Shown one piece after another: positions 1 through 64,000 of a stretch of DNA of 64,000 nucleotides (the first letter of the stretch is position 1; every line of letters starts with the position of its first letter). Source of the stretch: Robiginitalea aestuariiviva (GTDB lineage Bacteria; Bacteroidota; Bacteroidia; Flavobacteriales; Flavobacteriaceae); assembly GCF_029537735.1 (NCBI RefSeq), contig NZ_JARPUQ010000001.1, positions 1,026,696-1,090,695 of the forward strand, given 5' to 3'. Under the pieces are notes generated by a model. It did no database searches. It saw only the letters and a list, made by a program, of their open reading frames with translations, and was not told where the DNA came from. Made by a program: the position numbers and the translations under genes.

Positions 1-540
1 ACCGACCGGACCACCTGCATTATTTTCGGGGATGGTGCCGGCGCCGTCCTGTTCGAGCCTTCCGAGGAAGGCTACGGGCTGAAGGACGAATACCTGCGCT
101 CCGACGGGAAGGGCCGCGAATTCCTGAAGATCGAAGCCGGGGGCAGCCTGATGCCGGCCACGGAAGAAACCGTACGCAACAAGAAACACTTTGTATTCCA
201 GGACGGCAAATCCGTTTTTAAATTTGCCGTGTCGAATATGGCCGATGTAGCCGCAAAGATCATGGAGCGGAACAACCTGAGCCACGACGATGTGGACTGG
301 CTGGTGCCTCACCAGGCGAACAAACGCATCATAGATGCTACCGCCAACCGTATGGGCCTTGAGGCCTCCAAGGTCATGATGAATATCGAAAAGTACGGAA
401 ATACCACTTCCGCCACTTTGCCACTGTTGCTCTTCGATTACGAGAAGCAACTCAAGAAGGGAGACAATCTTGTTTTTGCCGCCTTTGGGGGTGGCTTTAC
501 CTGGGGAGCCATCTATCTCACCTGGGCATACGATTCTTAA
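1..540 (+). CDS. fabH: 3-oxoacyl-ACP synthase III (FabH), C-terminal part
   Basis: Partial gene cut by the left window edge; frame 1 is open from base 1 and codes 179 residues. FabH condenses acetyl-CoA (or a branched starter) with malonyl-ACP to start fatty-acid synthesis in the cytoplasm. Two residues of the Cys-His-Asn triad are visible: His in VPHQAN (codon 310-312) and Asn in [10 protein letters not shown] (codon 400-402). The catalytic Cys lies upstream of the window. The GDGAGA segment near the start and the GGGFTWG segment near the end are typical of the family. It is followed after 27 nt by accB, the usual Bacteroidetes arrangement. An internal ATG at 151 is not a real start because homology extends upstream of it. 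Confidence 0.95.
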
Positions 541-567
541 CGAAAGCAACTAACTAAACCGAGATCC

Positions 568-1059
568 ATGGATATTAAAGAAATTCAGAGCCTGATCAAG
601 TTCGTGGCAAAATCCGGGGCCAGCGAAGTAAAGCTGGAGACGGATGAAATCAAGATTACGATCCGGACAGGTGCCGCGGGCAGGGAAGGAGAGACTACCA
701 TCGTTCAGCACGTGCCCATGGCGCACGGCATGCCGGCCCCGGCCCCTGCGCCCCAGGCCGCCCCGGCCCCGGCCCCCGCTGCCGAAGCTCCGGCCAAGTC
801 GGATGAGAATGACTCCAAGTACATTACCATCAAATCCCCGATCATCGGGACGTTTTACCGCAAACCGGCCCCGGATAAGCCTAACTTTGTAGAGGTTGGG
901 GACAGTATCTCCAAGGGAGACGTGCTTTGTGTGATCGAGGCCATGAAGCTCTTCAACGACATCGAGTCCGAGGTGTCCGGAAAGGTTGTCAAGGTCCTGG
1001 TAGAGGATTCCTCTCCCGTGGAATTCGACCAGCCCCTGTTCCTGATCGACCCTTCATAG
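568..1059 (+). CDS. accB: Biotin carboxyl carrier protein of acetyl-CoA carboxylase
   Basis: Carries biotin between the carboxylase and transferase halves of acetyl-CoA carboxylase, which makes malonyl-CoA. The protein has 163 residues: an N-terminal helical region (1-50), a flexible Ala/Pro linker (about 55-77), and a C-terminal biotinyl domain. The attachment motif EAMKLFND places the biotinylated lysine at about residue 127. Length and order match the family. It sits between fabH and accC in one operon, so starter condensation and malonyl-CoA supply are probably co-transcribed. The Ala/Pro linker gives a GC-rich, low-complexity stretch near 735-795. Confidence 0.96.
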   Translation: MDIKEIQSLIKFVAKSGASEVKLETDEIKITIRTGAAGREGETTIVQHVPMAHGMPAPAPAPQAAPAPAPAAEAPAKSDENDSKYITIKSPIIGTFYRKPAPDKPNFVEVGDSISKGDVLCVIEAMKLFNDIESEVSGKVVKVLVEDSSPVEFDQPLFLIDPS

Positions 1060-1118
1060 GCCTGTTTAGGGCATGCGGCAAGGGAATTGTTTGAAAACCA
1101 ACAGCCAACTCACGCAAC

Positions 1119-2474
1119 ATGTTTAAAAAGATATTGATCGCCAACCGCGGAGAGATCGCCCTGCGTATTATACGCACCTGTAAGGAAATGGGCATCAAAA
1201 CGGTTGCCGTCTATTCCAAAGCCGACGAGGAAAGCCTGCACGTGCGCTTTGCCGACGAGGCCGTTTGCATCGGGCCCGCCCCGAGTAGCGAATCCTACCT
1301 GAAAATCCCCAACATCATTGCTGCGGCAGAGATTACCAATGCCGACGGCATCCACCCCGGTTACGGGTTCCTGTCCGAGAATGCCAAGTTCTCCCGGATT
1401 TGTGCCGAACACGACATCAAGTTCATCGGTGCCACCGGCGACCAGATCGAAAAGATGGGAGACAAGGCCACGGCCAAGGCTACCATGAAGGAAGCCGGAG
1501 TGCCTACCATTCCCGGGTCTGACGGCCTGCTGAAAGACCTGGAGCACGCCCGTAAAACCGCCAAGAAAATGGGATATCCCGTAATGATCAAGGCCACAGC
1601 CGGCGGTGGCGGGAAAGGGATGCGCGCCATCTGGAAGGAAGAAGACCTGGAAAAGAATTTTGAAAGCGCCGTAAAGGAGGCTACCGCAGCTTTCGGCAAC
1701 GGGGGCATGTATATGGAAAAGCTCATCGAGGAGCCCCGCCATATTGAGATTCAGGTGATCGGCGACCAGTTTGGCAAAGCCTGCCACCTTTCGGAGCGGG
1801 ACTGTTCCATACAACGCCGCCACCAGAAACTCACGGAAGAAACCCCTTCCCCTTTTATGACCGACAAACTTCGGGAAGAAATGGGGAAAGCGGCCGTACG
1901 GGCGGCCGAGTACATCAAATACGAGGGCGCGGGTACCGTGGAATTCCTGGTAGACAAACACCGGAACTTCTACTTCATGGAAATGAACACCCGGATTCAG
2001 GTGGAACACCCGATTACCGAGCAGGTGATCGATTACGACCTGATCCGCGAACAGATCCTGGTTGCCGCCGGGGTGCCGATTTCCGGGAAGAACTATACCC
2101 CCAACCTGCATTCTATTGAATGCCGGATCAATGCGGAGGACCCCTATAACGACTTCAGGCCGTCCCCGGGGCGGATCACCACCCTGCATACGCCCGGCGG
2201 GCACGGGGTGCGCCTGGATACCCACGTATATAGCGGCTATACCATCCCGCCCAACTACGACTCCATGATCGCGAAATTGATTACCACCGCCCAGACCCGG
2301 GAGGAGGCGATCAATAAAATGAAGCGGGCCCTGGACGAGTTTGTGATCGAGGGGATTAAAACCACTATTCCCTTCCACAGGCAACTGATGGACCATCCGG
2401 ATTACCTGGCGGGGAATTACACCACCAAATTTATGGAGGGCTTCGTTATGGAGCCTGAAAGAGAAGGGGCTTAA
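1119..2474 (+). CDS. accC: Acetyl-CoA carboxylase, biotin carboxylase subunit
   Basis: ATP-dependent carboxylation of the biotin on AccB, using bicarbonate. The protein has 451 residues, the normal length. The N-terminal biotin-carboxylase fold starts [13 protein letters not shown]; the ATP-grasp glycine-rich loop [13 protein letters not shown] is at about 158-170; the metal and active-site segment [12 protein letters not shown] is at about 287-298. It is the third gene of the fabH-accB-accC cluster, 59 nt after accB. The stop codon lies inside the loop of a terminator hairpin (see 2464-2491), so the operon ends here. The long antisense frame over this gene has no family features. Confidence 0.97.
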
Positions 2475-2491
2475 GGCCCCTTTTGTTTTTT
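2464..2491 (+). terminator. Rho-independent terminator of the fabH-accB-accC operon
   Basis: A 7-bp stem (AAGGGGC 2464-2470 with GCCCCTT 2476-2482), loop TTAAG, then a T-rich run TTGTTTTTT to 2491. The accC stop codon TAA (2472-2474) is inside the loop. Confidence 0.8.
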
Positions 2492-2499
2492 GAGCGCGT

Positions 2500-3618
2500 A
2501 TGGAACTGAGCTTCTGGGAATACCGTTCCTGGTTCACCGAGGTGGATTATTGCATTGCAGGCGGGGGCATAACCGGGTTGTCCTGTGCCCTGGAACTGCG
2601 CAGGCAGCAACCCGGGGCCCGTATCCTGGTCCTGGAGCGCGGCAGCCTGCCCCAGGGGGCCAGTACCAAAAATGCCGGCTTTGCATGTTTTGGGAGCCTC
2701 ACCGAAATCCTGGAAGACCTGGAATCCCATACGGAATCCGAAGTAGCCGCACTGGTGGAACAGCGCTACCTGGGCATCCGGCAGTTGCGGGACCGCCTGG
2801 GCGATCAGGCCCTGGGGTATGAAACCCGCGGAGGCTACGAGGTATTTCTGGATGGGGAAAGGGAGCAACAGGAAGCTGCCCTGGACCGCATGGAAGAGGT
2901 GAATGCCCTGCTCCGACCCGTATTCGGGGGGGCGGCCTTTGAAATCCGGCCAAACACTTTCGGGATGCAGGGGATTGATTCCCGCCTGGTCTGCCAGCCG
3001 TATGAAGGGCAGATCGATACCGGCCGGGCCATGCAGCAGCTGCTCTCCCTGGTGCAACGGGAAGGCATCCTCCTGCTGCACGGGTTAAGCGTTAGTTCCT
3101 ACGAAGAAACGGGGCAGGGAGTGGAGGTCCATACCGCCGACTTTTCCTTTACAGCGAGGCAGCTGCTGCTGGCTACCAATGGGCTGGCCGGGGAACTGGC
3201 TTCCATTGACCTTAAACCTGCCCGGGCCCAGGTGCTGATCACGGATCCGGTACCCGGCCTGAAATTGCAGGGGTGCTTCCATCTGGAGGCGGGGTATTAT
3301 TACTTCCGGAATGTGGGTAACCGGGTGCTGCTTGGGGGCGGCCGCAACCTGGATAAGGCAGGAGAAACCACAACAACCTTCGGACTTACCCCCCTGATAC
3401 AGGACCGGCTGGAGACGCTTTTGCAGGAAATCATCCTTCCGGGGAACCCGGTGGGGATTGCAAGGCGCTGGAGCGGGATTATGGGGGTAGGCCCCCAGAA
3501 AAAACCGATTGTAGAGCGCCTTTCTCCCCATGTGTGTTGCGGGGTACGGCTTGGGGGTATGGGCGTGGCTATTGGCAGCCATGTGGGCGCCCGCCTGGCC
3601 CGATTGGCCCTGGACTAA
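2500..3618 (+). CDS. FAD-dependent amino-acid oxidase-like oxidoreductase (DAO family)
   Basis: Predicted cytoplasmic flavoenzyme of 372 residues. The N-terminal Rossmann dinucleotide motif is AGGGITGLSCALEL, about residues 20-33, followed by the acidic strand end VLERG, which binds the FAD ribose. The C-terminus carries the conserved FAD-pyrophosphate segment GVRLGGMGVAIGSHVG. Family members oxidise glycine, sarcosine or D-amino acids; the substrate cannot be read from sequence. The start ATG is 25 nt past the accC stop and beyond its terminator, so it is probably separately transcribed. The gene order does not indicate a pathway. Confidence 0.85.
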   Translation: MELSFWEYRSWFTEVDYCIAGGGITGLSCALELRRQQPGARILVLERGSLPQGASTKNAGFACFGSLTEILEDLESHTESEVAALVEQRYLGIRQLRDRLGDQALGYETRGGYEVFLDGEREQQEAALDRMEEVNALLRPVFGGAAFEIRPNTFGMQGIDSRLVCQPYEGQIDTGRAMQQLLSLVQREGILLLHGLSVSSYEETGQGVEVHTADFSFTARQLLLATNGLAGELASIDLKPARAQVLITDPVPGLKLQGCFHLEAGYYYFRNVGNRVLLGGGRNLDKAGETTTTFGLTPLIQDRLETLLQEIILPGNPVGIARRWSGIMGVGPQKKPIVERLSPHVCCGVRLGGMGVAIGSHVGARLARLALD

Positions 3619-3687
3619 AGCAGGGGTTTTTATAACTCGCGAATTTACCGGATATTACAAGGGACTCCTTTCCAAAACACACACCCT

Positions 3688-5016
3688 ATGGAACTGTTGT
3701 ACCTGCTCCTGGCCGTTATTGTCATAATTCTGCTTACCACCCGCCTTCGCCTTCACCCATTCCTGGCCCTTCTGGGGGTTTCCCTGGGGTATGGGATCCT
3801 GGCCGGGATGCCGTTGCCGGAACTTATCGAAGCCGTCAATACCGGATTTGGGGGCACCTTAGGTAAGATCGGGCTTATTATCGTACTGGGAATCATCATT
3901 GGCGCGTTTCTCGAGCAGAGCGGGGGCGCACGGGTGCTTGCGGCCCGGGTACTGGGGTGGATTGGCGGCAAACGCATCCCCCTGGCTATGGGCGTACTTG
4001 GGTACGTGGTTTCCATCCCTGTGTTTTGCGACAGTGGCTATATGCTCCTGGACCCCCTGGCCAAAAGCCTGACCCGCAAGGCCGGCATTTCCCTGGCCGG
4101 GGCCGCGGTAGCCCTTGGCCTGGGGCTTATGGTTTCCCACACCCTGGTACCACCTACCCCCGGGCCTATTGCGGCGGCGGGAATCCTGGAAGCAGACCTG
4201 GGACTGGTGATCCTCTATGCCCTGCCCATTAGCCTGCTGGCCCTGGCCGCCGGAGTTATTTTTGCGTCCCGTTATGCCCAGCGAACCCCACTGGAGGCAA
4301 AGGCCTCTGGGGAACCTGCGGTACAGGCAACACCCGAAGCAGGGGAGGAACCGGGTTTTATCAAAGCCGTTTTGCCCATTGTAATCCCCATTTTGCTGAT
4401 CGTACTCAAGTCTGTCTTGATTCGCAATACCGAGGTAACCGGAATCTATGCCCTTATTGATTTTCTGGGGGAGCCGGTCATCGCGCTTATGATCGGGATG
4501 CTGCTTTCCTTTCTCCTGCCCAGGCGACTGAACCGGGAAATGCTCTCTTCCTCCGGATGGGTAGGCAAAGCCATTATGAGCGCCGCCTCCATCCTGCTGA
4601 TCACCGGGGCCGGCGGGGTTTTCGGCACCGTTTTGCAGCGCTCCGGGATTGCCGATGCCCTGGGCGGGATGCTGGCCCAGTACGAAATGGGGATCTGGTT
4701 GCCTTTTGTACTGGCGGCCGCCCTGAAAACAGCACAGGGCTCCTCCACTGTAGCCCTGATTACCGCAGCGTCCATCCTCCTGCCCCTGATGCCTACCCTG
4801 GGGCTGGAATCCGAAACTCAAAAAGCCCTGGCCGTAGTGGCCCTGGGAGCGGGGTCTGCCGTCTTCTCACATGCCAATGACAGCTTTTTCTGGGTGGTTA
4901 CCCAAATGTCCGGGATGGATGTGCGTACCGGGTACCGGCTCTTTGGGCTGGGGACCTTCCTGATCGGGACAACTGCCGCCCTCGGGGTCTGGGCCTGTGC
5001 CCTGATCTTCGCCTAA
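3688..5016 (+). CDS. GntP-family permease (gluconate:H+ symporter-like)
   Basis: Integral inner-membrane carrier of 442 residues with about 12-14 hydrophobic segments. Recognisable GntP features are the N-terminal pair of helices, the EQSGGARVLA segment (about residues 72-81) and VFCDSGYMLL (about 110-120). Family members import gluconate or related sugar acids, some carry amino acids such as D-serine; the substrate is not decided here. It starts 69 nt after the flavoenzyme and could be co-transcribed with it. The 3' end overlaps the convergent ABC ATPase gene by 4 nt (5013-5016). Confidence 0.85.
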   Translation: MELLYLLLAVIVIILLTTRLRLHPFLALLGVSLGYGILAGMPLPELIEAVNTGFGGTLGKIGLIIVLGIIIGAFLEQSGGARVLAARVLGWIGGKRIPLAMGVLGYVVSIPVFCDSGYMLLDPLAKSLTRKAGISLAGAAVALGLGLMVSHTLVPPTPGPIAAAGILEADLGLVILYALPISLLALAAGVIFASRYAQRTPLEAKASGEPAVQATPEAGEEPGFIKAVLPIVIPILLIVLKSVLIRNTEVTGIYALIDFLGEPVIALMIGMLLSFLLPRRLNREMLSSSGWVGKAIMSAASILLITGAGGVFGTVLQRSGIADALGGMLAQYEMGIWLPFVLAAALKTAQGSSTVALITAASILLPLMPTLGLESETQKALAVVALGAGSAVFSHANDSFFWVVTQMSGMDVRTGYRLFGLGTFLIGTTAALGVWACALIFA

Positions 5017-5990
5017 ATAGGCAGGCGTTTATTGATGGTTTCCAGAGAGACGTTCAGGAAAATCTTCCGCCCTTTTTCCAGGTTTGCATCGTGATAAAAA
5101 GTAACCTGTGCCCCCCCTTCCAGACGTCCCACCAGCCGAAAGTGGCTGCCCAGGAAGAAAGACGCTTCCACCTGGGCCTCAAAGCCGGATTTGGCGGATA
5201 GCTTTAACTCATGGGCGTAAACAATAATCCGGCGCGTGGTGGTGGCGTAGGATTTCAGCACCTGTACGGGAATCAGGTTGGCATCCCCCAACAGTGCCGC
5301 GGTATAAAGGCGTTTGGGCTGGGTGTACATTTCTGTGGTTGGGCGAAGGTCCAGGACTTTACCTTGCTGCAACACCAGGACGCGGTCTGCATAGGGCAGC
5401 ACGTCATTGTAGTCGTGGGAAGCGCAGATACAGCTGATACCTTCTCTGCGCAGCCAGCTAAAAAGGTCTTGCCGCAAAGGGTTTTTACGGAAATGGTCCA
5501 TATGGCTGAAGGGCTCATCCAGCAACAGCAGCTCCGGTTTCTGGGCCAGCACCCGGGCCAGGGCCACGCGCTGTTGCTCCCCCCCGCTCAGGTAGCGGAC
5601 CTGCCGGCTCCGGTAGGCGTCCAGGTCCATCAATTCCAGTAATTCCTCCGTCCTCCGGTCCGATGCTTCAGGCTCGTTCAGACTCAGGTATTTGCGAATA
5701 TTGTCCTCCACACTCAGGAAGGGCATCAGGTCAAAATCCTGGGACAGGTACTTCATAAAGGGCGCTCCCGGGAGGAGTTGGTAGGCCGGACCTTTTATGG
5801 GATGGTCTTTCCATTGCACCGTGCCCTGTTCAAAGGGGAGCTCTCCGTAAATAAGTCTGAGCAGGGTGCTTTTGCCACAACCGCTTTCCCCCATTACAGC
5901 CAGGTATTCCCCCGGGGCTACGTTAAAGGAAACGCTATCCAGTACGGGGGTATCCTCATAACCAAAATAAACCTCTTGGACCTGTAGCAT
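5013..5990 (-). CDS. ABC transporter ATP-binding protein, orphan
   Basis: ATPase subunit of 325 residues. Walker A GESGCGKST at 34-42, signature LSGGEQQ at 134-140, Walker B LLLLDEP at 154-160, and the switch His in CICASHDYND. The C-terminal 100 residues beyond the nucleotide-binding domain look like a small beta-rich (TOBE-like) extension, as in importers of the PotA/FbpC type. No permease or binding-protein gene is adjacent, so its membrane partner must be elsewhere. Stop codons of this gene and the GntP permease overlap (CTAG-type, 4 nt). A terminator for the upstream peptidase gene separates the two. Confidence 0.85.
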   Translation of the reverse strand: MLQVQEVYFGYEDTPVLDSVSFNVAPGEYLAVMGESGCGKSTLLRLIYGELPFEQGTVQWKDHPIKGPAYQLLPGAPFMKYLSQDFDLMPFLSVEDNIRKYLSLNEPEASDRRTEELLELMDLDAYRSRQVRYLSGGEQQRVALARVLAQKPELLLLDEPFSHMDHFRKNPLRQDLFSWLRREGISCICASHDYNDVLPYADRVLVLQQGKVLDLRPTTEMYTQPKRLYTAALLGDANLIPVQVLKSYATTTRRIIVYAHELKLSAKSGFEAQVEASFFLGSHFRLVGRLEGGAQVTFYHDANLEKGRKIFLNVSLETINKRLPI

Positions 5991-5997
5991 GGGATGA

Positions 5998-6028
5998 AAA
6001 AATCCGTTTCGAGAAGAAACGGATTTTT
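5998..6028 (-). terminator. Terminator downstream of the prolyl oligopeptidase gene
   Basis: Perfect 12-bp stem AAAAATCCGTTT (5998-6009) with AAACGGATTTTT (6017-6028), 7-nt loop. A and T flanks make it usable in both directions; on the minus strand it ends the gene stopping at 6045. Confidence 0.8.
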
Positions 6029-6044
6029 AGTGGGTTTTATTGGC

Positions 6045-8201
6045 TTATTCCTTAAACGTCTTTACAGCCGCAGGGTTCGGAAGCTCTTCCATCCCCATGT
6101 TGTAGAGGGTAAAACTGAACAGGTCTGCATACTGCTCAATGGTCTTGCTGATGGGGGTTCCGGCCCCGTGACCGGCATTGGTCTCAATGCGGATGAGCAC
6201 GGGTGATGCTCCCGCATGTTTTTCCTGCAGGGTTGCAGCAAATTTGAAACTGTGTGCGGGTACCACCCGGTCGTCGTGGTCGGCTGTGGTAACCAGGGTT
6301 GCCGGATAGGAAACGCCTTCCTGCACATTGTGCAGGGGGGAGTAGCCTTTCAGGTATTCAAACATTTCAGGGCTGTCTGCAGCGGTGCCGTAATCGTAAG
6401 ACCAACCCGCCCCGGCCGTGAAAGTGTGGTAGCGCAGCATGTCCAGTACCCCAACCGCTGGCAGGGCTACCTGCATCAGGTCCGGGCGCTGGGTCATTAC
6501 GGCGCCTACCAGCAGGCCTCCGTTCGAACCGCCGCGGATGGCCAGGTATTCCGGGGAGGTATAGCCTTCGGCAATCAGGTATTCGGCGGCGGCGATGAAA
6601 TCGTCAAAGACATTTTGCTTTTGCAATTGGGTGCCCGCATCGTGCCATTGCTTTCCGTATTCACCCCCGCCCCGGATGTTGGGAACGGCATAAACCCCGC
6701 CCTGCTCCATCCATACGGCATTTGCCGTGTTGAAGCTGGGGGTGAGGCTGATGTTAAACCCGCCGTAGCCGTAAAGGATCGTGGGGTTCTTTCCGTTGCG
6801 CGGCGTCCCTTTCTTGTAGGTGATGATCATAGGGACCCTGGTGCCGTCCGCAGAGGTGTAAAATACCTGCTCGGACACGTAGTTGTCCGGGTTGAAATCA
6901 ATCTCCGGTTTCCAGTAGAGGTCGTACTCCCCGGTATCCACATTGTATTTGTAGGAGGCTCCCGGGGTATTGTAATTGGTAAAATTGAAGAAGAATTCCT
7001 TTTCCTCCTTCTTCCCGCCAAAGCCACTGGCGCTCCCGATCCCGGGCAGGGTGACTTCGCGCACCAGGTTACCCTGGTAATCGTACTGGAATACCTTGGA
7101 GATGGCGTCTACCATATACTCGGCAAAAAAGTAACCCCCGCCGGTATTCGGGCTGAGTACATGCTCGGTTTCCGGGATAAAATCCACCCAATGCTCCGGG
7201 GTGGGGTTCGCAGCATCCACCGTTACAATTTTTTGGTTCGGGGCATCCAGGTTGGTTACGATATACAATTTGGAGCCCTCATTTTCGATGATATAGCTGT
7301 CTGAGTCTTCGTGGTCCAGGATGGCGGTAAAGCCCTCCTGAGGCCGGCTGAGGTCCATCAGGAAAAGCTTATTGCCAGAGGTGGTGTTAGAGGCGGACAG
7401 GACCAGGTAATTTTCGTCTTCGGTAACCCGTGCGCCAATGTACCGGTGTTTTTCCGCTTCGGTGCCCCCAAATACCAGTTCGTCCTGGGCCTGGGGCTGT
7501 CCCAGCCGGTGGTAGTAGACCTTGTGCTGGTCCGTTTTGGCGGAGAGTTCACTGCCCTCCGGCTTGTCGTAGCTGGAGTAATAGAAACCTTCATTTCCTT
7601 TCCAGGAAATCCCGCTGAACTTTACATCCACCAGGGTGTCCTCCACAATCTGCCTGCTTTCGGCATCCATTACCACGATCTTGCGCCAGTCGCTGCCCCC
7701 CTCGGAAATGGAGTAGGCCGCCATGCTGCCGTCTTTGGTAAAGCTCAGGCCGGCCAGGGAGGTAGTGCCGTCCTCTGAAAAAGTGTTGGGGTCCAGGAAA
7801 ACTTCTTCCGCAGCCTCGTCGGATTTACGGCGATAGAGCACATACTGGTTCTGCAGCCCGTCGTTTTTGTAAAAATAGGTGTACCCGCCCTCCCGGAAGG
7901 GGGTGCCCAGTTTCTCGTAATTCCAGAGGGTTTCCAGCCTTTTTTTAAGGGCTTCCCGGTAGGGGATCTGATCCAGGTACCCAAAGGTCACCCCGTTTTG
8001 TTCCCGTACCCAGGCTTCGGTTTCGGGGCTGCGGTCGTCTTCCAGCCAGCGGTAGGGGTCCGGAACCTCGGTGCCAAAGTAGGTGTCTACCGTATCTACT
8101 TTTGCCGTGGTGGGATAATTGATCTTCATGGCTTCGGAGTTTGGATTGCCGCAGGCGGCCAGCAGAATGGCCAGGCCCGGGATTACGAGGATTCTTTTCA
8201 T
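6045..8201 (-). CDS. Prolyl oligopeptidase family (S9A) serine peptidase, lipoprotein
   Basis: Cleaves short peptides after proline. I chose the start at 8201 because it gives a lipoprotein signal ([17 protein letters not shown], lipobox LAAC, Cys at residue 17); a longer frame adds 12 residues with no signal. The mature 718-residue protein has the N-terminal beta-propeller and C-terminal alpha/beta-hydrolase domain. Catalytic residues seen: Ser in GGSNGG (about 559), Asp in DHDDRVVP (about 644), His in NAGHGAG (about 678). The lipid anchor suggests a periplasmic or outer-membrane location. It has its own terminator on each side, so it is probably monocistronic. Confidence 0.95.
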
Positions 8202-8223
8202 GGGTTTAGCAAAATTGGTCCCA

Positions 8224-8231
8224 CAAAAATA
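8224..8231 (-). promoter_or_regulatory. Candidate Bacteroidetes -7 box for the S9 peptidase gene
   Basis: Minus-strand TATTTTTG matches TAnnTTTG and lies 22 nt upstream of the chosen ATG at 8201. No clear TTTG at the -33 position because the upstream terminator occupies it. Confidence 0.5.
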
Positions 8232-8235
8232 CAAC

Positions 8236-8264
8236 AAAAACGGCCGCCCGTTCCGGGGCGGCCG
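8236..8264 (-). terminator. Terminator of asd
   Basis: GC-rich perfect 9-bp stem CGGCCGCCC (8241-8249) with GGGCGGCCG (8256-8264), followed on the minus strand by a U run (plus-strand AAAAA 8236-8240). Lies 21 nt after the asd stop. Confidence 0.85.
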
Positions 8265-8285
8265 CTGGTGGGTTAGCTGGTGCGG

Positions 8286-9275
8286 TCAGACCAGCCCGGC
8301 TTCCAGCAGGTGCTCTGCAATCTGCACGGCATTGGTGGCGGCACCCTTGCGGAGGTTGTCGGCCACGATCCATAAATTCAGGGTATTTCGCTGGGATTCG
8401 TCCCGGCGGATGCGCCCCACAAAAACCTCGTCTTTGTCGTGGGCGGATACGGGCATGGGGTAGAGGTTACTGGCAGGGTCGTCCTGCAGCACTACCCCGG
8501 GAGAGGCTGACAGCAGGTTGCGTACTTCCTGCAGGTCAAAATCGTTGTGGAATTCAATGTTCACCGCTTCCGAATGCCCACCCGCCGTGGGGATACGCAC
8601 GGCCGTGGCGGTAACGGAAAAGGTACGGTCATCCAGGATTTTCTGGGGTTCCCGGGCCAATTTCATCTCTTCTTTGGTATATCCGTTTTCCAGGAACACG
8701 TCGCAATGCGGCAGGGCGTTGCGGTTGATGGGGTGGGGATAGGCCTTTTCTCCTTCCCGTCCGGCCATTTCGTCTTCCAGTTGCTGCACCGCCTTTACCC
8801 CGGTGCCGGAAACGGACTGGTAGGTAGATACCACCACCCGCTTCATTTTGTATTTGCGGTGCAGGGGGGCCAGCACCAGAACCATCTGTATGGTCGAGCA
8901 ATTGGGGTTGGCAATGATCTTATCCTTCCGGGTTAGGATGCCGGCATTGATTTCGGGGACAATGAGTTTTTTGTCCGGATCCATTCGCCAGGCAGAAGAG
9001 TTGTCGATTACCGTGGTGCCCACTTCGGCAAAACGGGGGGCCCATTCCAGGGAGGTGTCGCCCCCGGCAGAAAAAATAGCGATCTCCGGCTTTTCGGCCA
9101 CCGCCTGTTCCAACCCGATTATACGGTGCTCCTGGCCGCGGAAGCTCAGGGTTTTCCCCACAGAACGCTCCGAGGCCACCAGCAACAACTGATCCATCGG
9201 GAAATTGCGCTCTTCCAGCACTTTCAGCATTACGGCGCCAACCATCCCGGTGGCGCCTACAACAGCTACTTTCAT
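8286..9275 (-). CDS. asd: Aspartate-semialdehyde dehydrogenase
   Basis: NADPH-dependent reduction of aspartyl phosphate to the semialdehyde, the branch point to lysine/diaminopimelate, threonine and methionine. The start at 9275 gives the canonical N-terminus MKVAVVGATGMVG (NADP-binding loop); the extra upstream 16 residues lack homology. 329 residues. Active-site Cys in NPNCST (about residue 126) and the catalytic His in GGHSEAV are present. Monocistronic: a promoter with both boxes is at 9294-9323 and a terminator at 8236-8264. Confidence 0.96.
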   Translation of the reverse strand: MKVAVVGATGMVGAVMLKVLEERNFPMDQLLLVASERSVGKTLSFRGQEHRIIGLEQAVAEKPEIAIFSAGGDTSLEWAPRFAEVGTTVIDNSSAWRMDPDKKLIVPEINAGILTRKDKIIANPNCSTIQMVLVLAPLHRKYKMKRVVVSTYQSVSGTGVKAVQQLEDEMAGREGEKAYPHPINRNALPHCDVFLENGYTKEEMKLAREPQKILDDRTFSVTATAVRIPTAGGHSEAVNIEFHNDFDLQEVRNLLSASPGVVLQDDPASNLYPMPVSAHDKDEVFVGRIRRDESQRNTLNLWIVADNLRKGAATNAVQIAEHLLEAGLV

Positions 9276-9293
9276 GGCATTTGAATTATTCGG

Positions 9294-9323
9294 CAAAGGT
9301 ACGCGGGTATGCGAATTGGGCAA
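9294..9323 (-). promoter_or_regulatory. Bacteroidetes-type promoter of asd
   Basis: On the minus strand: TTG (9323-9321), 19-nt spacer, TACCTTTG (9301-9294), 18 nt, then the ATG at 9275. Both boxes and the spacing fit the known TTTG/TAnnTTTG pattern of this phylum. Confidence 0.65.
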
Positions 9324-9393
9324 GGGAAATCCAGCAATCTTTTATAAATACAACAAAATGTTTTAAACAAAACAACATCCGAATAAATAAAAG

Positions 9394-9424
9394 AACCGCC
9401 CCGGGGTTGCCGGAGCGGTTTTTA
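9394..9424 (-). terminator. Terminator downstream of mscL
   Basis: AACCGC (9394-9399) pairs with GCGGTT (9415-9420), and inner CCGG 9401-9404 pairs with CCGG 9410-9413. A-rich upstream and T-rich downstream flanks; on the minus strand it follows mscL. Confidence 0.65.
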
Positions 9425-9478
9425 GGGTTCAACGTTGTGGTGTAGCGGTTCCCGGACCACAAGCCGGGTAAACGGGAA

Positions 9479-9886
9479 TTACTTCTTCAGCAGGTCGCGG
9501 ATTTCCGCCAGCAGTTCCTCCTGGGTGGGGCCTTTAGGGGCTTCAGGAGCGGGCTCTTCTTTGGTGCGAACCTTGTTGTATGACTTCACGATCATAAACA
9601 GGACAAAGCCGACGATGATCAGGTTGATGATGGAATTGATCCACGCCCCGTAACGGATGGCGCTTTCCGGGCTCTCCACCGTGCCGTCTGCAGCAACCAC
9701 AGCTTCAGAAAGGATATACTTCATATCCGAGAAATCCATGCCCCCGGTGAAGTATCCTACAATAGGCATCATGATGTCGTTTACAAAACCGTTAACAACC
9801 AGCCCGACGGCTCCCGCCAGGATTACAGCAACGGCCAGATCGATCACGTTGCCGGTCATGATGAAATTCTTGAATTCTTTGAACAT
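9479..9886 (-). CDS. mscL: Large-conductance mechanosensitive channel MscL
   Basis: Inner-membrane pentameric channel that opens under hypo-osmotic stress. 135 residues. N-terminal amphipathic helix MFKEFKNFIMTGN, TM1 with VIDLAVAVILAGAVGLVVNGFV, a periplasmic loop, TM2 (about 85-105) and a charged C-terminal helix ending LLAEIRDLLKK. Typical family length. It is flanked by terminator-like sequences and appears to be transcribed alone. Confidence 0.96.
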   Translation of the reverse strand: MFKEFKNFIMTGNVIDLAVAVILAGAVGLVVNGFVNDIMMPIVGYFTGGMDFSDMKYILSEAVVAADGTVESPESAIRYGAWINSIINLIIVGFVLFMIVKSYNKVRTKEEPAPEAPKGPTQEELLAEIRDLLKK

Positions 9887-9954
9887 TGGTAGTAGTGTTT
9901 AATTGGTTATTACCTCACAAGGTAGGAAAAAAGGGGGAATAAGTAACTAGATTT

Positions 9955-11061
9955 TTATGGAAGAATCCTGCGGGAAACACGGGGGGAAATCCCGGTAAGC
10001 AGCTCATAGGAAATGGTTCCTGCCCCCTGGGCCTGTCGCTCCGCAGAGTGTTCGGGCCCGAAAAAAATTGCTTCGTCCCCTTCCCGGCAATTGAGGTCGC
10101 TCACATCCACCATGATCATGTCCATACAGACGTTGCCTACTATGGGAGCGGGCCGGCCTCCAATCAAAAAAGTGCCTTTGCCCTGGCCATATTGCCTGCC
10201 TATGCCATCCGCATGCCCCAGGGGGAGGGTTGCAATGGTGACGGAGGCGGGGGCGCGGTACCCCATGTTGTACCCTACATAGGCCCCGGCTTCCAGGTGG
10301 TGCAGTTGGGAGATATGGGTGCGTAACCGGGCTACGGGCCGCAGTTCGCGGTCGTATTGCGGGGCGTTGCCGTAACCGTAAAGGCCAATCCCGCAACGCA
10401 CCATATCCCATTGGGCTGCCGGGTAGTTCAACACCCCGGAAGTGTTTAGCAAATGTTTGAAATGGGTACCCGGAAGTTGGGTGTCTGCTGCAGCGGCAAT
10501 GCGGTCAAAGGCATTAATCTGGGATTGGGTAAAGTCCTGGGCATCCGGATCATCCGAAGCCGCCAGGTGGGAAAAGACCGATTGTACTTCCAGGGGGCCA
10601 CCCGCCTTCAGGTTTTGGGCTATCCAGTCCAGGTCGGCTTCCCCAAACCCTACCCGGTTCAGGCCTGTGTTGAATTCCAGGTGTACCGGATACGCGGAAA
10701 GGCCGGATGCGCTTGCCAGGTGGCTGAAGGTTTCGAACAGCCTGCGGCTGTAGAGGTTGGGTTCCAACCGGTTTGGCGCCAGGGCCTGCAGGTCTGAAGG
10801 TTGCGGGTGTAACACCAGGATGGGCAGGGCTACCCCCCCTTCCCGCAGGTGGACCCCTTCGCGGGTAAAGGCAACGGCCAGGTAATCGGCGCCCAGGGCC
10901 TGGAGTTTTCGGGCCACTGCCAGGCCATCGTGCCCGTAGGCGGCGGCTTTCACCACGCCCAGGAAGCGGGTCTGGGGCTTAAGGCGGGACCTGAGCCACT
11001 GGTAATTGTGGGCCAGGGCCCCCAGGTCGATCTCCAGGACCGTATCTCGGGTTTCCGGCAT
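9955..11061 (-). CDS. alr: Alanine racemase
   Basis: PLP enzyme that makes D-alanine for peptidoglycan. 368 residues. The PLP-binding segment reads VVKAAAYGHDG, with Lys at about residue 38; most relatives have an Asn where this has the middle Ala (VKANAYGH). The second catalytic region is GAYVGYNMGYRAP with the Tyr, and the substrate-site segment GNVCMDMIMVDVS is intact. The ATG overlaps the tdk stop by one base (TGATG), so alr is translated from the tdk transcript. Confidence 0.94.
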   Translation of the reverse strand: MPETRDTVLEIDLGALAHNYQWLRSRLKPQTRFLGVVKAAAYGHDGLAVARKLQALGADYLAVAFTREGVHLREGGVALPILVLHPQPSDLQALAPNRLEPNLYSRRLFETFSHLASASGLSAYPVHLEFNTGLNRVGFGEADLDWIAQNLKAGGPLEVQSVFSHLAASDDPDAQDFTQSQINAFDRIAAAADTQLPGTHFKHLLNTSGVLNYPAAQWDMVRCGIGLYGYGNAPQYDRELRPVARLRTHISQLHHLEAGAYVGYNMGYRAPASVTIATLPLGHADGIGRQYGQGKGTFLIGGRPAPIVGNVCMDMIMVDVSDLNCREGDEAIFFGPEHSAERQAQGAGTISYELLTGISPRVSRRILP

Positions 11062-11699
11062 CAGGATTCTTTTTTGGAAGGCAGGATTTCTTCGTCCCGG
11101 ACGTCCAGGTCCCGAATCCGCTCCTTTACCATGGCCTTGTAGTAGGCTGCCCGGCTCAGGGGTTCGTATTCGTCTGTCTCGCCCAGCAACACCAGGCGTT
11201 CACTCCGGGATTTGCGAAAACTGTAATTGGCCAGGTTCCCGGTACGGGTACAGATGGCGTGGACCTTGGTCACGTATTCTGCCGTGGCCATCAGCGCAGG
11301 CATGGGTCCAAAGGGGTTCCCTTTAAAATCCATATCCAGCCCGGCCACCACCACCCGGATTCCCCGGTTGGCCAGGTCGTTGCAGACCGACACGATTTCG
11401 TCGTCAAAAAACTGGGCCTCGTCTATGCCCACCACGTGGCAGTCGTCTGCCAGCAGGCGGATGTTGGCCGCAGCCGGCACCGGGGTGGAGCGGATTTCAT
11501 TCTCGTCGTGGGAGACCACCATCTCCTCATGGTAGCGCGTATCGATGATGGGCTTGAAGATTTCTACCTTTTGCCGGGCAAACTGGGCACGCCTCAAACG
11601 GCGGATCAATTCCTCCGTCTTCCCTGAAAACATGGACCCGCAGATCACTTCGATCCAGCCGAATTGTTCTTCGTGGTTAACCGTGTTTTCGAGAAACAT
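11061..11699 (-). CDS. tdk: Thymidine kinase (type II)
   Basis: Salvage phosphorylation of thymidine to dTMP. 212 residues. Walker A GSMFSGKT at 21-28, Walker B-like [10 protein letters not shown], and the lasso-type region with zinc Cys residues (one in HAICTRTG). First gene of a tdk-alr pair. The ATG lies only 4 nt from a TAAATTTA box (11704-11711), so the message may have almost no leader. Divergent from the gene at 11806. Confidence 0.95.
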
Positions 11700-11805
11700 T
11701 TTGTAAATTTAGACGAAAGAAGGGTCGCTCCCCGTTATCCTAATTGCGACCCTATAAAAGTATTAAAAATACACACCTTCTCCCGAGGGTACATCCAAAA
11801 AAGCT

Positions 11806-12489
11806 ATGAAACGAAAATTGAAGGAGGAACTCTTACGCTTGTGCACGGATACCCTGACCAACCCCGACCTTACGGACCTGTCCCAGCTGCACCAGCGGGC
11901 ACAGGCCCTGTATGAAAAACTGGCCGTGCTCCGGTTCGTTGAAGAAAAACTGCAGGATGTGGAGGTGGACGTCAGCAAGAGCGAGGTGGCCTCCAAATTT
12001 GAGCGGATCGCCACGGCGGTGCTGCGCGAAAACAAACAGGTGCCGGAAACCAATCCGCACCACGAAGATATCATTGTGCCCGGTATCGATACCATTAAGC
12101 ATATGGTTTCCGAGATGCCCGGGGGAGAAGAACTGGAAGAGGTGCTTTCGAAGCTTATCGGGAACAGCGAATTCGTTAAAAACGAACCTGAAATCCTGAC
12201 GCCCGAAGTGCCTGAGCCGCCCAAAGCTGCCGTGTCCAAATCCCTGAACGATACGCTCACGGCCCGGGAGATCTCGGTGGGCCTCAACGACAGGCTCGCT
12301 TTTGTAAAGCACCTGTTCAATGACCAGCCGGAAGCTTTCCGCCAGGTAGTGGAACGGCTTAACGCTATGGAAAGCCAGGAAAAGTCCCTGGAATACATCC
12401 GGAGGGAAGTCCGATCTCAATACAACTGGGACGGGAAGGAAGCCTACGAACAGCGGTTTATGGAACTCATTGAACGCCGGTTTGCCTGA
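11806..12489 (+). CDS. Conserved hypothetical protein of Bacteroidetes
   Basis: 227 residues, no signal peptide or membrane segment, acidic and strongly helical. The first third (1-75) has coiled-coil-like spacing (ELLRLCTDTL, LYEKLAVLRFVEEKLQDVEV). A central 55-residue segment around DDIIVPGIDTIKHM-like sequence is followed by a Pro-rich hinge (EPPKAAVSK), and the C-terminal region has FVKHLFNDQPEAFRQVVERLN and YNWDGKEAYEQRFMELI. I recognise it as a conserved Bacteroidetes family lying upstream of rsmI, but I know of no assigned function. About 50 nt upstream of rsmI with no terminator between them. Confidence 0.8.
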   Translation: MKRKLKEELLRLCTDTLTNPDLTDLSQLHQRAQALYEKLAVLRFVEEKLQDVEVDVSKSEVASKFERIATAVLRENKQVPETNPHHEDIIVPGIDTIKHMVSEMPGGEELEEVLSKLIGNSEFVKNEPEILTPEVPEPPKAAVSKSLNDTLTAREISVGLNDRLAFVKHLFNDQPEAFRQVVERLNAMESQEKSLEYIRREVRSQYNWDGKEAYEQRFMELIERRFA

Positions 12490-12553
12490 AGGCTTTTCAA
12501 GAATTGGAATCGGGCCGATCCCCTGAAGGGTTTCGGCCTTGTTTTTTAAAGGT

Positions 12554-13234
12554 ATGGAAGCAGGCAAACTCTATTTGGTCCCCACCCCCATCGGAAACCT
12601 GAAGGATATTACCCTTCGGGCACTGGAGGTCCTTACCCAGGCAGACCAGATCCTGGCCGAGGACACGCGCACCAGCGGGAAATTGCTGAAGCACTATGGG
12701 ATTGAGACTCCCATGCGTTCCTATCACATGCATAACGAGCACCGCATAGTAGAAGCCCTGGCCGGGGAATTGCAGGCAGGGCGGACCATGGCCCTGATTT
12801 CGGACGCGGGCACGCCGGGCATTTCAGACCCGGGCTTCCTGTTAGTGCGCCAGTGCCAGCAGTTGGGCGTAGCCGTGGAATGTCTGCCCGGTGCCACGGC
12901 CCTGATCCCCGCCCTGGTAGCCAGTGGCTTTCCTTCCGACCGTTTTGTGTTTGAGGGCTTCCTGCCGGTGAAAAAAGGGAGGAAAACCCGCCTGGTCCAA
13001 TTGGCTTCAGAACCCCGGACCATGGTATTTTACGAATCTCCCCACAAGCTCCTGAAAACCCTGGAGCAGTTCTGTGATGTTTTCGGGGCAGAACGGCAGG
13101 TTTCTGTGAGCCGGGAACTCACCAAGCTTTACGAGGAAACCATACGGGGCAGCCTGGCCGAAGTCCTGGATCATTTCCGCGCCCGCCCGCCCAAAGGGGA
13201 GCTCGTGGTGGTACTGGCCGGGGCTTCGGGATAA
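12554..13234 (+). CDS. rsmI: 16S rRNA (cytidine-1402 2'-O)-methyltransferase
   Basis: SAM-dependent methylation of C1402 in the ribosomal P-site region. I chose the ATG at 12554; a TTG 15 nt upstream is less likely. 226 residues. Characteristic segments: LVPTPIGNLKDITLRAL near the start, AEDTRTSGKLL, SDAGTPGISDPG (SAM loop) and PGATALIPALVASG. Family length is about 220-290, so this is a short version. It follows the helical unknown protein in the same direction. Confidence 0.95.
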   Translation: MEAGKLYLVPTPIGNLKDITLRALEVLTQADQILAEDTRTSGKLLKHYGIETPMRSYHMHNEHRIVEALAGELQAGRTMALISDAGTPGISDPGFLLVRQCQQLGVAVECLPGATALIPALVASGFPSDRFVFEGFLPVKKGRKTRLVQLASEPRTMVFYESPHKLLKTLEQFCDVFGAERQVSVSRELTKLYEETIRGSLAEVLDHFRARPPKGELVVVLAGASG

Positions 13235-13282
13235 AGGGATACTACGGACCCCAAAAAGGCGTACCTTACTTTCCGTGAAGGT

Positions 13283-14341
13283 ATGCTTATGAAAATTCCC
13301 ATCCTTATCTGTTTGGCATTGCTGGGCATTGGCATGCAGGCCCAGGAGAAAGACCTGTCTATCCCCGAAGTAGACGAATTACCCCTTTCTGCCCAGCCAG
13401 CCGGGACCCTGGCCCGATATTGGCTGAAGGTGGGTTCCGATGCCCAGGGGCGGTCCGTGGTGGTTCCCGTTCTGCTGGTTAAGGGGGTGGATCCGGGGCC
13501 CGTACTCGGGGTTACGGCGGCCGTGCACGGCAATGAAGTGAACGGCATCCGGGCGGCCCAGGAGCTTTGCGAACGGACCGACCCAAAAAGCCTTCGGGGC
13601 GTTGTGGTAGCCATACCCGGGCTCAACCCCCAGGCCATAACCCGGCTGGTGCGGGAATACCCGGATGGGGAGGATTTAAACCGGGTGTTTCCCGGGAAGG
13701 CCGGCGGGAACGAATCCCAGGTCATGGCCCATGCCATCAGCCAGAAACTCCTGCCCCACCTGGATTACCTGGCAGATTTGCACACGGCCAGTTTTGGTCG
13801 GGAAAACTCCCTCTACGTGCGGGCAGACCTGCAGCAGGATACCCTGCTGGCGCTGGCGACAGGTTTTGGGGCCGATGTAGTACTGGACAGCCGTGAAGCC
13901 TCTGCCGGCAGCCGCACCGGGGGTACGCTCAGGGAGGCCGCTGCAACCCAGGGCATACCGGGGTTTACGGTAGAGCTTGGCAACCCACAGGTATATCAGC
14001 CGGAACTCATTGACCGGGGGGTGGCCGGCTTATTGCAGGCCATGGATGTACTTGGAATGCGCTCCGGAACTTCGGAATCCTTTCCGGCTCCGGTTGTATG
14101 CAGCAGGTCCTTTTGGGTGTACACGGACCAGGGCGGGATGCTGGACAGCGTCCCGGCCCTGCTGGAACAAATTACCCAAGGCCAGTTAATCGGGGTGCTG
14201 CGCAATGCTTTCGGGCAGGAAATTACCCGGTATTACGCACCGGCCAGCGGGGTGGTGATCGGGCGGGCGAGCAACCCGGTGGTCCGCTCCGGGGGCCGTA
14301 TTCTCCACCTGGGAATCATTGCCAAAATGGCTGAGGAATGA
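13283..14341 (+). CDS. Succinylglutamate desuccinylase/aspartoacylase-family (M14) hydrolase, exported
   Basis: 352 residues with an N-terminal signal peptide (hydrophobic core IPILICLALLGIGM, probable cleavage after QAQ). Zinc-carboxypeptidase-like motifs: HGNEVNG (His and Glu ligands), NPQA and NRVFPG segments, and LHTAS (third ligand). Relatives remove acyl groups from amino acids or deglycylate/deaminate periplasmic peptides; the substrate is open. Two ATGs 6 nt apart (13283, 13289) are both possible starts. The stop overlaps the start of the DUF819 membrane protein by 4 nt (ATGA), so the two are translationally coupled. Confidence 0.85.
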   Translation: MLMKIPILICLALLGIGMQAQEKDLSIPEVDELPLSAQPAGTLARYWLKVGSDAQGRSVVVPVLLVKGVDPGPVLGVTAAVHGNEVNGIRAAQELCERTDPKSLRGVVVAIPGLNPQAITRLVREYPDGEDLNRVFPGKAGGNESQVMAHAISQKLLPHLDYLADLHTASFGRENSLYVRADLQQDTLLALATGFGADVVLDSREASAGSRTGGTLREAAATQGIPGFTVELGNPQVYQPELIDRGVAGLLQAMDVLGMRSGTSESFPAPVVCSRSFWVYTDQGGMLDSVPALLEQITQGQLIGVLRNAFGQEITRYYAPASGVVIGRASNPVVRSGGRILHLGIIAKMAEE

Positions 14342-15462
14342 TTCCCTGGATCATATTTGGGTGTACGGTACTCGGCATCCTTTGGTTGGGCAGGCTGCAG
14401 CTACCCTGGTTGCAGCGGTTTTTTGACTGGGTACCCAGCATCTTACTGGCCTATCTGATCCCGGCCCTGGTGTGCGGCCTGTTGGGATGGAATTTCTCGG
14501 AAGACCCCATTCACAGCTGGAGCCGGAACCTGTTTATCCCCCTGGCCATCGTCACTACCATGAGTAGCCTTTCCCTGAGTAAACTGAAGGCCGTTGGCTG
14601 GCGCCCCCTGTTGCTCTTTTTTTCGGGTTCTGCCTGGATTGCCCTGTTTCCCCTGGCAGCTCTCGGATTTTATCAGCTATGGGCCCCGGGGGAATTTCTT
14701 TTTGCACAGCCCGATTACTGGCTGGGCGTTCCTCCCATTGTGGGCAGTTGGATCGGGGGCAGTACCAGCCAGCTGGTCCTGAAGGAACTCGCCCGCTGCC
14801 CGGAGGGGATTTTTCTCTCGGTCCTGGTCCTGGATGCCCTGCTGGTAAACCTCTGGACCATCCTGATGTTCCAGTGCATCCGCCGCAGCGATGCCATCAA
14901 CGCCTGGCTGGGGATACGGGAGTCCGCACCGCCTGCAGAGGTAGACCAGGCCCCTGGCGACCAGGCCAACCGGTTGCTGACGCTTCTGGTTGTGGCCGGG
15001 GCCATCCTGCTGCTGCATACGCTGGCGGACCGGTTTGCCCTTCAGGTGGTAGCTCTTTCACTGCTAGGGTTGCTGCTTGGGAATACCATTCGCAGCTGGG
15101 ACCGCGGATTTGCCCTTCGCGTGGGCGGGGTTACCATCCTTTGCGTAATGGCCATACTGGGGTTTCGCCTTCGGATTGAAGCCCTTTCTTTTTCGCCGGA
15201 TTTTTTCTGGTTTCTGGTCGTATGGCTGGTGGGGCATTTTGCCGTGATGCTCACACTTGCCCGTGTCCTTAACGTCCATGTGGCCTGGGTGCCTATAGCG
15301 AGTATGGCCAATGTGGGAGGTATTGCGACGGCCCCGGCGGTAACGGCGGCCTATCGAAAGGCCTGGATGCCCCATGCCGTGCTGCTGGCAATCCTGAGTA
15401 TGGCCACAGGGACGTTCTGGGGAATGTTAACCCTGGAGGTCCTGACCCGGATGCTGGAATAA
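14338..15462 (+). CDS. DUF819-family integral membrane protein
   Basis: 374 residues with about 10-11 hydrophobic helices, an inner-membrane protein of the DUF819 (YjcL-like) family. The internal motif VGSWIGGSTSQLVLKE and the matching C-terminal half segment ANVGGIATAPAVTAAY are typical and suggest two inverted transporter repeats. Function is unproven; a transporter role is inference. The 4-nt overlap with the exported hydrolase suggests that it may take up that enzyme's product. Convergent with the AhpD-like gene, 12 nt away. Confidence 0.85.
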   Translation: MIPWIIFGCTVLGILWLGRLQLPWLQRFFDWVPSILLAYLIPALVCGLLGWNFSEDPIHSWSRNLFIPLAIVTTMSSLSLSKLKAVGWRPLLLFFSGSAWIALFPLAALGFYQLWAPGEFLFAQPDYWLGVPPIVGSWIGGSTSQLVLKELARCPEGIFLSVLVLDALLVNLWTILMFQCIRRSDAINAWLGIRESAPPAEVDQAPGDQANRLLTLLVVAGAILLLHTLADRFALQVVALSLLGLLLGNTIRSWDRGFALRVGGVTILCVMAILGFRLRIEALSFSPDFFWFLVVWLVGHFAVMLTLARVLNVHVAWVPIASMANVGGIATAPAVTAAYRKAWMPHAVLLAILSMATGTFWGMLTLEVLTRMLE

Positions 15463-15474
15463 TCCGGAGGAACT

Positions 15475-16065
15475 TCAGGCGTGTTTGCCGCGTTCCCACC
15501 CGTATTTGCCCAGGTATCTGTTCCCGCTTTCCACGGCTCCTTCCTCAATGGAAGTACCCATGGAGTCGTTCCAGCGGTTCAGGTATCCAAACAGGGAGAT
15601 CACTCCGAGCATTTCCACAATTTCGCCTTCGTCCCAGTGGGCGTATAACCGGGATTTGATGGCCTCATCCACGGTGTTGGGCACCTGGGAAGCGGCCAGT
15701 GAAAAATCAAGGGCCGCGCGCTCGGCTTCGGAAAATGCCGGATGCGTCCGGTATTCCCAAATGTTTTCCAGTTGCTCTGCCTCGGCTCCATAGCGTTCTG
15801 CGGCCCGGATGGCATGTGCCTGGCAGTACCGGCACCCTGTAGCGTTGCTGCTCACCCAGGCGATCATGCGCTTGAGGGCCGAAGTTACCCGGCCCTCGTT
15901 GGCCATCACGGCCTTGTTCAATTCAATAAAGGCCTTGGATATGGCCGGGCGGCGTTGCATGGTCAGGACTGAATTCGGGCAGAACCCGAGGGTCTCGTTA
16001 AAGAACTCGGCCAGTTTCCAGGTTTCGGGATCTGCGTTGGGATCCAGGGGGGTTACAAGCGGCAT
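15475..16065 (-). CDS. Carboxymuconolactone decarboxylase / AhpD-like peroxidase-related protein
   Basis: 196 residues from the start at 16065 (MPLVTPLDPN); a longer frame only adds a non-homologous leader. The AhpD-type redox motif is CRYCQAHAIRAAERYG, with CxxC and the downstream His. Such proteins are peroxide-related thiol oxidoreductases. It is divergent from an OsmC-like gene with only 46 nt between starts, which suggests a joint role in peroxide or thiol stress. Family assignment is good; the substrate is not known. Confidence 0.88.
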   Translation of the reverse strand: MPLVTPLDPNADPETWKLAEFFNETLGFCPNSVLTMQRRPAISKAFIELNKAVMANEGRVTSALKRMIAWVSSNATGCRYCQAHAIRAAERYGAEAEQLENIWEYRTHPAFSEAERAALDFSLAASQVPNTVDEAIKSRLYAHWDEGEIVEMLGVISLFGYLNRWNDSMGTSIEEGAVESGNRYLGKYGWERGKHA

Positions 16066-16083
16066 AAAAGGGCTATTTTGTTG

Positions 16084-16091
16084 TACTTTTG
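16084..16091 (+). promoter_or_regulatory. Candidate -7 box for the OsmC-like gene
   Basis: TACTTTTG matches TAnnTTTG and is 20 nt upstream of the ATG at 16112. No convincing -33 TTTG. Confidence 0.5.
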
Positions 16092-16111
16092 ACGGGAAAG
16101 AAACAAAAAAT

Positions 16112-16540
16112 ATGGCATCCACCAATCATATCACCCTGAAGTGGCTCGGCAATATGGCTTTCGAAAGCACCAATCCTTCCGGCCTGACTTTCCGGATTGA
16201 CGCCAGCCCGGATGATGGCGGACAAGGGGAGGGCTTGCGGCCCAAGGCCCTGATGCTGAGTTCCCTTGCCGGGTGCTCCGGGTTGGACATCGCCTCCATG
16301 GTCCGCAAAATGAAGCTGGAGGTGGACGAATTCCGTGTTGAGGTGTATGGGGACCTTACGGAATCGCAGCCCCAGGCCTATGAGGCGGTTCGTGTGGCCT
16401 TCCATTTCACGGGGCGGGATTTACACCGGCCCAAATTGCAGCGTGCCGTAGACTTGTCGGTAGAAAAATACTGCGGGGTTATCCGCATGTTCAGGGAATT
16501 TGCCACCCTGGAATTCGAGACCGTATTCCACGAGGCTTAA
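16112..16540 (+). CDS. OsmC-family peroxide/thiol-stress protein
   Basis: 142 residues. The start at 16112 follows a -7 box; a longer in-frame upstream extension is antisense to the AhpD-like gene and not real. Two redox cysteines typical of OsmC/Ohr are present: SLAGCSGLDIASM and VEKYCGVI. Reduces organic or fatty-acid hydroperoxides in characterised relatives. Divergent from an AhpD-like gene, consistent with shared oxidative-stress function. Confidence 0.92.
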   Translation: MASTNHITLKWLGNMAFESTNPSGLTFRIDASPDDGGQGEGLRPKALMLSSLAGCSGLDIASMVRKMKLEVDEFRVEVYGDLTESQPQAYEAVRVAFHFTGRDLHRPKLQRAVDLSVEKYCGVIRMFREFATLEFETVFHEA

Positions 16541-16586
16541 TTTCGGCCTGCATTCTTTTTGCACCGCACCCCGTTAATTTTATTCC

Positions 16587-18299
16587 ATGCACTGGACGTA
16601 CAAAGAAGTACCTGATACCCAGAAGGTCAATGCCCTTTCGGAGGCGTTGCATGTTTCGCCACTGGTTGCGGCCCTGCTGGTGCAGCGCGGGGTGGAATCC
16701 TTTGAGGCGGCCCGCCTCTTTTTCCGCCCAACCCTGGAAGACCTTCACGACCCCTTCCTGATGCGGGATATGGATGCCGCCGTGGCGCGGGTGGAGGCAG
16801 CCCTTCAAAATGGGGAGCGCATCCTGGTTTTTGGGGACTACGATGTGGACGGCACCACGGCCGTAGCCCTGATGAGCTCTTATCTGGATGCCCGGGGTGC
16901 CCCCGTGGCCACCTATATCCCGGACCGGTATGCCGAAGGTTACGGGCTTTCCTACCAGGGGATTGATTTTGCCGCAGACAATGAAATGGGGTTGATTATT
17001 GCCCTGGATTGCGGGGTAAAGGCCCTGGACCACGCGGCATATGCAGCAGAAAAAGGGATAGACCTGATTGTTTGCGACCACCACCGCCCCGGCGATTCCC
17101 TGCCCCGGGCCGTAGCCGTCCTGGACCCCAAACGGCCGGATTGCGAATACCCGTATAAGGAGCTCTGCGGTTGCGGGGTTGGCTTTAAACTGATTCAGGC
17201 CTTAGAAGCCCGGAGGGGAAATGGGGCGGAAACCCTGTTGCCTTATCTGGATCTGGTGGCCATTGCCATTGGGGCGGATATTGTCCCCATCACCGGCGAG
17301 AACCGGGTGCTGACCTTTTTCGGGCTCCAGGTGATCAATACGGATCCCCGGCCGGGGATTCAGGCCATGATCAATGCCCTGGAACGCGACCAGTTTCAGG
17401 TCTCGGACCTGGTGTTTCAGATCGCGCCCAGGCTAAACGCTGCAGGGCGCATGCAGCACGGACAGGAGGCCGTGGCCTTGCTCACGGAAAAGGACCCGGC
17501 CACGGCGGCCCGCAAGGCGGCGGAGATCGATGCCCTGAATGCCGCCAGGAAGGAAACCGACCAGGCCATGACGGACCAGGCCCTGGAGCAGATCCACAAC
17601 CAGGGGGAAACCCACCGGATGAGCACTGTGGTTTATCGGGAGGATTGGCACAAGGGGGTGATCGGGATTGTGGCATCCCGCCTGATTGAAACCTATTACC
17701 GCCCCACCCTGGTATTTACGCGCAGCGGCGATAAACTGGCGGCCTCTGCTCGGAGCGTGCGGGGGTTCGACATCTATGCGGCCCTGGAATCCTGTTCGGA
17801 TTGCCTGGAACAATTCGGGGGGCATACCTATGCGGCGGGGTTAACCCTGGAACCCGAGCGGTACGAGGAGTTCAAGGCCCGTTTTGAGGCCGAGGTGTCC
17901 CGGAGTATACCTCCGGAATCCCTGACACCGCAGCTTACGGTCGATTTACCCATCCAACTGGACCAGATCGATGCCAAACTGGTGCGCATCCTGCGGCAAT
18001 TTGCCCCTTTTGGCCCGGGCAACCCCAGCCCGGTTTTCAGTGCCGGCCCGCTGCAGGACACCGGATATGCCCGCACCGTTGGGGGTAATGGCGACCACCT
18101 GAAGCTCGCTGTGACCCAGGGAGGGGCAGGCCCGATAGGGGGGATTGGTTTTGGCCTGGGACACTGCCTTTCCGAGATCGAGCGGGGGAAACCGTTTGAA
18201 GCCGCCTTTTCCATTGAGGAAAACCACTGGCAGGGGCAAACGCGCCTGCAACTCAAGGTAAAGGATTTACGGCCGTACCGGCCGGGGGGTGTCAGCTAG
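16587..18299 (+). CDS. recJ: Single-stranded-DNA-specific exonuclease RecJ
   Basis: 5'-3' ssDNA exonuclease of recombination and mismatch repair. 570 residues, the normal length. DHH-family motifs: FGDYDVDGT (about 82-90), DCGV, and DHHRPGD (about 164-170). The C-terminal DHHA1 domain carries SVRGFDIYAAL and GGHTYAAG. The gene is 46 nt downstream of the OsmC-like gene. Its stop overlaps that of the convergent lpxH gene by 4 nt (CTAG, 18296-18299). Confidence 0.96.
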   Translation: MHWTYKEVPDTQKVNALSEALHVSPLVAALLVQRGVESFEAARLFFRPTLEDLHDPFLMRDMDAAVARVEAALQNGERILVFGDYDVDGTTAVALMSSYLDARGAPVATYIPDRYAEGYGLSYQGIDFAADNEMGLIIALDCGVKALDHAAYAAEKGIDLIVCDHHRPGDSLPRAVAVLDPKRPDCEYPYKELCGCGVGFKLIQALEARRGNGAETLLPYLDLVAIAIGADIVPITGENRVLTFFGLQVINTDPRPGIQAMINALERDQFQVSDLVFQIAPRLNAAGRMQHGQEAVALLTEKDPATAARKAAEIDALNAARKETDQAMTDQALEQIHNQGETHRMSTVVYREDWHKGVIGIVASRLIETYYRPTLVFTRSGDKLAASARSVRGFDIYAALESCSDCLEQFGGHTYAAGLTLEPERYEEFKARFEAEVSRSIPPESLTPQLTVDLPIQLDQIDAKLVRILRQFAPFGPGNPSPVFSAGPLQDTGYARTVGGNGDHLKLAVTQGGAGPIGGIGFGLGHCLSEIERGKPFEAAFSIEENHWQGQTRLQLKVKDLRPYRPGGVS

Positions 18300-19084
18300 G
18301 AAGATTGCGGGGGGTGCTTCTCCAGACGGAACCCGGAGGCGTCAAATACGCCATAGGTGAAGTGCCCGATCCAATCCCCCAGGTTAAAGTAGGTGGAATC
18401 CGGGGATAGGGGGATTTCCAGGGGGAGGTGGCGGTGCCCGAAAACAAAATAATCGTAATGGGCCTCGGTGAGTTTACGCCGGGCATATTGTACCAGCCAT
18501 TCGTTTTCTTCGCCCAGAAAACGCACGTCTTCATCCCCGGAAATCAGCTTGTTCTTGACGGAAAAATAATGCCCCATCCGCACCCCGATATCCGGGTGTA
18601 GCCAGCGGAACAGCCATTGCGCCAGGGGGTGCGTAAATACTTTTTTCATGCGCTTGAACCCTTTATCTCCGGGCCCAAGACCGTCCCCGTGACCAATAAA
18701 GAAGCGCTTTCCACCTATCTCGAATACCTGGGGTTTGTGAAAGACAGGGACGCCGAGTTCCGCTTCGAAATACCCCCGCATCCACAGGTCGTGGTTGCCG
18801 ACAAAATAATAGACGGGAACCCCGCGGTCCGACAGATGGGCCAGGGCGCCCAGTACCCGGGTAAAGCCTTTGGGGACAACCGTTTTGTATTCGAACCAGA
18901 AATCGAAGAGGTCCCCCAGCAGGAAAATGGCAGCGGCCTCATCCTCAATGGCCCGCAGCCATCGTACAAATTCCTTTTCCCGGGGCAGGCTGGCTTCCCG
19001 GTCCGGCGCACCCAAATGGTTGTCGCTGGCAAAAAAGACTTTCTTTCCCGAGGGAAGGGCTATAGGTTTCATGGGAAGGGTCAT
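18296..19084 (-). CDS. lpxH: UDP-2,3-diacylglucosamine diphosphatase (LpxH-type)
   Basis: Metallophosphoesterase that hydrolyses UDP-2,3-diacylglucosamine to lipid X in lipid A synthesis. 262 residues. Calcineurin-like metal motifs: SDNHLG (D21, H23), GDLFDFWFEY, GNHDLWM and the IGHGDGLGPGD segment. Membrane-associated in known relatives. Its ATG overlaps the stop of the preceding queD-like gene by 4 nt, so the two genes form an operon. The assignment to LpxH rather than a general phosphoesterase rests on the GNHD/GHGDG pattern and size. Confidence 0.9.
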   Translation of the reverse strand: MTLPMKPIALPSGKKVFFASDNHLGAPDREASLPREKEFVRWLRAIEDEAAAIFLLGDLFDFWFEYKTVVPKGFTRVLGALAHLSDRGVPVYYFVGNHDLWMRGYFEAELGVPVFHKPQVFEIGGKRFFIGHGDGLGPGDKGFKRMKKVFTHPLAQWLFRWLHPDIGVRMGHYFSVKNKLISGDEDVRFLGEENEWLVQYARRKLTEAHYDYFVFGHRHLPLEIPLSPDSTYFNLGDWIGHFTYGVFDASGFRLEKHPPQSS

Positions 19085-19533
19085 GGGTTATCACTGGCAT
19101 ACCATTCCGCATAGGCTGTTCCGGTTTCCCGCAGCCGGATGGAATGCAGGCGGATGTTTTCGGGCAACCGGTCCTTAATACGCCGGGCAAAATCGATGAC
19201 CATATTCTCGCTGGTGGGCTGGTAATCCGCCAGGATCACTTTGTGGCCCTCCTGTTCCAGGGTCCGGGCCAGATCTACATGGGGAGTATTGCGGTTAAAG
19301 ACCGTGGCATGGTCAAACGGGTCTACAATTTCTTCCTTGACTATGGTTTTCAGGTCCCCGAAATCCATAACCATGCCCAGCTTAACCTGCCCGGGTTCGG
19401 CAATGGGCGTTCCCGAAACCGTAACGGCCAGGTGGTAGCTGTGGCCGTGGACGTTACGGCATTTGCCGTCGTACCCGTACAGGGCGTGGCCGGTTTCGAA
19501 GGTGAACTCTTTGGTGATGCGAATGGTGGACAT
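19081..19533 (-). CDS. queD: 6-carboxy-5,6,7,8-tetrahydropterin synthase / PTPS family (QueD-like)
   Basis: 150 residues from the start at 19533 (MSTIRITKEF). Zinc-binding His residues of the PTPS fold are H16, H29 and H31 (HGHSYHL), with catalytic Cys25 just before. QueD converts dihydroneopterin triphosphate to carboxytetrahydropterin in queuosine synthesis; the related pyruvoyl-tetrahydropterin synthase has the same fold, so the exact reaction is inferred. No other queuosine genes are in the window. Operonic with lpxH. Confidence 0.88.
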   Translation of the reverse strand: MSTIRITKEFTFETGHALYGYDGKCRNVHGHSYHLAVTVSGTPIAEPGQVKLGMVMDFGDLKTIVKEEIVDPFDHATVFNRNTPHVDLARTLEQEGHKVILADYQPTSENMVIDFARRIKDRLPENIRLHSIRLRETGTAYAEWYASDNP

Positions 19534-19551
19534 AGGCGAATGAAATCCCTG

Positions 19552-19559
19552 CAAAAGTA
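19552..19559 (-). promoter_or_regulatory. Candidate -7 box for the queD-lpxH operon
   Basis: Minus-strand TACTTTTG, 18 nt upstream of the ATG at 19533. No clear -33 box. Confidence 0.5.
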
Positions 19560-19618
19560 GAAATTCTGTCTGAGCTGAACGTTTTTAGACTACATTAGCG
19601 CACTTTTTTTGGCATTCT

Positions 19619-20134
19619 ATGTCGGATGAACTTTTTGAGCAACTGGACTTTACGCCCAACCCGCTCTACGAGAAGATCATTTCGGATCTGATGGAACAAC
19701 ACTACAGTGTGGTTCCGGGATTCCTGTCCGGGTCGCTAACAATGGCCCTGAGGACCCTGTTGCTGGAATTTTTTTAGGAGCTGGACCAGCTCATTGCTTA
19801 TCTGAACCGGACCTGCTTCCTGGGGATTGCCAGTCGGGAGTTCCATTATGCCCTATACCCGGAAGGGAGTTATTACCGGCGCCACCTGGATGTGTTCCAG
19901 AACGACGACCGGCGGCGGCTCTCGCTGATCTGCTACCTGAATGAACCGGACTGGACCCCTGCGGATGGCGGCGAGCTGGTGCTGTATACCCAGGGGGAGA
20001 AAGGCGAGAAAGCGGTTTGGGTAGACCCGCTTCCCGGGCAGTTGGTGCTGATGGAGAGCCATATCCTGGAACATGAGGTAAAACCCACGCAAAGGCCCCG
20101 CCTAAGCCTCACCGGATGGTTTAAAACGCATTGA
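19619..20134 (+). pseudogene. Broken 2OG-Fe(II) oxygenase (SM-20/prolyl 4-hydroxylase-like)
   Basis: Reading one frame from the ATG at 19619 gives a normal-looking N-terminus (LMEQHYSVVPGFLSG) for about 51 codons, then an in-frame TAG at 19775-19777. The same frame continues into the catalytic domain: RRHLDVFQNDDRRR (His and Asp iron ligands), a double-stranded beta-helix region, LEHEV (distal His) and RLSLTGWF (2OG-binding Arg). Between the LLLEFF and LNRTCFLG segments, relatives have about 50 more residues (the RGD/LWLD region), which are missing. Deletion plus stop means that the full enzyme cannot be made. An internal start at 19892 would give only a partial domain. The T7 run at the break could be a mutation or sequencing hot spot, but it cannot explain the missing segment. 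Confidence 0.75.
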
Positions 20135-20139
20135 GGGAT

Positions 20140-20913
20140 TCAGGATTTCGATTTAAAGGCCTTCAACTGGCGTTGGGTGGTGTCCGAAAGCGCAAGTTTA
20201 CCGGTTTGTTCGGCCCGGGCAGGGAGGAGTTCCTCCCAATGGCCGGTGCCTTCCCAAAGGGCAGCTTTCATGGCTTCCAGTGCAGCAACCGGGGTTTCCG
20301 CCAGGGCTGAGGCGAAAGCCTCGCCTTCCTTGCGCAGCTCCTTCTGGGATTCATAAACGCGGGCAAAGAGCCCTTTATCTTTGGCCCAATAGGCGCTTTT
20401 CCATTCTTTGGGGCTCAGGGACATTTCGGCAAGGCCTGCGGCCCCTGTTTTACGGGCTACGGCCGGGGCGATCACCAGAGGGGCAATGCCAATACTGAGT
20501 TCCGAGAGGCGCACGGAAGCCGCTTCGCAGGCCAGGGCGTAATCCGAGGCGGCAATGAGGCCTACGCCCCCGCCTACCGCTTTTCCCTGTACCAGGGTCA
20601 CAATGGGTTTCGGGCAGTTTTTCATCGCCAGGATTACCCGGGCAAAACCGCTAAAAAACTGGCGGCTTTCTTCTTCGGTGCTTACAGCCAGCAATTCGTC
20701 AAAGGAGGCGCCGGCACAGAAGGCCCGGTCGCCTTCAGATAGCAGTAAAATTACTCCAAGGTCCTTACGCGTTCCCAATTCCCGGATTTCCTGTTCCAGC
20801 CGATCGAGCAATTCGGAATTCATCGCATTGCTGGACGGGTGGCCAAATTCCACCAGGGCCAGGGAACCCTGGATGCGGGTGTAGAGACTGCCTTGGGATC
20901 GGGAGGTGGCCAT
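20140..20913 (-). CDS. Enoyl-CoA hydratase/isomerase family (crotonase)
   Basis: 257 residues. Crotonase-fold segments: HPSSNAMNSELL, GDRAFCAGASFDEL (oxyanion hole and CoA binding) and GKAVGGGVGLIAASDYALA. One usual catalytic Glu position is kept (SELSIG); the second, normally in a PGxGG segment, is replaced by APLVIAP, so the reaction may not be a classical hydration. Similar short-chain crotonases act in branched-chain amino acid or fatty-acid breakdown. Located 15 nt after the MATE gene's stop in the same direction. Confidence 0.87.
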   Translation of the reverse strand: MATSRSQGSLYTRIQGSLALVEFGHPSSNAMNSELLDRLEQEIRELGTRKDLGVILLLSEGDRAFCAGASFDELLAVSTEEESRQFFSGFARVILAMKNCPKPIVTLVQGKAVGGGVGLIAASDYALACEAASVRLSELSIGIAPLVIAPAVARKTGAAGLAEMSLSPKEWKSAYWAKDKGLFARVYESQKELRKEGEAFASALAETPVAALEAMKAALWEGTGHWEELLPARAEQTGKLALSDTTQRQLKAFKSKS

Positions 20914-20923
20914 GGTTTTTTTT

Positions 20924-20931
20924 CAAATTTA
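20924..20931 (-). promoter_or_regulatory. Candidate -7 box before the crotonase gene
   Basis: Minus-strand TAAATTTG, 10 nt upstream of the ATG at 20913, overlapping the MATE stop codon. Implies a very short leader, or readthrough from the MATE gene instead. Confidence 0.35.
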
Positions 20932-22263
20932 TGTGTTTTGCAAGAGGGGGCGAAATTTTCGACGGAAGTCCCAAACCAAAGCGCCCCCGCGGATAGCCAT
21001 CCAGACCATCATGGCCGCCCAGATGCCATAGAGCTGCCACCCCAGCCATACGCCAAGGTAAAGGGCGGGCAGGAAGCCGAGAAAGGTGGCCACCAGTAAC
21101 ACATTCCGCAAAAACCGCATTTTCCCCATGCCCTTGTACAACCCGTCATAAATAAAGGCCAGGGTATTTACCGGCATCCCCAGGATGACAATAATAAAGA
21201 TCTGACTGAAGGCTTCAAGCACTGCCGGATCTGAGGAAAACAAGCGCCCCACCTGGTTGTAGAACACCCCGCCGGCAAGCATTAGCATTGCACTGACCAC
21301 CCACCCGTACCGGAGGGCTTTACGGGCCAGCAACCACAACCTGTCGTAATCCCGGGCACCCAGGAATCGTCCCCCGAGGATTTTTCCGGCAGCGGAGTAC
21401 CCGTCTATGAAGAAGGCTGCAAACAGCCATAGGTTAACGGCAATGGTGTGCGCCCCAATATAGCGGTCGCCCAGGGCTGTGGCTTCCCGGACGGCAAATA
21501 GCAGGGCGATGTTCAGGGAGAGGGTGCGCACAAACAGGTTTAAAGCCATGCCCACCAACCGTTTTAATTCGGGATGCAGGGGTAGGGTAAACCGCAAGCC
21601 AACCTGCGTCCGGCGCAGCAGCAGGAACAGGGCCAGGCCCGCCATTACCCCCTGGGCAATAAGGCTGGCCCAGGCTGCACCCTCGAGGTTCATCGGATCA
21701 ATCCAGCCCGCAATCCCATAGACCAGCGCCAGGTCCAGGACAATGTTGATTAAGGTACCCGTAAGGGCAATCAGCATGGGCCAAACGGTATTTTGAAGCC
21801 CCTGGAATATTCCCATGATGGCAAAGGTGAAAAGGGTCAGTGGAAACCCCCACACCCGAATCCCGTAATACGAAACACAATACTCCAGCACCCGGCCCTG
21901 GGCATTGAGTAACTGGAAGATCCCTTCGCTAAAGGGGAGGGTGGCCAGCAGGATCAGGATACTCACCGAAACGTTGAGGTAAATGGCCTGGGCCGGCAGG
22001 GAGCCGATCTCGGACAAGCGTCCGGCCCCAAGGTATTGGGCAACAATGGCAGAAATGGCAGACCGGGTCTGGCCCAGTATCCAGATCAGCATGGACAGAA
22101 AAGCGCCAACAATCCCTGCAGCCGCCAGGGATTCTACCCCAAATTCGGGAATATTGCCGACAATTGCTGTATCGGTGATGCTCAGTACAGGTTCGGCTAT
22201 ACCGGCAAAGATGGCGGGGATAGCCAGGCGGTTGATACTTCTTGAACTCAGTTCTTTACTCAC
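20929..22263 (-). CDS. MATE-family multidrug/metabolite exporter
   Basis: 444 residues with about 12 membrane helices in two homologous halves, inner membrane. Family features are the N-terminal LAIPAIFAGIAEPVLSITDTAIVG and the second-half GAHTIAVNLWLFAAFFIDGY. Uses a Na+ or H+ gradient to export cationic drugs or metabolites. The start is GTG (22263), overlapping the upstream acetyltransferase by 8 nt, so translation is coupled. DinF-like subgroup is likely, substrate unknown. Confidence 0.92.
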   Translation of the reverse strand: MSKELSSRSINRLAIPAIFAGIAEPVLSITDTAIVGNIPEFGVESLAAAGIVGAFLSMLIWILGQTRSAISAIVAQYLGAGRLSEIGSLPAQAIYLNVSVSILILLATLPFSEGIFQLLNAQGRVLEYCVSYYGIRVWGFPLTLFTFAIMGIFQGLQNTVWPMLIALTGTLINIVLDLALVYGIAGWIDPMNLEGAAWASLIAQGVMAGLALFLLLRRTQVGLRFTLPLHPELKRLVGMALNLFVRTLSLNIALLFAVREATALGDRYIGAHTIAVNLWLFAAFFIDGYSAAGKILGGRFLGARDYDRLWLLARKALRYGWVVSAMLMLAGGVFYNQVGRLFSSDPAVLEAFSQIFIIVILGMPVNTLAFIYDGLYKGMGKMRFLRNVLLVATFLGFLPALYLGVWLGWQLYGIWAAMMVWMAIRGGALVWDFRRKFRPLLQNT

Positions 22264-22774
22264 GTGGGGAAGGGCTTAGAATGCGTTCATAACAGTAAAA
22301 GGGGTAGGCACTCTGGTTGGGGAAATAGACCGCCCCAAGTCTTTGGTATCCCCTTTTTTCATAGAAGGTTTGATTACGGCGGTTGCGGCTGAAGGTATCC
22401 AGGCGGATGGAAACGGCTTCGGACAGGGCTGCCTCCTGCTCGGCGAAGTCCATAAGCTTCAGGGCAAATCCGAGCCCCTGGAAATCCGGGTGAACCGCCA
22501 GGCGGTGTACATACCTGTTATTGCGATTGGGCGTTAACCAGGTAATGGCTTCGTATTCTGCATCCATCCGATCCGAAAGGGCCACGCAGCCCACCAAAGC
22601 TTTTTGGTGTTCCAGAATAAAAAGTTCCTTTCGGCCAATATCTTCATTAAAGGCTTTTGCGGAGGGATAGGCCTGGTTCCACTGGAAGATGCCTCTGGCC
22701 CGCATTGCGGCCCCACAAGCCTGTGTTAGGGCCAGAATCCGGGGGATTTCATGTACTTTTGCGGGGCGAATCAC
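22256..22774 (-). CDS. GNAT-family N-acetyltransferase
   Basis: 172 residues, GTG start. The acetyl-CoA pyrophosphate loop is VHPDFQGLGFALKLMDFAE (variant of the Q/RxxGxG/A motif), preceded by the RYVHRLAV strand and followed by the NQTFYEKRGYQRLG motif B. Acetylates a small molecule or protein amine; the substrate is not evident. Operonic with the MATE exporter (8-nt overlap), which could mean modify-and-export of a compound. Divergent from the universal stress protein gene. Confidence 0.88.
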   Translation of the reverse strand: MIRPAKVHEIPRILALTQACGAAMRARGIFQWNQAYPSAKAFNEDIGRKELFILEHQKALVGCVALSDRMDAEYEAITWLTPNRNNRYVHRLAVHPDFQGLGFALKLMDFAEQEAALSEAVSIRLDTFSRNRRNQTFYEKRGYQRLGAVYFPNQSAYPFYCYERILSPSPRE

Positions 22775-22826
22775 GCTACTGAAGCATTTTGTGTAAATTT
22801 AGATAATAATCCATACCAGGCTTCCC

Positions 22827-23624
22827 ATGAAAAACATCCTCGTCCCTGTTGGCAATCCGGAAAGCGCACAGGAAACCCTGAAATATGCCGTAGACTTCGC
22901 GGCGGCCTTTGACGCTCAGATTTATGTCATGGAAGTTTTAAGCCTGGGCTCCCGGGCCGGAGACCTGAAGAATGTGAAAGGCAAAATCATCGAAAGTAGC
23001 CAGGAACGGTTACGCGAACTCATTTCCGGCATAGACGCTGGAGGGGTAGACCTAAAAATTGCCACCTATACCGGAGACCTGATCGATGGCCTGAATGAAT
23101 TGGAACGGGAACTGGATATTGATCTCATTATAATCGCACCCCGCAGTGTGGAAATTGATGAGGAACTTTATCTGGGCAATACTTCCGGGAAAATCATCAA
23201 ACGCACAGATATCCCTACATTAATTGTTCCCAAGGGAGTCAAATTTACCCCTTACGCGTCTATCCTGACTGCTTTTCGTTCAGGGGTGCTCAAGCGAAAA
23301 CGCATCCTGAAGCCCCTTTTGGCCATACAAAAACGCTTTGAGGCTACGGTAAATCTGCTCATGGTGAAAACGCCCAACTATACGGACGACGACCTGAAGA
23401 TCGATACGGCACTCATGGATATGGCCTCGCAGGTTACCATGACGGAACAGGCAACCACTTACCTTGGAGTACTGGAGCATATCCAGGCCCACCAGCCAGA
23501 CCTGCTTTGCGTTTTTCGCAGAAAGCGGGGTTTCTTCTCCAGCCTTTGGGAGAAGAATACGATTCGCAAGTCCGAATTCTCTGTTCGGATACCGGTACTC
23601 GTGCTCAGTGTGAAGAAGTACTAA
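22827..23624 (+). CDS. Universal stress protein (UspA family)
   Basis: 265 residues, longer than a single Usp domain (about 140). The first domain (1-135) is clear: ILVPVGNPESAQETLKYAVDFA and a C-terminal GNTSGKIIKRTDIPTLIVPKG resembling the GxxSxxIxxxxxxPVLVV nucleotide-binding segment. The second half is a degenerate domain ending in SEFSVRIPVLVLSVKK. Two-domain forms are common in Bacteroidetes. A TAAATTTA box (22794-22801) lies 25 nt upstream. A short 5-bp hairpin with a T6 run directly overlaps and follows the stop (23623-23640). Confidence 0.9.
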   Translation: MKNILVPVGNPESAQETLKYAVDFAAAFDAQIYVMEVLSLGSRAGDLKNVKGKIIESSQERLRELISGIDAGGVDLKIATYTGDLIDGLNELERELDIDLIIIAPRSVEIDEELYLGNTSGKIIKRTDIPTLIVPKGVKFTPYASILTAFRSGVLKRKRILKPLLAIQKRFEATVNLLMVKTPNYTDDDLKIDTALMDMASQVTMTEQATTYLGVLEHIQAHQPDLLCVFRRKRGFFSSLWEKNTIRKSEFSVRIPVLVLSVKKY

Positions 23625-23805
23625 GGGGAATCCCTTTTTTAAGTAGCCGCAAGGCCATTGCATATTCCGGCAATATGTTGTGAAAAGGGGGCGTGTTCTG
23701 CCCCCAGGGGGTAGCACTATCCCGGTAGCTGCAAACGGTTTTCCGGGTTGCCGCGTATCTTCACATCGGGGTGGGGATTAGGCTCCCCCGGGAGTGCTTA
23801 AAAAC

Positions 23806-23840
23806 AAAAAAACCACTCGAGTTTACTCGGTGGTTTTTTT
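23806..23840. terminator. Bidirectional terminator between the usp gene and tRNA-Ala
   Basis: Arms 23806-23821 and 23826-23840 form about 15 bp with a single bulged T (23817), loop TTTA, A7 on one side and T7 on the other. Serves tRNA-Ala (minus) and possibly usp (plus). The 180 nt between usp and this hairpin hold no gene that I can support; GGGGGC/GCCCCC at 23687-23705 can form a small stem. Confidence 0.8.
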
Positions 23841-23884
23841 AGGCTTTGGCCCGTAATCCAAATTCTGGATGTAGTGCCTGATTT

Positions 23885-23960
<76 letters not shown>

Positions 23961-24083
23961 GAAACTAGACGGCAAATTTACGCTTTTTATGTGAATTGCA
24001 AAATAGTGCCCGGGTTTTTTTATGCCCCCGGTTATGCGTCTTCCCGCCATGTAGTATCTTGTATATTCCAAAAATATGAACCG

Positions 24084-24794
24084 ATGGAAAACATGAAAGA
24101 CAAGGTCGCCTATATCACCGGTGGCTCTAAAGGAATTGGATTGGGTATTGCTCAGGTTCTGGTGCGCCAGGGCATGCGGGTAGCCATAAGTGGCAGGGAT
24201 GAAAAGGCCCTGAAAGCTGCGGCCAGCTCCCTGGATGCGGAACGGGTTATGCCCCTGGTTTCAAATGTTACCTCTCTGGCAGACGAAGAGGAAGCCGTAA
24301 AGGCTATCCTCTATCGGTGGGGGCAACTCGATGTAGTGGTGGCCAATGCCGGGGTGGGCCATTTTTCGCCTGTAGACAGCCTGAGCGTAGACCATTGGAA
24401 CCAGATGATCAACACCAACCTAACCGGGGTCTTTAACACCCTCAAAGCGGCTTTGCCGGCCCTGAAGGAGTCCCAGGGATACTATATTACCGTGGCCAGT
24501 CTTGCCGGGACCAATTTTTTTGCGTCCGGGGCAGGATACAATGCTACTAAATTCGGCGTGGTAGGTTTTACTCAGGCGGCTATGCTGGACTTGCGGCCTT
24601 TTGGCATTAAGGTGTCCACCATTATGCCGGGGTCTGTGGCTACCCATTTTAACCAGAATGAACCGGGGGATAAGGATGCCTGGAAGATCCAGCCTGAGGA
24701 TATAGGAGAACTGGTATGGGACCTGTTAAAAATGCATCCCAGGACGCTTCCCAGCAAAATTGAAGTACGGCCTACACGTCCGGATCTGAAGTAA
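24084..24794 (+). CDS. Short-chain dehydrogenase/reductase (SDR)
   Basis: 236 residues. The start at 24084 (MENMKDKVAYITGG) or 24093 fits the fold; a longer frame reaching to 23991 runs towards the tRNA and is not homologous. Classical SDR motifs: TGGSKGIG cofactor loop, NAGVG, catalytic Ser in TVASLAG, YNATK with Tyr and Lys, and the PGSVATHF segment. NAD(P)(H)-dependent oxidoreductase, substrate unknown; similar to 3-oxoacyl-ACP reductase-like proteins. Its 3' end overlaps the convergent AddB-like gene by 23 nt. Confidence 0.9.
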   Translation: MENMKDKVAYITGGSKGIGLGIAQVLVRQGMRVAISGRDEKALKAAASSLDAERVMPLVSNVTSLADEEEAVKAILYRWGQLDVVVANAGVGHFSPVDSLSVDHWNQMINTNLTGVFNTLKAALPALKESQGYYITVASLAGTNFFASGAGYNATKFGVVGFTQAAMLDLRPFGIKVSTIMPGSVATHFNQNEPGDKDAWKIQPEDIGELVWDLLKMHPRTLPSKIEVRPTRPDLK

Positions 24795-27531
24795 GCAGTT
24801 CCTGAGGGGCCATAAATGGAATCTGTGAATCAAAGATGCGGCCGATCAAGGCCTGCAGTGGGATAGCAAATGCCCCGGTCATGGCCGGGTTCAGGGTTTC
24901 GTCGCGGGATTTCTCCTTGCGCAGGCCAAACCATTGCCGCCCTTGATTCAGGTTGCGGAAAGAAACGATTCCTGCGCGAAAGGACGCCTCCGGGGCCGAT
25001 TGCTGATAGAGCCAGGCATAACACAACAATTGGAAAGCCTTGTTCCGTTCAGGCCCGGTACAGGCATCTTCCCAGGAGTCAATCCGAAGGTTTGCGGGCT
25101 CTACCCGTCCGGTTTTATAGTCGATAATACGTACCTCTCCATCAATGGATTCAATCCGGTCCAGGGTGCCTTTGAGGTAGATGGGGATGTTGAGCCCGGG
25201 TACGGTTATGGAGGCTTTCAGAGGCTGTTCCACCCCCAGAATACGGACTTCATGCCTTTTGACCTCCCTGCTTTCCTGGTCCAGGAACATCTGGAGGTGC
25301 TGTTCCATGACTTTCAAGGCAATTAAGTTTTTTCCGCTTGCACGCTGGCCATGCAGATAATGCGCTGAATAGGCTTTGCCCAGAATCTCCGGGACCTGAG
25401 AGCGCATGTGCTCCAATACGCCTGCTGTGAGTACCTGGCCGGTTAATGGGCGATACAGGTCTTCCAGGGCCTGGTGCAGTACCGTTCCGAAGGTGTTCGC
25501 GGCCACGGTTTCCTCCAGGCTTTCCGATTCCGGGAGGCGCAGGACCTGCCGCTGGTAAAACTCCATGGGGTCTTTGATGAATCGGGAAAGGGCAGTTGGC
25601 GAAAAGCCGGAAGATGCAATCTCTGCCAACCGCTCCAGCAGGGCAGGTTCCTTCCGGATCGAAAACGGCCTGGGCGGCTCATGGCTGAATTCGGGAATGG
25701 CTGTCCGTTCCTTTATATAGGGCGATAAAACCGGATCGGACCGCAACTGCTGGATAAACCGGCTGGGTTCTCCACCCTCCAGGGCGTCTGCCTCCGTGTT
25801 GTAGAGCAGGTATATGTTTTTGGCCCGCTGCAGCAGCCGGTAGAAGTGGTAGGCATAAATGGCATCTTTTTCCTTGAATGTGGGCAGACCAAAATCCTTT
25901 TTGACCTCATAGGGGATAAATGAATTATGGCTTTTGCCAGCCGGGAGTACGCCTTCGTTGACCGCGGTTAAAATAACCGTTTCAAAATCCAGGTTTCTAC
26001 TCTCGAGCATCCCCATAAGCTGAAGCCCTTCAAGGGGTTCCCCCTGAAAATCCAGTTGTTCTTCGGCCAGCAATTGGTCAAAGAGCAGTTCCAGGGCACT
26101 AATGGAGGCAATATAAGGGTATTTCTCGCAAAGATCCGCCATAGGGGTAAACAACCGGTAAAAATGCCGGAGTTGCTCCAAAATGATTTTGTCCGTGGCA
26201 TGCTGGTATACCGTTTTAAGTTCCAGGATCAGGTTCAGGGTTTTACGGAGATGGTCCCGGGGACTGGTACTGGCAGTACTCAAAAGAAGTTCTACCACCA
26301 GCCGGGGTAAACCCAGGGCCTCCAATTTGGCTTTATCCAGGCGCGAGGGGTTCTCGGCAATGATTCGGGATCGGATTTTATGTGGGGTAATACCCAGCTT
26401 ACGGAACCAGGGTTGCAATAAGGGGTTTTCCAGTAGTTCCAGGATGTGGTGAACCCCCCAGCCGGCCATGTGGTAATCCTGTGCGGCGGTAAACCGCAAT
26501 CCGAAGACTTGTGCCAGCGGGCTGTGCCGTAGCGGGTAACCCATGGTAATATTTACAGCTGAGATAGTACCGGGAAGGCTATGGAGCATCGGGTCCAGGT
26601 GGGATTCATCACCAAGGACGATAGCGCATTGATCTAACCGCTCTGGCAGTTTGGCATGCAAGTCCTTTACGATCTGACCTACGTAACGCGCCTGGGCAAT
26701 GGTTTTGGGCAAGCCAACTACCTGTATATTCTTTTGGGAATTTAAATGGTTACCTGTTCCCTGAAGTGTTCCCCTTAAAATGGACCATTCCCTGAGATAT
26801 TTCCGGAGGAAGAGGCCGGCATCGTGAACGGGGTGCTGTACATAATGGGTGTCTGCATCCCAAAATATCTGCGCCCTTCCGGCCTGGAGAAAACCTTGTA
26901 TTAGCGTTTTTTCGGCCGTATTCAGCGCATTGAAGCCAATAAAGACAAAGGTTTTATCCGGGTGGTTAGCCAGGTATTGGGGATAGGCCTCTACTGCGGT
27001 TCGGTAAACTTGTCCCTGATATCCCATCCCCTGCGCTCTCAGGGAGTTCCTCAGTTTTTGGTACAGCGGAAGCAGGATCTTCCAAAAGGCAATACGACGC
27101 TCGATCATGTCCGTGGTTTCTCCATCGGGCATCCAATGCCGGATCTCCTTCAGGGCAGCGAGATATTTGAAAAGTGACGGGGCGTCTACCAGATAGCGGT
27201 CAATTTCATTAAAGTCCTGTAACAGGGTAGGAGCCCATTTGGCAAAATCTGAAAAAGACTCCTTCTCAAGCCCGGAATCTGTTTCCAAATAGGCTTCATA
27301 TAGGCAGAAAAGGCTTTGTAACCTGGGGGAATACCGTTGGTCAGCAAGATGTGACACAAAATCTTCGATACTCCAAACCTGAGGCATCAACATGGTCTTG
27401 CCGGCCTTTTTCGCCATGCGGTTTTTCAGGAAATACCCGGCGCGTTTGCTGGGCAACACCAGCACCAATTCCTCGGGGCGGGTTTTCCAGTCCGGCAATT
27501 GATCCAGTACTTGATCCAGGAAGGTTTGCAT
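24772..27531 (-). CDS. AddB/RecB-like PD-(D/E)XK nuclease-helicase subunit
   Basis: 919 residues, a Bacteroidetes AddB-type protein partnering an AddA-type helicase-nuclease in double-strand break repair. The N-terminus has a degenerate nucleotide-binding segment (LVLPSKRAGYFLKNRM) in place of a good Walker A, as expected for an inactive helicase fold. The C-terminal PF12705-like nuclease has GTLDRIE (Asp), then RIIDYKTG (Asp and Lys at about 803-806). QxxxY-type motif QLLCYAWLY follows. Likely partner is the protein at 30266-33400. Naming it addB is inference; sequence divergence is high. Confidence 0.82.
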   Translation of the reverse strand: MQTFLDQVLDQLPDWKTRPEELVLVLPSKRAGYFLKNRMAKKAGKTMLMPQVWSIEDFVSHLADQRYSPRLQSLFCLYEAYLETDSGLEKESFSDFAKWAPTLLQDFNEIDRYLVDAPSLFKYLAALKEIRHWMPDGETTDMIERRIAFWKILLPLYQKLRNSLRAQGMGYQGQVYRTAVEAYPQYLANHPDKTFVFIGFNALNTAEKTLIQGFLQAGRAQIFWDADTHYVQHPVHDAGLFLRKYLREWSILRGTLQGTGNHLNSQKNIQVVGLPKTIAQARYVGQIVKDLHAKLPERLDQCAIVLGDESHLDPMLHSLPGTISAVNITMGYPLRHSPLAQVFGLRFTAAQDYHMAGWGVHHILELLENPLLQPWFRKLGITPHKIRSRIIAENPSRLDKAKLEALGLPRLVVELLLSTASTSPRDHLRKTLNLILELKTVYQHATDKIILEQLRHFYRLFTPMADLCEKYPYIASISALELLFDQLLAEEQLDFQGEPLEGLQLMGMLESRNLDFETVILTAVNEGVLPAGKSHNSFIPYEVKKDFGLPTFKEKDAIYAYHFYRLLQRAKNIYLLYNTEADALEGGEPSRFIQQLRSDPVLSPYIKERTAIPEFSHEPPRPFSIRKEPALLERLAEIASSGFSPTALSRFIKDPMEFYQRQVLRLPESESLEETVAANTFGTVLHQALEDLYRPLTGQVLTAGVLEHMRSQVPEILGKAYSAHYLHGQRASGKNLIALKVMEQHLQMFLDQESREVKRHEVRILGVEQPLKASITVPGLNIPIYLKGTLDRIESIDGEVRIIDYKTGRVEPANLRIDSWEDACTGPERNKAFQLLCYAWLYQQSAPEASFRAGIVSFRNLNQGRQWFGLRKEKSRDETLNPAMTGAFAIPLQALIGRIFDSQIPFMAPQELLTSDPDV

Positions 27532-27544
27532 ACCTTAAAAATAA

Positions 27545-27575
27545 AAAAAGCCCCGGCTTTGCAGCCAGGGCTTTT
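27545..27575 (-). terminator. Terminator of the ompA-like gene
   Basis: AAAAAGCCCcGGCT (27545-27558 region) pairs with AGCCaGGGCTTTT (to 27575), loop TTGC, with a long A-rich tract on the plus-strand left side that becomes a U tract on the minus strand. Lies 22 nt after the stop at 27597. Confidence 0.82.
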
Positions 27576-27596
27576 CTATATGGAAGCGTAATTCGC

Positions 27597-28955
27597 TTAC
27601 TTAATCAGGTTGATCTCAACGCGACGGTTTTGAGTCCGTCCAGCACGCGTGTTGTTGGAAGCGATCGGGCGATCTTCGCCAAATCCTTTCGCAGTCAGGC
27701 GGGCTGCATCGATGCCTTCGTTGATCAGGAAGTCGCGTACCGCATTGGCACGGGCTTCGGACAGACGCTGGTTGGTAGAAGCGCTACCTACACTGTCGGT
27801 GTGACCTTCTACGGTAAAGTTGGCAGTCGGGTATTCGTTCAGGATGCGGATGATGTCTACAAATACGCTGGTAGACTCGGGCTTCAGAGAAGCTTTTCCG
27901 GTGTCGAACAGGATGGTACGAGCGTACTCATTCAGTTGCTTCTGAACTTCTTCAGTTACTTCAGGGCATCCGTTGTTAGCTACGGTACCGGCAACATCAG
28001 GACATTGGTCGTCTTTGTCAAGAACACCGTCTCCGTCTGTATCAGGCCAGGGGCATCCGTTGTTTTCAGCAGGACCAGCCTCGCTCGGGCAGTCGTCGTC
28101 TTTGTCGGCTACACCGTCGCCATCAGCATCGGGGCATCCGGACAGAGCGGCCAGACCAGCTTCATTCGGGCAGGCATCATCTTTATCAGCAACACCATCA
28201 CCGTCAGAATCGGGGCATCCGTTCATTTCCATGGAGCCGGGCTCGTTCGGGCAGCTGTCTTTGGCATCTTCGATACCATCGCCGTCAGAGTCGGGACATC
28301 CGTTAAAGGCCTCAAGACCGGCAACTTCCGGACAAGCATCATCGCGATCGTAGATGCCGTCACCATCGGTATCGGTTCCACCGAAGCGGATGGAGATACC
28401 AGCCAGGTGCTGGAAGTGGCGTACGCCGTAATCTTCGAAGGCGTGCTTATATTGGGATTGCAGGGTCAGGCCGATGAAGTCGGTGAACCAGTAGTTGATA
28501 CCAACGCCACCATTAACGGTACCGGCGCCGATTTCGTCAACCCAGGTGTAACCACCACCAACTTCCAGGAACGGATCAATCTTGGTTCCTTGAAGGAAGT
28601 TGTACTTGATGAGACCGTCAATCGCATAGTGAGACAGGTCGTCGGCTTGAACATCACCCAGTTTGGAAATACGGTTCAGGGAACCACGTGCACCCACTGA
28701 GAAACCGTCTCCTACATAACGCGAAAGGGAAATGTAGGAAATGGACGGAAGGATGTTCCAGTGGTCGTTCGCGTTGAAGTACTCACTGAACAGTGTTCCG
28801 GTCGGGTAGGAGGCATTAGTAGCATTGGTGGGATAAACGTCAATCGCGTTTAAACCAAGGCTGATTTGCCAGGGATTGTTTTCATCCTGAGCTTGAATGT
28901 TGTTAAACCCAAGAACAACCAGGCCAACAACCAATATTCTGCTAAGCTGTTTCAT
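27597..28955 (-). CDS. OmpA-family outer-membrane protein with thrombospondin type 3 repeats
   Basis: 452 residues from the ATG at 28955 (a TTG two codons upstream is not needed). Signal peptide [23 protein letters not shown]. Residues about 25-193 look like an outer-membrane beta-barrel. Five Ca2+-binding TSP3-type repeats follow (about 195-331; D-x-DGDG-x-x-D-x-x-D-x-CP). The C-terminal OmpA/MotB peptidoglycan-binding domain has [21 protein letters not shown] and RRVEI. It anchors the outer membrane to the wall and is typically very abundant in flavobacteria. It has a complete promoter (28990-29020) and terminator, so it is monocistronic. Confidence 0.95.
27963..28373 (-). repeat. Five tandem TSP3-type protein repeats
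   Basis: Coding repeat with 81-nt (27-residue) period; the last unit has 29 residues. Each unit starts D(S/T/A)DGDG, has a CP pair at position 14-15 and ends NGCP or SGCP. DNA copies are diverged in third positions, so this is a protein-level repeat. Confidence 0.9.
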
Positions 28956-28989
28956 GTTCAAATTTTTAAGTTTAAGTGTTTATCAGAGG

Positions 28990-29020
28990 CAAATGTAAGT
29001 TGTTAAATATTATTAACAAA
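28990..29020 (-). promoter_or_regulatory. Promoter of the ompA-like gene, both boxes
   Basis: Minus strand: TTTG (29020-29017), spacer of exactly 19 nt, TACATTTG (28997-28990), then 34 nt to the ATG. One of the best matches to the Bacteroidetes consensus in the window, fitting a highly expressed gene. Confidence 0.75.
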
Positions 29021-29067
29021 ATCATTACCTTATTTTTTTCATGCCTAAAATGCCCGGATTACGGGGC

Positions 29068-30261
29068 TTAAATCACATCCAGTGCTTTTCCGACCCGGGT
29101 AAAAGCACCAATGGCTTTATCGAGATGTTCGCGGGTATGCGCAGCGGACAATTGAACCCGTATCCGGGCCTTCCCTTTTGGAACTACCGGATAGAAAAAT
29201 CCGATCACATAAATGCCCTCATCCAGCAGCTGCCTCGCCATTTCCTGAGCGAGTTTAGCATCGTAGAGCATTACCGGGACTATGGCGGAGTCCCCGTCGA
29301 TAATATCAAAGCCTGCCTGCTTCATCCCGGCTTTGAAATAGGCGGTGTTTTCGTCCAATTGCGTTTTGAGTGACTGGTCCCGCTCCAGTAATTCAAAAAC
29401 CTTGATGGACGCCCCTACAATGGCCGGGGCCAGGCTATTGGAGAACAGGTATGGCCGGGAGCGTTGGCGGAGCATCTCAATGATTTCCTTCTTACCCGTG
29501 GTATACCCGCCCATGGCGCCCCCAAGGGCCTTGCCCAGGGTGCCGGTAATAATGTCGACACGACCCATCACATTTTTTTCCTCCAGGGTACCTACCCCTG
29601 TGGGGCCGATAAACCCTGCGGCGTGGCACTCATCAATCATGACCATGGCGTCGTATTGGTCCGCCAGGTCGCAGATGGCATCCAGCGGGGCTACCAGCCC
29701 ATCCATTGAGAACACCCCGTCCGTTACGATAATTTTGAAGCGGGCCTGGTCCGCCTCGGCCTGTTGCAGCTGGCGTTCGAGGTCCTCCATATCCCCATTG
29801 GCGTAGCGGTAGCGTTTGGCCTTGCACAGCCGAACCCCGTCTATAATGCTGGCGTGGTTCAGGGCGTCGGAGATAATGGCATCCTCCGGGCCGAGCAGGG
29901 GTTCAAAAACGCCCCCGTTGGCATCGAAGGCTGCGGCATAGAGGATGGTGTCTTCCGTGCCGTAGAATCTGGCAATGGCGGCCTCCAGTTCCTTGTGTAT
30001 GTCCTGGGTGCCGCAGATAAACCGCACCGAAGACATGCCAAACCCATGGGTGTCCAGGGTGTCTTTGGCGGCCTGGATCACCTCCGGGTGGGCGGACAGC
30101 CCCAGGTAGTTATTGGCGCAGAAATTCAGGACTTCCTGCCCTGTGGAAACCCGGATTACCGGGCCCTGCGGGGTGGTGATGATCCGTTCCTCCTTGAAGA
30201 GGCCGGCCTCCCGAATGTCTTCCAGTTCTGCTTGTAAATGTGCCTGTATCTTTCCGTACAT
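29068..30261 (-). CDS. kbl: 2-amino-3-ketobutyrate CoA ligase (glycine C-acetyltransferase)
   Basis: PLP enzyme of threonine breakdown: 2-amino-3-ketobutyrate plus CoA gives glycine and acetyl-CoA. 397 residues, as in E. coli. PLP lysine in [15 protein letters not shown]; conserved [12 protein letters not shown] near the N-terminus and [18 protein letters not shown]. The alpha-oxoamine synthase family also includes BioF, but the N-terminal [19 protein letters not shown] is Kbl-like. It starts 4 nt after the AddA-like gene's stop, so the two are co-transcribed. Confidence 0.95.
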
Positions 30262-30265
30262 AATG

Positions 30266-33200
30266 TTAGGGTATATCGATTAAGATTTCCGTTTCTGAAA
30301 TGTAGGCCAGGATGCCGCGAACATTCCTGTGGCCCATTTGCTCCAGGGCCCTTGCATATCCGGCCAGTTGTTCGCGGTGGCCGGCTGCCGGCCGGCCGGT
30401 TTTGTAGTCGATTACCACTACTTCCTCCGGTCGGAGCACCACCCTGTCGGGTCGCAAAATTAGCCCATTTTCGGTTATGATGTCGCGCTCACAGTAGACT
30501 TGGAGCCCTGCCTTAAAGTAGGCTTGCAGTTCCGGGTGGGTCACCACGCGCTCCAGGATGCGGGTCAGGTTGACTTGTTCCTCTGCGGGGACGTAGCCTT
30601 CGGTCACCATTTCGGATACGGCGCCGCCGATGTCGCTTACCGTGGTTACCAGGCTTAACCCCAGGTGGATGAGGTTTCCCATGTTCAGCCTGCTTTCCCG
30701 TTCGGTTTCCCAAAGACGGGCCGAGGCGGTCACTAACTGAAGGTTTTTACGGTCCCCTTCAGAATAGGCCAGGGGCAGGGTTTCCTCCTCCTGTCTGCCC
30801 TTCGGATGCCGCCCAGGAGCTAATTTCCCGAAGGTATAAACCCGTTGTTCCGGATCCCATTGCCCGCCCGCCTGTAAGTAACCCCGGTACAGGGCGCCGT
30901 AGTCCGTGAGGCTTTCCTTTTCCGAATCCGACCGCAGCCGGGTGAGGATAAACATGGCCTCTGCCGCCCGGGTCTGGGCCACATACAGCACATTGAAGGC
31001 GTCCAGTTCCAGCCGCTCCTGTTCCTGCCGGTAGGCTTCCCGGGCCACGGGCCCGTAATGTTCCATTTCCTTTTTCTTGGAAACCTGCAGGAAAGGAAAC
31101 CCGGCAAAAGCTTCAGGATCTACAGGCAGCCAGATACGGGGGCGTTGTTCTTTATAGATCTGGGTGTCGGCAAAGGGATAAATCACTACGGGGAATTCCA
31201 GCCCTTTGGCTTTATGGATGGTCATCAGGCGTACTGCATCGCGTCCTTCGGGGGCGGCAATGCTCAGGGTATCCGCCTTGGCTTCCCAGTAGCGGAGGAA
31301 GGTGGCCAGGGAGGAGTCCTGTTTCCGGCTGATCTCCTGCGCCAGGTCCAGCAAAGCAACGAGATAGGCGTCCCCGTTCCCGCCCAGGTCAAATTTCCCG
31401 ATGGCTTCTTCCAGAATGTCGTAAACGGATCGCATAGCGGCTTCCGAGGCGTTAAAGCCCAGGGTTTCCCATATTTTTGCCGGGCGGCTTAAGCCTTCGA
31501 GCATCGCCGAATGGGCGTCTTTCCTTTCCCGCAACAGGTAACACAACAGGTCAAATACCGGGTTGGGGTCCTCAGGTTCCAGCAAATGCTGCAACAAGTG
31601 GATTAAAAAACCCACCCCGGGGTGGTTGCGCAGCAGGAGGGTTTCGGAAGAAATAATGGGGATTTCGCCTTGCATCAGGCGGTTGGAGACCGCTACCCCC
31701 TCCTGCCTTTTCCGGGTGAGCACGCAGATGTCCCCAGGGGTGTAACCGGAATCCAGCAGTTGCCGTATCAGTTCCAGGGTGCGATCCACGTAGGCCGTTT
31801 CCACTTCCGGCACCTCCGGGTCCAGAAATTCCAGGTGCACCAGCCCGGCATCCTGGTTATGGGCTGTTTGCCTGCTTTGTGAAGCGAAGAGTTCCCGGTA
31901 TTCCGGATGCGACAATTGGTTCCCGTGCTGGGCAAAAAAGGTGTTGTTGAAGTGTACCAGGGTATCCCGGCTCCTGAAATTCCTGGGCAGGGTTATGGTT
32001 TCCGGCGGCACGGAAAACGGGTTGCCGGGCCCCCGGGAAAGGCCGATAAATTGTTCGGCCCGCCCGCCCCTCCAGCGGTAAATGGCCTGTTTGGCATCCC
32101 CCACCAGGATCAGGGAGCCTTGCTTTCCGCCCTCGTCCACGCTTTCCAGCGCATTGCCGATGAGCGGGATCAGGTTTTGCCACTGCAATTCCGAGGTGTC
32201 CTGAAATTCGTCAATAAAGTAATGCCGGAACTTTTCCCCCAGGCGCTCGTATATATACGGGGCGGGTTGCCCGGCAATCTCCCTGGCTATGATGGCGTTA
32301 AACCGGGCTACGGGCAGGAGCCCTTCGGCTTCCTGCAACCGCTGCAATTCCGCCTGCAGCATTCCCAGGACCGTAAATGGGGCCATGTTGGCATCTGCAT
32401 TCTCTAAGAAGGCCCTTTGGGGGAGCAACTCCAGCAGGGTATTCAGGGCGCTGGCCCAGGCCGGGAGGTGTACCCGCATCAGGCTTTGCGTCTGGGCATC
32501 CACTCGCTTTGGGAAGGGGTCTTTTTCGGCAAATTCCAACAGCCATTTGGCCTGGGTGTTCACATCAAAATTCCGGTCCCGGATACGTTGCAGGAATTTC
32601 GGAAAGTACTGCCCGCTGAAATCTCCAAATTCCAAACCCAGTTCATCCAGGTGCTCCAGCACGCCCCGGGCGGTGGCCCCCAATTCTGCTTCGCATGCCG
32701 CCTGCTGGGCCTTCAGGGCCTGGCGCAGCGCCCGATAATCGGCAATGTTTTTCTGCCCCAGGGAATCCAGGTAGCGAAAATGATTTTCGTTGAACAACAT
32801 CCTGCCCATTTCCATGAGGTCCCGGCCAATGTCCCAGCTCTTGTCCTCCGCGGATTTTTCAAGGGCGAATTCAATGAGGGCGTGGGTGAGTGCAGCATCT
32901 TCCCCTGTACGCTGGATCAGGGCATCCACAGCCCTGGCCAGCAGGGCATCCGTATCCAGTTCCACCTCAAAATGTGCGGGTAATTGCAGGTCCTGGGAAA
33001 AGGTGCGCAAAATCCGGTGGTTAAAGCGGTCTATGGTGGAGATATCAAAAAATGCGTAATTGTGGAGTACCTCCTGTAAGACTGTATCAGCCCGTTGGCG
33101 TAAGGCTTCACGCTCCAGGCCAAGCTGTAACTGCACGTCCCGAAACAAGTCTGAAGGAGCGTCTTCCGCCCGCGTTTCAGAAAACACCTTAAGCTGGCCC

Positions 33201-33400
33201 AGGATACGCTGCTTGAGCTCGGAAACCGCTTTGTTGGTAAAGGTGATAGCCAGCATTTCCCGGAAGGCCTGCCCGGCGCCCGGCGCCAGCAGCAGGCTCA
33301 GGTACTCCCGGGCAAGGGTGTAGGTTTTCCCGGAACCGGCCGAGGCATTATAGATACGAAAGGGTGAAGGTGCGGGAACCATTACCTGCAAATTACGCAT
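30266..33400 (-). CDS. UvrD/RecB-family helicase-nuclease (AddA-like)
   Basis: 1044 residues, helicase-nuclease of recombinational repair. Walker A is [16 protein letters not shown] near residues 18-33, motif II is FIDEFQDTS, motif III-like [13 protein letters not shown], motif V/VI segments [12 protein letters not shown] and [11 protein letters not shown]. The C-terminal PD-(D/E)XK nuclease carries RPDRVV and [11 protein letters not shown] (about 988-1002). The domain layout matches AddA/RecB. The AddB-like protein is 2.7 kb downstream beyond ompA and kbl. Start at 33400; an ATG seven codons inside is an alternative. Confidence 0.88.
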
Positions 33401-33451
33401 TCTAAGGGGGTTCTTAACAATATATTAGCGGAAAGTGTTTGTTAAAAACCG

Positions 33452-33459
33452 TACTTTTG
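33452..33459 (+). promoter_or_regulatory. Candidate -7 box for the superoxide dismutase gene
   Basis: TACTTTTG, 37 nt upstream of the ATG at 33497. A TTTG at 33438-33441 is too close (10 nt) to be its -33 partner. Confidence 0.5.
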
Positions 33460-33496
33460 GTCAACAAGGATTATTAATTAAAATCACGCGTATTTT

Positions 33497-34105
33497 ATGT
33501 CTTTTCAATTGCCGAATTTACCGTACGCGTATGATGCCCTGGAGCCGCATATCGATGCGCGGACCATGGAAATTCATCATACCAAGCACCATAACGGATA
33601 TACCAACAACCTGAACGCTGCCATTTCAGGCACAGCCATGGAAGGCCAGTCCATTGAAGCCATTCTGGGCGGACTGGATATGGACAATATGGCCGTTCGC
33701 AACAACGGTGGAGGATACTACAACCACTGCCTGTTCTGGGAAATTATGGGTCCCAACGCCGGGGGAGCCCCTACCGGAGAGCTGGCAGACGCCATTAATG
33801 CTGCTTTCGGATCCTTCGATGGCTTCAAAGAGGCTTTCAGTAAGGCTGCTGCCACCCGTTTTGGATCCGGATGGGCCTGGCTTTGTGTACAAAAGGGAGG
33901 AAAGGTTGAAATTTGCTCAACCCCCAACCAGGATAACCCGCTTATGCCTGGCGTAGGTTGTGGCGGGCACCCGATCCTCGGGATTGATGTGTGGGAACAT
34001 GCATATTACCTGAACTATCAGAATCGCCGCACGGATTATATCGGCGCGTTCTACAACGTAATCAACTGGGATAAAGTTGCCGAGAACTACGCGGCCAATA
34101 AATAA
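33497..34105 (+). CDS. sod: Superoxide dismutase (Fe/Mn family)
   Basis: Dismutates superoxide in the cytoplasm. 202 residues. Metal ligands: first His in [11 protein letters not shown], second in [11 protein letters not shown], and Asp/His in [18 protein letters not shown]-terminal fold is complete. Metal choice (Fe, Mn or either) cannot be settled by eye. Own promoter and strong terminator, so monocistronic. Precedes the non-coding array on the opposite strand. Confidence 0.96.
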
Positions 34106-34125
34106 GAAGCCCAACCCTTTAGTTT

Positions 34126-34154
34126 AAAGCCCCGCCTTGCCGGGGCTTTTTTTA
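34126..34154 (+). terminator. Terminator of the superoxide dismutase gene
   Basis: Perfect 9-bp stem AAAGCCCCG (34126-34134) with CGGGGCTTT (34141-34149), 6-nt loop, then T run. Confidence 0.88.
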
Positions 34155-34170
34155 TGGATTGTAGCCAATA

Positions 34171-34241
34171 GAAAAGGGCAGAGAAACCTCTGCCCTTTTC
34201 ATCCCAAATCTTACCATAAACTTAACCTACTTATGCTATGG
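34171..34241 (-). ncRNA. Putative small RNA, repeat unit 1 of 3
   Basis: Predicted minus-strand transcript of about 71 nt. It begins with a 39-nt core (34241-34203) that starts CCATAGCATAAG, contains three TAAG steps and ends GATTTGGG. A terminator hairpin follows (AAAAGGGCAGAG with CTCTGCCCTTTT, 12 bp, 34172-34199). The core is identical to units 2 and 3 except for one base (T instead of C at core position 24). A full promoter lies just upstream (34247-34277). No open frame is conserved among the copies on either strand. Possibly related to a known flavobacterial ncRNA family such as Rfam Flavo-1, which I cannot check. Confidence 0.7.
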
Positions 34242-34246
34242 CAGGA

Positions 34247-34277
34247 CTAAATTACTGGCTTTAAGAGAAATAACAAA
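34247..34277 (-). promoter_or_regulatory. Promoter of repeat unit 1
   Basis: Minus strand: TTTG (34277-34274), exactly 19 nt, TAATTTAG (34254-34247), then 5 nt to the core. Matches the Bacteroidetes pattern apart from A for T in the -7 box. Confidence 0.65.
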
Positions 34278-34373
34278 GGATTTTACCATTTTTTTGGAAA
34301 AATCCCATAGTTTAAACAAGGTTACAGGAGGAGATAGCTTCGATATCAGCCCTTTAAAGAATAGGGTTAAACA

Positions 34374-34443
34374 TAAAAAGGCAGGGTTCTCACCCTGCCT
34401 TTTCCCCAAATCTTACCATGAACTTAACCTACTTATGCTATGG
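34374..34443 (-). ncRNA. Putative small RNA, repeat unit 2 of 3
   Basis: Same plan as unit 1: 39-nt core (34443-34405), then a hairpin AAAAGGCAGGG/CCCTGCCTTTT (34376-34403, 11 bp plus one closing T-A pair). The stem sequence differs from units 1 and 3 while pairing is preserved. The -7-like box TACTTTGG is 5 nt upstream of the core. Confidence 0.7.
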
Positions 34444-34448
34444 TCCTG

Positions 34449-34456
34449 CCAAAGTA
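34449..34456 (-). promoter_or_regulatory. -7-like box of repeat unit 2
   Basis: Minus-strand TACTTTGG, separated from the core by 5 nt as in the other two units. No recognisable TTTG 19 nt upstream. Confidence 0.5.
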
Positions 34457-34591
34457 AGCCGGATTATTGCCCGGGAAGGATGTTTTTGGACGAACGCCAA
34501 AGAAATCCGATAAACGGTACGCTGGGAGCAGGCATCTTACAGGGGAGGCGTATGCCTTGTCGGGCGGTGAAGGGTGCAGTAGGACGGAAAA

Positions 34592-34662
34592 TAAAAAAGG
34601 TGGAGAAACTCCACCTTTTTTGCCCCAAATCTTACCATGAACTTAACCTACTTATGCTATGG
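34592..34662 (-). ncRNA. Putative small RNA, repeat unit 3 of 3
   Basis: 39-nt core (34662-34624) identical to unit 2, followed by a 13-bp hairpin AAAAAAGGTGGAG/CTCCACCTTTTTT (34593-34621) with a 3-nt loop and six terminal U on the minus strand. The TACTTTAG box is 5 nt upstream of the core. Confidence 0.7.
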
Positions 34663-34667
34663 CAATT

Positions 34668-34675
34668 CTAAAGTA
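34668..34675 (-). promoter_or_regulatory. -7-like box of repeat unit 3
   Basis: Minus-strand TACTTTAG, 5 nt from the core start. The -33 position holds only a weak TCCTG. Confidence 0.5.
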
Positions 34676-34721
34676 CTGGCGTTCCGTCCAGTAGCAGGAT
34701 AAATCCGACAAACAACCCCTT

Positions 34722-34761
34722 TTATCGATGAAATGCATAAAACTGTGCATTTCATCGATAA
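34722..34761 (-). other. Perfect 16-bp inverted repeat just after purF
   Basis: TTATCGATGAAATGCA (34722-34737) and its exact complement (34746-34761), 8-nt loop TAAAACTG, ending 2 nt from the purF stop. No U run follows on the minus strand, so it is not a typical intrinsic terminator; it may be a 3'-end stabilising hairpin or a protein site. Confidence 0.6.
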
Positions 34762-34763
34762 GA

Positions 34764-36665
34764 TCAATAGGCGCGCTCGTTCCGCCCTTCGTAGAAATTC
34801 ACAAAGGAACGGTTTACCACACGGTTCCCTCCTGGTGTTGGGTATTCCCCTGTGAAATACCAATCCCCGAGGTTCTTCGGGCAGGCGGCATGCAAGTTTT
34901 CTATGGTCTGGTAAATGATCTTTACTTCGGCCTTGATCTCTGGCGGACTCAGCAATTCGGCAATCTTATCTGAAATTTCCTCCGGGGTGAAAGGGGCATA
35001 AAACGCCTGCACATGATTGGGTATGGATTCCATACTTTCGGAAACCAAGGAAGCCTTGCATTTTTCATAAATCTCCTGGATAATGGCTTCGGTGCCGTGT
35101 TCCCGATGTAAGGCCAGTGCAGCGCGGAAGGCGATAAAGTCTTCCAGTTTGGCCATGTCTATGCCGTAACAATCCGGATACCGGATTTGCGGGGCAGAAG
35201 AGATCACGATGATTTTTTTCGGATGCAGGCGGTCAAGGATCCGGAGGATGCTCTTGCGCAGGGTGGTTCCGCGTACAATGCTGTCGTCAATAATAGCCAG
35301 GTAATCGCCCGGGTTCACCGACCCGTATGAAATATCGTATACGTGCGCCACCAGGTCGTCCCTGCTGCTGTCCTGGGTAATAAAAGTTCGCAGCTTGGCG
35401 TCCTTGATCGCTACCTTTTCGATCCGCGGGCGTATCTCCAGAATGGCCTGGAGTTCCTCTGGGTCTATCTCCGAACCCATGGCCAGGATCTGCTCCCCTT
35501 TTTTCTTGTTGAGGTAATTCTGGGCTTCCCGCAGCATCCCCAGGAAGGAAGTTTCTGCTGTGTTGGGGATATAGGAGAAGACCGTATTCTTCAAATCGTG
35601 GTCTATGGCCTCCAGGATCTGGGGGAATAATAACATCCCCAGTTTTTTCCGCTCCTCGTAAATCTCCTTGTCGTTGCCCCGGGAGAAATAGATTCGCTCA
35701 AAGGAACAGGCTTTGCGTTCGCGGGGCTCCTGTATTCTTTTAATCTGGGTTTCCCCGGATTTCTTGACAATAATGGCGTGCCCCGGCGGCAACTCTTCCA
35801 CCTGGGCGTAAGAGGTATTGAATACCGTTTGTATAGCAGGGCGTTCCGAGGCGACCACCACGATTTCATCGTCTTTGTAATAATAGGCGGGCCGGATACC
35901 TGATGGATCCCGCAACACAAAGGCGTCCCCGTGGCCGAGTAACCCGGCCATGGCATAGCCCCCATCCCAGTTCTTGGAAGATTTCCGGAGGATTTTCCCC
36001 AGATTCAGGCGCTCCGCAATCAGGGGAGAGGCTTCCATTTTGTTAAAGCCCTCCTTTTTAATTTGTTTATAGAGTTTGGCCACCGCGTCGTCCAGGAAAT
36101 GGCCGATTTTTTCCATAACCGTGATGGTATCGGCAAGTTCCTTGGGGTGCTGGCCCAACTGCACCAGGTTATCGAACAATTCCTTTACGTTGGTCATGTT
36201 GAAGTTCCCGGCCACAATCAGGTTGCGGTGCATCCAGTTGTTCTGCCTCAGGAAGGGATGGACACTTTCTATGCTGTTCTGCCCAAAGGTGCCGTAACGC
36301 ACATGGCCCAAGAGAAGTTCGCCCACATACGGGATGTTTTTCTTCTGCCAGGCCACATCCTCTACCCGTTCCGGGTGTTCCTTCAGGGCGGTGTTCACCC
36401 GTTCGTTGATGCGTTCAAAAATATCCTGAATGGGCTGGGAAAGGTTGGAGCGTACCCGGCTCATGTAGCGCTCCCCTGCGTTCATGTCCAGCTTGATGCT
36501 CGCAAAACCGGCGCCATCCTGCCCCCGGTTGTGCTGTTTCTCCATCATGAGGTACATTTTGTTAACCCCGTAGAAGGCTGTGCCGTATTTCTCCTGGTAG
36601 TATTCCAGGGGTTTCAGCAAACGAATGAGAGAGATTCCGCATTCGTGTTTGATGGCGTCGCTCAT
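34764..36665 (-). CDS. purF: Amidophosphoribosyltransferase (PurF-like, long form)
   Basis: First step of purine synthesis: glutamine plus PRPP gives phosphoribosylamine. 633 residues, against about 470-510 for classical PurF, a long form that I know from Bacteroidetes. The class II glutaminase Cys follows HE in IKHECGISL (residue 9, so a short propeptide is removed), with NRGQDGAGFAS and HVRYGTFG in the glutaminase domain. PRPP motif: YLAIIDDSIVRGTTLRKSI. Extra length is in the glutaminase half and at the C-terminus (about 75 residues). A -7 box lies 5 nt before the ATG. Confidence 0.85.
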   Translation of the reverse strand: MSDAIKHECGISLIRLLKPLEYYQEKYGTAFYGVNKMYLMMEKQHNRGQDGAGFASIKLDMNAGERYMSRVRSNLSQPIQDIFERINERVNTALKEHPERVEDVAWQKKNIPYVGELLLGHVRYGTFGQNSIESVHPFLRQNNWMHRNLIVAGNFNMTNVKELFDNLVQLGQHPKELADTITVMEKIGHFLDDAVAKLYKQIKKEGFNKMEASPLIAERLNLGKILRKSSKNWDGGYAMAGLLGHGDAFVLRDPSGIRPAYYYKDDEIVVVASERPAIQTVFNTSYAQVEELPPGHAIIVKKSGETQIKRIQEPRERKACSFERIYFSRGNDKEIYEERKKLGMLLFPQILEAIDHDLKNTVFSYIPNTAETSFLGMLREAQNYLNKKKGEQILAMGSEIDPEELQAILEIRPRIEKVAIKDAKLRTFITQDSSRDDLVAHVYDISYGSVNPGDYLAIIDDSIVRGTTLRKSILRILDRLHPKKIIVISSAPQIRYPDCYGIDMAKLEDFIAFRAALALHREHGTEAIIQEIYEKCKASLVSESMESIPNHVQAFYAPFTPEEISDKIAELLSPPEIKAEVKIIYQTIENLHAACPKNLGDWYFTGEYPTPGGNRVVNRSFVNFYEGRNERAY

Positions 36666-36670
36666 GCCCG

Positions 36671-36678
36671 CAAAAGTA
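36671..36678 (-). promoter_or_regulatory. Candidate -7 box for purF
   Basis: Minus-strand TACTTTTG, ending 5 nt before the ATG at 36665. If transcription starts about 5 nt after the box, the mRNA is leaderless. No -33 TTTG. Confidence 0.5.
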
Positions 36679-36701
36679 TAAAATCTGGACGGTACTCCAT
36701 C

Positions 36702-37628
36702 CTATTCTACCTCGATATCGAATTGGGTCAGCTCACGGAATTGCCGCAGGCGGGACTGAATTTCTTCGGAAGCCAGGTTCTGCAGCCTTTCGGTGCCAAA
36801 GCGTTCCACGCAAAACGAGGCCAGGTTGGAGCCGTGGATGACGGCATTTTTCAGGTTGTCAAAAGACAGGTTTTCGGTTTCGGCCAGGTAGCCCGAGAAG
36901 CCCCCGGCAAAGGTGTCGCCGGCCCCGGTGGGGTCAAATATATCTTCCAGAGGCAGGGCCGGGGCAAAAAAGATCCGGTCTTTGTGGAAGAGCAGGGCGC
37001 CATTTTCCCCTTTTTTGATAACTACGTAATCCGGGCCCATGGCGCTGATCATGGCTGCCGCCTTAACCAGGGAATATTCCCCGCTCAATTGCCTGGCCTC
37101 TTCGTCGTTGATGGCAATCACGTCAATCTCCCGGATCACATCCATTAGGGTATCCCAGGTATGGTTCATCCAGTAGTTCATCGTATCCAGCACAGTGAGC
37201 TTGGGTTTGGTCCGCATCTGCCGGATTACATCCATCTGGATTTCCGGGTGCAGGTTGCCCAGCATCAGCACATCGCTGTCGCGATAGGATTCCGGAACCA
37301 CGGGGTTGAAGTCTGCCAGCACATTGAGCTCTGTGGCCAGGGTGTCGCGCCGGTTAAGGTCATTGTGGTACTTCCCGCTCCAGAAAAAGGTTTTCCCTCC
37401 CCGTACTACCTCAATTCCCGAAGTGTCAATTCCCTTATTGCTTAGCAGGTCCAGGTATGGCCTGGGGAAATCTTCTCCCACCACAGATACAATGGCGGCA
37501 TCGTTTTTATACAGGGAGGCAGCCAGGCCAATAAAGGTGGCTGCACCCCCGAGAATTTTGTCGGATTTTCCAAAAGGGGTTTCAATGGCGTCGAAAGCCA
37601 CCGTACCTACAATTAAAAGTTTACCCAT
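36702..37628 (-). CDS. PfkB-family sugar/nucleoside kinase
   Basis: 308 residues, ribokinase fold. The C-terminal signature DPTGAGDTFAGGFSGYL contains the catalytic Asp and anion hole; the N-terminal glycine region is GGAATFIGLAASLY. Family members phosphorylate ribose, adenosine, fructose derivatives and others; the substrate is not decided, though the position beside purF makes a nucleoside or ribose possible (inference). It ends 36 nt before the purF start. Confidence 0.9.
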   Translation of the reverse strand: MGKLLIVGTVAFDAIETPFGKSDKILGGAATFIGLAASLYKNDAAIVSVVGEDFPRPYLDLLSNKGIDTSGIEVVRGGKTFFWSGKYHNDLNRRDTLATELNVLADFNPVVPESYRDSDVLMLGNLHPEIQMDVIRQMRTKPKLTVLDTMNYWMNHTWDTLMDVIREIDVIAINDEEARQLSGEYSLVKAAAMISAMGPDYVVIKKGENGALLFHKDRIFFAPALPLEDIFDPTGAGDTFAGGFSGYLAETENLSFDNLKNAVIHGSNLASFCVERFGTERLQNLASEEIQSRLRQFRELTQFDIEVE

Positions 37629-37650
37629 GGGATGCTCAGCAAATTTGATG

Positions 37651-37658
37651 CAAATATA
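37651..37658 (-). promoter_or_regulatory. Candidate -7 box for the PfkB kinase gene
   Basis: Minus-strand TATATTTG, 22 nt upstream of the ATG at 37628. No -33 box seen. Confidence 0.5.
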
Positions 37659-37711
37659 GGGGATTGCACGGGCTTAAGGCCTGTGCCGGGGGCAGGAATC
37701 GATGCCCGGGA

Positions 37712-38347
37712 TCACTTCCTCCCGAAATCCGCGGGGATCTCGCCCCATGCCTTCGTTTCCCATTTCACCACCGGAGTGGTGTAGGCATGAGTCTGCAGCC
37801 AGGTCTCTGCCCGGTCAATCAACTCAAACAGCGGCTCGTTTTTGGCCGTTTCCTCTAACTTGGTATTGCATTTTTTCTTGCGTACCCAGCTAATGGCCGT
37901 GCGGGAATCCGAATAGATGACCCGGTTGCTGTCCTGTTTTTTAAGATAGGCAAGGCCGTGTACAATGGCCAGGAACTCTCCAATATTGTTGGTGCCTTCG
38001 GGGAACGGGCCCTGGTGGAACAGGCGTTTTCCCGTACGGGTGTCCACGCCCTGGTATTCCATCACCCCCGGGTTGCCGCTGGAGGCGGCATCCACGGAAA
38101 TGGAATGGTAATTCGGGGCGCCCAGGCGGGCCAGTTGTTCGGCACTCAGGGATTTGCCTTTTTTTTTGCCTGCCAGGGCGGCCCGGTAGCCGCTGCGAAA
38201 GGCATGCTGGGCCTGGGATTTCTCCGGAAATCCCATATACTGGGCACCCTTAAAGCCCTCAATTTGCTTTTTACAGGCTTCCCAGCTGCTGTAAACGCCC
38301 GGGGTTTTGCCTTTCCAAACTGCGTAGAATTTATTCTTTTCAGCCAT
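37712..38347 (-). CDS. rnhA: Ribonuclease HI with N-terminal viroplasmin domain
   Basis: Degrades RNA in RNA-DNA hybrids. 211 residues in two domains: an N-terminal viroplasmin/hybrid-binding domain (FYAVWKGKTPGVYSSWEACKKQI, about 6-50) and a C-terminal RNase H domain. Active-site acids are Asp in SVDAASSGNPG, Glu in NNIGEFLAIVHGL and Asp in YSDSRTAISWV. The hybrid-binding domain resembles that of eukaryotic RNase H1. The ATG overlaps the purN 3' end by 8 nt, so it is coupled to purN. Confidence 0.94.
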   Translation of the reverse strand: MAEKNKFYAVWKGKTPGVYSSWEACKKQIEGFKGAQYMGFPEKSQAQHAFRSGYRAALAGKKKGKSLSAEQLARLGAPNYHSISVDAASSGNPGVMEYQGVDTRTGKRLFHQGPFPEGTNNIGEFLAIVHGLAYLKKQDSNRVIYSDSRTAISWVRKKKCNTKLEETAKNEPLFELIDRAETWLQTHAYTTPVVKWETKAWGEIPADFGRK

Positions 38348-38936
38348 GACTCAGGCCCAGAAGGTTTTGTATGGTTTCCGGATAATGAGCGTATTCGAGC
38401 TGGTGTACTTTGGCAGCCACCATTTCCGGGGTGTCATCAGGTTTCACCGGGACACGGGCCTGGAAGATCACGGCGCCTTCGTCGTAGGCGGCATTCACAT
38501 GGTGGATGGTGATGCCGGTTTCCGTTTCGCCCTGGTCTACCACGGCCTGGTGCACATGCATGCCATACATCCCCCTGCCCCCGAATTTGGGCAACAGGGC
38601 CGGGTGGATATTCACAATGCTACCGGGGTATTCGGCTATGAGGCTTTCCGGGATTTTCCAGAGGAACCCGGCCAGTACAATCAGGTCCGGTTTCAATGCC
38701 CGGAGCAGGCCCAGCAGGCCCGTTTCCTCCTGATAGGCTGTCCGGTTAAAGCAGTACAGCGGCAGCCCCAGCCGCTTGCACCGGTCTATTACCCCGGCCT
38801 TGGGGTTGTTGCAGAGCACCCCTGCAATGCGCACCCGGGTATCGCCCTTAAAAAAAGTAGCGATCCGCTCTACATTACTGCCGGAACCGGAGGCAAACAA
38901 GACCAAATTCCGGGGGTTATTTTGAGAAAAATCCAT
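38340..38936 (-). CDS. purN: Phosphoribosylglycinamide formyltransferase
   Basis: Third step of purine synthesis, formyl transfer from 10-formyl-THF to GAR. 198 residues. N-terminal LVLFASGSGSNVERI (phosphate loop), catalytic IVNIHPALLPKFGGRGMYG with Asn and His, and the VNAAYDEGAVIFQ segment with the conserved Asp. Divergent from acpP. A -7 box lies 5 nt from the ATG, as for purF. Confidence 0.96.
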   Translation of the reverse strand: MDFSQNNPRNLVLFASGSGSNVERIATFFKGDTRVRIAGVLCNNPKAGVIDRCKRLGLPLYCFNRTAYQEETGLLGLLRALKPDLIVLAGFLWKIPESLIAEYPGSIVNIHPALLPKFGGRGMYGMHVHQAVVDQGETETGITIHHVNAAYDEGAVIFQARVPVKPDDTPEMVAAKVHQLEYAHYPETIQNLLGLSHG

Positions 38937-38941
38937 GGGAA

Positions 38942-38949
38942 CAAAGGTA
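38942..38949 (-). promoter_or_regulatory. Candidate -7 box for purN
   Basis: Minus-strand TACCTTTG, 5 nt before the ATG at 38936; implies a leaderless or near-leaderless message. No -33 TTTG visible. Confidence 0.45.
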
Positions 38950-38997
38950 GTACGGCCATGCCTTAATTAGGTGCGGTGGCGTACATTTTATCGGGAA

Positions 38998-39030
38998 TTG
39001 ATGGTTTTAATCCAAAGTTTGTTATTTTTG
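38998..39030 (+). promoter_or_regulatory. Promoter of acpP
   Basis: TTG (38998-39000), 22-nt spacer, TATTTTTG (39023-39030), 29 nt to the ATG at 39060. The -7 box is a strong match; the spacer is slightly long. Confidence 0.6.
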
Positions 39031-39059
39031 CCAACAATTCAAATCTAAAACCAAACGAT

Positions 39060-39293
39060 ATGTCAGACATTGCATCAAGAGTTAAGGCTATCATCGTTGA
39101 TAAGCTCGGTGTTGACGAAAACGAGGTGGTTGCTGAAGCCAGCTTTACCAACGACCTGGGTGCAGATTCCTTGGATACAGTAGAGTTGATCATGGAATTT
39201 GAAAAGGAATTCGATATTCAGATTCCGGACGATCAAGCTGAAAATATTGCTACCGTTGGCCAGGCTATTAGCTATATAGAAGAGGCCAAGTAA
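39060..39293 (+). CDS. acpP: Acyl carrier protein
   Basis: Carries growing fatty-acyl chains on phosphopantetheine. 77 residues, highly acidic. The start at 39060 gives [17 protein letters not shown]; a longer frame covers the promoter. The attachment site is Ser37 in [14 protein letters not shown]. First gene of acpP-fabF-rnc-IPExxxVDY-pyk, with a terminator between acpP and fabF. Confidence 0.98.
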
Positions 39294-39314
39294 GTAGATA
39301 CTTTCCGTAAAGTC

Positions 39315-39358
39315 AAATTATCCATGCTGCACAGGGCGGCATGGATAATTTTTTTTAA
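39315..39358 (+). terminator. Strong terminator between acpP and fabF
   Basis: Perfect 13-bp stem AAATTATCCATGC (39315-39327) with GCATGGATAATTT (39339-39351), followed by T8. Probably ends most acpP transcripts, leaving a lower level of readthrough into fabF. Confidence 0.88.
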
Positions 39359-39400
39359 TTTACGCATGGTATTAAATGAGATGCCAAATAGTTTGATTCT

Positions 39401-40651
39401 ATGGAATTAAAACGCGTAGTAGTAACAGGGCTGGGAGCCCTTACTCCTATTGGAAACAATAAGGACGCTTACTGGGAAGGCCTGAAAAACGGCAAAAGCG
39501 GTTGTGCCCCCATCACCTATTTCGATACTGAAAAATTCAAAACCAAGTTCGCCTGCGAACTCAAGGATTACGATCCCAACGCCTATTTCGACCGGAAGGA
39601 AGCGCGCAAACTGGACCGTTTTGCCCAGTATGCCCTGGTTTCCTCGGACGAGGCCATTGCCGATTCCGGATTGGACCTGGAGCAGATCGACAAGTTTCGG
39701 GTTGGGGTTATCTGGGGCGCCGGCATCGGCGGGCTGGAGACCTTCCAGACCGAAGTGCTGAATTATGCAGCCGGAGATGGAACGCCGCGCTTTAACCCCT
39801 TCTTTATCCCAAAGATGATCGCAGATATTGCTCCGGGTAATATCAGCATCAAGCACGGGTTTATGGGGCCTAACTATACCACAGTGTCGGCCTGTGCCAG
39901 TTCTGCCAATGCTTTGATCGATGCCCTGAACTACATCCGCCTCGGGCATTGCGATGTGGTGGTAACCGGGGGGAGCGAAGCCGCCGTAACCATTGCTGGG
40001 ATGGGCGGGTTTAACGCCATGCATGCCCTTTCCACAAGAAACGAAAGCCCTGAAACCGCTTCACGTCCCTTCGATGCCACACGCGATGGCTTTGTACTGG
40101 GGGAAGGAGCCGGGGCACTTATCCTGGAAGAATACGAGCACGCCAAGGCCCGCGGTGCTAAGATCTACGCAGAGGTAGCAGGGGGTGGCCTTTCAAGCGA
40201 CGCCTACCACATGACGGCCCCCCACCCGGACGGGATTGGGGTGGTACGGGTAATGGAAAACTGCCTTCGGGATGCCGGGGTTAAGCCGGAAGAAGTAGAT
40301 GCCATCAATACCCACGGAACATCTACCCCCCTGGGCGATGTGGCTGAGTTAAAAGCTATTTCCGCGGTATTCGGGGAGCACGCCCCCAATATCAATATCA
40401 ATTCCACCAAATCCATGACCGGGCACCTGCTGGGTGCCGCCGGGGCTATCGAGGCCATTGCCTCCATCCTGGCCATGGAACACGGGGTGGTGCCGCCGAC
40501 CATTAACCATACGGTAGTGGATGAAAACATAGATCCGAAGCTCAACCTGACCCTGAACAAAGCGCAAAAGCGGGAAGTTCGGGTAGCGATGAGCAACACC
40601 TTCGGGTTTGGCGGCCACAATGCTTGTGTGTTGTTTAAAAAAATAAGCTGA
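39401..40651 (+). CDS. fabF: 3-oxoacyl-ACP synthase II
   Basis: Elongating condensing enzyme of fatty-acid synthesis. 416 residues. Cys-His-His triad: C165 in TVSACASSAN, H305 in NTHGTSTPLGD and H342 in STKSMTGHLLGAAGA. C-terminal NTFGFGGHNA is the usual GFGG loop. Starts 107 nt after acpP; a TA-n-TTTG box-like string (TAGTTTG) lies at about 39388-39394. rnc follows 7 nt after the stop. Confidence 0.97.
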   Translation: MELKRVVVTGLGALTPIGNNKDAYWEGLKNGKSGCAPITYFDTEKFKTKFACELKDYDPNAYFDRKEARKLDRFAQYALVSSDEAIADSGLDLEQIDKFRVGVIWGAGIGGLETFQTEVLNYAAGDGTPRFNPFFIPKMIADIAPGNISIKHGFMGPNYTTVSACASSANALIDALNYIRLGHCDVVVTGGSEAAVTIAGMGGFNAMHALSTRNESPETASRPFDATRDGFVLGEGAGALILEEYEHAKARGAKIYAEVAGGGLSSDAYHMTAPHPDGIGVVRVMENCLRDAGVKPEEVDAINTHGTSTPLGDVAELKAISAVFGEHAPNININSTKSMTGHLLGAAGAIEAIASILAMEHGVVPPTINHTVVDENIDPKLNLTLNKAQKREVRVAMSNTFGFGGHNACVLFKKIS

Positions 40652-40658
40652 ACCCCGA

Positions 40659-41390
40659 ATGAGTTTTCCCGGAAACATCTTTAATTCCCATCCTAAGGAG
40701 GATGGGGATTTTTTTTTGGGAATAACCAGGATCCTCGGGTTTAAGCCCAAGCAGCTGGAATTTTACAAACGGGCTTTTTTGCACCGTTCCGCCAACAAGA
40801 AAGACAAGAAGGGGAACCCGATGAATTACGAGCGCCTGGAATTCCTTGGCGATTCCATGCTGGGGACCATTATTTCCAAACACCTCTACAACGAAGTTCC
40901 GGGCGGGGACGAGGGTTACCTGACCAAGATGCGGTCCAAGATCGTGAGCCGCAAGCACCTGAACGAGTTGGGGAAAGACCTGGGGCTCCTCCATTATGTG
41001 GAAAGCCGGATCCCCAAATCCCATTTTGGGGAAAACATCCACGGCAATGTCTTTGAGGCCCTTATCGGGGCTATTTATCTGGACCGCGGGTACAAATACT
41101 GCGAAAAATTCATCCATTCCCGGGTTATAGAACCGTATGTGGATATCGAGCAGCTGGAGGGGCAGGTCATCAGTTATAAAAGCCTGGTCATTGAATGGTG
41201 CCAGAAGGCCAAAAAGGAGTTCCACTACGAGGTGTATGAGGATTCCGGGAACGACCCCGTTAAGCATTTTGCCGTTAAGCTTCGCATCAACGGGCGAATA
41301 ATGGCCAAGGCCCGTGCTACTTCCAAGAAAAAAGCGGAGGAAAAGGCTTCCAAGCGGGCGTTCTATGCATTACAGGATAAAATTGGGTAG
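40659..41390 (+). CDS. rnc: Ribonuclease III
   Basis: Processes rRNA precursors and double-stranded RNA. 243 residues. The RNase III signature is NYERLEFLGDSMLGTII, with the second acidic cluster GNVFEALIGAIYLD. The C-terminal double-stranded RNA-binding domain (about 170-240) ends ATSKKKAEEKASKRAF. Short spacing to fabF suggests one transcript. It could process the paired stems of the small-RNA array, which is speculation. Confidence 0.96.
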   Translation: MSFPGNIFNSHPKEDGDFFLGITRILGFKPKQLEFYKRAFLHRSANKKDKKGNPMNYERLEFLGDSMLGTIISKHLYNEVPGGDEGYLTKMRSKIVSRKHLNELGKDLGLLHYVESRIPKSHFGENIHGNVFEALIGAIYLDRGYKYCEKFIHSRVIEPYVDIEQLEGQVISYKSLVIEWCQKAKKEFHYEVYEDSGNDPVKHFAVKLRINGRIMAKARATSKKKAEEKASKRAFYALQDKIG

Positions 41391-41496
41391 GCCCGTGGCG
41401 GTTTACCGGAAAATGGGGCCTGCGGGCCCGATTCCAATGCCCATTCTAGGTGATTTCCGGGAGAACTTCTATCTTTACCGTTCTTTTGATTTGGCA

Positions 41497-41958
41497 ATGG
41501 GCAGTACGCTAAGCATTTGGGAAGACCTGATGGAGGATACTTCCTTCGGGTTATTTGCGATTCACAGCCCATTGGAGGATTATGCCCTGGCCTATGAGCT
41601 CAACCGCGTTTGCGGCCTTCTGTTGCAACGGATGCCGGAAGACCTTTCGGACAGGGATGCTTCCATTTTCCCGGTTTTTCAGTGGCAGGACGAGGCCCAT
41701 TTCCGGACCTGGACCCTGTTCGTAAACGTGGGTAGCGCCGAAACTCAGGCGGCAGACTCCGGCCTGTTTGGGGGCGAAGCTACCCGCAGGCGATCCTTCC
41801 TGATCCCTGAAAAACGAGAGGTAGACTTCTTCCTGAAGGTAGAAGGAGGGGAACCGGAAGCCGGGGTATTGCCGATTGTATTGGCCATCCCCAAAGTGAT
41901 TACCGCCTACCGGTTGGAGGCGGCCAAACTAAAATCCAAACACAATCTAATTTTCTAA
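41497..41958 (+). CDS. IPExxxVDY-family protein
   Basis: Small conserved Bacteroidetes protein of 153 residues, named for the motif that reads here IPEKREVDFF (the final aromatic is Phe, not Tyr). Relatives start about 20 residues before the FAIHSPLEDYALAYELN segment, which supports the ATG at 41497; in-frame ATGs at 41413 and 41437 are alternatives. Function unknown. Always near rnc and pyk in this phylum, as here (6 nt before pyk). Confidence 0.82.
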   Translation: MGSTLSIWEDLMEDTSFGLFAIHSPLEDYALAYELNRVCGLLLQRMPEDLSDRDASIFPVFQWQDEAHFRTWTLFVNVGSAETQAADSGLFGGEATRRRSFLIPEKREVDFFLKVEGGEPEAGVLPIVLAIPKVITAYRLEAAKLKSKHNLIF

Positions 41959-41964
41959 AGACAC

Positions 41965-43407
41965 ATGCCAACCCAGAAAAAGACGAAAATCGTGGCCACC
42001 CTGGGGCCGGCCACCAGCAATAAGGAGACCCTTCGCGACATGATTCATGCCGGGGTGGATGTCTTCCGCATCAATTTTTCACATGCCAATTACGAAGATG
42101 TGGAAGCCCGAATCCGGATGATCCGGGAACTGAGCGAGGAACTGGGGATCCACACGGCCATCCTGGCAGACCTGCAGGGCCCGAAACTCCGGGTAGGGGT
42201 GATGTCCGGCGAGGTAGTGGTTGCCCCCGGGGACGAAATTGCCTTCAAAACCGGGAAACCTTTCGAAGGGAACCAGGAGGAAGTCTATATGAATTACAAG
42301 AGCTTCCCCAAGGATGTAAATCCCGGGGAGCGCATTCTGCTGGACGACGGGAAGCTTATTTTCGAAATCCTGGAGACCAACCGCAAGGATACCGTAAAGG
42401 CGAAGGTAATCCAGGGCGGCCCCCTGAAGTCAAAGAAAGGGGTAAACCTGCCCAACACCAATATTTCCCTTCCCGCCCTGACCGAAAAAGACATTAAGGA
42501 TGCCCGCTTTGCGGTGTCACAGGATGTGGATTGGATTGCTCTTTCGTTTGTACGCCACAGTCAGGACCTGATCGACCTGCAAAAACTGATCGAGGAGCAC
42601 TCCGAGCACAAAATCCCGATTGTAGCCAAGATCGAGAAACCCGAAGCGGTTGAAAATATCGATAAGATTGTGGCCTACTGCGATGGCCTGATGGTGGCCC
42701 GGGGCGACCTGGGCGTGGAAGTGCCCGCAGAGGAGGTGCCCCTGATCCAAAAGCGCCTGGTACTGCGCGCCAAGAAGGCCCGGATCCCGGTGATTATTGC
42801 CACCCAGATGATGGAAACCATGATTACCAGCCTAACGCCTACGCGGGCCGAGGTAAACGATGTGGCCAACTCCGTAATGGACGGGGCAGATGCCGTAATG
42901 CTGTCCGGAGAAACCTCCGTGGGGAATTACCCCGTGCAGGTGATCCAGAAAATGGCGAGTATCCTGAAGAGTACAGAAGGCTCCGAGCTGATTAAAGTGC
43001 CGCATGATCCGCCTCAGATCCGGACGAAGCGCTACATCACCAAATCCATTTGTTATCACGCGGCTCTGATGGCCAACGAGATAAAGGCCAAGGCCATTTC
43101 CACCCTGACCAATAGCGGGTATACGGCTTTCCAGATTTCGGCCTGGCGCCCCAGCGCGCACATTTTGGTCTTTACTTCCAACAAACGGATCCTTTCCCAG
43201 CTGAACCTGCTCTGGGGGGTCAAGGCCTTTTATTACGACCGTTTTGTGTCTACGGACGAGACCATTGACGACGTAAACCGGATAGCCTGCGAGAAAGGCT
43301 TTCTGGAAGAAGGGGATATGTTGGTAAGCCTTGCGGCCATGCCCATTAAGGAAAAGGGAATGGTAAACACCCTTAGGATTACGCAGATCGAAACCTGCAA
43401 CCTCTAG
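41965..43407 (+). CDS. pyk: Pyruvate kinase
   Basis: Last ATP-making step of glycolysis. 480 residues. Characteristic segments: KIVATLGPATS at the start, VFRINFSHANYEDV, DLQGPKLRVG, and the active-site helix IVAKIEKPEAVENID with the catalytic Lys, followed by VARGDLGVE and MMETMI. C-terminal allosteric domain complete. The stop overlaps that of convergent dinB by 4 nt, and its terminator lies inside the dinB reading frame (43430-43465). Confidence 0.97.
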   Translation: MPTQKKTKIVATLGPATSNKETLRDMIHAGVDVFRINFSHANYEDVEARIRMIRELSEELGIHTAILADLQGPKLRVGVMSGEVVVAPGDEIAFKTGKPFEGNQEEVYMNYKSFPKDVNPGERILLDDGKLIFEILETNRKDTVKAKVIQGGPLKSKKGVNLPNTNISLPALTEKDIKDARFAVSQDVDWIALSFVRHSQDLIDLQKLIEEHSEHKIPIVAKIEKPEAVENIDKIVAYCDGLMVARGDLGVEVPAEEVPLIQKRLVLRAKKARIPVIIATQMMETMITSLTPTRAEVNDVANSVMDGADAVMLSGETSVGNYPVQVIQKMASILKSTEGSELIKVPHDPPQIRTKRYITKSICYHAALMANEIKAKAISTLTNSGYTAFQISAWRPSAHILVFTSNKRILSQLNLLWGVKAFYYDRFVSTDETIDDVNRIACEKGFLEEGDMLVSLAAMPIKEKGMVNTLRITQIETCNL

Positions 43408-44486
43408 AACTCAAACCGCAATTGCACCGAAACCGAATCCGGCATGGGTTCGGTTTTTTCTTTTTCCGTATTCAGGTTGGAAAGGGAGATGCCCAACAGG
43501 CGGACGGATTCCTCAAGGGGCTCTTGGTACAGCAGGGATTTGGCTGTTTCCAGGATCAGGTCTGCGGAGGCCAGATACCAATCCAGGGTTCGGCTCCGGG
43601 TTTGCAGCCGGAAGTCGCTGTATTTGATCTTCAGGGTTACCGTTTTTCCGGCCATGCCTTTGGCCTGTAGCCTCCGGGCGAGTTCCCCGGCAATGTGTTC
43701 CAGCTTTTCCAGCATAAACACTTCGCTGCTGAGGTTATCTGCAAAGGTCCGTTCTGCCCCCACGGATTTGGGGGTGCGGCTGGGTTGCACCGGGCTGTTG
43801 TGGATGCCGCGGACAATCTGGTAGTAATGCGTGCCGCTCTTTCCGAAGTGCTCGGTAAGGAAGGCCTCTTCCCGGCGGTAAAGGTCTTTCCCGGTAAAGA
43901 TGCCAAGGCGGTACATCCGGTCTGCCGTAACCTTGCCTACCCCGTAGAATTTCCGGATGTCCAGGGCGTGCAGGAAATCCTGTACCTCCTCAGGGGGCAC
44001 AGTCTTCTGGCCATTGGGTTTATGGATGTCACTGGCTACCTTGGCAATAAACTTATTGATGGAGATGCCGGCCGAGGCGGTAAGGCCTGTTTTTTCCAGG
44101 ATTTTCCGCCGGATATCCCGGGCCATCAGGGTGGCCGAAATCATCCCTTTTTTGTTTTCGGTTACGTCCAGGTAGGCCTCGTCCAGGGACAGGGGTTCCA
44201 CCAGGTCCGTGTATTCATAAAAGATATCCCGAATCTGCCCGGAAATTTCCCGGTACCGATCAAAGCGGGGTTTTACAAAGATCAAATCCGGGCAAAGCTT
44301 CCGGGCCATGGCCCCGCTCATGGCGGAACGCACGCCAAAGGCACGGGCTTCATAACTGGCGGCGGCTACCACCCCACGGCGCGACCCTCCTCCAACCGCA
44401 AGGGGTTTGCCCCGAAGCTCGGGTTGGTCCCGTTGTTCCACCGAGGCATAGAACGCGTCCATATCTACATGGATGATCTTTTTCAC
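43404..44486 (-). CDS. dinB: DNA polymerase IV (Y family)
   Basis: Translesion polymerase. 360 residues from a GTG start at 44486, which gives the canonical (M)KKIIHVDMDAFYASVEQ; a TTG eight codons upstream is less likely and lies inside the -7 box. Catalytic acids: Asp in HVDMDAF and the pair in PLSLDEAYLDVT. A little-finger domain is present (LGISLSNLN near the end). Overlaps pyk tail-to-tail. No LexA-type operator was recognisable. Confidence 0.94.
   Translation of the reverse strand: MKKIIHVDMDAFYASVEQRDQPELRGKPLAVGGGSRRGVVAAASYEARAFGVRSAMSGAMARKLCPDLIFVKPRFDRYREISGQIRDIFYEYTDLVEPLSLDEAYLDVTENKKGMISATLMARDIRRKILEKTGLTASAGISINKFIAKVASDIHKPNGQKTVPPEEVQDFLHALDIRKFYGVGKVTADRMYRLGIFTGKDLYRREEAFLTEHFGKSGTHYYQIVRGIHNSPVQPSRTPKSVGAERTFADNLSSEVFMLEKLEHIAGELARRLQAKGMAGKTVTLKIKYSDFRLQTRSRTLDWYLASADLILETAKSLLYQEPLEESVRLLGISLSNLNTEKEKTEPMPDSVSVQLRFEF
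43430..43465 (+). terminator. pyk terminator embedded in the dinB coding end
   Basis: Stem AAACCGAATCC (43430-43440) with GGGTTCGGTTT (43446-43456), 11 pairs including one G-T, 5-nt loop, then TTTCTTTTT. It codes for amino acids of dinB on the other strand. Confidence 0.75.
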
Positions 44487-44507
44487 AACACAGCCAAAAG
44501 TGATCTT

Positions 44508-44515
44508 CAAATTTA
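44508..44515 (-). promoter_or_regulatory. Candidate -7 box for dinB
   Basis: Minus-strand TAAATTTG, 21 nt upstream of the GTG start, which supports that start. Confidence 0.45.
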
Positions 44516-44560
44516 GGGTATATTTAACCGGCCCCCATACCCGGGGCCCTATCTTCGACT

Positions 44561-45031
44561 ATGATTGAAATAGAACGCAAGTTCCTGGTTCGGGACCGCT
44601 CGTACCGAAAGGAGGCTGCCCGCCACTGGGCGATGGTGCAGGGTTTTCTGAGCACTGATCCCGAACGGGTGGTACGCGTCCGCCGCAGCGGTTCAGAAGC
44701 TTGGATTACGATTAAGGGAAAGACTGTTGACGGGGGAACCACCCGCGAGGAATGGGAGTTCGAAATCCCGCCGGAGGCTGCCGAGCGTTTATTGCAGCTT
44801 TGCCTGCCCGTGGTGATCCGCAAAATCCGTTACGAGGTGGTCTATGGCGGCCATACCTTCGAGGTAGACGAATTTCAGGACGACAACCAGGGCCTTACCC
44901 TGGCGGAAATTGAACTGACCGATGTGGCAGAGGCTTTTGACCGGCCCGGGTGGCTGGGAGAAGAAGTAACCGGCCGCCCGGAGTATTACAATTCACAACT
45001 CAGCAAAAAACCGTACGCGACATGGAAATAA
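44561..45031 (+). CDS. CYTH-domain protein (triphosphate tunnel metalloenzyme)
   Basis: 156 residues. The defining ExExK motif is MIEIERKFLV at the N-terminus, with basic strands RVRRSG and WITIKGK and the C-terminal acidic VDEFQDDNQGLTLAEIEL. Relatives hydrolyse inorganic triphosphate or thiamine triphosphate, or act as class IV adenylate cyclases; short bacterial forms are mostly triphosphatases. Overlaps the start of the YCII lipoprotein by 10 nt, so the pair is translationally coupled. Confidence 0.92.
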   Translation: MIEIERKFLVRDRSYRKEAARHWAMVQGFLSTDPERVVRVRRSGSEAWITIKGKTVDGGTTREEWEFEIPPEAAERLLQLCLPVVIRKIRYEVVYGGHTFEVDEFQDDNQGLTLAEIELTDVAEAFDRPGWLGEEVTGRPEYYNSQLSKKPYATWK

Positions 45032-45528
45032 GACCCAACATCCTGGCAGCCCTCCTGGGGCTTTTGGTCCTTTCCGCAGCCTGTGGCCGTACCGAAACCA
45101 CCCCGCCAATGACAGATAAAGCGCCGGCCCCTGAACAACCCTCCACAGCCGAAATTCGCGAACAATTACGGGCGGGGGGCTACCAGGTGTTCGATTATGT
45201 GGAAGAAAGCACCGGCGATACCGTGCTGATGCAACAGTACTTTATCGCCTTCCTGAAAACCGGGCCCAACCGCAGCCAGTCGAAGGCCGAAGCAGACAGC
45301 ATACAGCGCCTGCACCTGGCCCACCTGGGGCGGATGTATGAATTGGGATTTGCAGATATTTCCGGGCCTTTCGGGGATGATGGGGACATCCGGGGCATTA
45401 CCATCTACAATGTGCCCACCTTCGAAATGGCAGACAGCCTGGCCAATATGGACCCGGCAGTCAAAGCTGGCCGGCTTGCCATAGAAGTCCACCCCTGGTG
45501 GGCTGCAAAGGGGTTCCCCTTGCGCTGA
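45022..45528 (+). CDS. Lipoprotein with YCII-related domain
   Basis: 168 residues from the ATG at 45022. Signal peptide with lipobox: LLGLLVLSAACG, Cys at about residue 18. After a short Pro-rich linker comes a YciI-like domain (about 55-168): FIAFLKTGPNR, LHLAHLGRMYELG, SGPFGDDGDIRG and DPAVKAGRLAIEVHPWW. The YciI family is related to dienelactone isomerase-like folds with unknown biochemical role. Exported lipid-anchored forms occur in Bacteroidetes. Coupled to the CYTH gene, convergent with pheS. Confidence 0.85.
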   Translation: MEIRPNILAALLGLLVLSAACGRTETTPPMTDKAPAPEQPSTAEIREQLRAGGYQVFDYVEESTGDTVLMQQYFIAFLKTGPNRSQSKAEADSIQRLHLAHLGRMYELGFADISGPFGDDGDIRGITIYNVPTFEMADSLANMDPAVKAGRLAIEVHPWWAAKGFPLR

Positions 45529-45535
45529 GAATTTC

Positions 45536-46555
45536 CTATAAGGCGTTTTTGAATTGCTTCAGGAAACGAACATCGTTTTCGCTCAGCAGGCGGATGTCCG
45601 GGATCTGGTACAACAGAAGGGCTATGCGGTCAATCCCCATCCCAAAAGCGAAACCGGAGTACTCCTTGGAATCGATCCCGCAATTCTCCAGCACATTCGG
45701 GTCTACCATGCCGCAGCCCATAATCTCGAGCCAGCCGGTACCCTTGGTGATTTTGTAATCCGTTTCGGTTTCCAGGCCCCAGTAAACGTCTACCTCTGCA
45801 CTGGGCTCCGTAAAGGGGAAATAGGAGGGGCGCAGGCGGATGCGTGACTTCCCGAACAGGGCTTTGGTGAAATACTGAAGGGTCTGTTTCAGGTCTGCAA
45901 AGGAGACCCCTTTGTCTATATACAGGCCTTCCACCTGATGGAAGAAACAGTGGGAACGTGCAGAAATAGCCTCGTTCCGGTATACCCTGCCGGGGGAAAT
46001 GGTCCGGATGGGCGGTTTGTGCTGTTCCATATACCGCACCTGCACGGAAGAGGTGTGCGTCCGAAGCAATATGTCCGGGTCGGTCTGGATAAAAAAGGTG
46101 TCCTGCATGTCCCTGGCCGGGTGGTATTCCGGGAGGTTCAGCGCAGTAAAATTATGCCAGTCATCCTCAATTTCCGGCCCTTCGGAAACGGTAAATCCAA
46201 TGCCGGAAAAAATGGAGATTATCTGGTCACGCACCAGGGAAATGGGATGGCGCGATCCTACCGGCATAGGTGCTCCGGGGCGGGTCAGGTCCCCGTATCG
46301 GGCTTCTGTAGCCGTGCGCGATTCCAATTCGGCCTTTAGCGCCTCCCATTTGGCGTTCGCGGCATTCTTCAGGGTATTGACCGTTTGCCCGAATTCCTTT
46401 TTCTCCTCCTTGGGGATGTCCTTCAGGGCGGCAAAAAAGGTGCTCAGGTGTCCTTTTTTGCCCAGGTATTCAATCCGGAAGGCCTCCAGGGCTTCCGCAG
46501 TATCGGCCTGAAAGGCCTCTACCGCTTCCAGATGTTTCTTCAATTCTTCGATCAT
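45536..46555 (-). CDS. pheS: Phenylalanyl-tRNA synthetase alpha subunit
   Basis: Charges tRNA-Phe as an alpha2-beta2 enzyme. 339 residues from the ATG at 46555; a longer frame has no homology. N-terminal coiled coil (1-85), then class II motifs: GSRHPISLVRDQI, the motif 2 segment GRVYRNEAISARSHCFFHQVEGL, and motif 3 GFAFGMGIDRIALLLY. pheT is not adjacent, which is usual in Bacteroidetes. Confidence 0.97.
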   Translation of the reverse strand: MIEELKKHLEAVEAFQADTAEALEAFRIEYLGKKGHLSTFFAALKDIPKEEKKEFGQTVNTLKNAANAKWEALKAELESRTATEARYGDLTRPGAPMPVGSRHPISLVRDQIISIFSGIGFTVSEGPEIEDDWHNFTALNLPEYHPARDMQDTFFIQTDPDILLRTHTSSVQVRYMEQHKPPIRTISPGRVYRNEAISARSHCFFHQVEGLYIDKGVSFADLKQTLQYFTKALFGKSRIRLRPSYFPFTEPSAEVDVYWGLETETDYKITKGTGWLEIMGCGMVDPNVLENCGIDSKEYSGFAFGMGIDRIALLLYQIPDIRLLSENDVRFLKQFKNAL

Positions 46556-46606
46556 GGTCTGCAATCGTCTAAGCCGGAAATGCCGGGGGTTGTGCAAAGC
46601 CGGGCA

Positions 46607-46614
46607 CAAAGGTA
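46607..46614 (-). promoter_or_regulatory. Candidate -7 box for pheS
   Basis: Minus-strand TACCTTTG, 51 nt upstream of the pheS ATG; a TTTG at 46642-46639 is 24 nt further up, a slightly long spacer. The rest of 46556-46675 shows no gene; a small leader peptide rich in Phe codons was not found. Confidence 0.5.
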
Positions 46615-46675
46615 ATCAAATCTTTTTAGCGGAGGGGTCAAATCTCCCTGTAGACGGGGGCTGGGGCCCGTCAAT

Positions 46676-48541
46676 TCACACCGTATCCTCAATGTTTTCC
46701 ACCACCCACGTCATACAGGCCTTAAAATTCGGGAACAGGTACTCTTCAGCAACCAGCCCTGGTATAATATCGATCCGCTCCATCAGATAGCGCGGCTGGT
46801 CCAGGACATTCACAAACAAGGTAAGTACCCCGCGCTGCCGTAGGGCGTGCAGCACATCCTCCATGGCATACAGACCGGACTGGTCCATATATTGCATGCG
46901 TCCTAAACGGAAAATCACCGCTTTGGCGGTATCCGGGATCTGTTCAGCCAGTTGCTGGAATTCACTGGTGGTCCCGAAGAACAGGGGGCCTTTGATGTGC
47001 TTGATAAAGACCTCCTGTTTCAGGTTGCCGGGGAAACCTTTTTCATCCGGCCAGGCGGATTCCGGGAACAGGGGTTTCACATCGGATCGCTGCCCGGTAA
47101 GCTGGCCGATCTGCTTCATAAACATCAAAGAGGCGATCACCAGGCCAATGCCTACGGCATACACCAGGTTCCAGAAAGTAGAGAGTACCAGTACCACCAG
47201 CATTATGAGTACCTCGGAGCTGAGGCGCAGGGGCCCTACGCGCATGTTCCGCGGCAGGCTGGGGATTGCCTTCAAACCTTTGTAATCCATCACATTAATC
47301 CCCACGGTAATAAGAATGCCCGCCAGCACGGCTGCGGGTATTTGGGAAGCAATGGGCCCCAGGACCAGGAGGACCAGCAGCAGGACAATCCCGGAAATCA
47401 TCCCGGAGAGCCGGGTCTTCCCCCCGGAATTAATGTTGACAACGGTTCGGATGGTGGCCCCTGCCCCTGGAATCCCGCCAAAAAGGGCGCCAATACTGTT
47501 ACCGATGCCCTGCCCAACCAGTTCCCGGTTGGGTTTGTGCTTGGTTTTGGTCATGTTGTCTGCCACTACGGAAGTCAGCAGGGAATCTATGGCCCCCAGC
47601 AACGCAAGGGTCAGGGCCGTAAAGATGTAGGGGCTGATCTGGTCTGGCCGGAAAGCCGTAAATACTTCAAGGTTGGGTACGGGAAAGCCTTCGGGGATTT
47701 GTTCGATAGGCCGGTATTTGAGCCCGGCCCCGTAAGCGATTCCGGAAACGACGATCAGGGCCACCAGGGTGCTGGGTACCGCCGTGGTGATGCGCTTAAA
47801 GCCGTAAATGATCAGGATGGTTGCCAGGCAGAGGATCAGCTCCAGCGGCTGTATGTTTTTCAGGGCTTTGTCCATAACCCGGAAGGCCCCCAGCACGCCC
47901 GAGGCCTCTTTGGCGGCCAGGGTCCGGGATTCCTTCAGGATGGCATCCGGCGTAATTTCATGGGAGCGATTGATGGTTTCATGGAAGTCCTCCAGGACCA
48001 GGATGCCCTCCCCCGCTTCCTCCCTGAGGATGTTTTCCAGGATTAACTCCTCTGCCTGCGGTTTAAACTGGGAGACGTACTGTGCGTCTTCTTTGGGGTA
48101 ATACCCCAGGGCCGGCAGGATCTGGGTGACGATAATAATCACCCCGATGGCCGTCATAAACCCGGAGACTACAGGGTAGGGGATATATCGGATATACCGT
48201 CCTAACCCCATTATCCCAAGCCCGACCTGCATCAGGCCCGCCAGGAGGAATACGGTCAGGATGGCCGGCAGTGCCTTTTCCACACTGCCGTCGTTTACGG
48301 CAATAATACTCCCAATTACCACCATACTAACGGCCGTCATAGGGGCTGTGGGCCCCGAAATCTGGGTAGGAGTGCCCCCGAAAAGGGCGGCAAAGAAACT
48401 GATGAAAATGGCACCGTAAAGGCCGGCGCTTGGCCCCAGGCCGGAACTTACCCCAAAGGCCAGCGCCAGGGGCAGGGCAACAATGCCCGCAGTGAGCCCG
48501 CCAAACAGGTCTCCGCGGAAGTGGGCGAAGAAGGCTTTCAT
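46676..48541 (-). CDS. SulP-family anion transporter with STAS domain (1)
   Basis: 621 residues. The N-terminal membrane domain has about 12-14 helices, starting GLTAGIVALPLALAFGVSSGLGP, with the family segment GNSIGALFGGIPGAGATIRTVVN. A C-terminal STAS domain (about 515-615) follows, including YMDQSGLYAMEDVL. SulP proteins carry sulfate, bicarbonate or other anions. A large insert (about 155-230) between early helices is unusual. Being next to carbonic anhydrase and a second SulP suggests bicarbonate transport (inference). Confidence 0.88.
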   Translation of the reverse strand: MKAFFAHFRGDLFGGLTAGIVALPLALAFGVSSGLGPSAGLYGAIFISFFAALFGGTPTQISGPTAPMTAVSMVVIGSIIAVNDGSVEKALPAILTVFLLAGLMQVGLGIMGLGRYIRYIPYPVVSGFMTAIGVIIIVTQILPALGYYPKEDAQYVSQFKPQAEELILENILREEAGEGILVLEDFHETINRSHEITPDAILKESRTLAAKEASGVLGAFRVMDKALKNIQPLELILCLATILIIYGFKRITTAVPSTLVALIVVSGIAYGAGLKYRPIEQIPEGFPVPNLEVFTAFRPDQISPYIFTALTLALLGAIDSLLTSVVADNMTKTKHKPNRELVGQGIGNSIGALFGGIPGAGATIRTVVNINSGGKTRLSGMISGIVLLLVLLVLGPIASQIPAAVLAGILITVGINVMDYKGLKAIPSLPRNMRVGPLRLSSEVLIMLVVLVLSTFWNLVYAVGIGLVIASLMFMKQIGQLTGQRSDVKPLFPESAWPDEKGFPGNLKQEVFIKHIKGPLFFGTTSEFQQLAEQIPDTAKAVIFRLGRMQYMDQSGLYAMEDVLHALRQRGVLTLFVNVLDQPRYLMERIDIIPGLVAEEYLFPNFKACMTWVVENIEDTV

Positions 48542-48589
48542 AGCCGGTTAGGTTGTGGTTTGCAGCCCTGAAGATAGCATATAAAACGC

Positions 48590-48620
48590 AAAAGCCGGCA
48601 CCCATAAAGTGCCGGCTTTT
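48590..48620 (-). terminator. Terminator after carbonic anhydrase
   Basis: Perfect 12-bp stem AAAAGCCGGCAC (48590-48601) with GTGCCGGCTTTT (48609-48620), 7-nt loop. It separates the carbonic anhydrase operon from the first SulP gene downstream. Confidence 0.85.
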
Positions 48621-48635
48621 TAAAGGTATTCCGGG

Positions 48636-49265
48636 TTAATCCATAAAATGGACCGCTCCGGTGGCAATGTCGTACATGGCACCCACAATGCGGATTTCAC
48701 CCACATCTTCCATTTCGCGCAATACCGGGCTGTCTTTCCGGATGGCTTCTATGGTCAGGGCCACATTTTTTTCGGCCACGGCATTGACAAAGTCGATGTT
48801 TTTAGAGCTGCGGGCATTGGGATCGGCAGGCTCCTGCACGGCCTCCACGGCGGGCTTGATTTTGGACAGCAGGGCGGTCAGGTTGCCCAGGCGGGCATCG
48901 TCGCAGGCACCCTTAACGGCCCCACAGGCCGTATGGCCCAGGACTACGACTACTTTGGTGCCCGCCAGTTTACAGGCGAACTCCATGCTCCCCAGCAGGT
49001 CTTCATTTACAATGTTGCCGGCAACACGGGCACTAAAAATATCGCCCACCCCCTGGTCAAATACCAGTTCGGCAGACACCCTGGAATCGATACAGCTCAG
49101 GACGGTGGCAAAAGGGTACTGGCCAAGGGCCGTGTCCCGGACCTGTTCCAGCAGGTCCCTTTCTGCCAGGCGGCTGGCCACAAAGCGGGCATTGCCCTCC
49201 TTAAGCAGGGCAATGGCGTCCCGGGGGGTAATTTTGGATTGGGTTTCTTGGGTATGCGCTTTCAT
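48636..49265 (-). CDS. can: Beta-class carbonic anhydrase
   Basis: Interconverts CO2 and bicarbonate. 209 residues. Zinc ligands are C58 (SCIDSRVS, with the Asp-Arg dyad), H111 and C114 (LGHTACGAVKG). No signal peptide, so cytoplasmic. It ends an operon with the upstream SulP transporter (12-nt gap), consistent with supply or trapping of bicarbonate for carboxylases such as the AccBC seen at the left edge. Confidence 0.95.
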   Translation of the reverse strand: MKAHTQETQSKITPRDAIALLKEGNARFVASRLAERDLLEQVRDTALGQYPFATVLSCIDSRVSAELVFDQGVGDIFSARVAGNIVNEDLLGSMEFACKLAGTKVVVVLGHTACGAVKGACDDARLGNLTALLSKIKPAVEAVQEPADPNARSSKNIDFVNAVAEKNVALTIEAIRKDSPVLREMEDVGEIRIVGAMYDIATGAVHFMD

Positions 49266-49277
49266 AGGGTATGGTAA

Positions 49278-50858
49278 TTAGGCTGTTTTCTTTCGGAGTT
49301 TGAAAAATTCTACAAAACTTTCGGGGTTCACTACTTCGCCCCGTTCCGAGAACAGGTGGATCTCGATATTCCGGGCCTGGGCCTTAAAGGCGAAGTCGTC
49401 CAGGATTTCGATGATATCGTTGTCCAGGTACCGGGTTTTACGAACATCCAGTTCAAGGTACGTATTTTCGGGCAGGCTGTCCAACTCCTTCAAAATGGCC
49501 CCCTTGTTAAAGAAGGTGACCTCTTCGGCCAACGTCATTTTGATCTTGTGCTTGCCGTTACTTTTGTCCTGAATGTGGAGGAAATGGGAATTCTGGTAGC
49601 TTTTGATCAGGATCACAACAATCCCGACCCCCAAGCCCAGGCCAATTCCCACCAGCAAATCGGTAAAAATAATCCCGAACACCGTTACGGCAAATGGGAT
49701 GAACTGCTTCCAGCCTTTGCGGTACATTTCCTTAAAGAGGCTGGGTTTGGCAAGCTTATAACCTACGATAAACAGGATGGCTGCCAGCACGGACAGGGGG
49801 ATCATATTGAGCAAACGCGGAATAAGGATTACGGAGATCAACAGGAAAAACCCGTGTATGATGGCGGAAAGTTTGGACTGGGCGCCGGACTGGATATTGG
49901 CAGAACTGCGAACAATCACCTGGGTGATGGGCAGCCCGCCAATCAGGCCGGAAAACATATTGCCCGCCCCCTGGGCCAGCAATTCCCGGTTGGTGGGGGT
50001 TACCCGTTTCTCGGGATCCAGCTTGTCGGTGGCTTCTACGCAGAGCAGGGTTTCCAGACTGGCCACCAGGGCAATGGTAAAGGCGGTCACCCAGATTTCG
50101 GGCCTGCCGATTACCGCAAAATTAGGGAAGCTGAACTGGGCCAGGAAGGAGGCACTGTCTTCGGGTACAGGCACGCTCACCAGATGTTCTGGGGAAATGC
50201 CCAAAGTACTATGCCCCCGGGTGAAAACGAAAAACAGGATCCCCAGTACCACCGCCACCAGCGGCCCCTGAATGAGTTGGAAGATTTTGGCCTTCTTGGT
50301 CAGCACCTTGTCCCAGAGCACCAGGATTCCGAGCCCGATCAGGGCAATCAGGGTTGCGCCCGGGGAGATGTTATTTACCGTATTAAACAATTCGGAAAAG
50401 GTATTTTCCCCGTCTACCTGGAAAAATGAAAAATCCCCTTCCGGGTCTGCGTCGTACCCAAAGAAGTGCGGGATTTGTTTCAGGATAATAATAATCCCGA
50501 TCCCGGTGAGCATACCCTTGATCACGGAAGATGGGAAATAGTAGCCAATAATACCGGCTTTTAACACGCCGAGCAGCATTTGGATGGCGCCGCCAAGGAA
50601 AACGGCTACCAGGAAATTTTCCCATCCGCCCAGGGCGCCAATTGCCGTAAGGACAATGGCTGCCAGGCCTGCGGCCGGGCCGCTTACCCCAATATGGGAA
50701 CCGCTAAGGGACCCAACCAAAATACCGCCCACTATCCCGGCGATAAGTCCGGAAAACAACGGGGCGCCGCTGGCCAGGGCAATCCCGAGGCAGAGGGGCA
50801 GGGCTACAAAAAATACGACGATACTGGCAGGAAGGTCCCGCCTTAAACTGGAAAACAT
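49278..50858 (-). CDS. SulP-family anion transporter (2), likely bicarbonate
   Basis: 526 residues, about 11-12 helices starting DLPASIVVFFVALPLCLGIALASG, with the family segment GAGNMFSGLIGGLPITQVIVRSSANI. A short C-terminal STAS-like region (about 440-520: YLELDVRKTRYLDNDIIEILDDF) is present. Adjacent to carbonic anhydrase in the same operon, an arrangement seen for bicarbonate uptake systems; the substrate is inferred from context. Confidence 0.88.
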   Translation of the reverse strand: MFSSLRRDLPASIVVFFVALPLCLGIALASGAPLFSGLIAGIVGGILVGSLSGSHIGVSGPAAGLAAIVLTAIGALGGWENFLVAVFLGGAIQMLLGVLKAGIIGYYFPSSVIKGMLTGIGIIIILKQIPHFFGYDADPEGDFSFFQVDGENTFSELFNTVNNISPGATLIALIGLGILVLWDKVLTKKAKIFQLIQGPLVAVVLGILFFVFTRGHSTLGISPEHLVSVPVPEDSASFLAQFSFPNFAVIGRPEIWVTAFTIALVASLETLLCVEATDKLDPEKRVTPTNRELLAQGAGNMFSGLIGGLPITQVIVRSSANIQSGAQSKLSAIIHGFFLLISVILIPRLLNMIPLSVLAAILFIVGYKLAKPSLFKEMYRKGWKQFIPFAVTVFGIIFTDLLVGIGLGLGVGIVVILIKSYQNSHFLHIQDKSNGKHKIKMTLAEEVTFFNKGAILKELDSLPENTYLELDVRKTRYLDNDIIEILDDFAFKAQARNIEIHLFSERGEVVNPESFVEFFKLRKKTA

Positions 50859-50921
50859 AGTTAGATTGTTTGGGGCGCCAGGGCGCCAGGTAATAATAAA
50901 TGGAATTAGGATGTCGGAAAA

Positions 50922-51227
50922 TCAGGCACGTGGTGCCTCGGGAGGGGGCAAAACAATGTCCCGGGCCAGATTGCCGGCCGGCAGGGGGAGGGTAAATGGG
51001 GTGGGGTTGTTTTGCAAGCCGTGGGTCAGGAGTCCTGGGAATGCATGGGAGCAGGTAATCTTTTCTTCCCATTTGTCCGGCCCCTGGGTTTCACCCGGTT
51101 CCTCTTCCCCCGAAGTGAGGGACAGGCAAATACCATCCTCCTGCAGTGTGTACCACAGGGAGGGCGGTGCCACAATGCACAGTGCCCATATCAGGGCCAG
51201 GGACGCTATGAAGGGTTTCAGGTCCAT
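50922..51227 (-). CDS. Small membrane-anchored hypothetical protein upstream of SulP
   Basis: 101 residues. One N-terminal hydrophobic segment (FIASLALIWALCIVAPPSLWYTL), an acidic patch (SGEEEPGETQ), then a short tail ending DIVLPPPEAPRA. No recognised domain. I judge it real because it has a good -7 box 16 nt upstream, lies 63 nt before the SulP gene in the same direction, and its plan (signal/TM, acidic patch, PPPE end) resembles small proteins that I recall beside flavobacterial SulP genes. Function unknown. Confidence 0.6.
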   Translation of the reverse strand: MDLKPFIASLALIWALCIVAPPSLWYTLQEDGICLSLTSGEEEPGETQGPDKWEEKITCSHAFPGLLTHGLQNNPTPFTLPLPAGNLARDIVLPPPEAPRA

Positions 51228-51243
51228 TTCAATCGGCTAAATA

Positions 51244-51251
51244 CAAATATA
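51244..51251 (-). promoter_or_regulatory. Candidate -7 box for the small protein-SulP-carbonic anhydrase operon
   Basis: Minus-strand TATATTTG, 16 nt upstream of the ATG at 51227. No clear -33 TTTG. Confidence 0.55.
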
Positions 51252-51282
51252 ACCGACCTGTTTACATATCCGCAGAAGGAAG

Positions 51283-52053
51283 CTAAAAATCTTTAAGGGC
51301 TTTCATACTGTCTTCCGGGGCCCAGCCGGTCTGACCGTCTGCAATCCGGAGGCGTACCCAGTTGTCCAGCCGATCCAGCATTTGCACCTTGGTGCCTTCG
51401 TGTAACTCAAAGACGGCTTCGGAACGCGGGTTGGGTTCTGCGTGTACGGTTACGGCCTCCGAAAAAATCACTGCGGGCTGGTCCTGCCGGTAGTCCCTGA
51501 AGTTGAGGTAAGCCATAGCCGAGGCAAAACCGGCAAGCAGCAGGGCCACCAGGGCCCCGATCAGGGAGATGCGCTTCTGGTTGGGCAGGTAGAGCAGGTA
51601 ATAGAAGATAGCCCCCAGCACAAAGAGGAACATAAAGCCAATGCCAATCCCGGCCCAAACATCCATCCCGAAGAAGTAGAGCACGCGATCATAGGCTTTA
51701 TGGAGATCGCTCCGGGGCAGGGGCTGTATATCGTCCAGGGTCATATTCCTGGCAAACTCCAGGTTATTCCGGATTTCAGAATCGCCCGGGTCCAGCAGGA
51801 GCGCCTTTTCATAATGGTAGATACTGGGCGCGATTTGCCCCAGCTTGTAATAGGCATTGCCCAGATTAAAGTACAGGGCGGCCGAATGCAGGTCCTGACT
51901 TAGGATGTCCTGGTAGTGCGCAATCGCATCATCATAATCCCCCGCATTGTATGCTTCGGCAGCCCTGGCAAAAAGGCTGTCCGCCGGAACCTGGGCGGCA
52001 CAGGGGGCCAGCAGTATCCAAAAGGCAGAGATAAGAAACCAGTGCTTGTTCAT
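51283..52053 (-). CDS. batE: BatE: TPR and SH3-domain membrane protein
   Basis: 256 residues, last gene of the moxR-bat operon. Signal peptide (ISAFWILLAPCAAQ), two to three TPR units (about 22-95: AAEAYNAGDYDDAIAHY, YFNLGNAYYKLGQ), two membrane helices (about 132-185) and a C-terminal bacterial SH3 domain (about 198-250: VHAEPNPRSEAVFELHEGTKV). Bat proteins were linked to aerotolerance in Bacteroides; mechanism unclear. Its ATG directly abuts the batD stop. Confidence 0.92.
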   Translation of the reverse strand: MNKHWFLISAFWILLAPCAAQVPADSLFARAAEAYNAGDYDDAIAHYQDILSQDLHSAALYFNLGNAYYKLGQIAPSIYHYEKALLLDPGDSEIRNNLEFARNMTLDDIQPLPRSDLHKAYDRVLYFFGMDVWAGIGIGFMFLFVLGAIFYYLLYLPNQKRISLIGALVALLLAGFASAMAYLNFRDYRQDQPAVIFSEAVTVHAEPNPRSEAVFELHEGTKVQMLDRLDNWVRLRIADGQTGWAPEDSMKALKDF

Positions 52054-53832
52054 CTATAGTACTTTGTCTAGGGCCGAAATAACCGAACTGGCCTTGTCGT
52101 AATCCTGTTGCATCCGTCCAATACTAAAGGGGCTGTATCGGGCCATTTCGCAGCTTTCCAGCAGGGCGATAAAGCCTTCCCGGGTTTCCTGGGCAATATC
52201 GCGTTTCTCGAGTACCTCCCGAATTTTATCCTTGCTGAATTCGGAGGTTTCGATTTTGAGTTTGGCCTTGAGGTAGTTGTGTAGCGCCCGTTCCAGGGCC
52301 ACATAAAATTCCTCCTGGTCGCCCAGGGCATTTTTGGCACGCCCCAGGTACCGGCGCGCCAGTTTGTTGGCGCGGCGCACGCGGCTGCCCTCCACATCCT
52401 GTTCGTGCCGTTGTCTGCGTTTGCGGGCAAGGATAACCAGGGGGATTAATAATACGGGCGAGAGCAAAAGCACCCAATATTTCTGCGTCCCGAAGAAAGG
52501 CACCCGGGCCCGGGCGCTCAGGTTAGGCTGCAGCTTGATAAAATGGAATTGGTCCCCGCGTATTACCGGGGCTTTGCGTTCGGTATCTGGGGTCGGTGTT
52601 GCGGCTATGGCAGGGGTGGGACCTTCCAGCACCTGAATGGTGATTTCCTCAGAACGGAGCTTTTTATACGACTCGGAATCCGGGTCAAAATAGGTGAATT
52701 CAATTTCCGGGATGGGGTATTTCCCCTGGAAGGAGGGAACAATAGTGTAATCCTCGCTCACGCTCCCCTGCATTCCGGAGATGGTGGTTCGCACCTGCTC
52801 CCGGAATTCGGGGTCGTAAACCTCCAGCGCACTGGGGAGGTTCAGGTCGGGCAACTGGAAGAGTTTCAGGTTGCCCTTACCCGAAACCGTGACCTTGGCC
52901 TGCAGGGATTCCGAGGCATTCAGGGATTTTTTGGTGGTTTCCACCTTAAAGTCAAATTGCCCTACTGCCCCGGTAAATCCTTCGGGCTGTCCTTGCAGCG
53001 GCAGGGGTTTAACCTGGATGGTCCGCTTGCCTGCGGAAACGTTCTTATGGGTGGTGGTATAGATGCGGTTCCCGAAGAAATCCCGTCGTTCAGTAGGGAT
53101 GTCCAGGGTCACGTCCAGGGCAAGGGGTTCTATGTCCAGGGCTCCGCTTTTCTGGGGGTAGAGCACCACGCGTTTAAGCACTACATACCTGTAGGGCTGT
53201 CCGTTATAGGTCCCGTTTTCTACATTGTACTTACTGAATGGGATTTCCTGGCTCCAGAAGTTGTTGTATTTGGGGTTGTCCAGCGGGCGGAAGTTCGAGA
53301 CGCCCACCGCAGAGCTGAAATAGAGTTTGTAAACCACGCTTACGGGTTCATTCATATAGGGATTGGCCTTGGAAACCTCTGCCACCAGGTGCAGGTTCCG
53401 GGCCGCCACATCGTCCGAAGAAGGGGTGCCATTGGGGTTGTCCACGGCATCCGTAACGGTAATTTCCTTTGGGATGGTCTTATAGGTTTCCCCGCCGATC
53501 ACAATACTGGCCTGCCCAATGGTCAAGGTCCCCTTTTCGGTGGGTTCCAGGACGTAGGAATAGGTTTTGGAATAGGATCTTACCCCGTTAATCCAGGACG
53601 AACTGATGGATTGGGAAGGCCCGATCAATACCCGGAAGCCTGCAAAATCCGGGGGGATAAAATTATCCCCATCCCGGTTCATCTCGAAATCTGCACGCAG
53701 GCGTTCATTCACCCCCAGGCGTTCCTTGCTGACCTTGAGTGCAAAGGTTACCGCTTCCGGATCCTGGGCAAGGGATAGTTGCGGCATAAGCATGCCGGCA
53801 AACAAGGCCAGTATGAGGATCCTGCGGTACAT
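52054..53832 (-). CDS. batD: BatD: oxygen-tolerance protein
   Basis: 592 residues. Signal peptide (LILALFAGMLMPQLSLAQ), a long periplasmic beta-rich region of Ig-like domains (about 20-430), one membrane helix (about 440-458), and a cytoplasmic basic/helical tail (460-592). Matches the BatD family in size and plan. Possibly scaffolds the VWA proteins BatA and BatB at the membrane. No space separates it from batC or batE. Confidence 0.93.
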   Translation of the reverse strand: MYRRILILALFAGMLMPQLSLAQDPEAVTFALKVSKERLGVNERLRADFEMNRDGDNFIPPDFAGFRVLIGPSQSISSSWINGVRSYSKTYSYVLEPTEKGTLTIGQASIVIGGETYKTIPKEITVTDAVDNPNGTPSSDDVAARNLHLVAEVSKANPYMNEPVSVVYKLYFSSAVGVSNFRPLDNPKYNNFWSQEIPFSKYNVENGTYNGQPYRYVVLKRVVLYPQKSGALDIEPLALDVTLDIPTERRDFFGNRIYTTTHKNVSAGKRTIQVKPLPLQGQPEGFTGAVGQFDFKVETTKKSLNASESLQAKVTVSGKGNLKLFQLPDLNLPSALEVYDPEFREQVRTTISGMQGSVSEDYTIVPSFQGKYPIPEIEFTYFDPDSESYKKLRSEEITIQVLEGPTPAIAATPTPDTERKAPVIRGDQFHFIKLQPNLSARARVPFFGTQKYWVLLLSPVLLIPLVILARKRRQRHEQDVEGSRVRRANKLARRYLGRAKNALGDQEEFYVALERALHNYLKAKLKIETSEFSKDKIREVLEKRDIAQETREGFIALLESCEMARYSPFSIGRMQQDYDKASSVISALDKVL

Positions 53833-54660
53833 TTACCAGTCTTTTTCCGTTTTAACCGGCGCCCCTTTTACTTTCTGGGCGTCAATTTTCTCCTTCACCT
53901 TTTTTTCTTCGTTCTCCATAGCCTGCAGCAGGTTTTGGATTTGCTGGGGCGAGAGCTGGTTGGGCCTGGGCTTTTCCGGCTGTTCCTTGGAATCTTCCGG
54001 TTTGCGGTCCTTTTCTTCCTTCCGGTCGCCCTCGCCTTTTTCGTTCTCTTCCTTCTGGTCGTCTTCCCCCTGCTGGTCCTGCTGGTCCTGATTGTCGCCC
54101 TGTTGTTCGTTGTTATCCTGGTTCTGTTCCTGCTCCTGGTCCTTGTCCTGTTCCTGCTCCTGGTCTTCCTGCTGCTCCTGGTTTTGTTGTTGTTCCTCCT
54201 GCTGCTTCTTGAGCATTTCCTTGGCCAGGGCCAGGTTGTAACGGGTTTCTTCGTCCGTGGGGTTGTTGCGCAGCGCCTCCTTATAGGCTTCCACGGCTTT
54301 CTCGTATTCCTCCAGCCTCATAAAGACATTGCCTATGTTATGGAATGCCTTGTGTTTCTGGGCTTTGGTGTCCGTACGCGCCCCGGCCTCCTTATACCGG
54401 CCAACGGCCTCCCCAAAGCTTTCCTTTTCGTAATAGGCATTGCCCAGGTTGTAAGGGGCCACGGCGTTGGCCTCGCTTTTGGAGATGGCCCGCCTGTAGT
54501 TGGCTTCGGCGTCTACAAAATCGTCTGCGGCCAGTTCTTCATTGGCCTGGCGGGTGATCTCGCGGGATGCCTCCAGGGCTTTGCGCACCTGTTTCGGGTT
54601 TTCCTGGGCCCAGGCAGGGAGCGCCGGCATCAGGCAAATAAGAAAACTAATCCATCGCAT
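53833..54660 (-). CDS. batC: BatC: TPR protein with Gln/Glu/Asp-rich tract
   Basis: 275 residues. Signal peptide (ISFLICLMPALPAWAQ), three TPR units (about 35-145: YNLGNAYYEKESFGEAVGRYKEA, FHNIGNVFMRLEEYEKAVEAYKEA), then an extreme low-complexity Q/E/D/N/K tract (about 148-235) and a short basic end. The tract is coded by CAG/GAG-type codons at 53960-54215. Exported TPR adaptor in the Bat complex by family. Confidence 0.92.
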   Translation of the reverse strand: MRWISFLICLMPALPAWAQENPKQVRKALEASREITRQANEELAADDFVDAEANYRRAISKSEANAVAPYNLGNAYYEKESFGEAVGRYKEAGARTDTKAQKHKAFHNIGNVFMRLEEYEKAVEAYKEALRNNPTDEETRYNLALAKEMLKKQQEEQQQNQEQQEDQEQEQDKDQEQEQNQDNNEQQGDNQDQQDQQGEDDQKEENEKGEGDRKEEKDRKPEDSKEQPEKPRPNQLSPQQIQNLLQAMENEEKKVKEKIDAQKVKGAPVKTEKDW

Positions 54661-55707
54661 CTAGGCAGCTTTTTCTTCGTTGAACAAATCCAGTTTGCGC
54701 AGCCAGGCCGTTTTGCGTTCCAGCACAAAAATATCGAGTAACAGCAAGAGGACGGCCCCGCCCAAAAACCATTGAAACTGGTCCTTGAACTCGGCAAATT
54801 GTTTGGCTTCAAACTCCATCTTATCCATTTGCTGCAGCATCTGGCTAATGGCAGAAACCGCCTCGGCAGTATTACTGCCGTCTATGTATTCCCCATTGCC
54901 CTCGGAGGCAATTTCCCAAAGGATATCTTCGTTCAGGCGGGTAATCACCACTTCCCCTTCCTGGTCTTTTTTAAGGCTTTCCAGCACCCCGTTTCGCTTG
55001 ATGGGGATGGGTCCCCCCTTGGCAGTGCCCACGCCTATGGTGTACACCCGGATCCCGGCTTCCCTTGCGGCTTCCAGCGCATCCGGGATGGAAGTTTCGG
55101 TATGGTCTTCCCCGTCGGTTACCAGGAACAGCACGCGGTTGGTTTGTTCCTCATTGTCGAAATAGGTGGTGGCCAGCTTTATGGCCTGCCCAATAGCCGT
55201 ACCCTGGGAAGAGAGCATATCGGTATTCATACTCTGCAGGAACATCTTGGCTGCCCCGTAATCTGTGGTGATGGGCAGCTGCGGATAGGCCTGGGCGGCA
55301 TAGGCGATAATCCCCACCCGGTCACTGGCCAGCTGGTTAATGATCTCCGAGACCAGTCGCTTGCCTTTTTCCAGGCGGTTGGGGGCAATGTCTTCTGCCA
55401 GCATACTTTTGGAAACATCCACCGCAAAAACAATGTCTACCCCTTCCCGTTTCACAGTTTCCATCTTGGTCCCCATTTTGGGGTTCACCAGCCCCATGAC
55501 CAACAGGGCCAGGGCGGAGAGGAACAGGAACGCTTTCAACTGGGGTTTGAACAGGGAGCGGTCCGGAGCCAGCTTGCGCAGCAGGCGGGCATCTGCAAAC
55601 CTGCGCTGGGCCCGTTTTTTCCACAGGTGGTGAACGGCATATACCAGCAACAGGGCCGGGATTACCAGCAGCAGGTAAAAATAGGATGTCGCATCCAGCT
55701 GTATCAT
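54661..55707 (-). CDS. batB: BatB: VWA-domain membrane protein
   Basis: 348 residues from the ATG at 55707; the longer frame overlaps batA and lacks homology. Two N-terminal membrane helices (about 8-25 and 55-75), a von Willebrand A domain with MIDAS residues VFAVDVSKSML (DxSxS) and LVTDGEDH, and a C-terminal membrane helix (about 310-330). Paralogous to BatA. Stop abuts the batC start without spacing. Confidence 0.94.
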   Translation of the reverse strand: MIQLDATSYFYLLLVIPALLLVYAVHHLWKKRAQRRFADARLLRKLAPDRSLFKPQLKAFLFLSALALLVMGLVNPKMGTKMETVKREGVDIVFAVDVSKSMLAEDIAPNRLEKGKRLVSEIINQLASDRVGIIAYAAQAYPQLPITTDYGAAKMFLQSMNTDMLSSQGTAIGQAIKLATTYFDNEEQTNRVLFLVTDGEDHTETSIPDALEAAREAGIRVYTIGVGTAKGGPIPIKRNGVLESLKKDQEGEVVITRLNEDILWEIASEGNGEYIDGSNTAEAVSAISQMLQQMDKMEFEAKQFAEFKDQFQWFLGGAVLLLLLDIFVLERKTAWLRKLDLFNEEKAA

Positions 55708-55714
55708 GCTCGCA

Positions 55715-56716
55715 TCAGATAAAACTCCGGAAGAGGGTAAACCGCAGCAGCCACTCCAACAGCAGCAGGCCGCCGGCCAGCAAGACCCATGGCCTGAACT
55801 TTTCCTCGTACCGGTAGTATTTGAATTCTTCGATTTCCGTTTTTTCCAGTTTGTTGATCTCTTCGTAGATCGCTTCCAGTTTTTCGTTGTCCGTAGCCCG
55901 GAAATACTGCCCGCCCGTAGCTTCGGCAATATCCTCCAGCAAGGCTTCGTCAATCTCTACCTGCCGCATGCCGTAGCGGAAGGAGCCGTCCGGGTTGTAG
56001 CCAATGGGCGAGGGCGCATTCCCGTTGGTACCCAACCCGATGGTATAGGTTTTGATCCCGTATTCCAAAGCCAGGTCTGCCGCGGTTTGGGGTTCGATAA
56101 ACCCGGCGTTATTCACCCCGTCCGTAAGCAGGATAATGACCTTGGAAACGGCCTTGCTGTCCTTAAGCCGGTTCACCGCCGTGGCCAGGCCCATCCCGAT
56201 GGCTGTACCGTCGTTCAGCTGGCCGTAGGTGATTTCCCGAAGCGCCCCCTGCACTATGGATTTGTCGCTGGTAATCGGGGTTTTTGTATAGCTTTCCCCG
56301 GCATAGGCCACCAACCCGATGCGGTCGTTGGGGCGTTTGCGGATAAACTCCCCCGCCACTTCCTTTAGTGCGGTCAGGCGGTTGGGTTTCAGGTCCCGCG
56401 CCAGCATACTGGAGGAAACGTCTATGGCCATGACAATGTCGATGCCCTTGGTGGTTTTGGTCCGGGTGGATACCTCGGATGTCTGGGGCCGCGCCATGGC
56501 TGTTATTACCGCGGCAATAGCCAGCAGGCGCAGGGCAAACCCCAGCGGGTACAACCGCCCGAGCCACCCGGGGGTGCCAAACCCGGCCAGGCTGGAGATG
56601 CGCAGGCTGGGACTCTGGCGATTCCGTTTGAAGAGGTACCAGGCCAGGGCTACAGGCAGGGCCAGCAGTAACCAGAAAAACTCCGGGTTCGCAAAGGTGA
56701 CGTTGCTGCCTATCAT
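55715..56716 (-). CDS. batA: BatA: VWA-domain membrane protein
   Basis: 333 residues. N-terminal helices (about 10-28 and 57-75), VWA domain with MIDAS VMAIDVSSSMLA and LLTDGVNN, C-terminal membrane helix (about 308-325). The ATG overlaps the stop of the upstream batX-like gene by 4 nt. Works with BatB and the MoxR ATPase in metal-dependent protein interactions at the membrane (family knowledge). Confidence 0.95.
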   Translation of the reverse strand: MIGSNVTFANPEFFWLLLALPVALAWYLFKRNRQSPSLRISSLAGFGTPGWLGRLYPLGFALRLLAIAAVITAMARPQTSEVSTRTKTTKGIDIVMAIDVSSSMLARDLKPNRLTALKEVAGEFIRKRPNDRIGLVAYAGESYTKTPITSDKSIVQGALREITYGQLNDGTAIGMGLATAVNRLKDSKAVSKVIILLTDGVNNAGFIEPQTAADLALEYGIKTYTIGLGTNGNAPSPIGYNPDGSFRYGMRQVEIDEALLEDIAEATGGQYFRATDNEKLEAIYEEINKLEKTEIEEFKYYRYEEKFRPWVLLAGGLLLLEWLLRFTLFRSFI

Positions 56717-58350
56717 ACTTCAGTTTTCACATCCAGGGATTGTACAATTCGGTCTACGATTTCCTGGGCGTAGGGATCCTCGTCCTCCCAGGTAATCACT
56801 ACCTGTTGCAGGCTGCCCTTGGTGGCAAAAAGCAGGATTTGGTATTTCCCATCCAGGGCGTCGCCAGAATCCGGGATTTCAAAACGCGCACTGCCATAAA
56901 CCTTTATCCCCTCAGCGCCGGAAAGGGTTTTAACCGGGTCCTGTTTGGTGATGATGTTCCGGGCCCCGGAAGCTTCGAGCTGCTGTAATACGGCTTCTAT
57001 GGTTTGATCGATGTCGGGTACCGCCTCCTGGTTGTTCAGCACCGTAGACTGCACCATGATCGAAAGGCGCGCCCTGGGATTGTCGTAGCCGAAGATGTTG
57101 GTGCTGTATACGGCCTCCTGTACCTCAGGGGGTAGGGTCACTTCCTTTCTGAGCAGGACCTCAGGGGTTTGGAGCAGGATTGGCGGAAAGCCGTAGGAAC
57201 TGCTCACCCATTCCCCTTCCAGCAGGGATTTGGTGGGGGTCCCGATCAGGGTATCGCGCACCGGCCTGTAACCGTAATACCCGATGGCTCCGCCCAGGGC
57301 CAGCAACAGGGCTACCCCTGCCGCCGCAGCGCTAATCCACACCCGTTTGCGCCGGCGCTCGGCCCGCAGGTTTTCCCGATAGGCTTCCTGCTCCAGGAGC
57401 TCCTCTTCCGTGGGCTCCGGCAGGGCGTCGTGGGTTTTGACCACCAGGAGTTCCACCACCTTGCGGTCTTGCTCGGCTTCGGAGACCGGCCGTTTGCTTT
57501 TGGCAAATTTCACCAGGTCTGCCGTTTCCAAAATGCCTTTGAACTGGGCCAGGGTCTGCGGCTCCAGGTTCAGCTGGCCTGCATCGCGCAGCATTTCCAG
57601 TTTGGTGATCAGTTCGGAGGTGGTACTCTCCATGGCGCTTACGTGTACCTCGTCTTCCAGGTAGGACCGGACAATGTCCGTGAGTTCCGTGTAGTATTGC
57701 TTGAATTCGTCCTGGATCAGGTAACGGGACTGTTCCAGTTGGCGGAGCTGTACCATGGCACGCTCAAACGGGGGCAACAGGGCCTGGGCCTCGGCATCGG
57801 TCAGGGGCTTTTTTCGCAGCAGCAGGAAGTATACCGCGGCGGCAACCACCACCAGTCCCAGCAACACCCATCCTATGGTTTTGATCCATCCCCAGGAACG
57901 GCCCTCTACCGTTTCCAGGGGTTTGATGTCGTACATTTTCTGGTTGACGGTATCTACGGGGACTGTGGCCACCGAGACAAAAAGGGAATCGGTAAAATAT
58001 CCTCGGCCATCTACTTCAATGCGCTGGCTGGGCAGCAGGTAGTACCCGGAGTCGAACTGGGTAAGGGCATAGGTTTTGAGCAGCAGGTAGCGGTTGTCCT
58101 TCCGGGTGGTGTCGGTTTTCAGGGCTTCCACAGTTTCCAGGGGGGAGAAGGTCTGCCCTTCCGGGAAAATCACCTGAGCGGTGGTGTCCGCCTCTACTGC
58201 TACCGTGAAGCGCAATTGCTCCCCGATGCGGATGTTGGCCGTATCTACCGAGGTGCGGATCACCGGGGCCTGCTGGGCCTGGGCTACCTGCCCCTGCAGT
58301 AGAAAGAGCAGGGCGGCAATAGGGGTCCATATGGAAGTCCTGATGGTCAT
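56713..58350 (-). CDS. Exported membrane protein of the Bat operon (BatD-like N-terminus), function unknown
   Basis: 545 residues from the ATG at 58350. Signal peptide (PIAALLFLLQGQVAQA), an N-terminal beta-rich domain similar in style to BatD/DUF4381 proteins (RTSVDTANIRIGEQLRFTVAVEAD), a membrane helix at about 153-172 followed by a cytoplasmic acidic helical region (EAQALLPPFERAMVQLRQLE, YYTELTDIVRSYLE), a second helix (about 343-362) and a C-terminal domain with a STNIFGYDNPRARLSIMVQ segment. It is overlapped by 4 nt at both ends, so it belongs to the complex. I know of no standard gene name. Confidence 0.8.
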   Translation of the reverse strand: MTIRTSIWTPIAALLFLLQGQVAQAQQAPVIRTSVDTANIRIGEQLRFTVAVEADTTAQVIFPEGQTFSPLETVEALKTDTTRKDNRYLLLKTYALTQFDSGYYLLPSQRIEVDGRGYFTDSLFVSVATVPVDTVNQKMYDIKPLETVEGRSWGWIKTIGWVLLGLVVVAAAVYFLLLRKKPLTDAEAQALLPPFERAMVQLRQLEQSRYLIQDEFKQYYTELTDIVRSYLEDEVHVSAMESTTSELITKLEMLRDAGQLNLEPQTLAQFKGILETADLVKFAKSKRPVSEAEQDRKVVELLVVKTHDALPEPTEEELLEQEAYRENLRAERRRKRVWISAAAAGVALLLALGGAIGYYGYRPVRDTLIGTPTKSLLEGEWVSSSYGFPPILLQTPEVLLRKEVTLPPEVQEAVYSTNIFGYDNPRARLSIMVQSTVLNNQEAVPDIDQTIEAVLQQLEASGARNIITKQDPVKTLSGAEGIKVYGSARFEIPDSGDALDGKYQILLFATKGSLQQVVITWEDEDPYAQEIVDRIVQSLDVKTEV

Positions 58351-59213
58351 GCCCGTCGCTTGAAATATCCCAGTAATTTTTTCACGTAGCTTTCGTCCAC
58401 CCGGCAATCCAGGGCGCCGCAACCAGCACGGGTAAAGGATTCCTGAAAATAATCTACCCGCTGCCGGTACCAGGAGGCGTAGTGCTGGCGAAGCGCCCGG
58501 GATTGGGTATTAACCAGGCGCATCTGCCCGGTTTCCGCGTCCTTCATCCGCACCAACCCGAGATTCGGGATTTCGGTTTCCATGGGGTCAAAAACCCGGA
58601 TGCCGGTTACGTCGTGTTTGTTGCCGGTAATGCGGAGGGTATGCTGGTAATCCTCGGCCATAAAATCCGAAAGCACAAAGACAATGGCCTTCTTTTTCAT
58701 GACATTGGAGAGGAATTTCAAGGCCCCGGAAATGGAGGTCCGGTGGCTGCGGGGCTCAAACTCCAGCAGCTCGCGGATTATCCGCAGCACATGGCTTTTG
58801 CCCTTTTTGGGAGGAATAAACAATTCCACTTCGTCTGAGAACAGGATCAACCCCACCTTGTCGTTGTTCTGCAGGGCCGAAAAGGCCAGGGTGGCCGAGA
58901 TTTCCGTCAGGATTTCCCGTTTGAATTTCCCAACCGTTCCAAAGAATTCGGAGCCGCTAACATCCACCAGCAGCATCATGGTGAGCTCCCGTTCTTCCTC
59001 AAACACCTTTACAAAGGGTTCGTTGTACCGTGCCGTCACATTCCAGTCTATGGAGCGCACATCGTCTCCGTACTGATATTGTCGCACTTCACTAAAGGTC
59101 ATACCCCGCCCCTTGAACGTGGAATGGTATTCCCCGCCAAAGATGTGATCGGACAGACGGCGCGTCTTGATCTCGATCTTGCGTACTTTTTTTAAAAGTT
59201 CCTTGGTGTCCAT
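58347..59213 (-). CDS. DUF58 family VWA-like protein
   Basis: 288 residues, no signal peptide. DUF58 core: VRQYQYGDDVRSIDWNVTARYNEPFVKVFEEERELT, then the VWA-like MLLVDVSGSEFFGT with DxSxS. Always linked to MoxR ATPases and thought to be a cytoplasmic client or adaptor. Second gene of the operon after moxR, 64 nt downstream of its stop, overlapping the next gene by 4 nt. Confidence 0.93.
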   Translation of the reverse strand: MDTKELLKKVRKIEIKTRRLSDHIFGGEYHSTFKGRGMTFSEVRQYQYGDDVRSIDWNVTARYNEPFVKVFEEERELTMMLLVDVSGSEFFGTVGKFKREILTEISATLAFSALQNNDKVGLILFSDEVELFIPPKKGKSHVLRIIRELLEFEPRSHRTSISGALKFLSNVMKKKAIVFVLSDFMAEDYQHTLRITGNKHDVTGIRVFDPMETEIPNLGLVRMKDAETGQMRLVNTQSRALRQHYASWYRQRVDYFQESFTRAGCGALDCRVDESYVKKLLGYFKRRA

Positions 59214-59277
59214 GATCGGTCAGGGCTTGAAAGGCCTTGGAAATGCCAAAGGCAGCCTCCTGGCAGGATTTCCCGGT

Positions 59278-60279
59278 TTAGGGGACCTCTACCTGGTTCA
59301 CGATGCGGTTGATGATGTCCTCTGAGGTCACATTTTCCGCTTCGGCCTCGTAGGTGATCCCGATCCGGTGTCGCAGCACATCGTGTACCACGGCACGGAC
59401 ATCTTCCGGGATTACGTACCCCCGGCGCTTGATAAAGGCGTAGCACTTGGCGGCATTGGCCATGTTGATGCTGCCCCGGGGAGAAGCCCCAAAACTGATC
59501 AGCGGCTTCAGGTCTGCCAGCTCGTATTTTTCGGGGTAACGCGTGGCAAAGACAATATCCAAGATGTACTTTTCAATTTTCTCGTCCATGTAAACCTCAC
59601 GCACGGCCTGCTGTGCACTGAGGATTTGTTTCAGGGTCACCACCGGGCGGATGGCGGCTTGCTCCCCGCTCAGGTTTTGCCGGATAATGAGCTGCTCCTC
59701 GGTCATCTTGGGGTAGTCGATCACGGTTTTGAGCATGAAACGGTCTACCTGGGCTTCCGGGAGGGGATAGGTCCCTTCCTGTTCCACCGGGTTCTGGGTA
59801 GCCATAACCAGGAAAGGTTCATCCAGAGGGAAGGTTTCGTCCCCAATGGTGACCTGGTGTTCCTGCATGGCCTCCAGCAGTGCCGATTGCACTTTGGCAG
59901 GGGCCCGGTTAATCTCGTCTGCCAGGATGAAATTGGCAAAAATGGGGCCGCGTTTGATTGAGAAATCGTTCTCCTTGATGTTGTAGATCATGGTCCCGAT
60001 CACATCTGCCGGGAGCAGGTCCGGCGTGAACTGAATCCGGGAAAAGCTTCCTTTTACAGCCTTGGACAAGCTTTTAATGGCCAGCGTCTTGGCCAATCCG
60101 GGTACGCCTTCCAGCAGGATGTGACCCTGCCCGAGCAGCCCGATCATCAGGCGTTCGATCATGTGGCGCTGTCCCACGATCGCTTTGTCCATTTCCTGCA
60201 TCAGCAGGTCTATAAAAGCACTTTCCTGCGCAATTTTCTCATTCACAGCGCTGATATCAACTGCACTGGTATCTTCCAT
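59278..60279 (-). CDS. moxR: MoxR-family AAA+ ATPase
   Basis: 333 residues. Walker A GVPGLAKT, Walker B ILADEINRAPAKVQSALLEAMQE, sensor 1 ATQNPVEQEGTYPLPEAQ and the arginine-finger region QVDRFM. MoxR ATPases act as chaperones for VWA proteins, here the DUF58, BatA and BatB proteins encoded behind it. First gene of the eight-gene operon. The 162 nt to the divergent aldo/keto reductase gene hold no clear -7 box for this strand. Confidence 0.96.
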   Translation of the reverse strand: MEDTSAVDISAVNEKIAQESAFIDLLMQEMDKAIVGQRHMIERLMIGLLGQGHILLEGVPGLAKTLAIKSLSKAVKGSFSRIQFTPDLLPADVIGTMIYNIKENDFSIKRGPIFANFILADEINRAPAKVQSALLEAMQEHQVTIGDETFPLDEPFLVMATQNPVEQEGTYPLPEAQVDRFMLKTVIDYPKMTEEQLIIRQNLSGEQAAIRPVVTLKQILSAQQAVREVYMDEKIEKYILDIVFATRYPEKYELADLKPLISFGASPRGSINMANAAKCYAFIKRRGYVIPEDVRAVVHDVLRHRIGITYEAEAENVTSEDIINRIVNQVEVP

Positions 60280-60441
60280 TCAAAAAGGTTTAGTAAAAAC
60301 GTGACAATAAAGTGTGTTTGGTTGCACCCCGCAAATTGGAAAATTCTGGTCGATTGCCCTGTTAACGATAGGTTAAAAAAACCCGAAAACCCCTAGTTTT
60401 ATGATGCTTTTAAGGGATTTTCTCTGTACTTTCAACCTCCT

Positions 60442-61317
60442 ATGAACAGCGATTTAAAGTTCTCCAGAATCATTGCCGGAGCCATGACCTGGGGGCAGGG
60501 CGGAAGACGTCTGAGCACCCCGGAAATGACCGGCCTGATCGGCCATTGTATGGAGCTGGGAATCCATACCTTTGACCATGCAGATATTTATGGCGGGTAT
60601 ACCACCGAAGAAGCGTTTGGAAAGGCCTTCGCCCAGAGCGGAATAGCCCGGGATGCCGTGCAGATGATCTCCAAATGCGGTATTCAGTACCCCAGTGCGG
60701 CCCGTCCGTTGCAGGTAAAGCATTACCAGTACGACCGGGCCTATATCCTTTGGTCAGCGGAGCAATCCCTTCAAAAACTGGGCACGGAATACCTGGATTT
60801 GCTGTTGTTGCACCGCCCCAGCCCCCTCATGGACCCGACCGAGGTGGCGGCAGCATTTGAAGCCCTTTCCCGTAGTGGAAAAGTACGGGCATTCGGAGTT
60901 TCCAATTTTACCCCCTCCCAGATCGCGCTGATTGCGTCGGCTGCCCCGGTGGAGGCCCACCAGTTTGAGTGTTCCCTGACGGCCAGGGAGGCCCTTTTTG
61001 ACGGGGTCCTGGACGATTGCCTGCAGCATGGACGCCTGGCCATGGCCTGGAGCCCGCTCGGAAGTTATTTCCGGGAGGCCTCGGAGGCCAAAGCGCGTAT
61101 TGATGTTGTATTTGAAACCCTGAAATCCAAATATGAAGCCTCCGAAAACCAGTTGTTGCTGGCCTGGCTCATGAAGCACCCGGCAATGATCCACCCGGTG
61201 GTGGGAACCACCCGCCCGGAACGCCTGAAAGAATCCCTGGACGCCACTGGTATTACCCTGGAATTGCAGGACTGGTTTACCCTGCTGGAGGCGGCCCAGG
61301 GCCATAAAGTACCCTAA
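60442..61317 (+). CDS. Aldo/keto reductase (YdhF-like)
   Basis: 291 residues, TIM-barrel NADPH oxidoreductase. Catalytic Tyr in DHADIYGGYTTEEAFG, Lys in MISKCGIQ, His in LLLHRPSP, and the C-terminal cofactor segment HPVVGTTRPERLKESL. Close in pattern to E. coli YdhF. Cytoplasmic, substrate unknown. A weak TACTTTC box at 60427-60433 lies just before the start. Followed by an SDR gene 11 nt downstream. Confidence 0.93.
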   Translation: MNSDLKFSRIIAGAMTWGQGGRRLSTPEMTGLIGHCMELGIHTFDHADIYGGYTTEEAFGKAFAQSGIARDAVQMISKCGIQYPSAARPLQVKHYQYDRAYILWSAEQSLQKLGTEYLDLLLLHRPSPLMDPTEVAAAFEALSRSGKVRAFGVSNFTPSQIALIASAAPVEAHQFECSLTAREALFDGVLDDCLQHGRLAMAWSPLGSYFREASEAKARIDVVFETLKSKYEASENQLLLAWLMKHPAMIHPVVGTTRPERLKESLDATGITLELQDWFTLLEAAQGHKVP

Positions 61318-61328
61318 AACCCTATCTG

Positions 61329-62075
61329 ATGGAACAGATCGCATTGATTACAGGTGCCACCAGCGGCATCGGAAAAGCCACTGTAAACGAACTGGCCCGA
61401 AAGGGCTACCGCATTGTGGCCTGTGGCCGCCGGCAGGACCGCCTGGACGAGCTGAAGGCACAATGGGGGGACCAGCTCCATACCCTGGCCTTCGATGTCC
61501 GGGACCAGCCTGCAGTGGCCGGGGCCATCGCTGCCATCCCAGAATCCTTCCGGCCCATCCGGGTATTGGTGAATAACGCGGGCAATGCCCATGGACTGGA
61601 CCCCATACAGTCCGGTTCCCTGGAGGACTGGGATGCCATGATCGATATCAACGTAAAAGGCTTGCTCTATGTAACCCGGGCGGTCCTGCCCATGATGCTT
61701 GAAACCGGAGAGGGCCATATTATCAATATTGGCTCCACGGCCGGGAAGGAAGTATACCCCAGGGGCAATGTGTATTGTGCCAGCAAGCATGCCGTGGACG
61801 CGTTAAACCAGGCCATGCGTATTGACCTGAACGAAGCCGGCATCCGCGTGGGCGCGGTTAACCCCGGGTTGGTCGAAACGGAATTCAGCCAGGTGCGCTT
61901 CAAAGGAGATGATACCCGGGCAGCCCAGGTATACCAGGGGTTCCAGCCGCTTACCCCGGAAGATATTGCCGAGATTATTGCCTTTGCCCTGAGCCGCCCG
62001 CCCCATGTGAACATCGCAGACCTGGTGGTGATGCCAACGGCCCAGGCCAGCAGTACCATTGTCCGGAAAGAATGA
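61329..62075 (+). CDS. SDR-family NADP-dependent oxidoreductase (YdfG-like)
   Basis: 248 residues. TGATSGIGKATV cofactor loop, NNAGNAHG, catalytic Ser in INIGSTAGKEVYPRG, YCASK with Tyr and Lys, and PGLVETEFSQVRFKGD, which resembles the NADP-dependent 3-hydroxy acid/serine dehydrogenase YdfG. Overlaps the next gene by 4 nt (ATGA). Confidence 0.93.
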   Translation: MEQIALITGATSGIGKATVNELARKGYRIVACGRRQDRLDELKAQWGDQLHTLAFDVRDQPAVAGAIAAIPESFRPIRVLVNNAGNAHGLDPIQSGSLEDWDAMIDINVKGLLYVTRAVLPMMLETGEGHIINIGSTAGKEVYPRGNVYCASKHAVDALNQAMRIDLNEAGIRVGAVNPGLVETEFSQVRFKGDDTRAAQVYQGFQPLTPEDIAEIIAFALSRPPHVNIADLVVMPTAQASSTIVRKE

Positions 62076-63208
62076 TCAATAAGCGGCTGCTGATCAAAAG
62101 CCTCCTGGCGCACAACGACGAAAACAGTTTTTACGATAAAAAGCGCTTTATCGATATTGGCACCAAGCAGGGAAAGGCCAAATTCCTGAAACACGTCTGT
62201 GCCCTGGCCAACAGCAACCCAGCCAACCGGTCTTACATTGTGGTGGGGGTGGAAGATGCCGATAACGCCATTCTGGGGGTCGATTTCTTTGATGACAGCA
62301 AAATCCAGAACCTGGTAAATGCCTATCTGGACCATCCCCCGAAAATCGCCTACGAAAATGTGCAGTTTCCCAACCTCCCGGAGGGCAAGGTGGTGGGATT
62401 GGTAACGATCTCTGCTTCCGGGAAGGTTTGCGCCTTGCGGAAAAATATCTGGAAGTATTTTGCCGGGATGGTATTCTTCCGGGAGGGCAGTATCAGCAAA
62501 CCCGTGAAGGAAGCCCAGGAGCTGGTCGATGTCAATTCGGAAGTGGTGGGCCGCATCGAACAGCACGCCCGCAATAATATTGAGCTTACCCTGGACGGGG
62601 TTATTGACTTTATCAATTACCGCCACCCGGACCTGCCCAGCCACTACAGGGTCTTTAAGGAGCAGTTTGTGGTGTGCTGGGCGGGCCACCGGAAGGTGGT
62701 TAAGGAACAGGAGTATTTGTCGCGGGTAGACATTGAACTGATCAACGAACAGGTCAAATTGTTTTATTCCGCCCTGGACGAGGTGTCCATCCGCCTGGAC
62801 GAAAACTCCTTCACCATTGTGGAATACGTGTACCTGGGGCTGGAACGGCAGAAACATTACTACCCCCTGGAACAGGTTGCCATCCGGTTCCGCGAAAACG
62901 GGGCGTACCATATCGAAAGCGAGCTGATCTTTGAACCGCCCCAATACGAACGCAAGACCCTGCACCACATCTACAATTCCAGTACGGCAGTCCTGACCCG
63001 CCTGCGCAGGGGCATCCCTTTAAAACCAAGGGAGTGGGAAGATTTGGTACAAGTCCCTTCCCTCTTACTGATCTGTTACCTGAACGGTTTTGAAAATGCC
63101 CGCGAAGTTATGCTGGAGGCGCGTACCTGGATGAAGGGTTACCACCCGGATGCCCACGAATCCCTGAAGGAAGCCCTGCGAATTTTGCGTAAGGTGAGGT
63201 ACAGTTAG
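62072..63208 (+). CDS. AlbA_2 (Schlafen-like) domain protein
   Basis: 378 residues, no signal peptide. The first 140 residues match an AlbA_2/divergent AAA-4 type domain: an acidic-aromatic start, KAKFLKHVCALANSNPANRSYIVVGVED and a glycine turn, then VVGLVTISAS. The remaining 240 residues, rich in charged and aromatic positions, are not assigned. Related proteins act in nucleic-acid binding or cleavage, but no catalytic residues can be fixed here. Translationally coupled to the SDR gene and convergent with a GH13 enzyme (4-nt overlap). Confidence 0.75.
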   Translation: MINKRLLIKSLLAHNDENSFYDKKRFIDIGTKQGKAKFLKHVCALANSNPANRSYIVVGVEDADNAILGVDFFDDSKIQNLVNAYLDHPPKIAYENVQFPNLPEGKVVGLVTISASGKVCALRKNIWKYFAGMVFFREGSISKPVKEAQELVDVNSEVVGRIEQHARNNIELTLDGVIDFINYRHPDLPSHYRVFKEQFVVCWAGHRKVVKEQEYLSRVDIELINEQVKLFYSALDEVSIRLDENSFTIVEYVYLGLERQKHYYPLEQVAIRFRENGAYHIESELIFEPPQYERKTLHHIYNSSTAVLTRLRRGIPLKPREWEDLVQVPSLLLICYLNGFENAREVMLEARTWMKGYHPDAHESLKEALRILRKVRYS

Positions 63209-64000
63209 AATTTTTTCAACCAGAGTAAGGCATAGGGCTCCAGTTCCAGCAAGCCGCTGTGAATGGAGGTTTTACTGCCATCGACCAGATTTTCATACTG
63301 CCCGCCGGAAAGGTATCCCAGGCGTTCCACCCAGCTGGCATTGAGCACCTGTGGTGCGGCGTCAAAATTCGCGATCACCAGCAGGCCCCCGGTGTTACCG
63401 CGCCGCTCCATGACCAGCAGGTGCGGGTTGCCCGGGAGGTGCCAGGAAGTGTTGTTGGCGTCCGTGAGCTCCGGGAGGGATTTCCGCAGTCCGATCAGGT
63501 GCTGCAGGCTTTGGAAAATACGCGTGGCAGGCAGGTCCGGCTCGCCAAGCCGCGCAACGGTATCCCAGTCGTGTATGGGGCGGTTCACCCAGCGGCTGTC
63601 GTCTGCCATATCCGGGTTTTTCAGATAGGAGTAATCATTGCGCATTCCCAGTTCATCCCCGGCATAGACCAGGGGCACGCCCGGGGCGGCCAGCACAATC
63701 CCGTAGAGCATAACCAGCTTATCCATGGCTGCGGTTGTGGCTTCCATATCTCCCGCCTCCAGTGCTTTTTCCAGCCCCAGCAGGGAGGCGGCACTGCCCG
63801 TGATGCGCCCGTCTCCGGTAAGGGGGTTGTACATAAACACGGCCCCGGCTGCCGGGGACCAGTCCAGGCGCTGGCAGTAATAGTCCAGCAGGAAACGCCG
63901 GTGCATCTGCGGGTTCCAGCCCAGGGCTGCAATATGGGCATCGTCAAAGCCCAGGCCAATATCGTCGTGGCAGCGGATGTAGTTGATCCAGGTGCAGGAC
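63205..64000 (-). CDS. GH13 alpha-glucosidase-type enzyme, amylosucrase-like, C-terminal part
   Basis: Partial: the frame is open to the right window edge (at least 265 residues). The segment WINYIRCHDDIGLGFDD carries the conserved GH13 HD pair; the following RRFLLDYYCQRLDW, YNPLTGDGRITGSAASL and AGDELGMRND match amylosucrase and sucrose phosphorylase-like GH13_4 enzymes. The end is the beta-sandwich domain C (LVIANFDAAPQVLN). Amylosucrase makes alpha-glucan from sucrose. The active-site nucleophile lies outside the window, so the specificity is provisional. Confidence 0.85.
   Translation of the reverse strand, partial: SCTWINYIRCHDDIGLGFDDAHIAALGWNPQMHRRFLLDYYCQRLDWSPAAGAVFMYNPLTGDGRITGSAASLLGLEKALEAGDMEATTAAMDKLVMLYGIVLAAPGVPLVYAGDELGMRNDYSYLKNPDMADDSRWVNRPIHDWDTVARLGEPDLPATRIFQSLQHLIGLRKSLPELTDANNTSWHLPGNPHLLVMERRGNTGGLLVIANFDAAPQVLNASWVERLGYLSGGQYENLVDGSKTSIHSGLLELEPYALLWLKKF

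Follow-up and report, generated by a model that had tools for sequence, protein, structure and literature searches.

A tandem array of candidate sibling small RNAs between purF and a sodA-like gene in Robiginitalea aestuariiviva and other Flavobacteriaceae

Three candidate small-RNA units between purF and a sodA-like gene

The window analysed here is a stretch of 64,000 nucleotides from the Robiginitalea aestuariiviva genome (contig NZ_JARPUQ010000001.1). Three candidate small-RNA (sRNA) units lie head to tail on its minus strand, between purF, which is their upstream neighbour on the same strand, and a convergent superoxide dismutase gene resembling sodA (Table 1). An earlier inspection of the letters alone (hereafter the sequence-only reading) had proposed three independent small-RNA genes of about 70 nt at this place, and the recurrence in relatives, the promoter boxes, the terminators and the synteny described below are in keeping with that proposal.

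As it had claimed, the three 39-nt cores differ at a single position, where copy 1 has T and the other two have C, and the DNA around them is unrelated, with the copies parting directly after the core (ATGA, GAAA, and GCAA). Each core is preceded, at 5 nt, by a -7-like box with the consensus TA[AC]TTT[AG]G and followed by a hairpin that consists of a perfect inverted repeat and a T run; both elements had been pointed out and both stand. Upstream of copy 1, a TTTG at 34274-34277 is located 19 nt before the -7 box and is a possible -33 box, and no clear -33 TTTG was seen upstream of copy 2 or copy 3.

When the 3.22-Mb genome was searched with the 28-nt core start and up to three mismatches, only these three sites were recovered. 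The covariance model R1, whose 48 training sequences included the window's own three copies, likewise gave three matches in this genome. Alignment A1 comprised 48 of 54 diverse sequences, since six with odd or long tails were left out. A tRNA gene (23886-23959, minus strand) was the sole feature of the window to reach an Rfam gathering score.

Table 1 Features of the purF-sodA region and related sites (window positions)
Feature	Position	Strand	Basis
Candidate sRNA copy 1, class A, sodA-proximal, ~71 nt	34171..34241	-	R1 match G000:C1:1060866-1060936 plus terminator; linker GGGATGA
Candidate sRNA copy 2, class B, middle, ~69 nt	34375..34443	-	R1 match G000:C1:1061070-1061138 plus terminator
Candidate sRNA copy 3, class C, purF-proximal, ~70 nt	34593..34662	-	R1 match G000:C1:1061288-1061357 plus terminator
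Conserved 39-nt core, copy 1	34203..34241	-	28-nt stem-loop (loop GUAGG) plus linker
Conserved core, copy 2	34405..34443	-	Sequence, fold
Conserved core, copy 3	34624..34662	-	Sequence, fold
-7 box TAATTTAG, copy 1	34247..34254	-	Sequence; position kept in relatives; class A promoter consensus
-7 box TACTTTGG, copy 2	34449..34456	-	Sequence; position kept in relatives
-7 box TACTTTAG, copy 3	34668..34675	-	Sequence; position kept in relatives
Terminator hairpin, copy 1, 13-bp arms	34171..34200	-	Inverted repeat
Terminator hairpin, copy 2, 12-bp arms	34376..34403	-	Inverted repeat
Terminator hairpin, copy 3, 13-bp arms	34593..34621	-	Inverted repeat
Candidate direct-repeat control site, 20-bp period, upstream of copy 2	34479..34522	-	PWM 21.8 (PWM drawn from a set including own copies); position kept in relatives
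Candidate direct-repeat control site, 20-bp period, upstream of copy 3	34697..34740	-	PWM 36.6 (PWM drawn from a set including own copies); position kept in relatives
Palindrome TTATCGATGAAATGCA / TGCATTTCATCGATAA	34722..34761	.	purF-distal arm includes first repeat of copy-3 control site
purF, upstream neighbour, same strand as sRNAs	34764..36665	-	ORF; conserved adjacency; name by eye from protein sequence
sodA-like superoxide dismutase gene, convergent neighbour	33497..34105	+	ORF; opposite strand in relatives; name by eye
Direct-repeat site like the sRNA sites, upstream of acpP-fabF	38979-39022	+	PWM 22.0

Conservation across the Flavobacteriaceae

The search of Flavobacteriaceae genomes that the sequence-only reading had recommended was productive. 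With up to three mismatches allowed, the core pattern was found in 28 of 60 genomes (own genome included). Specifically, it occurred in 28 of 37 Flavobacteriaceae, compared with 0 of 23 genomes of the order's other families. When public genome contigs were scanned for an exact 17-mer (core positions 6-22), at least 118 stretches were returned, and those listed came mostly from Flavobacteriaceae genera, with some unclassified Bacteroidetes/Bacteroidota, one Persicobacter MAG and one Clostridium; the Clostridium match (L053) was dropped as chance. Because these loci were picked by the exact 17-mer, conservation at core positions 6-22 partly reflects the way they were selected, and the R1 model search is freer in this regard. 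Across 296 genomes sampled from the order, R1 gave 43 matches: 41 of the 50 Flavobacteriaceae listed matched, including a weak case (G473, 33.4 bits), and the two matches outside the family were also weak (34.1 and 31.9 bits). Among 247 genomes sampled from the phylum, 23 of the 27 Flavobacteriaceae listed matched strongly, and two other matches were seen at 30.9 and 30.0 bits. The order and phylum samples share some genomes, and both were searched with strict filters, which lose weak matches.

The weak match in G473 lies 126 nt behind purF and looks like a degenerate copy. Apart from this case, no such unit was seen by eye in the 420 bases behind purF of 22 of 25 genomes (mostly R1-negative), and in the remaining loci of that 25-genome set no R1 score exceeded 21 bits. 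In one genome without the sRNA (L333), purF is followed by a reading frame that, judged by eye, resembles LytTR. We also note an exact match to TTAACCTACTTATG at G014:C12:152158-152171 (minus strand), outside the core sites listed for that genome, which may represent another copy that has diverged, or else a complementary sequence.

Synteny was counted over the 118 named-contig loci among the matches listed. purF is present in 100 of them, and in 99 of these 100 every copy lies on the purF strand, with the nearest copy starting within 1 kb behind purF (median distance 109 nt, range 68-307); in the exception, L145, the nearest copy is 2.6 kb from purF. sodA was found in 90 loci listed and was on the opposite strand in 90/90. 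The number of copies varies: among the 79 loci listed with both genes, one, two, three, four, five, and six copies were found in 27, 19, 16, 11, 5, and 1 loci, respectively. Seven loci listed have neither purF nor sodA in the stretch, including the Clostridium match and L080, which is without the wider core pattern. Some genomes carry extra copies at sites where neither purF nor sodA lies within the stretch examined. In Salegentibacter flavus (L045), an integrase-like reading frame (~345-1563, minus strand; recognised by eye) adjoins a dispersed sRNA copy.

To describe the anatomy of the units we used 283 distinct instances from relatives and our own genome, leaving out those near a contig end. 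At the fixed site upstream of the core, 231/283 instances agreed with TAnnTTTG in five or all six of its fixed letters, compared with 2/283 shuffled upstreams. The distance between the end of the best TAnnTTTG-like box and the core was exactly 5 nt in 233/283, a number for which ties between candidate boxes were resolved toward the 5-nt distance, so that 231/283 is the unbiased count. A hairpin with at least 4 T followed the core in 275/283 instances, and the unit length was 68-72 nt in 263 of the 275 with a terminator. Since box and terminator recur across the 283 instances, a chance origin can be excluded. The base directly before the first C of the core is a purine in 277/283. Because the sigma-A box TAnnTTTG of Flavobacterium lies at -12 to -5, according to PMC9723704, the RNA probably starts on this purine rather than on the C itself. 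The linker reads GGTAAGATTTGGG in 183/283 instances, GGTAGATTTGGG in 96/283 and neither in 4/283; a difference of 1 nt shifts any reading frame, and therefore no peptide frame is shared, in agreement with what had been stated for the three copies.

All three window RNAs fold computationally into a 5' stem-loop and a terminator. In the computed fold, the core forms an imperfect stem-loop of ~28 nt presenting GUAGG, followed by the linker GGUA(A)GAUUUGGG. Variants of the stem-loop were collected from 131 model matches in 56 chosen loci, some sites being counted twice since the loci overlap; one match (L084) fell outside the parsing rule and the other 130 gave 27 distinct stem-loop sequences. GUAGG was unpaired in the loop in 27/27 folded variants, and the linker was GGUAGAUUUGGG or GGUAAGAUUUGGG in 127/130. 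Besides the two major forms, all of the 25 variants had at least 7 enclosing pairs, compared with 60% of edit-matched random mutants (mean 9.6 pairs vs. 6.3), and 0/200 simulated mutant sets reached the observed mean pairs or energy. This simulation takes related variants as independent and therefore overstates the strength of fold conservation, the direction of which is clear. Pair statistics on the first alignment were weak; in it, columns 5/23 change on both sides, from A-U to G-C, in two sequences. Greater differences, length included, were seen in the Flavobacterium-type copies that the model recovered, which also show changes inside core positions 6-22.

Upstream sites and target searches

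The regions upstream of the copies fall into classes A, B, C, and a CATAAC type. Class A (linker GGGAYGA) was the last, sodA-side copy in 48/48 instances, and its promoter is conserved across genera (roughly TTTnTTATTTnnCacAATACCAGTAnTTTAG). The other classes carry two direct repeats of approximately GCRTTTYATC, 20 bp apart and near -70. With up to two mismatches, repeats at -73 to -69 were found in 81/92 class B, 38/39 class C and 90/106 CATAAC-type upstreams, compared with 3/48 of class A. Exact repeats at the same position occurred in 51/92 (B), 22/39 (C), 21/106 (CATAAC-type), and 0/48 (A), and in 0/1840, 0/780, 0/2120, and 1/960 of the respective shuffles, which preserve base composition only. 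The motif was read off the same upstreams on which it was counted, and the shuffles therefore test its presence rather than a prediction made independently. The sodA-side copy of CATAAC-type loci can bear the repeats as well. In class C, as in our window, a palindrome includes the first repeat, and arms like those of the window palindrome were noted by eye upstream of many class C copies.

According to PMC4847170, the sites bound by LytTR regulators consist of two 9-11-nt repeats with a spacing of 11-13 nt, and YpdB binds a direct repeat of GGCATTTCAT. The 20-bp period found here fits the lower edge of the LytTR format (9 + 11) as given there; this likeness to sites of LytTR response regulators is suggestive only. 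Our own genome has seven LytTR genes, whose loci (~23 kb) contain six one-mismatch matches to the motif and no exact one, about twice the rate in an 800-kb sample (100 matches). A PWM scan of our own sequence gave 18 hits above 9 compared with 11 in the reversed sequence, and 11 compared with 3 above 12; none of the 18 hits above 9 fell in the seven LytTR loci. The site upstream of acpP-fabF (Table 1) resembles those of the sRNAs. Among the acpP loci of relatives, 12/36 have a site scoring at least 16, and the other 24 score at most 8.4. These acpP sites might indicate that the regulon is broader in some members of the family.

Antisense searches, with totals counted by hand from the match tables, did not provide a convincing target, and their non-self matches were in total below those of the reversed-pattern controls. 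Specifically, an antisense 14-mer with one mismatch gave ~32 non-self matches in 31 genomes (reversed control, 64), and an 18-mer with three mismatches gave 23 in 10 genomes of the genus (reversed control, 32); by genome, this 18-mer had 7 matches vs. 1 for the control in G003 and 4 vs. 3 in G007. A second 18-mer, CTTAACCTACTTATGCTA, had 2 non-self near-matches in the 10 genus genomes compared with 41 for the reversed control, a depletion that may be an effect of composition.

We also computed duplex energies over 864 kb of our own genome with 695 predicted starts. Relative to gene interiors, the core fitted start regions better than did 40/40 shuffles (start-minus-internal difference of 0.61, compared with 1.49 to 2.84 for the 40 shuffled cores), and CCATGAA was present in 47/695 start regions vs. 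8/529 internal regions. Pairing in a fixed register was evaluated at 619 ATG starts, covering a quarter of the genome. With GU pairs allowed, 250 and 126 of the 619 had matches reaching 7 and 8 nt, respectively, compared with maxima of 233 and 125 in 30 simulations, and one 13-nt GU-allowed match was found in the third register (simulated maximum, 0 in 30). Since the main register had no excess of long matches in this test, the results suggest that the fit of the core to start regions is mostly ordinary start context.

Interpretation and comparison with known systems

We consider it rather probable that the three units belong to a multicopy ("sibling") family of trans-acting sRNAs of Flavobacteriaceae. 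The family is apparently undescribed, as neither the RNA nor the core string was found described in the text of the open-licence articles searched. The stem-loop and the upstream control site are new beyond the sequence-only reading. According to our proposal, each sibling would be transcribed alone; the active part would be common to all of them, and promoter and terminator would vary from one to the next. The repeat-bearing copies would be switched on by a DNA-binding activator, plausibly a response regulator of the LytTR type, and the class A copy (here copy 1, next to sodA) would respond to its separate conserved promoter. The common loop and linker would act on common targets via short base pairing. 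With separate promoters and a common loop and linker, a single output dose would integrate several inputs, in analogy to the Vibrio Qrr sRNAs.

A more specific version of this proposal, which we offer as tentative and rather doubtful as a whole, is a Qrr-like hub that operates family-wide. A LytTR-type two-component system (nutrient- or signal-sensing) would drive the repeat-bearing siblings through a site that is like the YpdB box and that some members of the family also have upstream of acpP-fabF, a separate conserved promoter would drive the sodA-proximal one, and the GUAGG stem-loop delivered by all of them would act on a common regulon without an RRM protein. To our knowledge, small-RNA control in Flavobacteriaceae seems little studied. 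A compact array next to this pair of genes in the majority of loci examined, together with a recognisable control site, would give Flavobacteriaceae a model sRNA regulon, and it would test how sRNAs work in a genome without a detectable RRM_1 protein.

Titration of a protein is a serious rival to base pairing by siblings, although we judge it unlikely on balance. By a logic like that of CsrB or 6S, the GUAGG stem-loop and G-rich linker would be a recognition site and the copy number would set the dose. This would be consistent with the preserved fold, the invariant loop and the near-invariant linker, as well as with antisense searches that gave no convincing target, but each RNA offers one site rather than many, and there is no candidate protein: RRM_1 (PF00076), the domain of Bacteroides RbpB, had 0 matches in our own genome at E<=0.001. 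It is very improbable that the units, instead of being independent genes, act in cis as part of the region 3' of purF or in convergent termination between purF and sodA. Their near-fixed site behind purF and the duplex energy of the core with the purF start (z -2.9) would suit such a role, though among the neighbouring genes other than purF (range -2.3 to 0.2) Kbl (-2.3) and PfkB (-2.2) are also low; moreover, the copies have their own promoter box, most have an upstream site, loci hold 1-6 intact units, and some genomes have copies away from purF. Several near-identical copies, one of them dispersed and near an integrase-like frame, might suggest a REP-like or mobile repeat. This reading is already disfavoured, and we give it hardly any credence, considering the constant synteny, the unrelated flanks, the preserved promoter and terminator, the lack of a further copy in our own genome and of any match to the exact core pattern AGTAGGTTAAGTTYATGGTA in viral contigs. 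Least credible of all is a small peptide gene, for which an ATG inside the core could be cited, but the frame is shifted by the 1-nt linker indel between lineages and enters the terminator.

The RNAs might also be a distant branch of the FopS/GibS sRNAs of Bacteroides, blocking translation starts of susC-like mRNAs, a descent that we regard as very unlikely, too. Both groups are multicopy with a short 5' part and a terminator, and they have the short string UUCAUGGUA..AGAUUU in common; the local alignment score with FopS was equalled by only 19 and 24 of 3000 shuffles, and in L154, a genome from a different family of the order, R1 run with filters off reached 17.0 bits (E 0.021) where FopS has a sub-gathering match. 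However, copy 3 received 18.9 and 17.2 bits from the FopS model (RF04319), whose gathering score is 56, and in our own genome this model had no match at E<=0.1 with strict filters. The likeness vanishes with the Flavobacterium-type core, for which 1731 and 1644 of 3000 shuffles equalled the alignment score, and true FopS copies (L152, L153) scored just 6.9 and 8.5 bits with R1. In addition, the 5' stretch of FopS is unstructured, according to PMC11697453, in contrast to the stem-loop here, and RRM_1 is absent at the threshold given above. Homology with FopS/GibS was thus rejected, since the short common string is not robust. Several sub-gathering FopS matches (L154, L156, L160) resemble translation-start regions (ATGAAAAAC) on one strand, which is expected if FopS carries an anti-start sequence.

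Returning to the sibling sRNA family that we favour, an Rfam scan of the three RNAs found no family at gathering score. Matches to sraA, HrrF, STnc40, asX2, and other Rfam names were sub-gathering, with alignments that mostly pair the terminator hairpins, and were set aside. Flavo-1 (RF01705), which the sequence-only reading had named as a candidate family, also occurs in Flavobacteriaceae, but its model has no match on these RNAs; it is outside the Rfam matches of the region at E<=10 and this assignment was rejected. A Flavo-1 RNA of 75.9 bits was found beyond sodA in a Flavobacterium-type relative (L307, 3493-3577, minus strand), not on the sRNAs. Rfp18 of Flavobacterium psychrophilum is likewise a conserved sRNA of that genus, and it pairs via a region called its third stem-loop (PMC9723704); the RNAs here have two computed stem-loops and, going by this description, would differ from Rfp18.

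The nearest known RNAs in kind are the FopS sRNAs of Bacteroidaceae, from which ours differ in model score, structure and the presence of RRM_1. According to PMC11697453, FopS is multicopy, with a common 5' part, a terminator and sigma-A-type promoters. Its copies are spread genome-wide on several contigs, whereas those here are in tandem. The FopS 5' seed is single-stranded, as opposed to the computed 5' stem-loop here, and FopS is tied to the RRM protein RbpB (PMC11697453), in contrast to our own genome with no RRM_1 match.

Judged from its predicted parts, the array is of the multicopy-sibling kind, with several copies, each with its own promoter and terminator, around a common active part. 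LhrC sRNAs of Listeria are multicopy siblings as well, in another phylum. The Qrr sRNAs of Vibrio are several siblings with a near-identical active part and are driven by a response regulator. Our candidates resemble them in being siblings with a near-identical active part, and the activator proposed here from the repeat site would correspond to that regulator. Dependence on Hfq and sigma-54 is a feature of Qrr. The likeness is one of logic rather than of sequence comparison: sibling sRNAs that would convey several inputs through one common active part.
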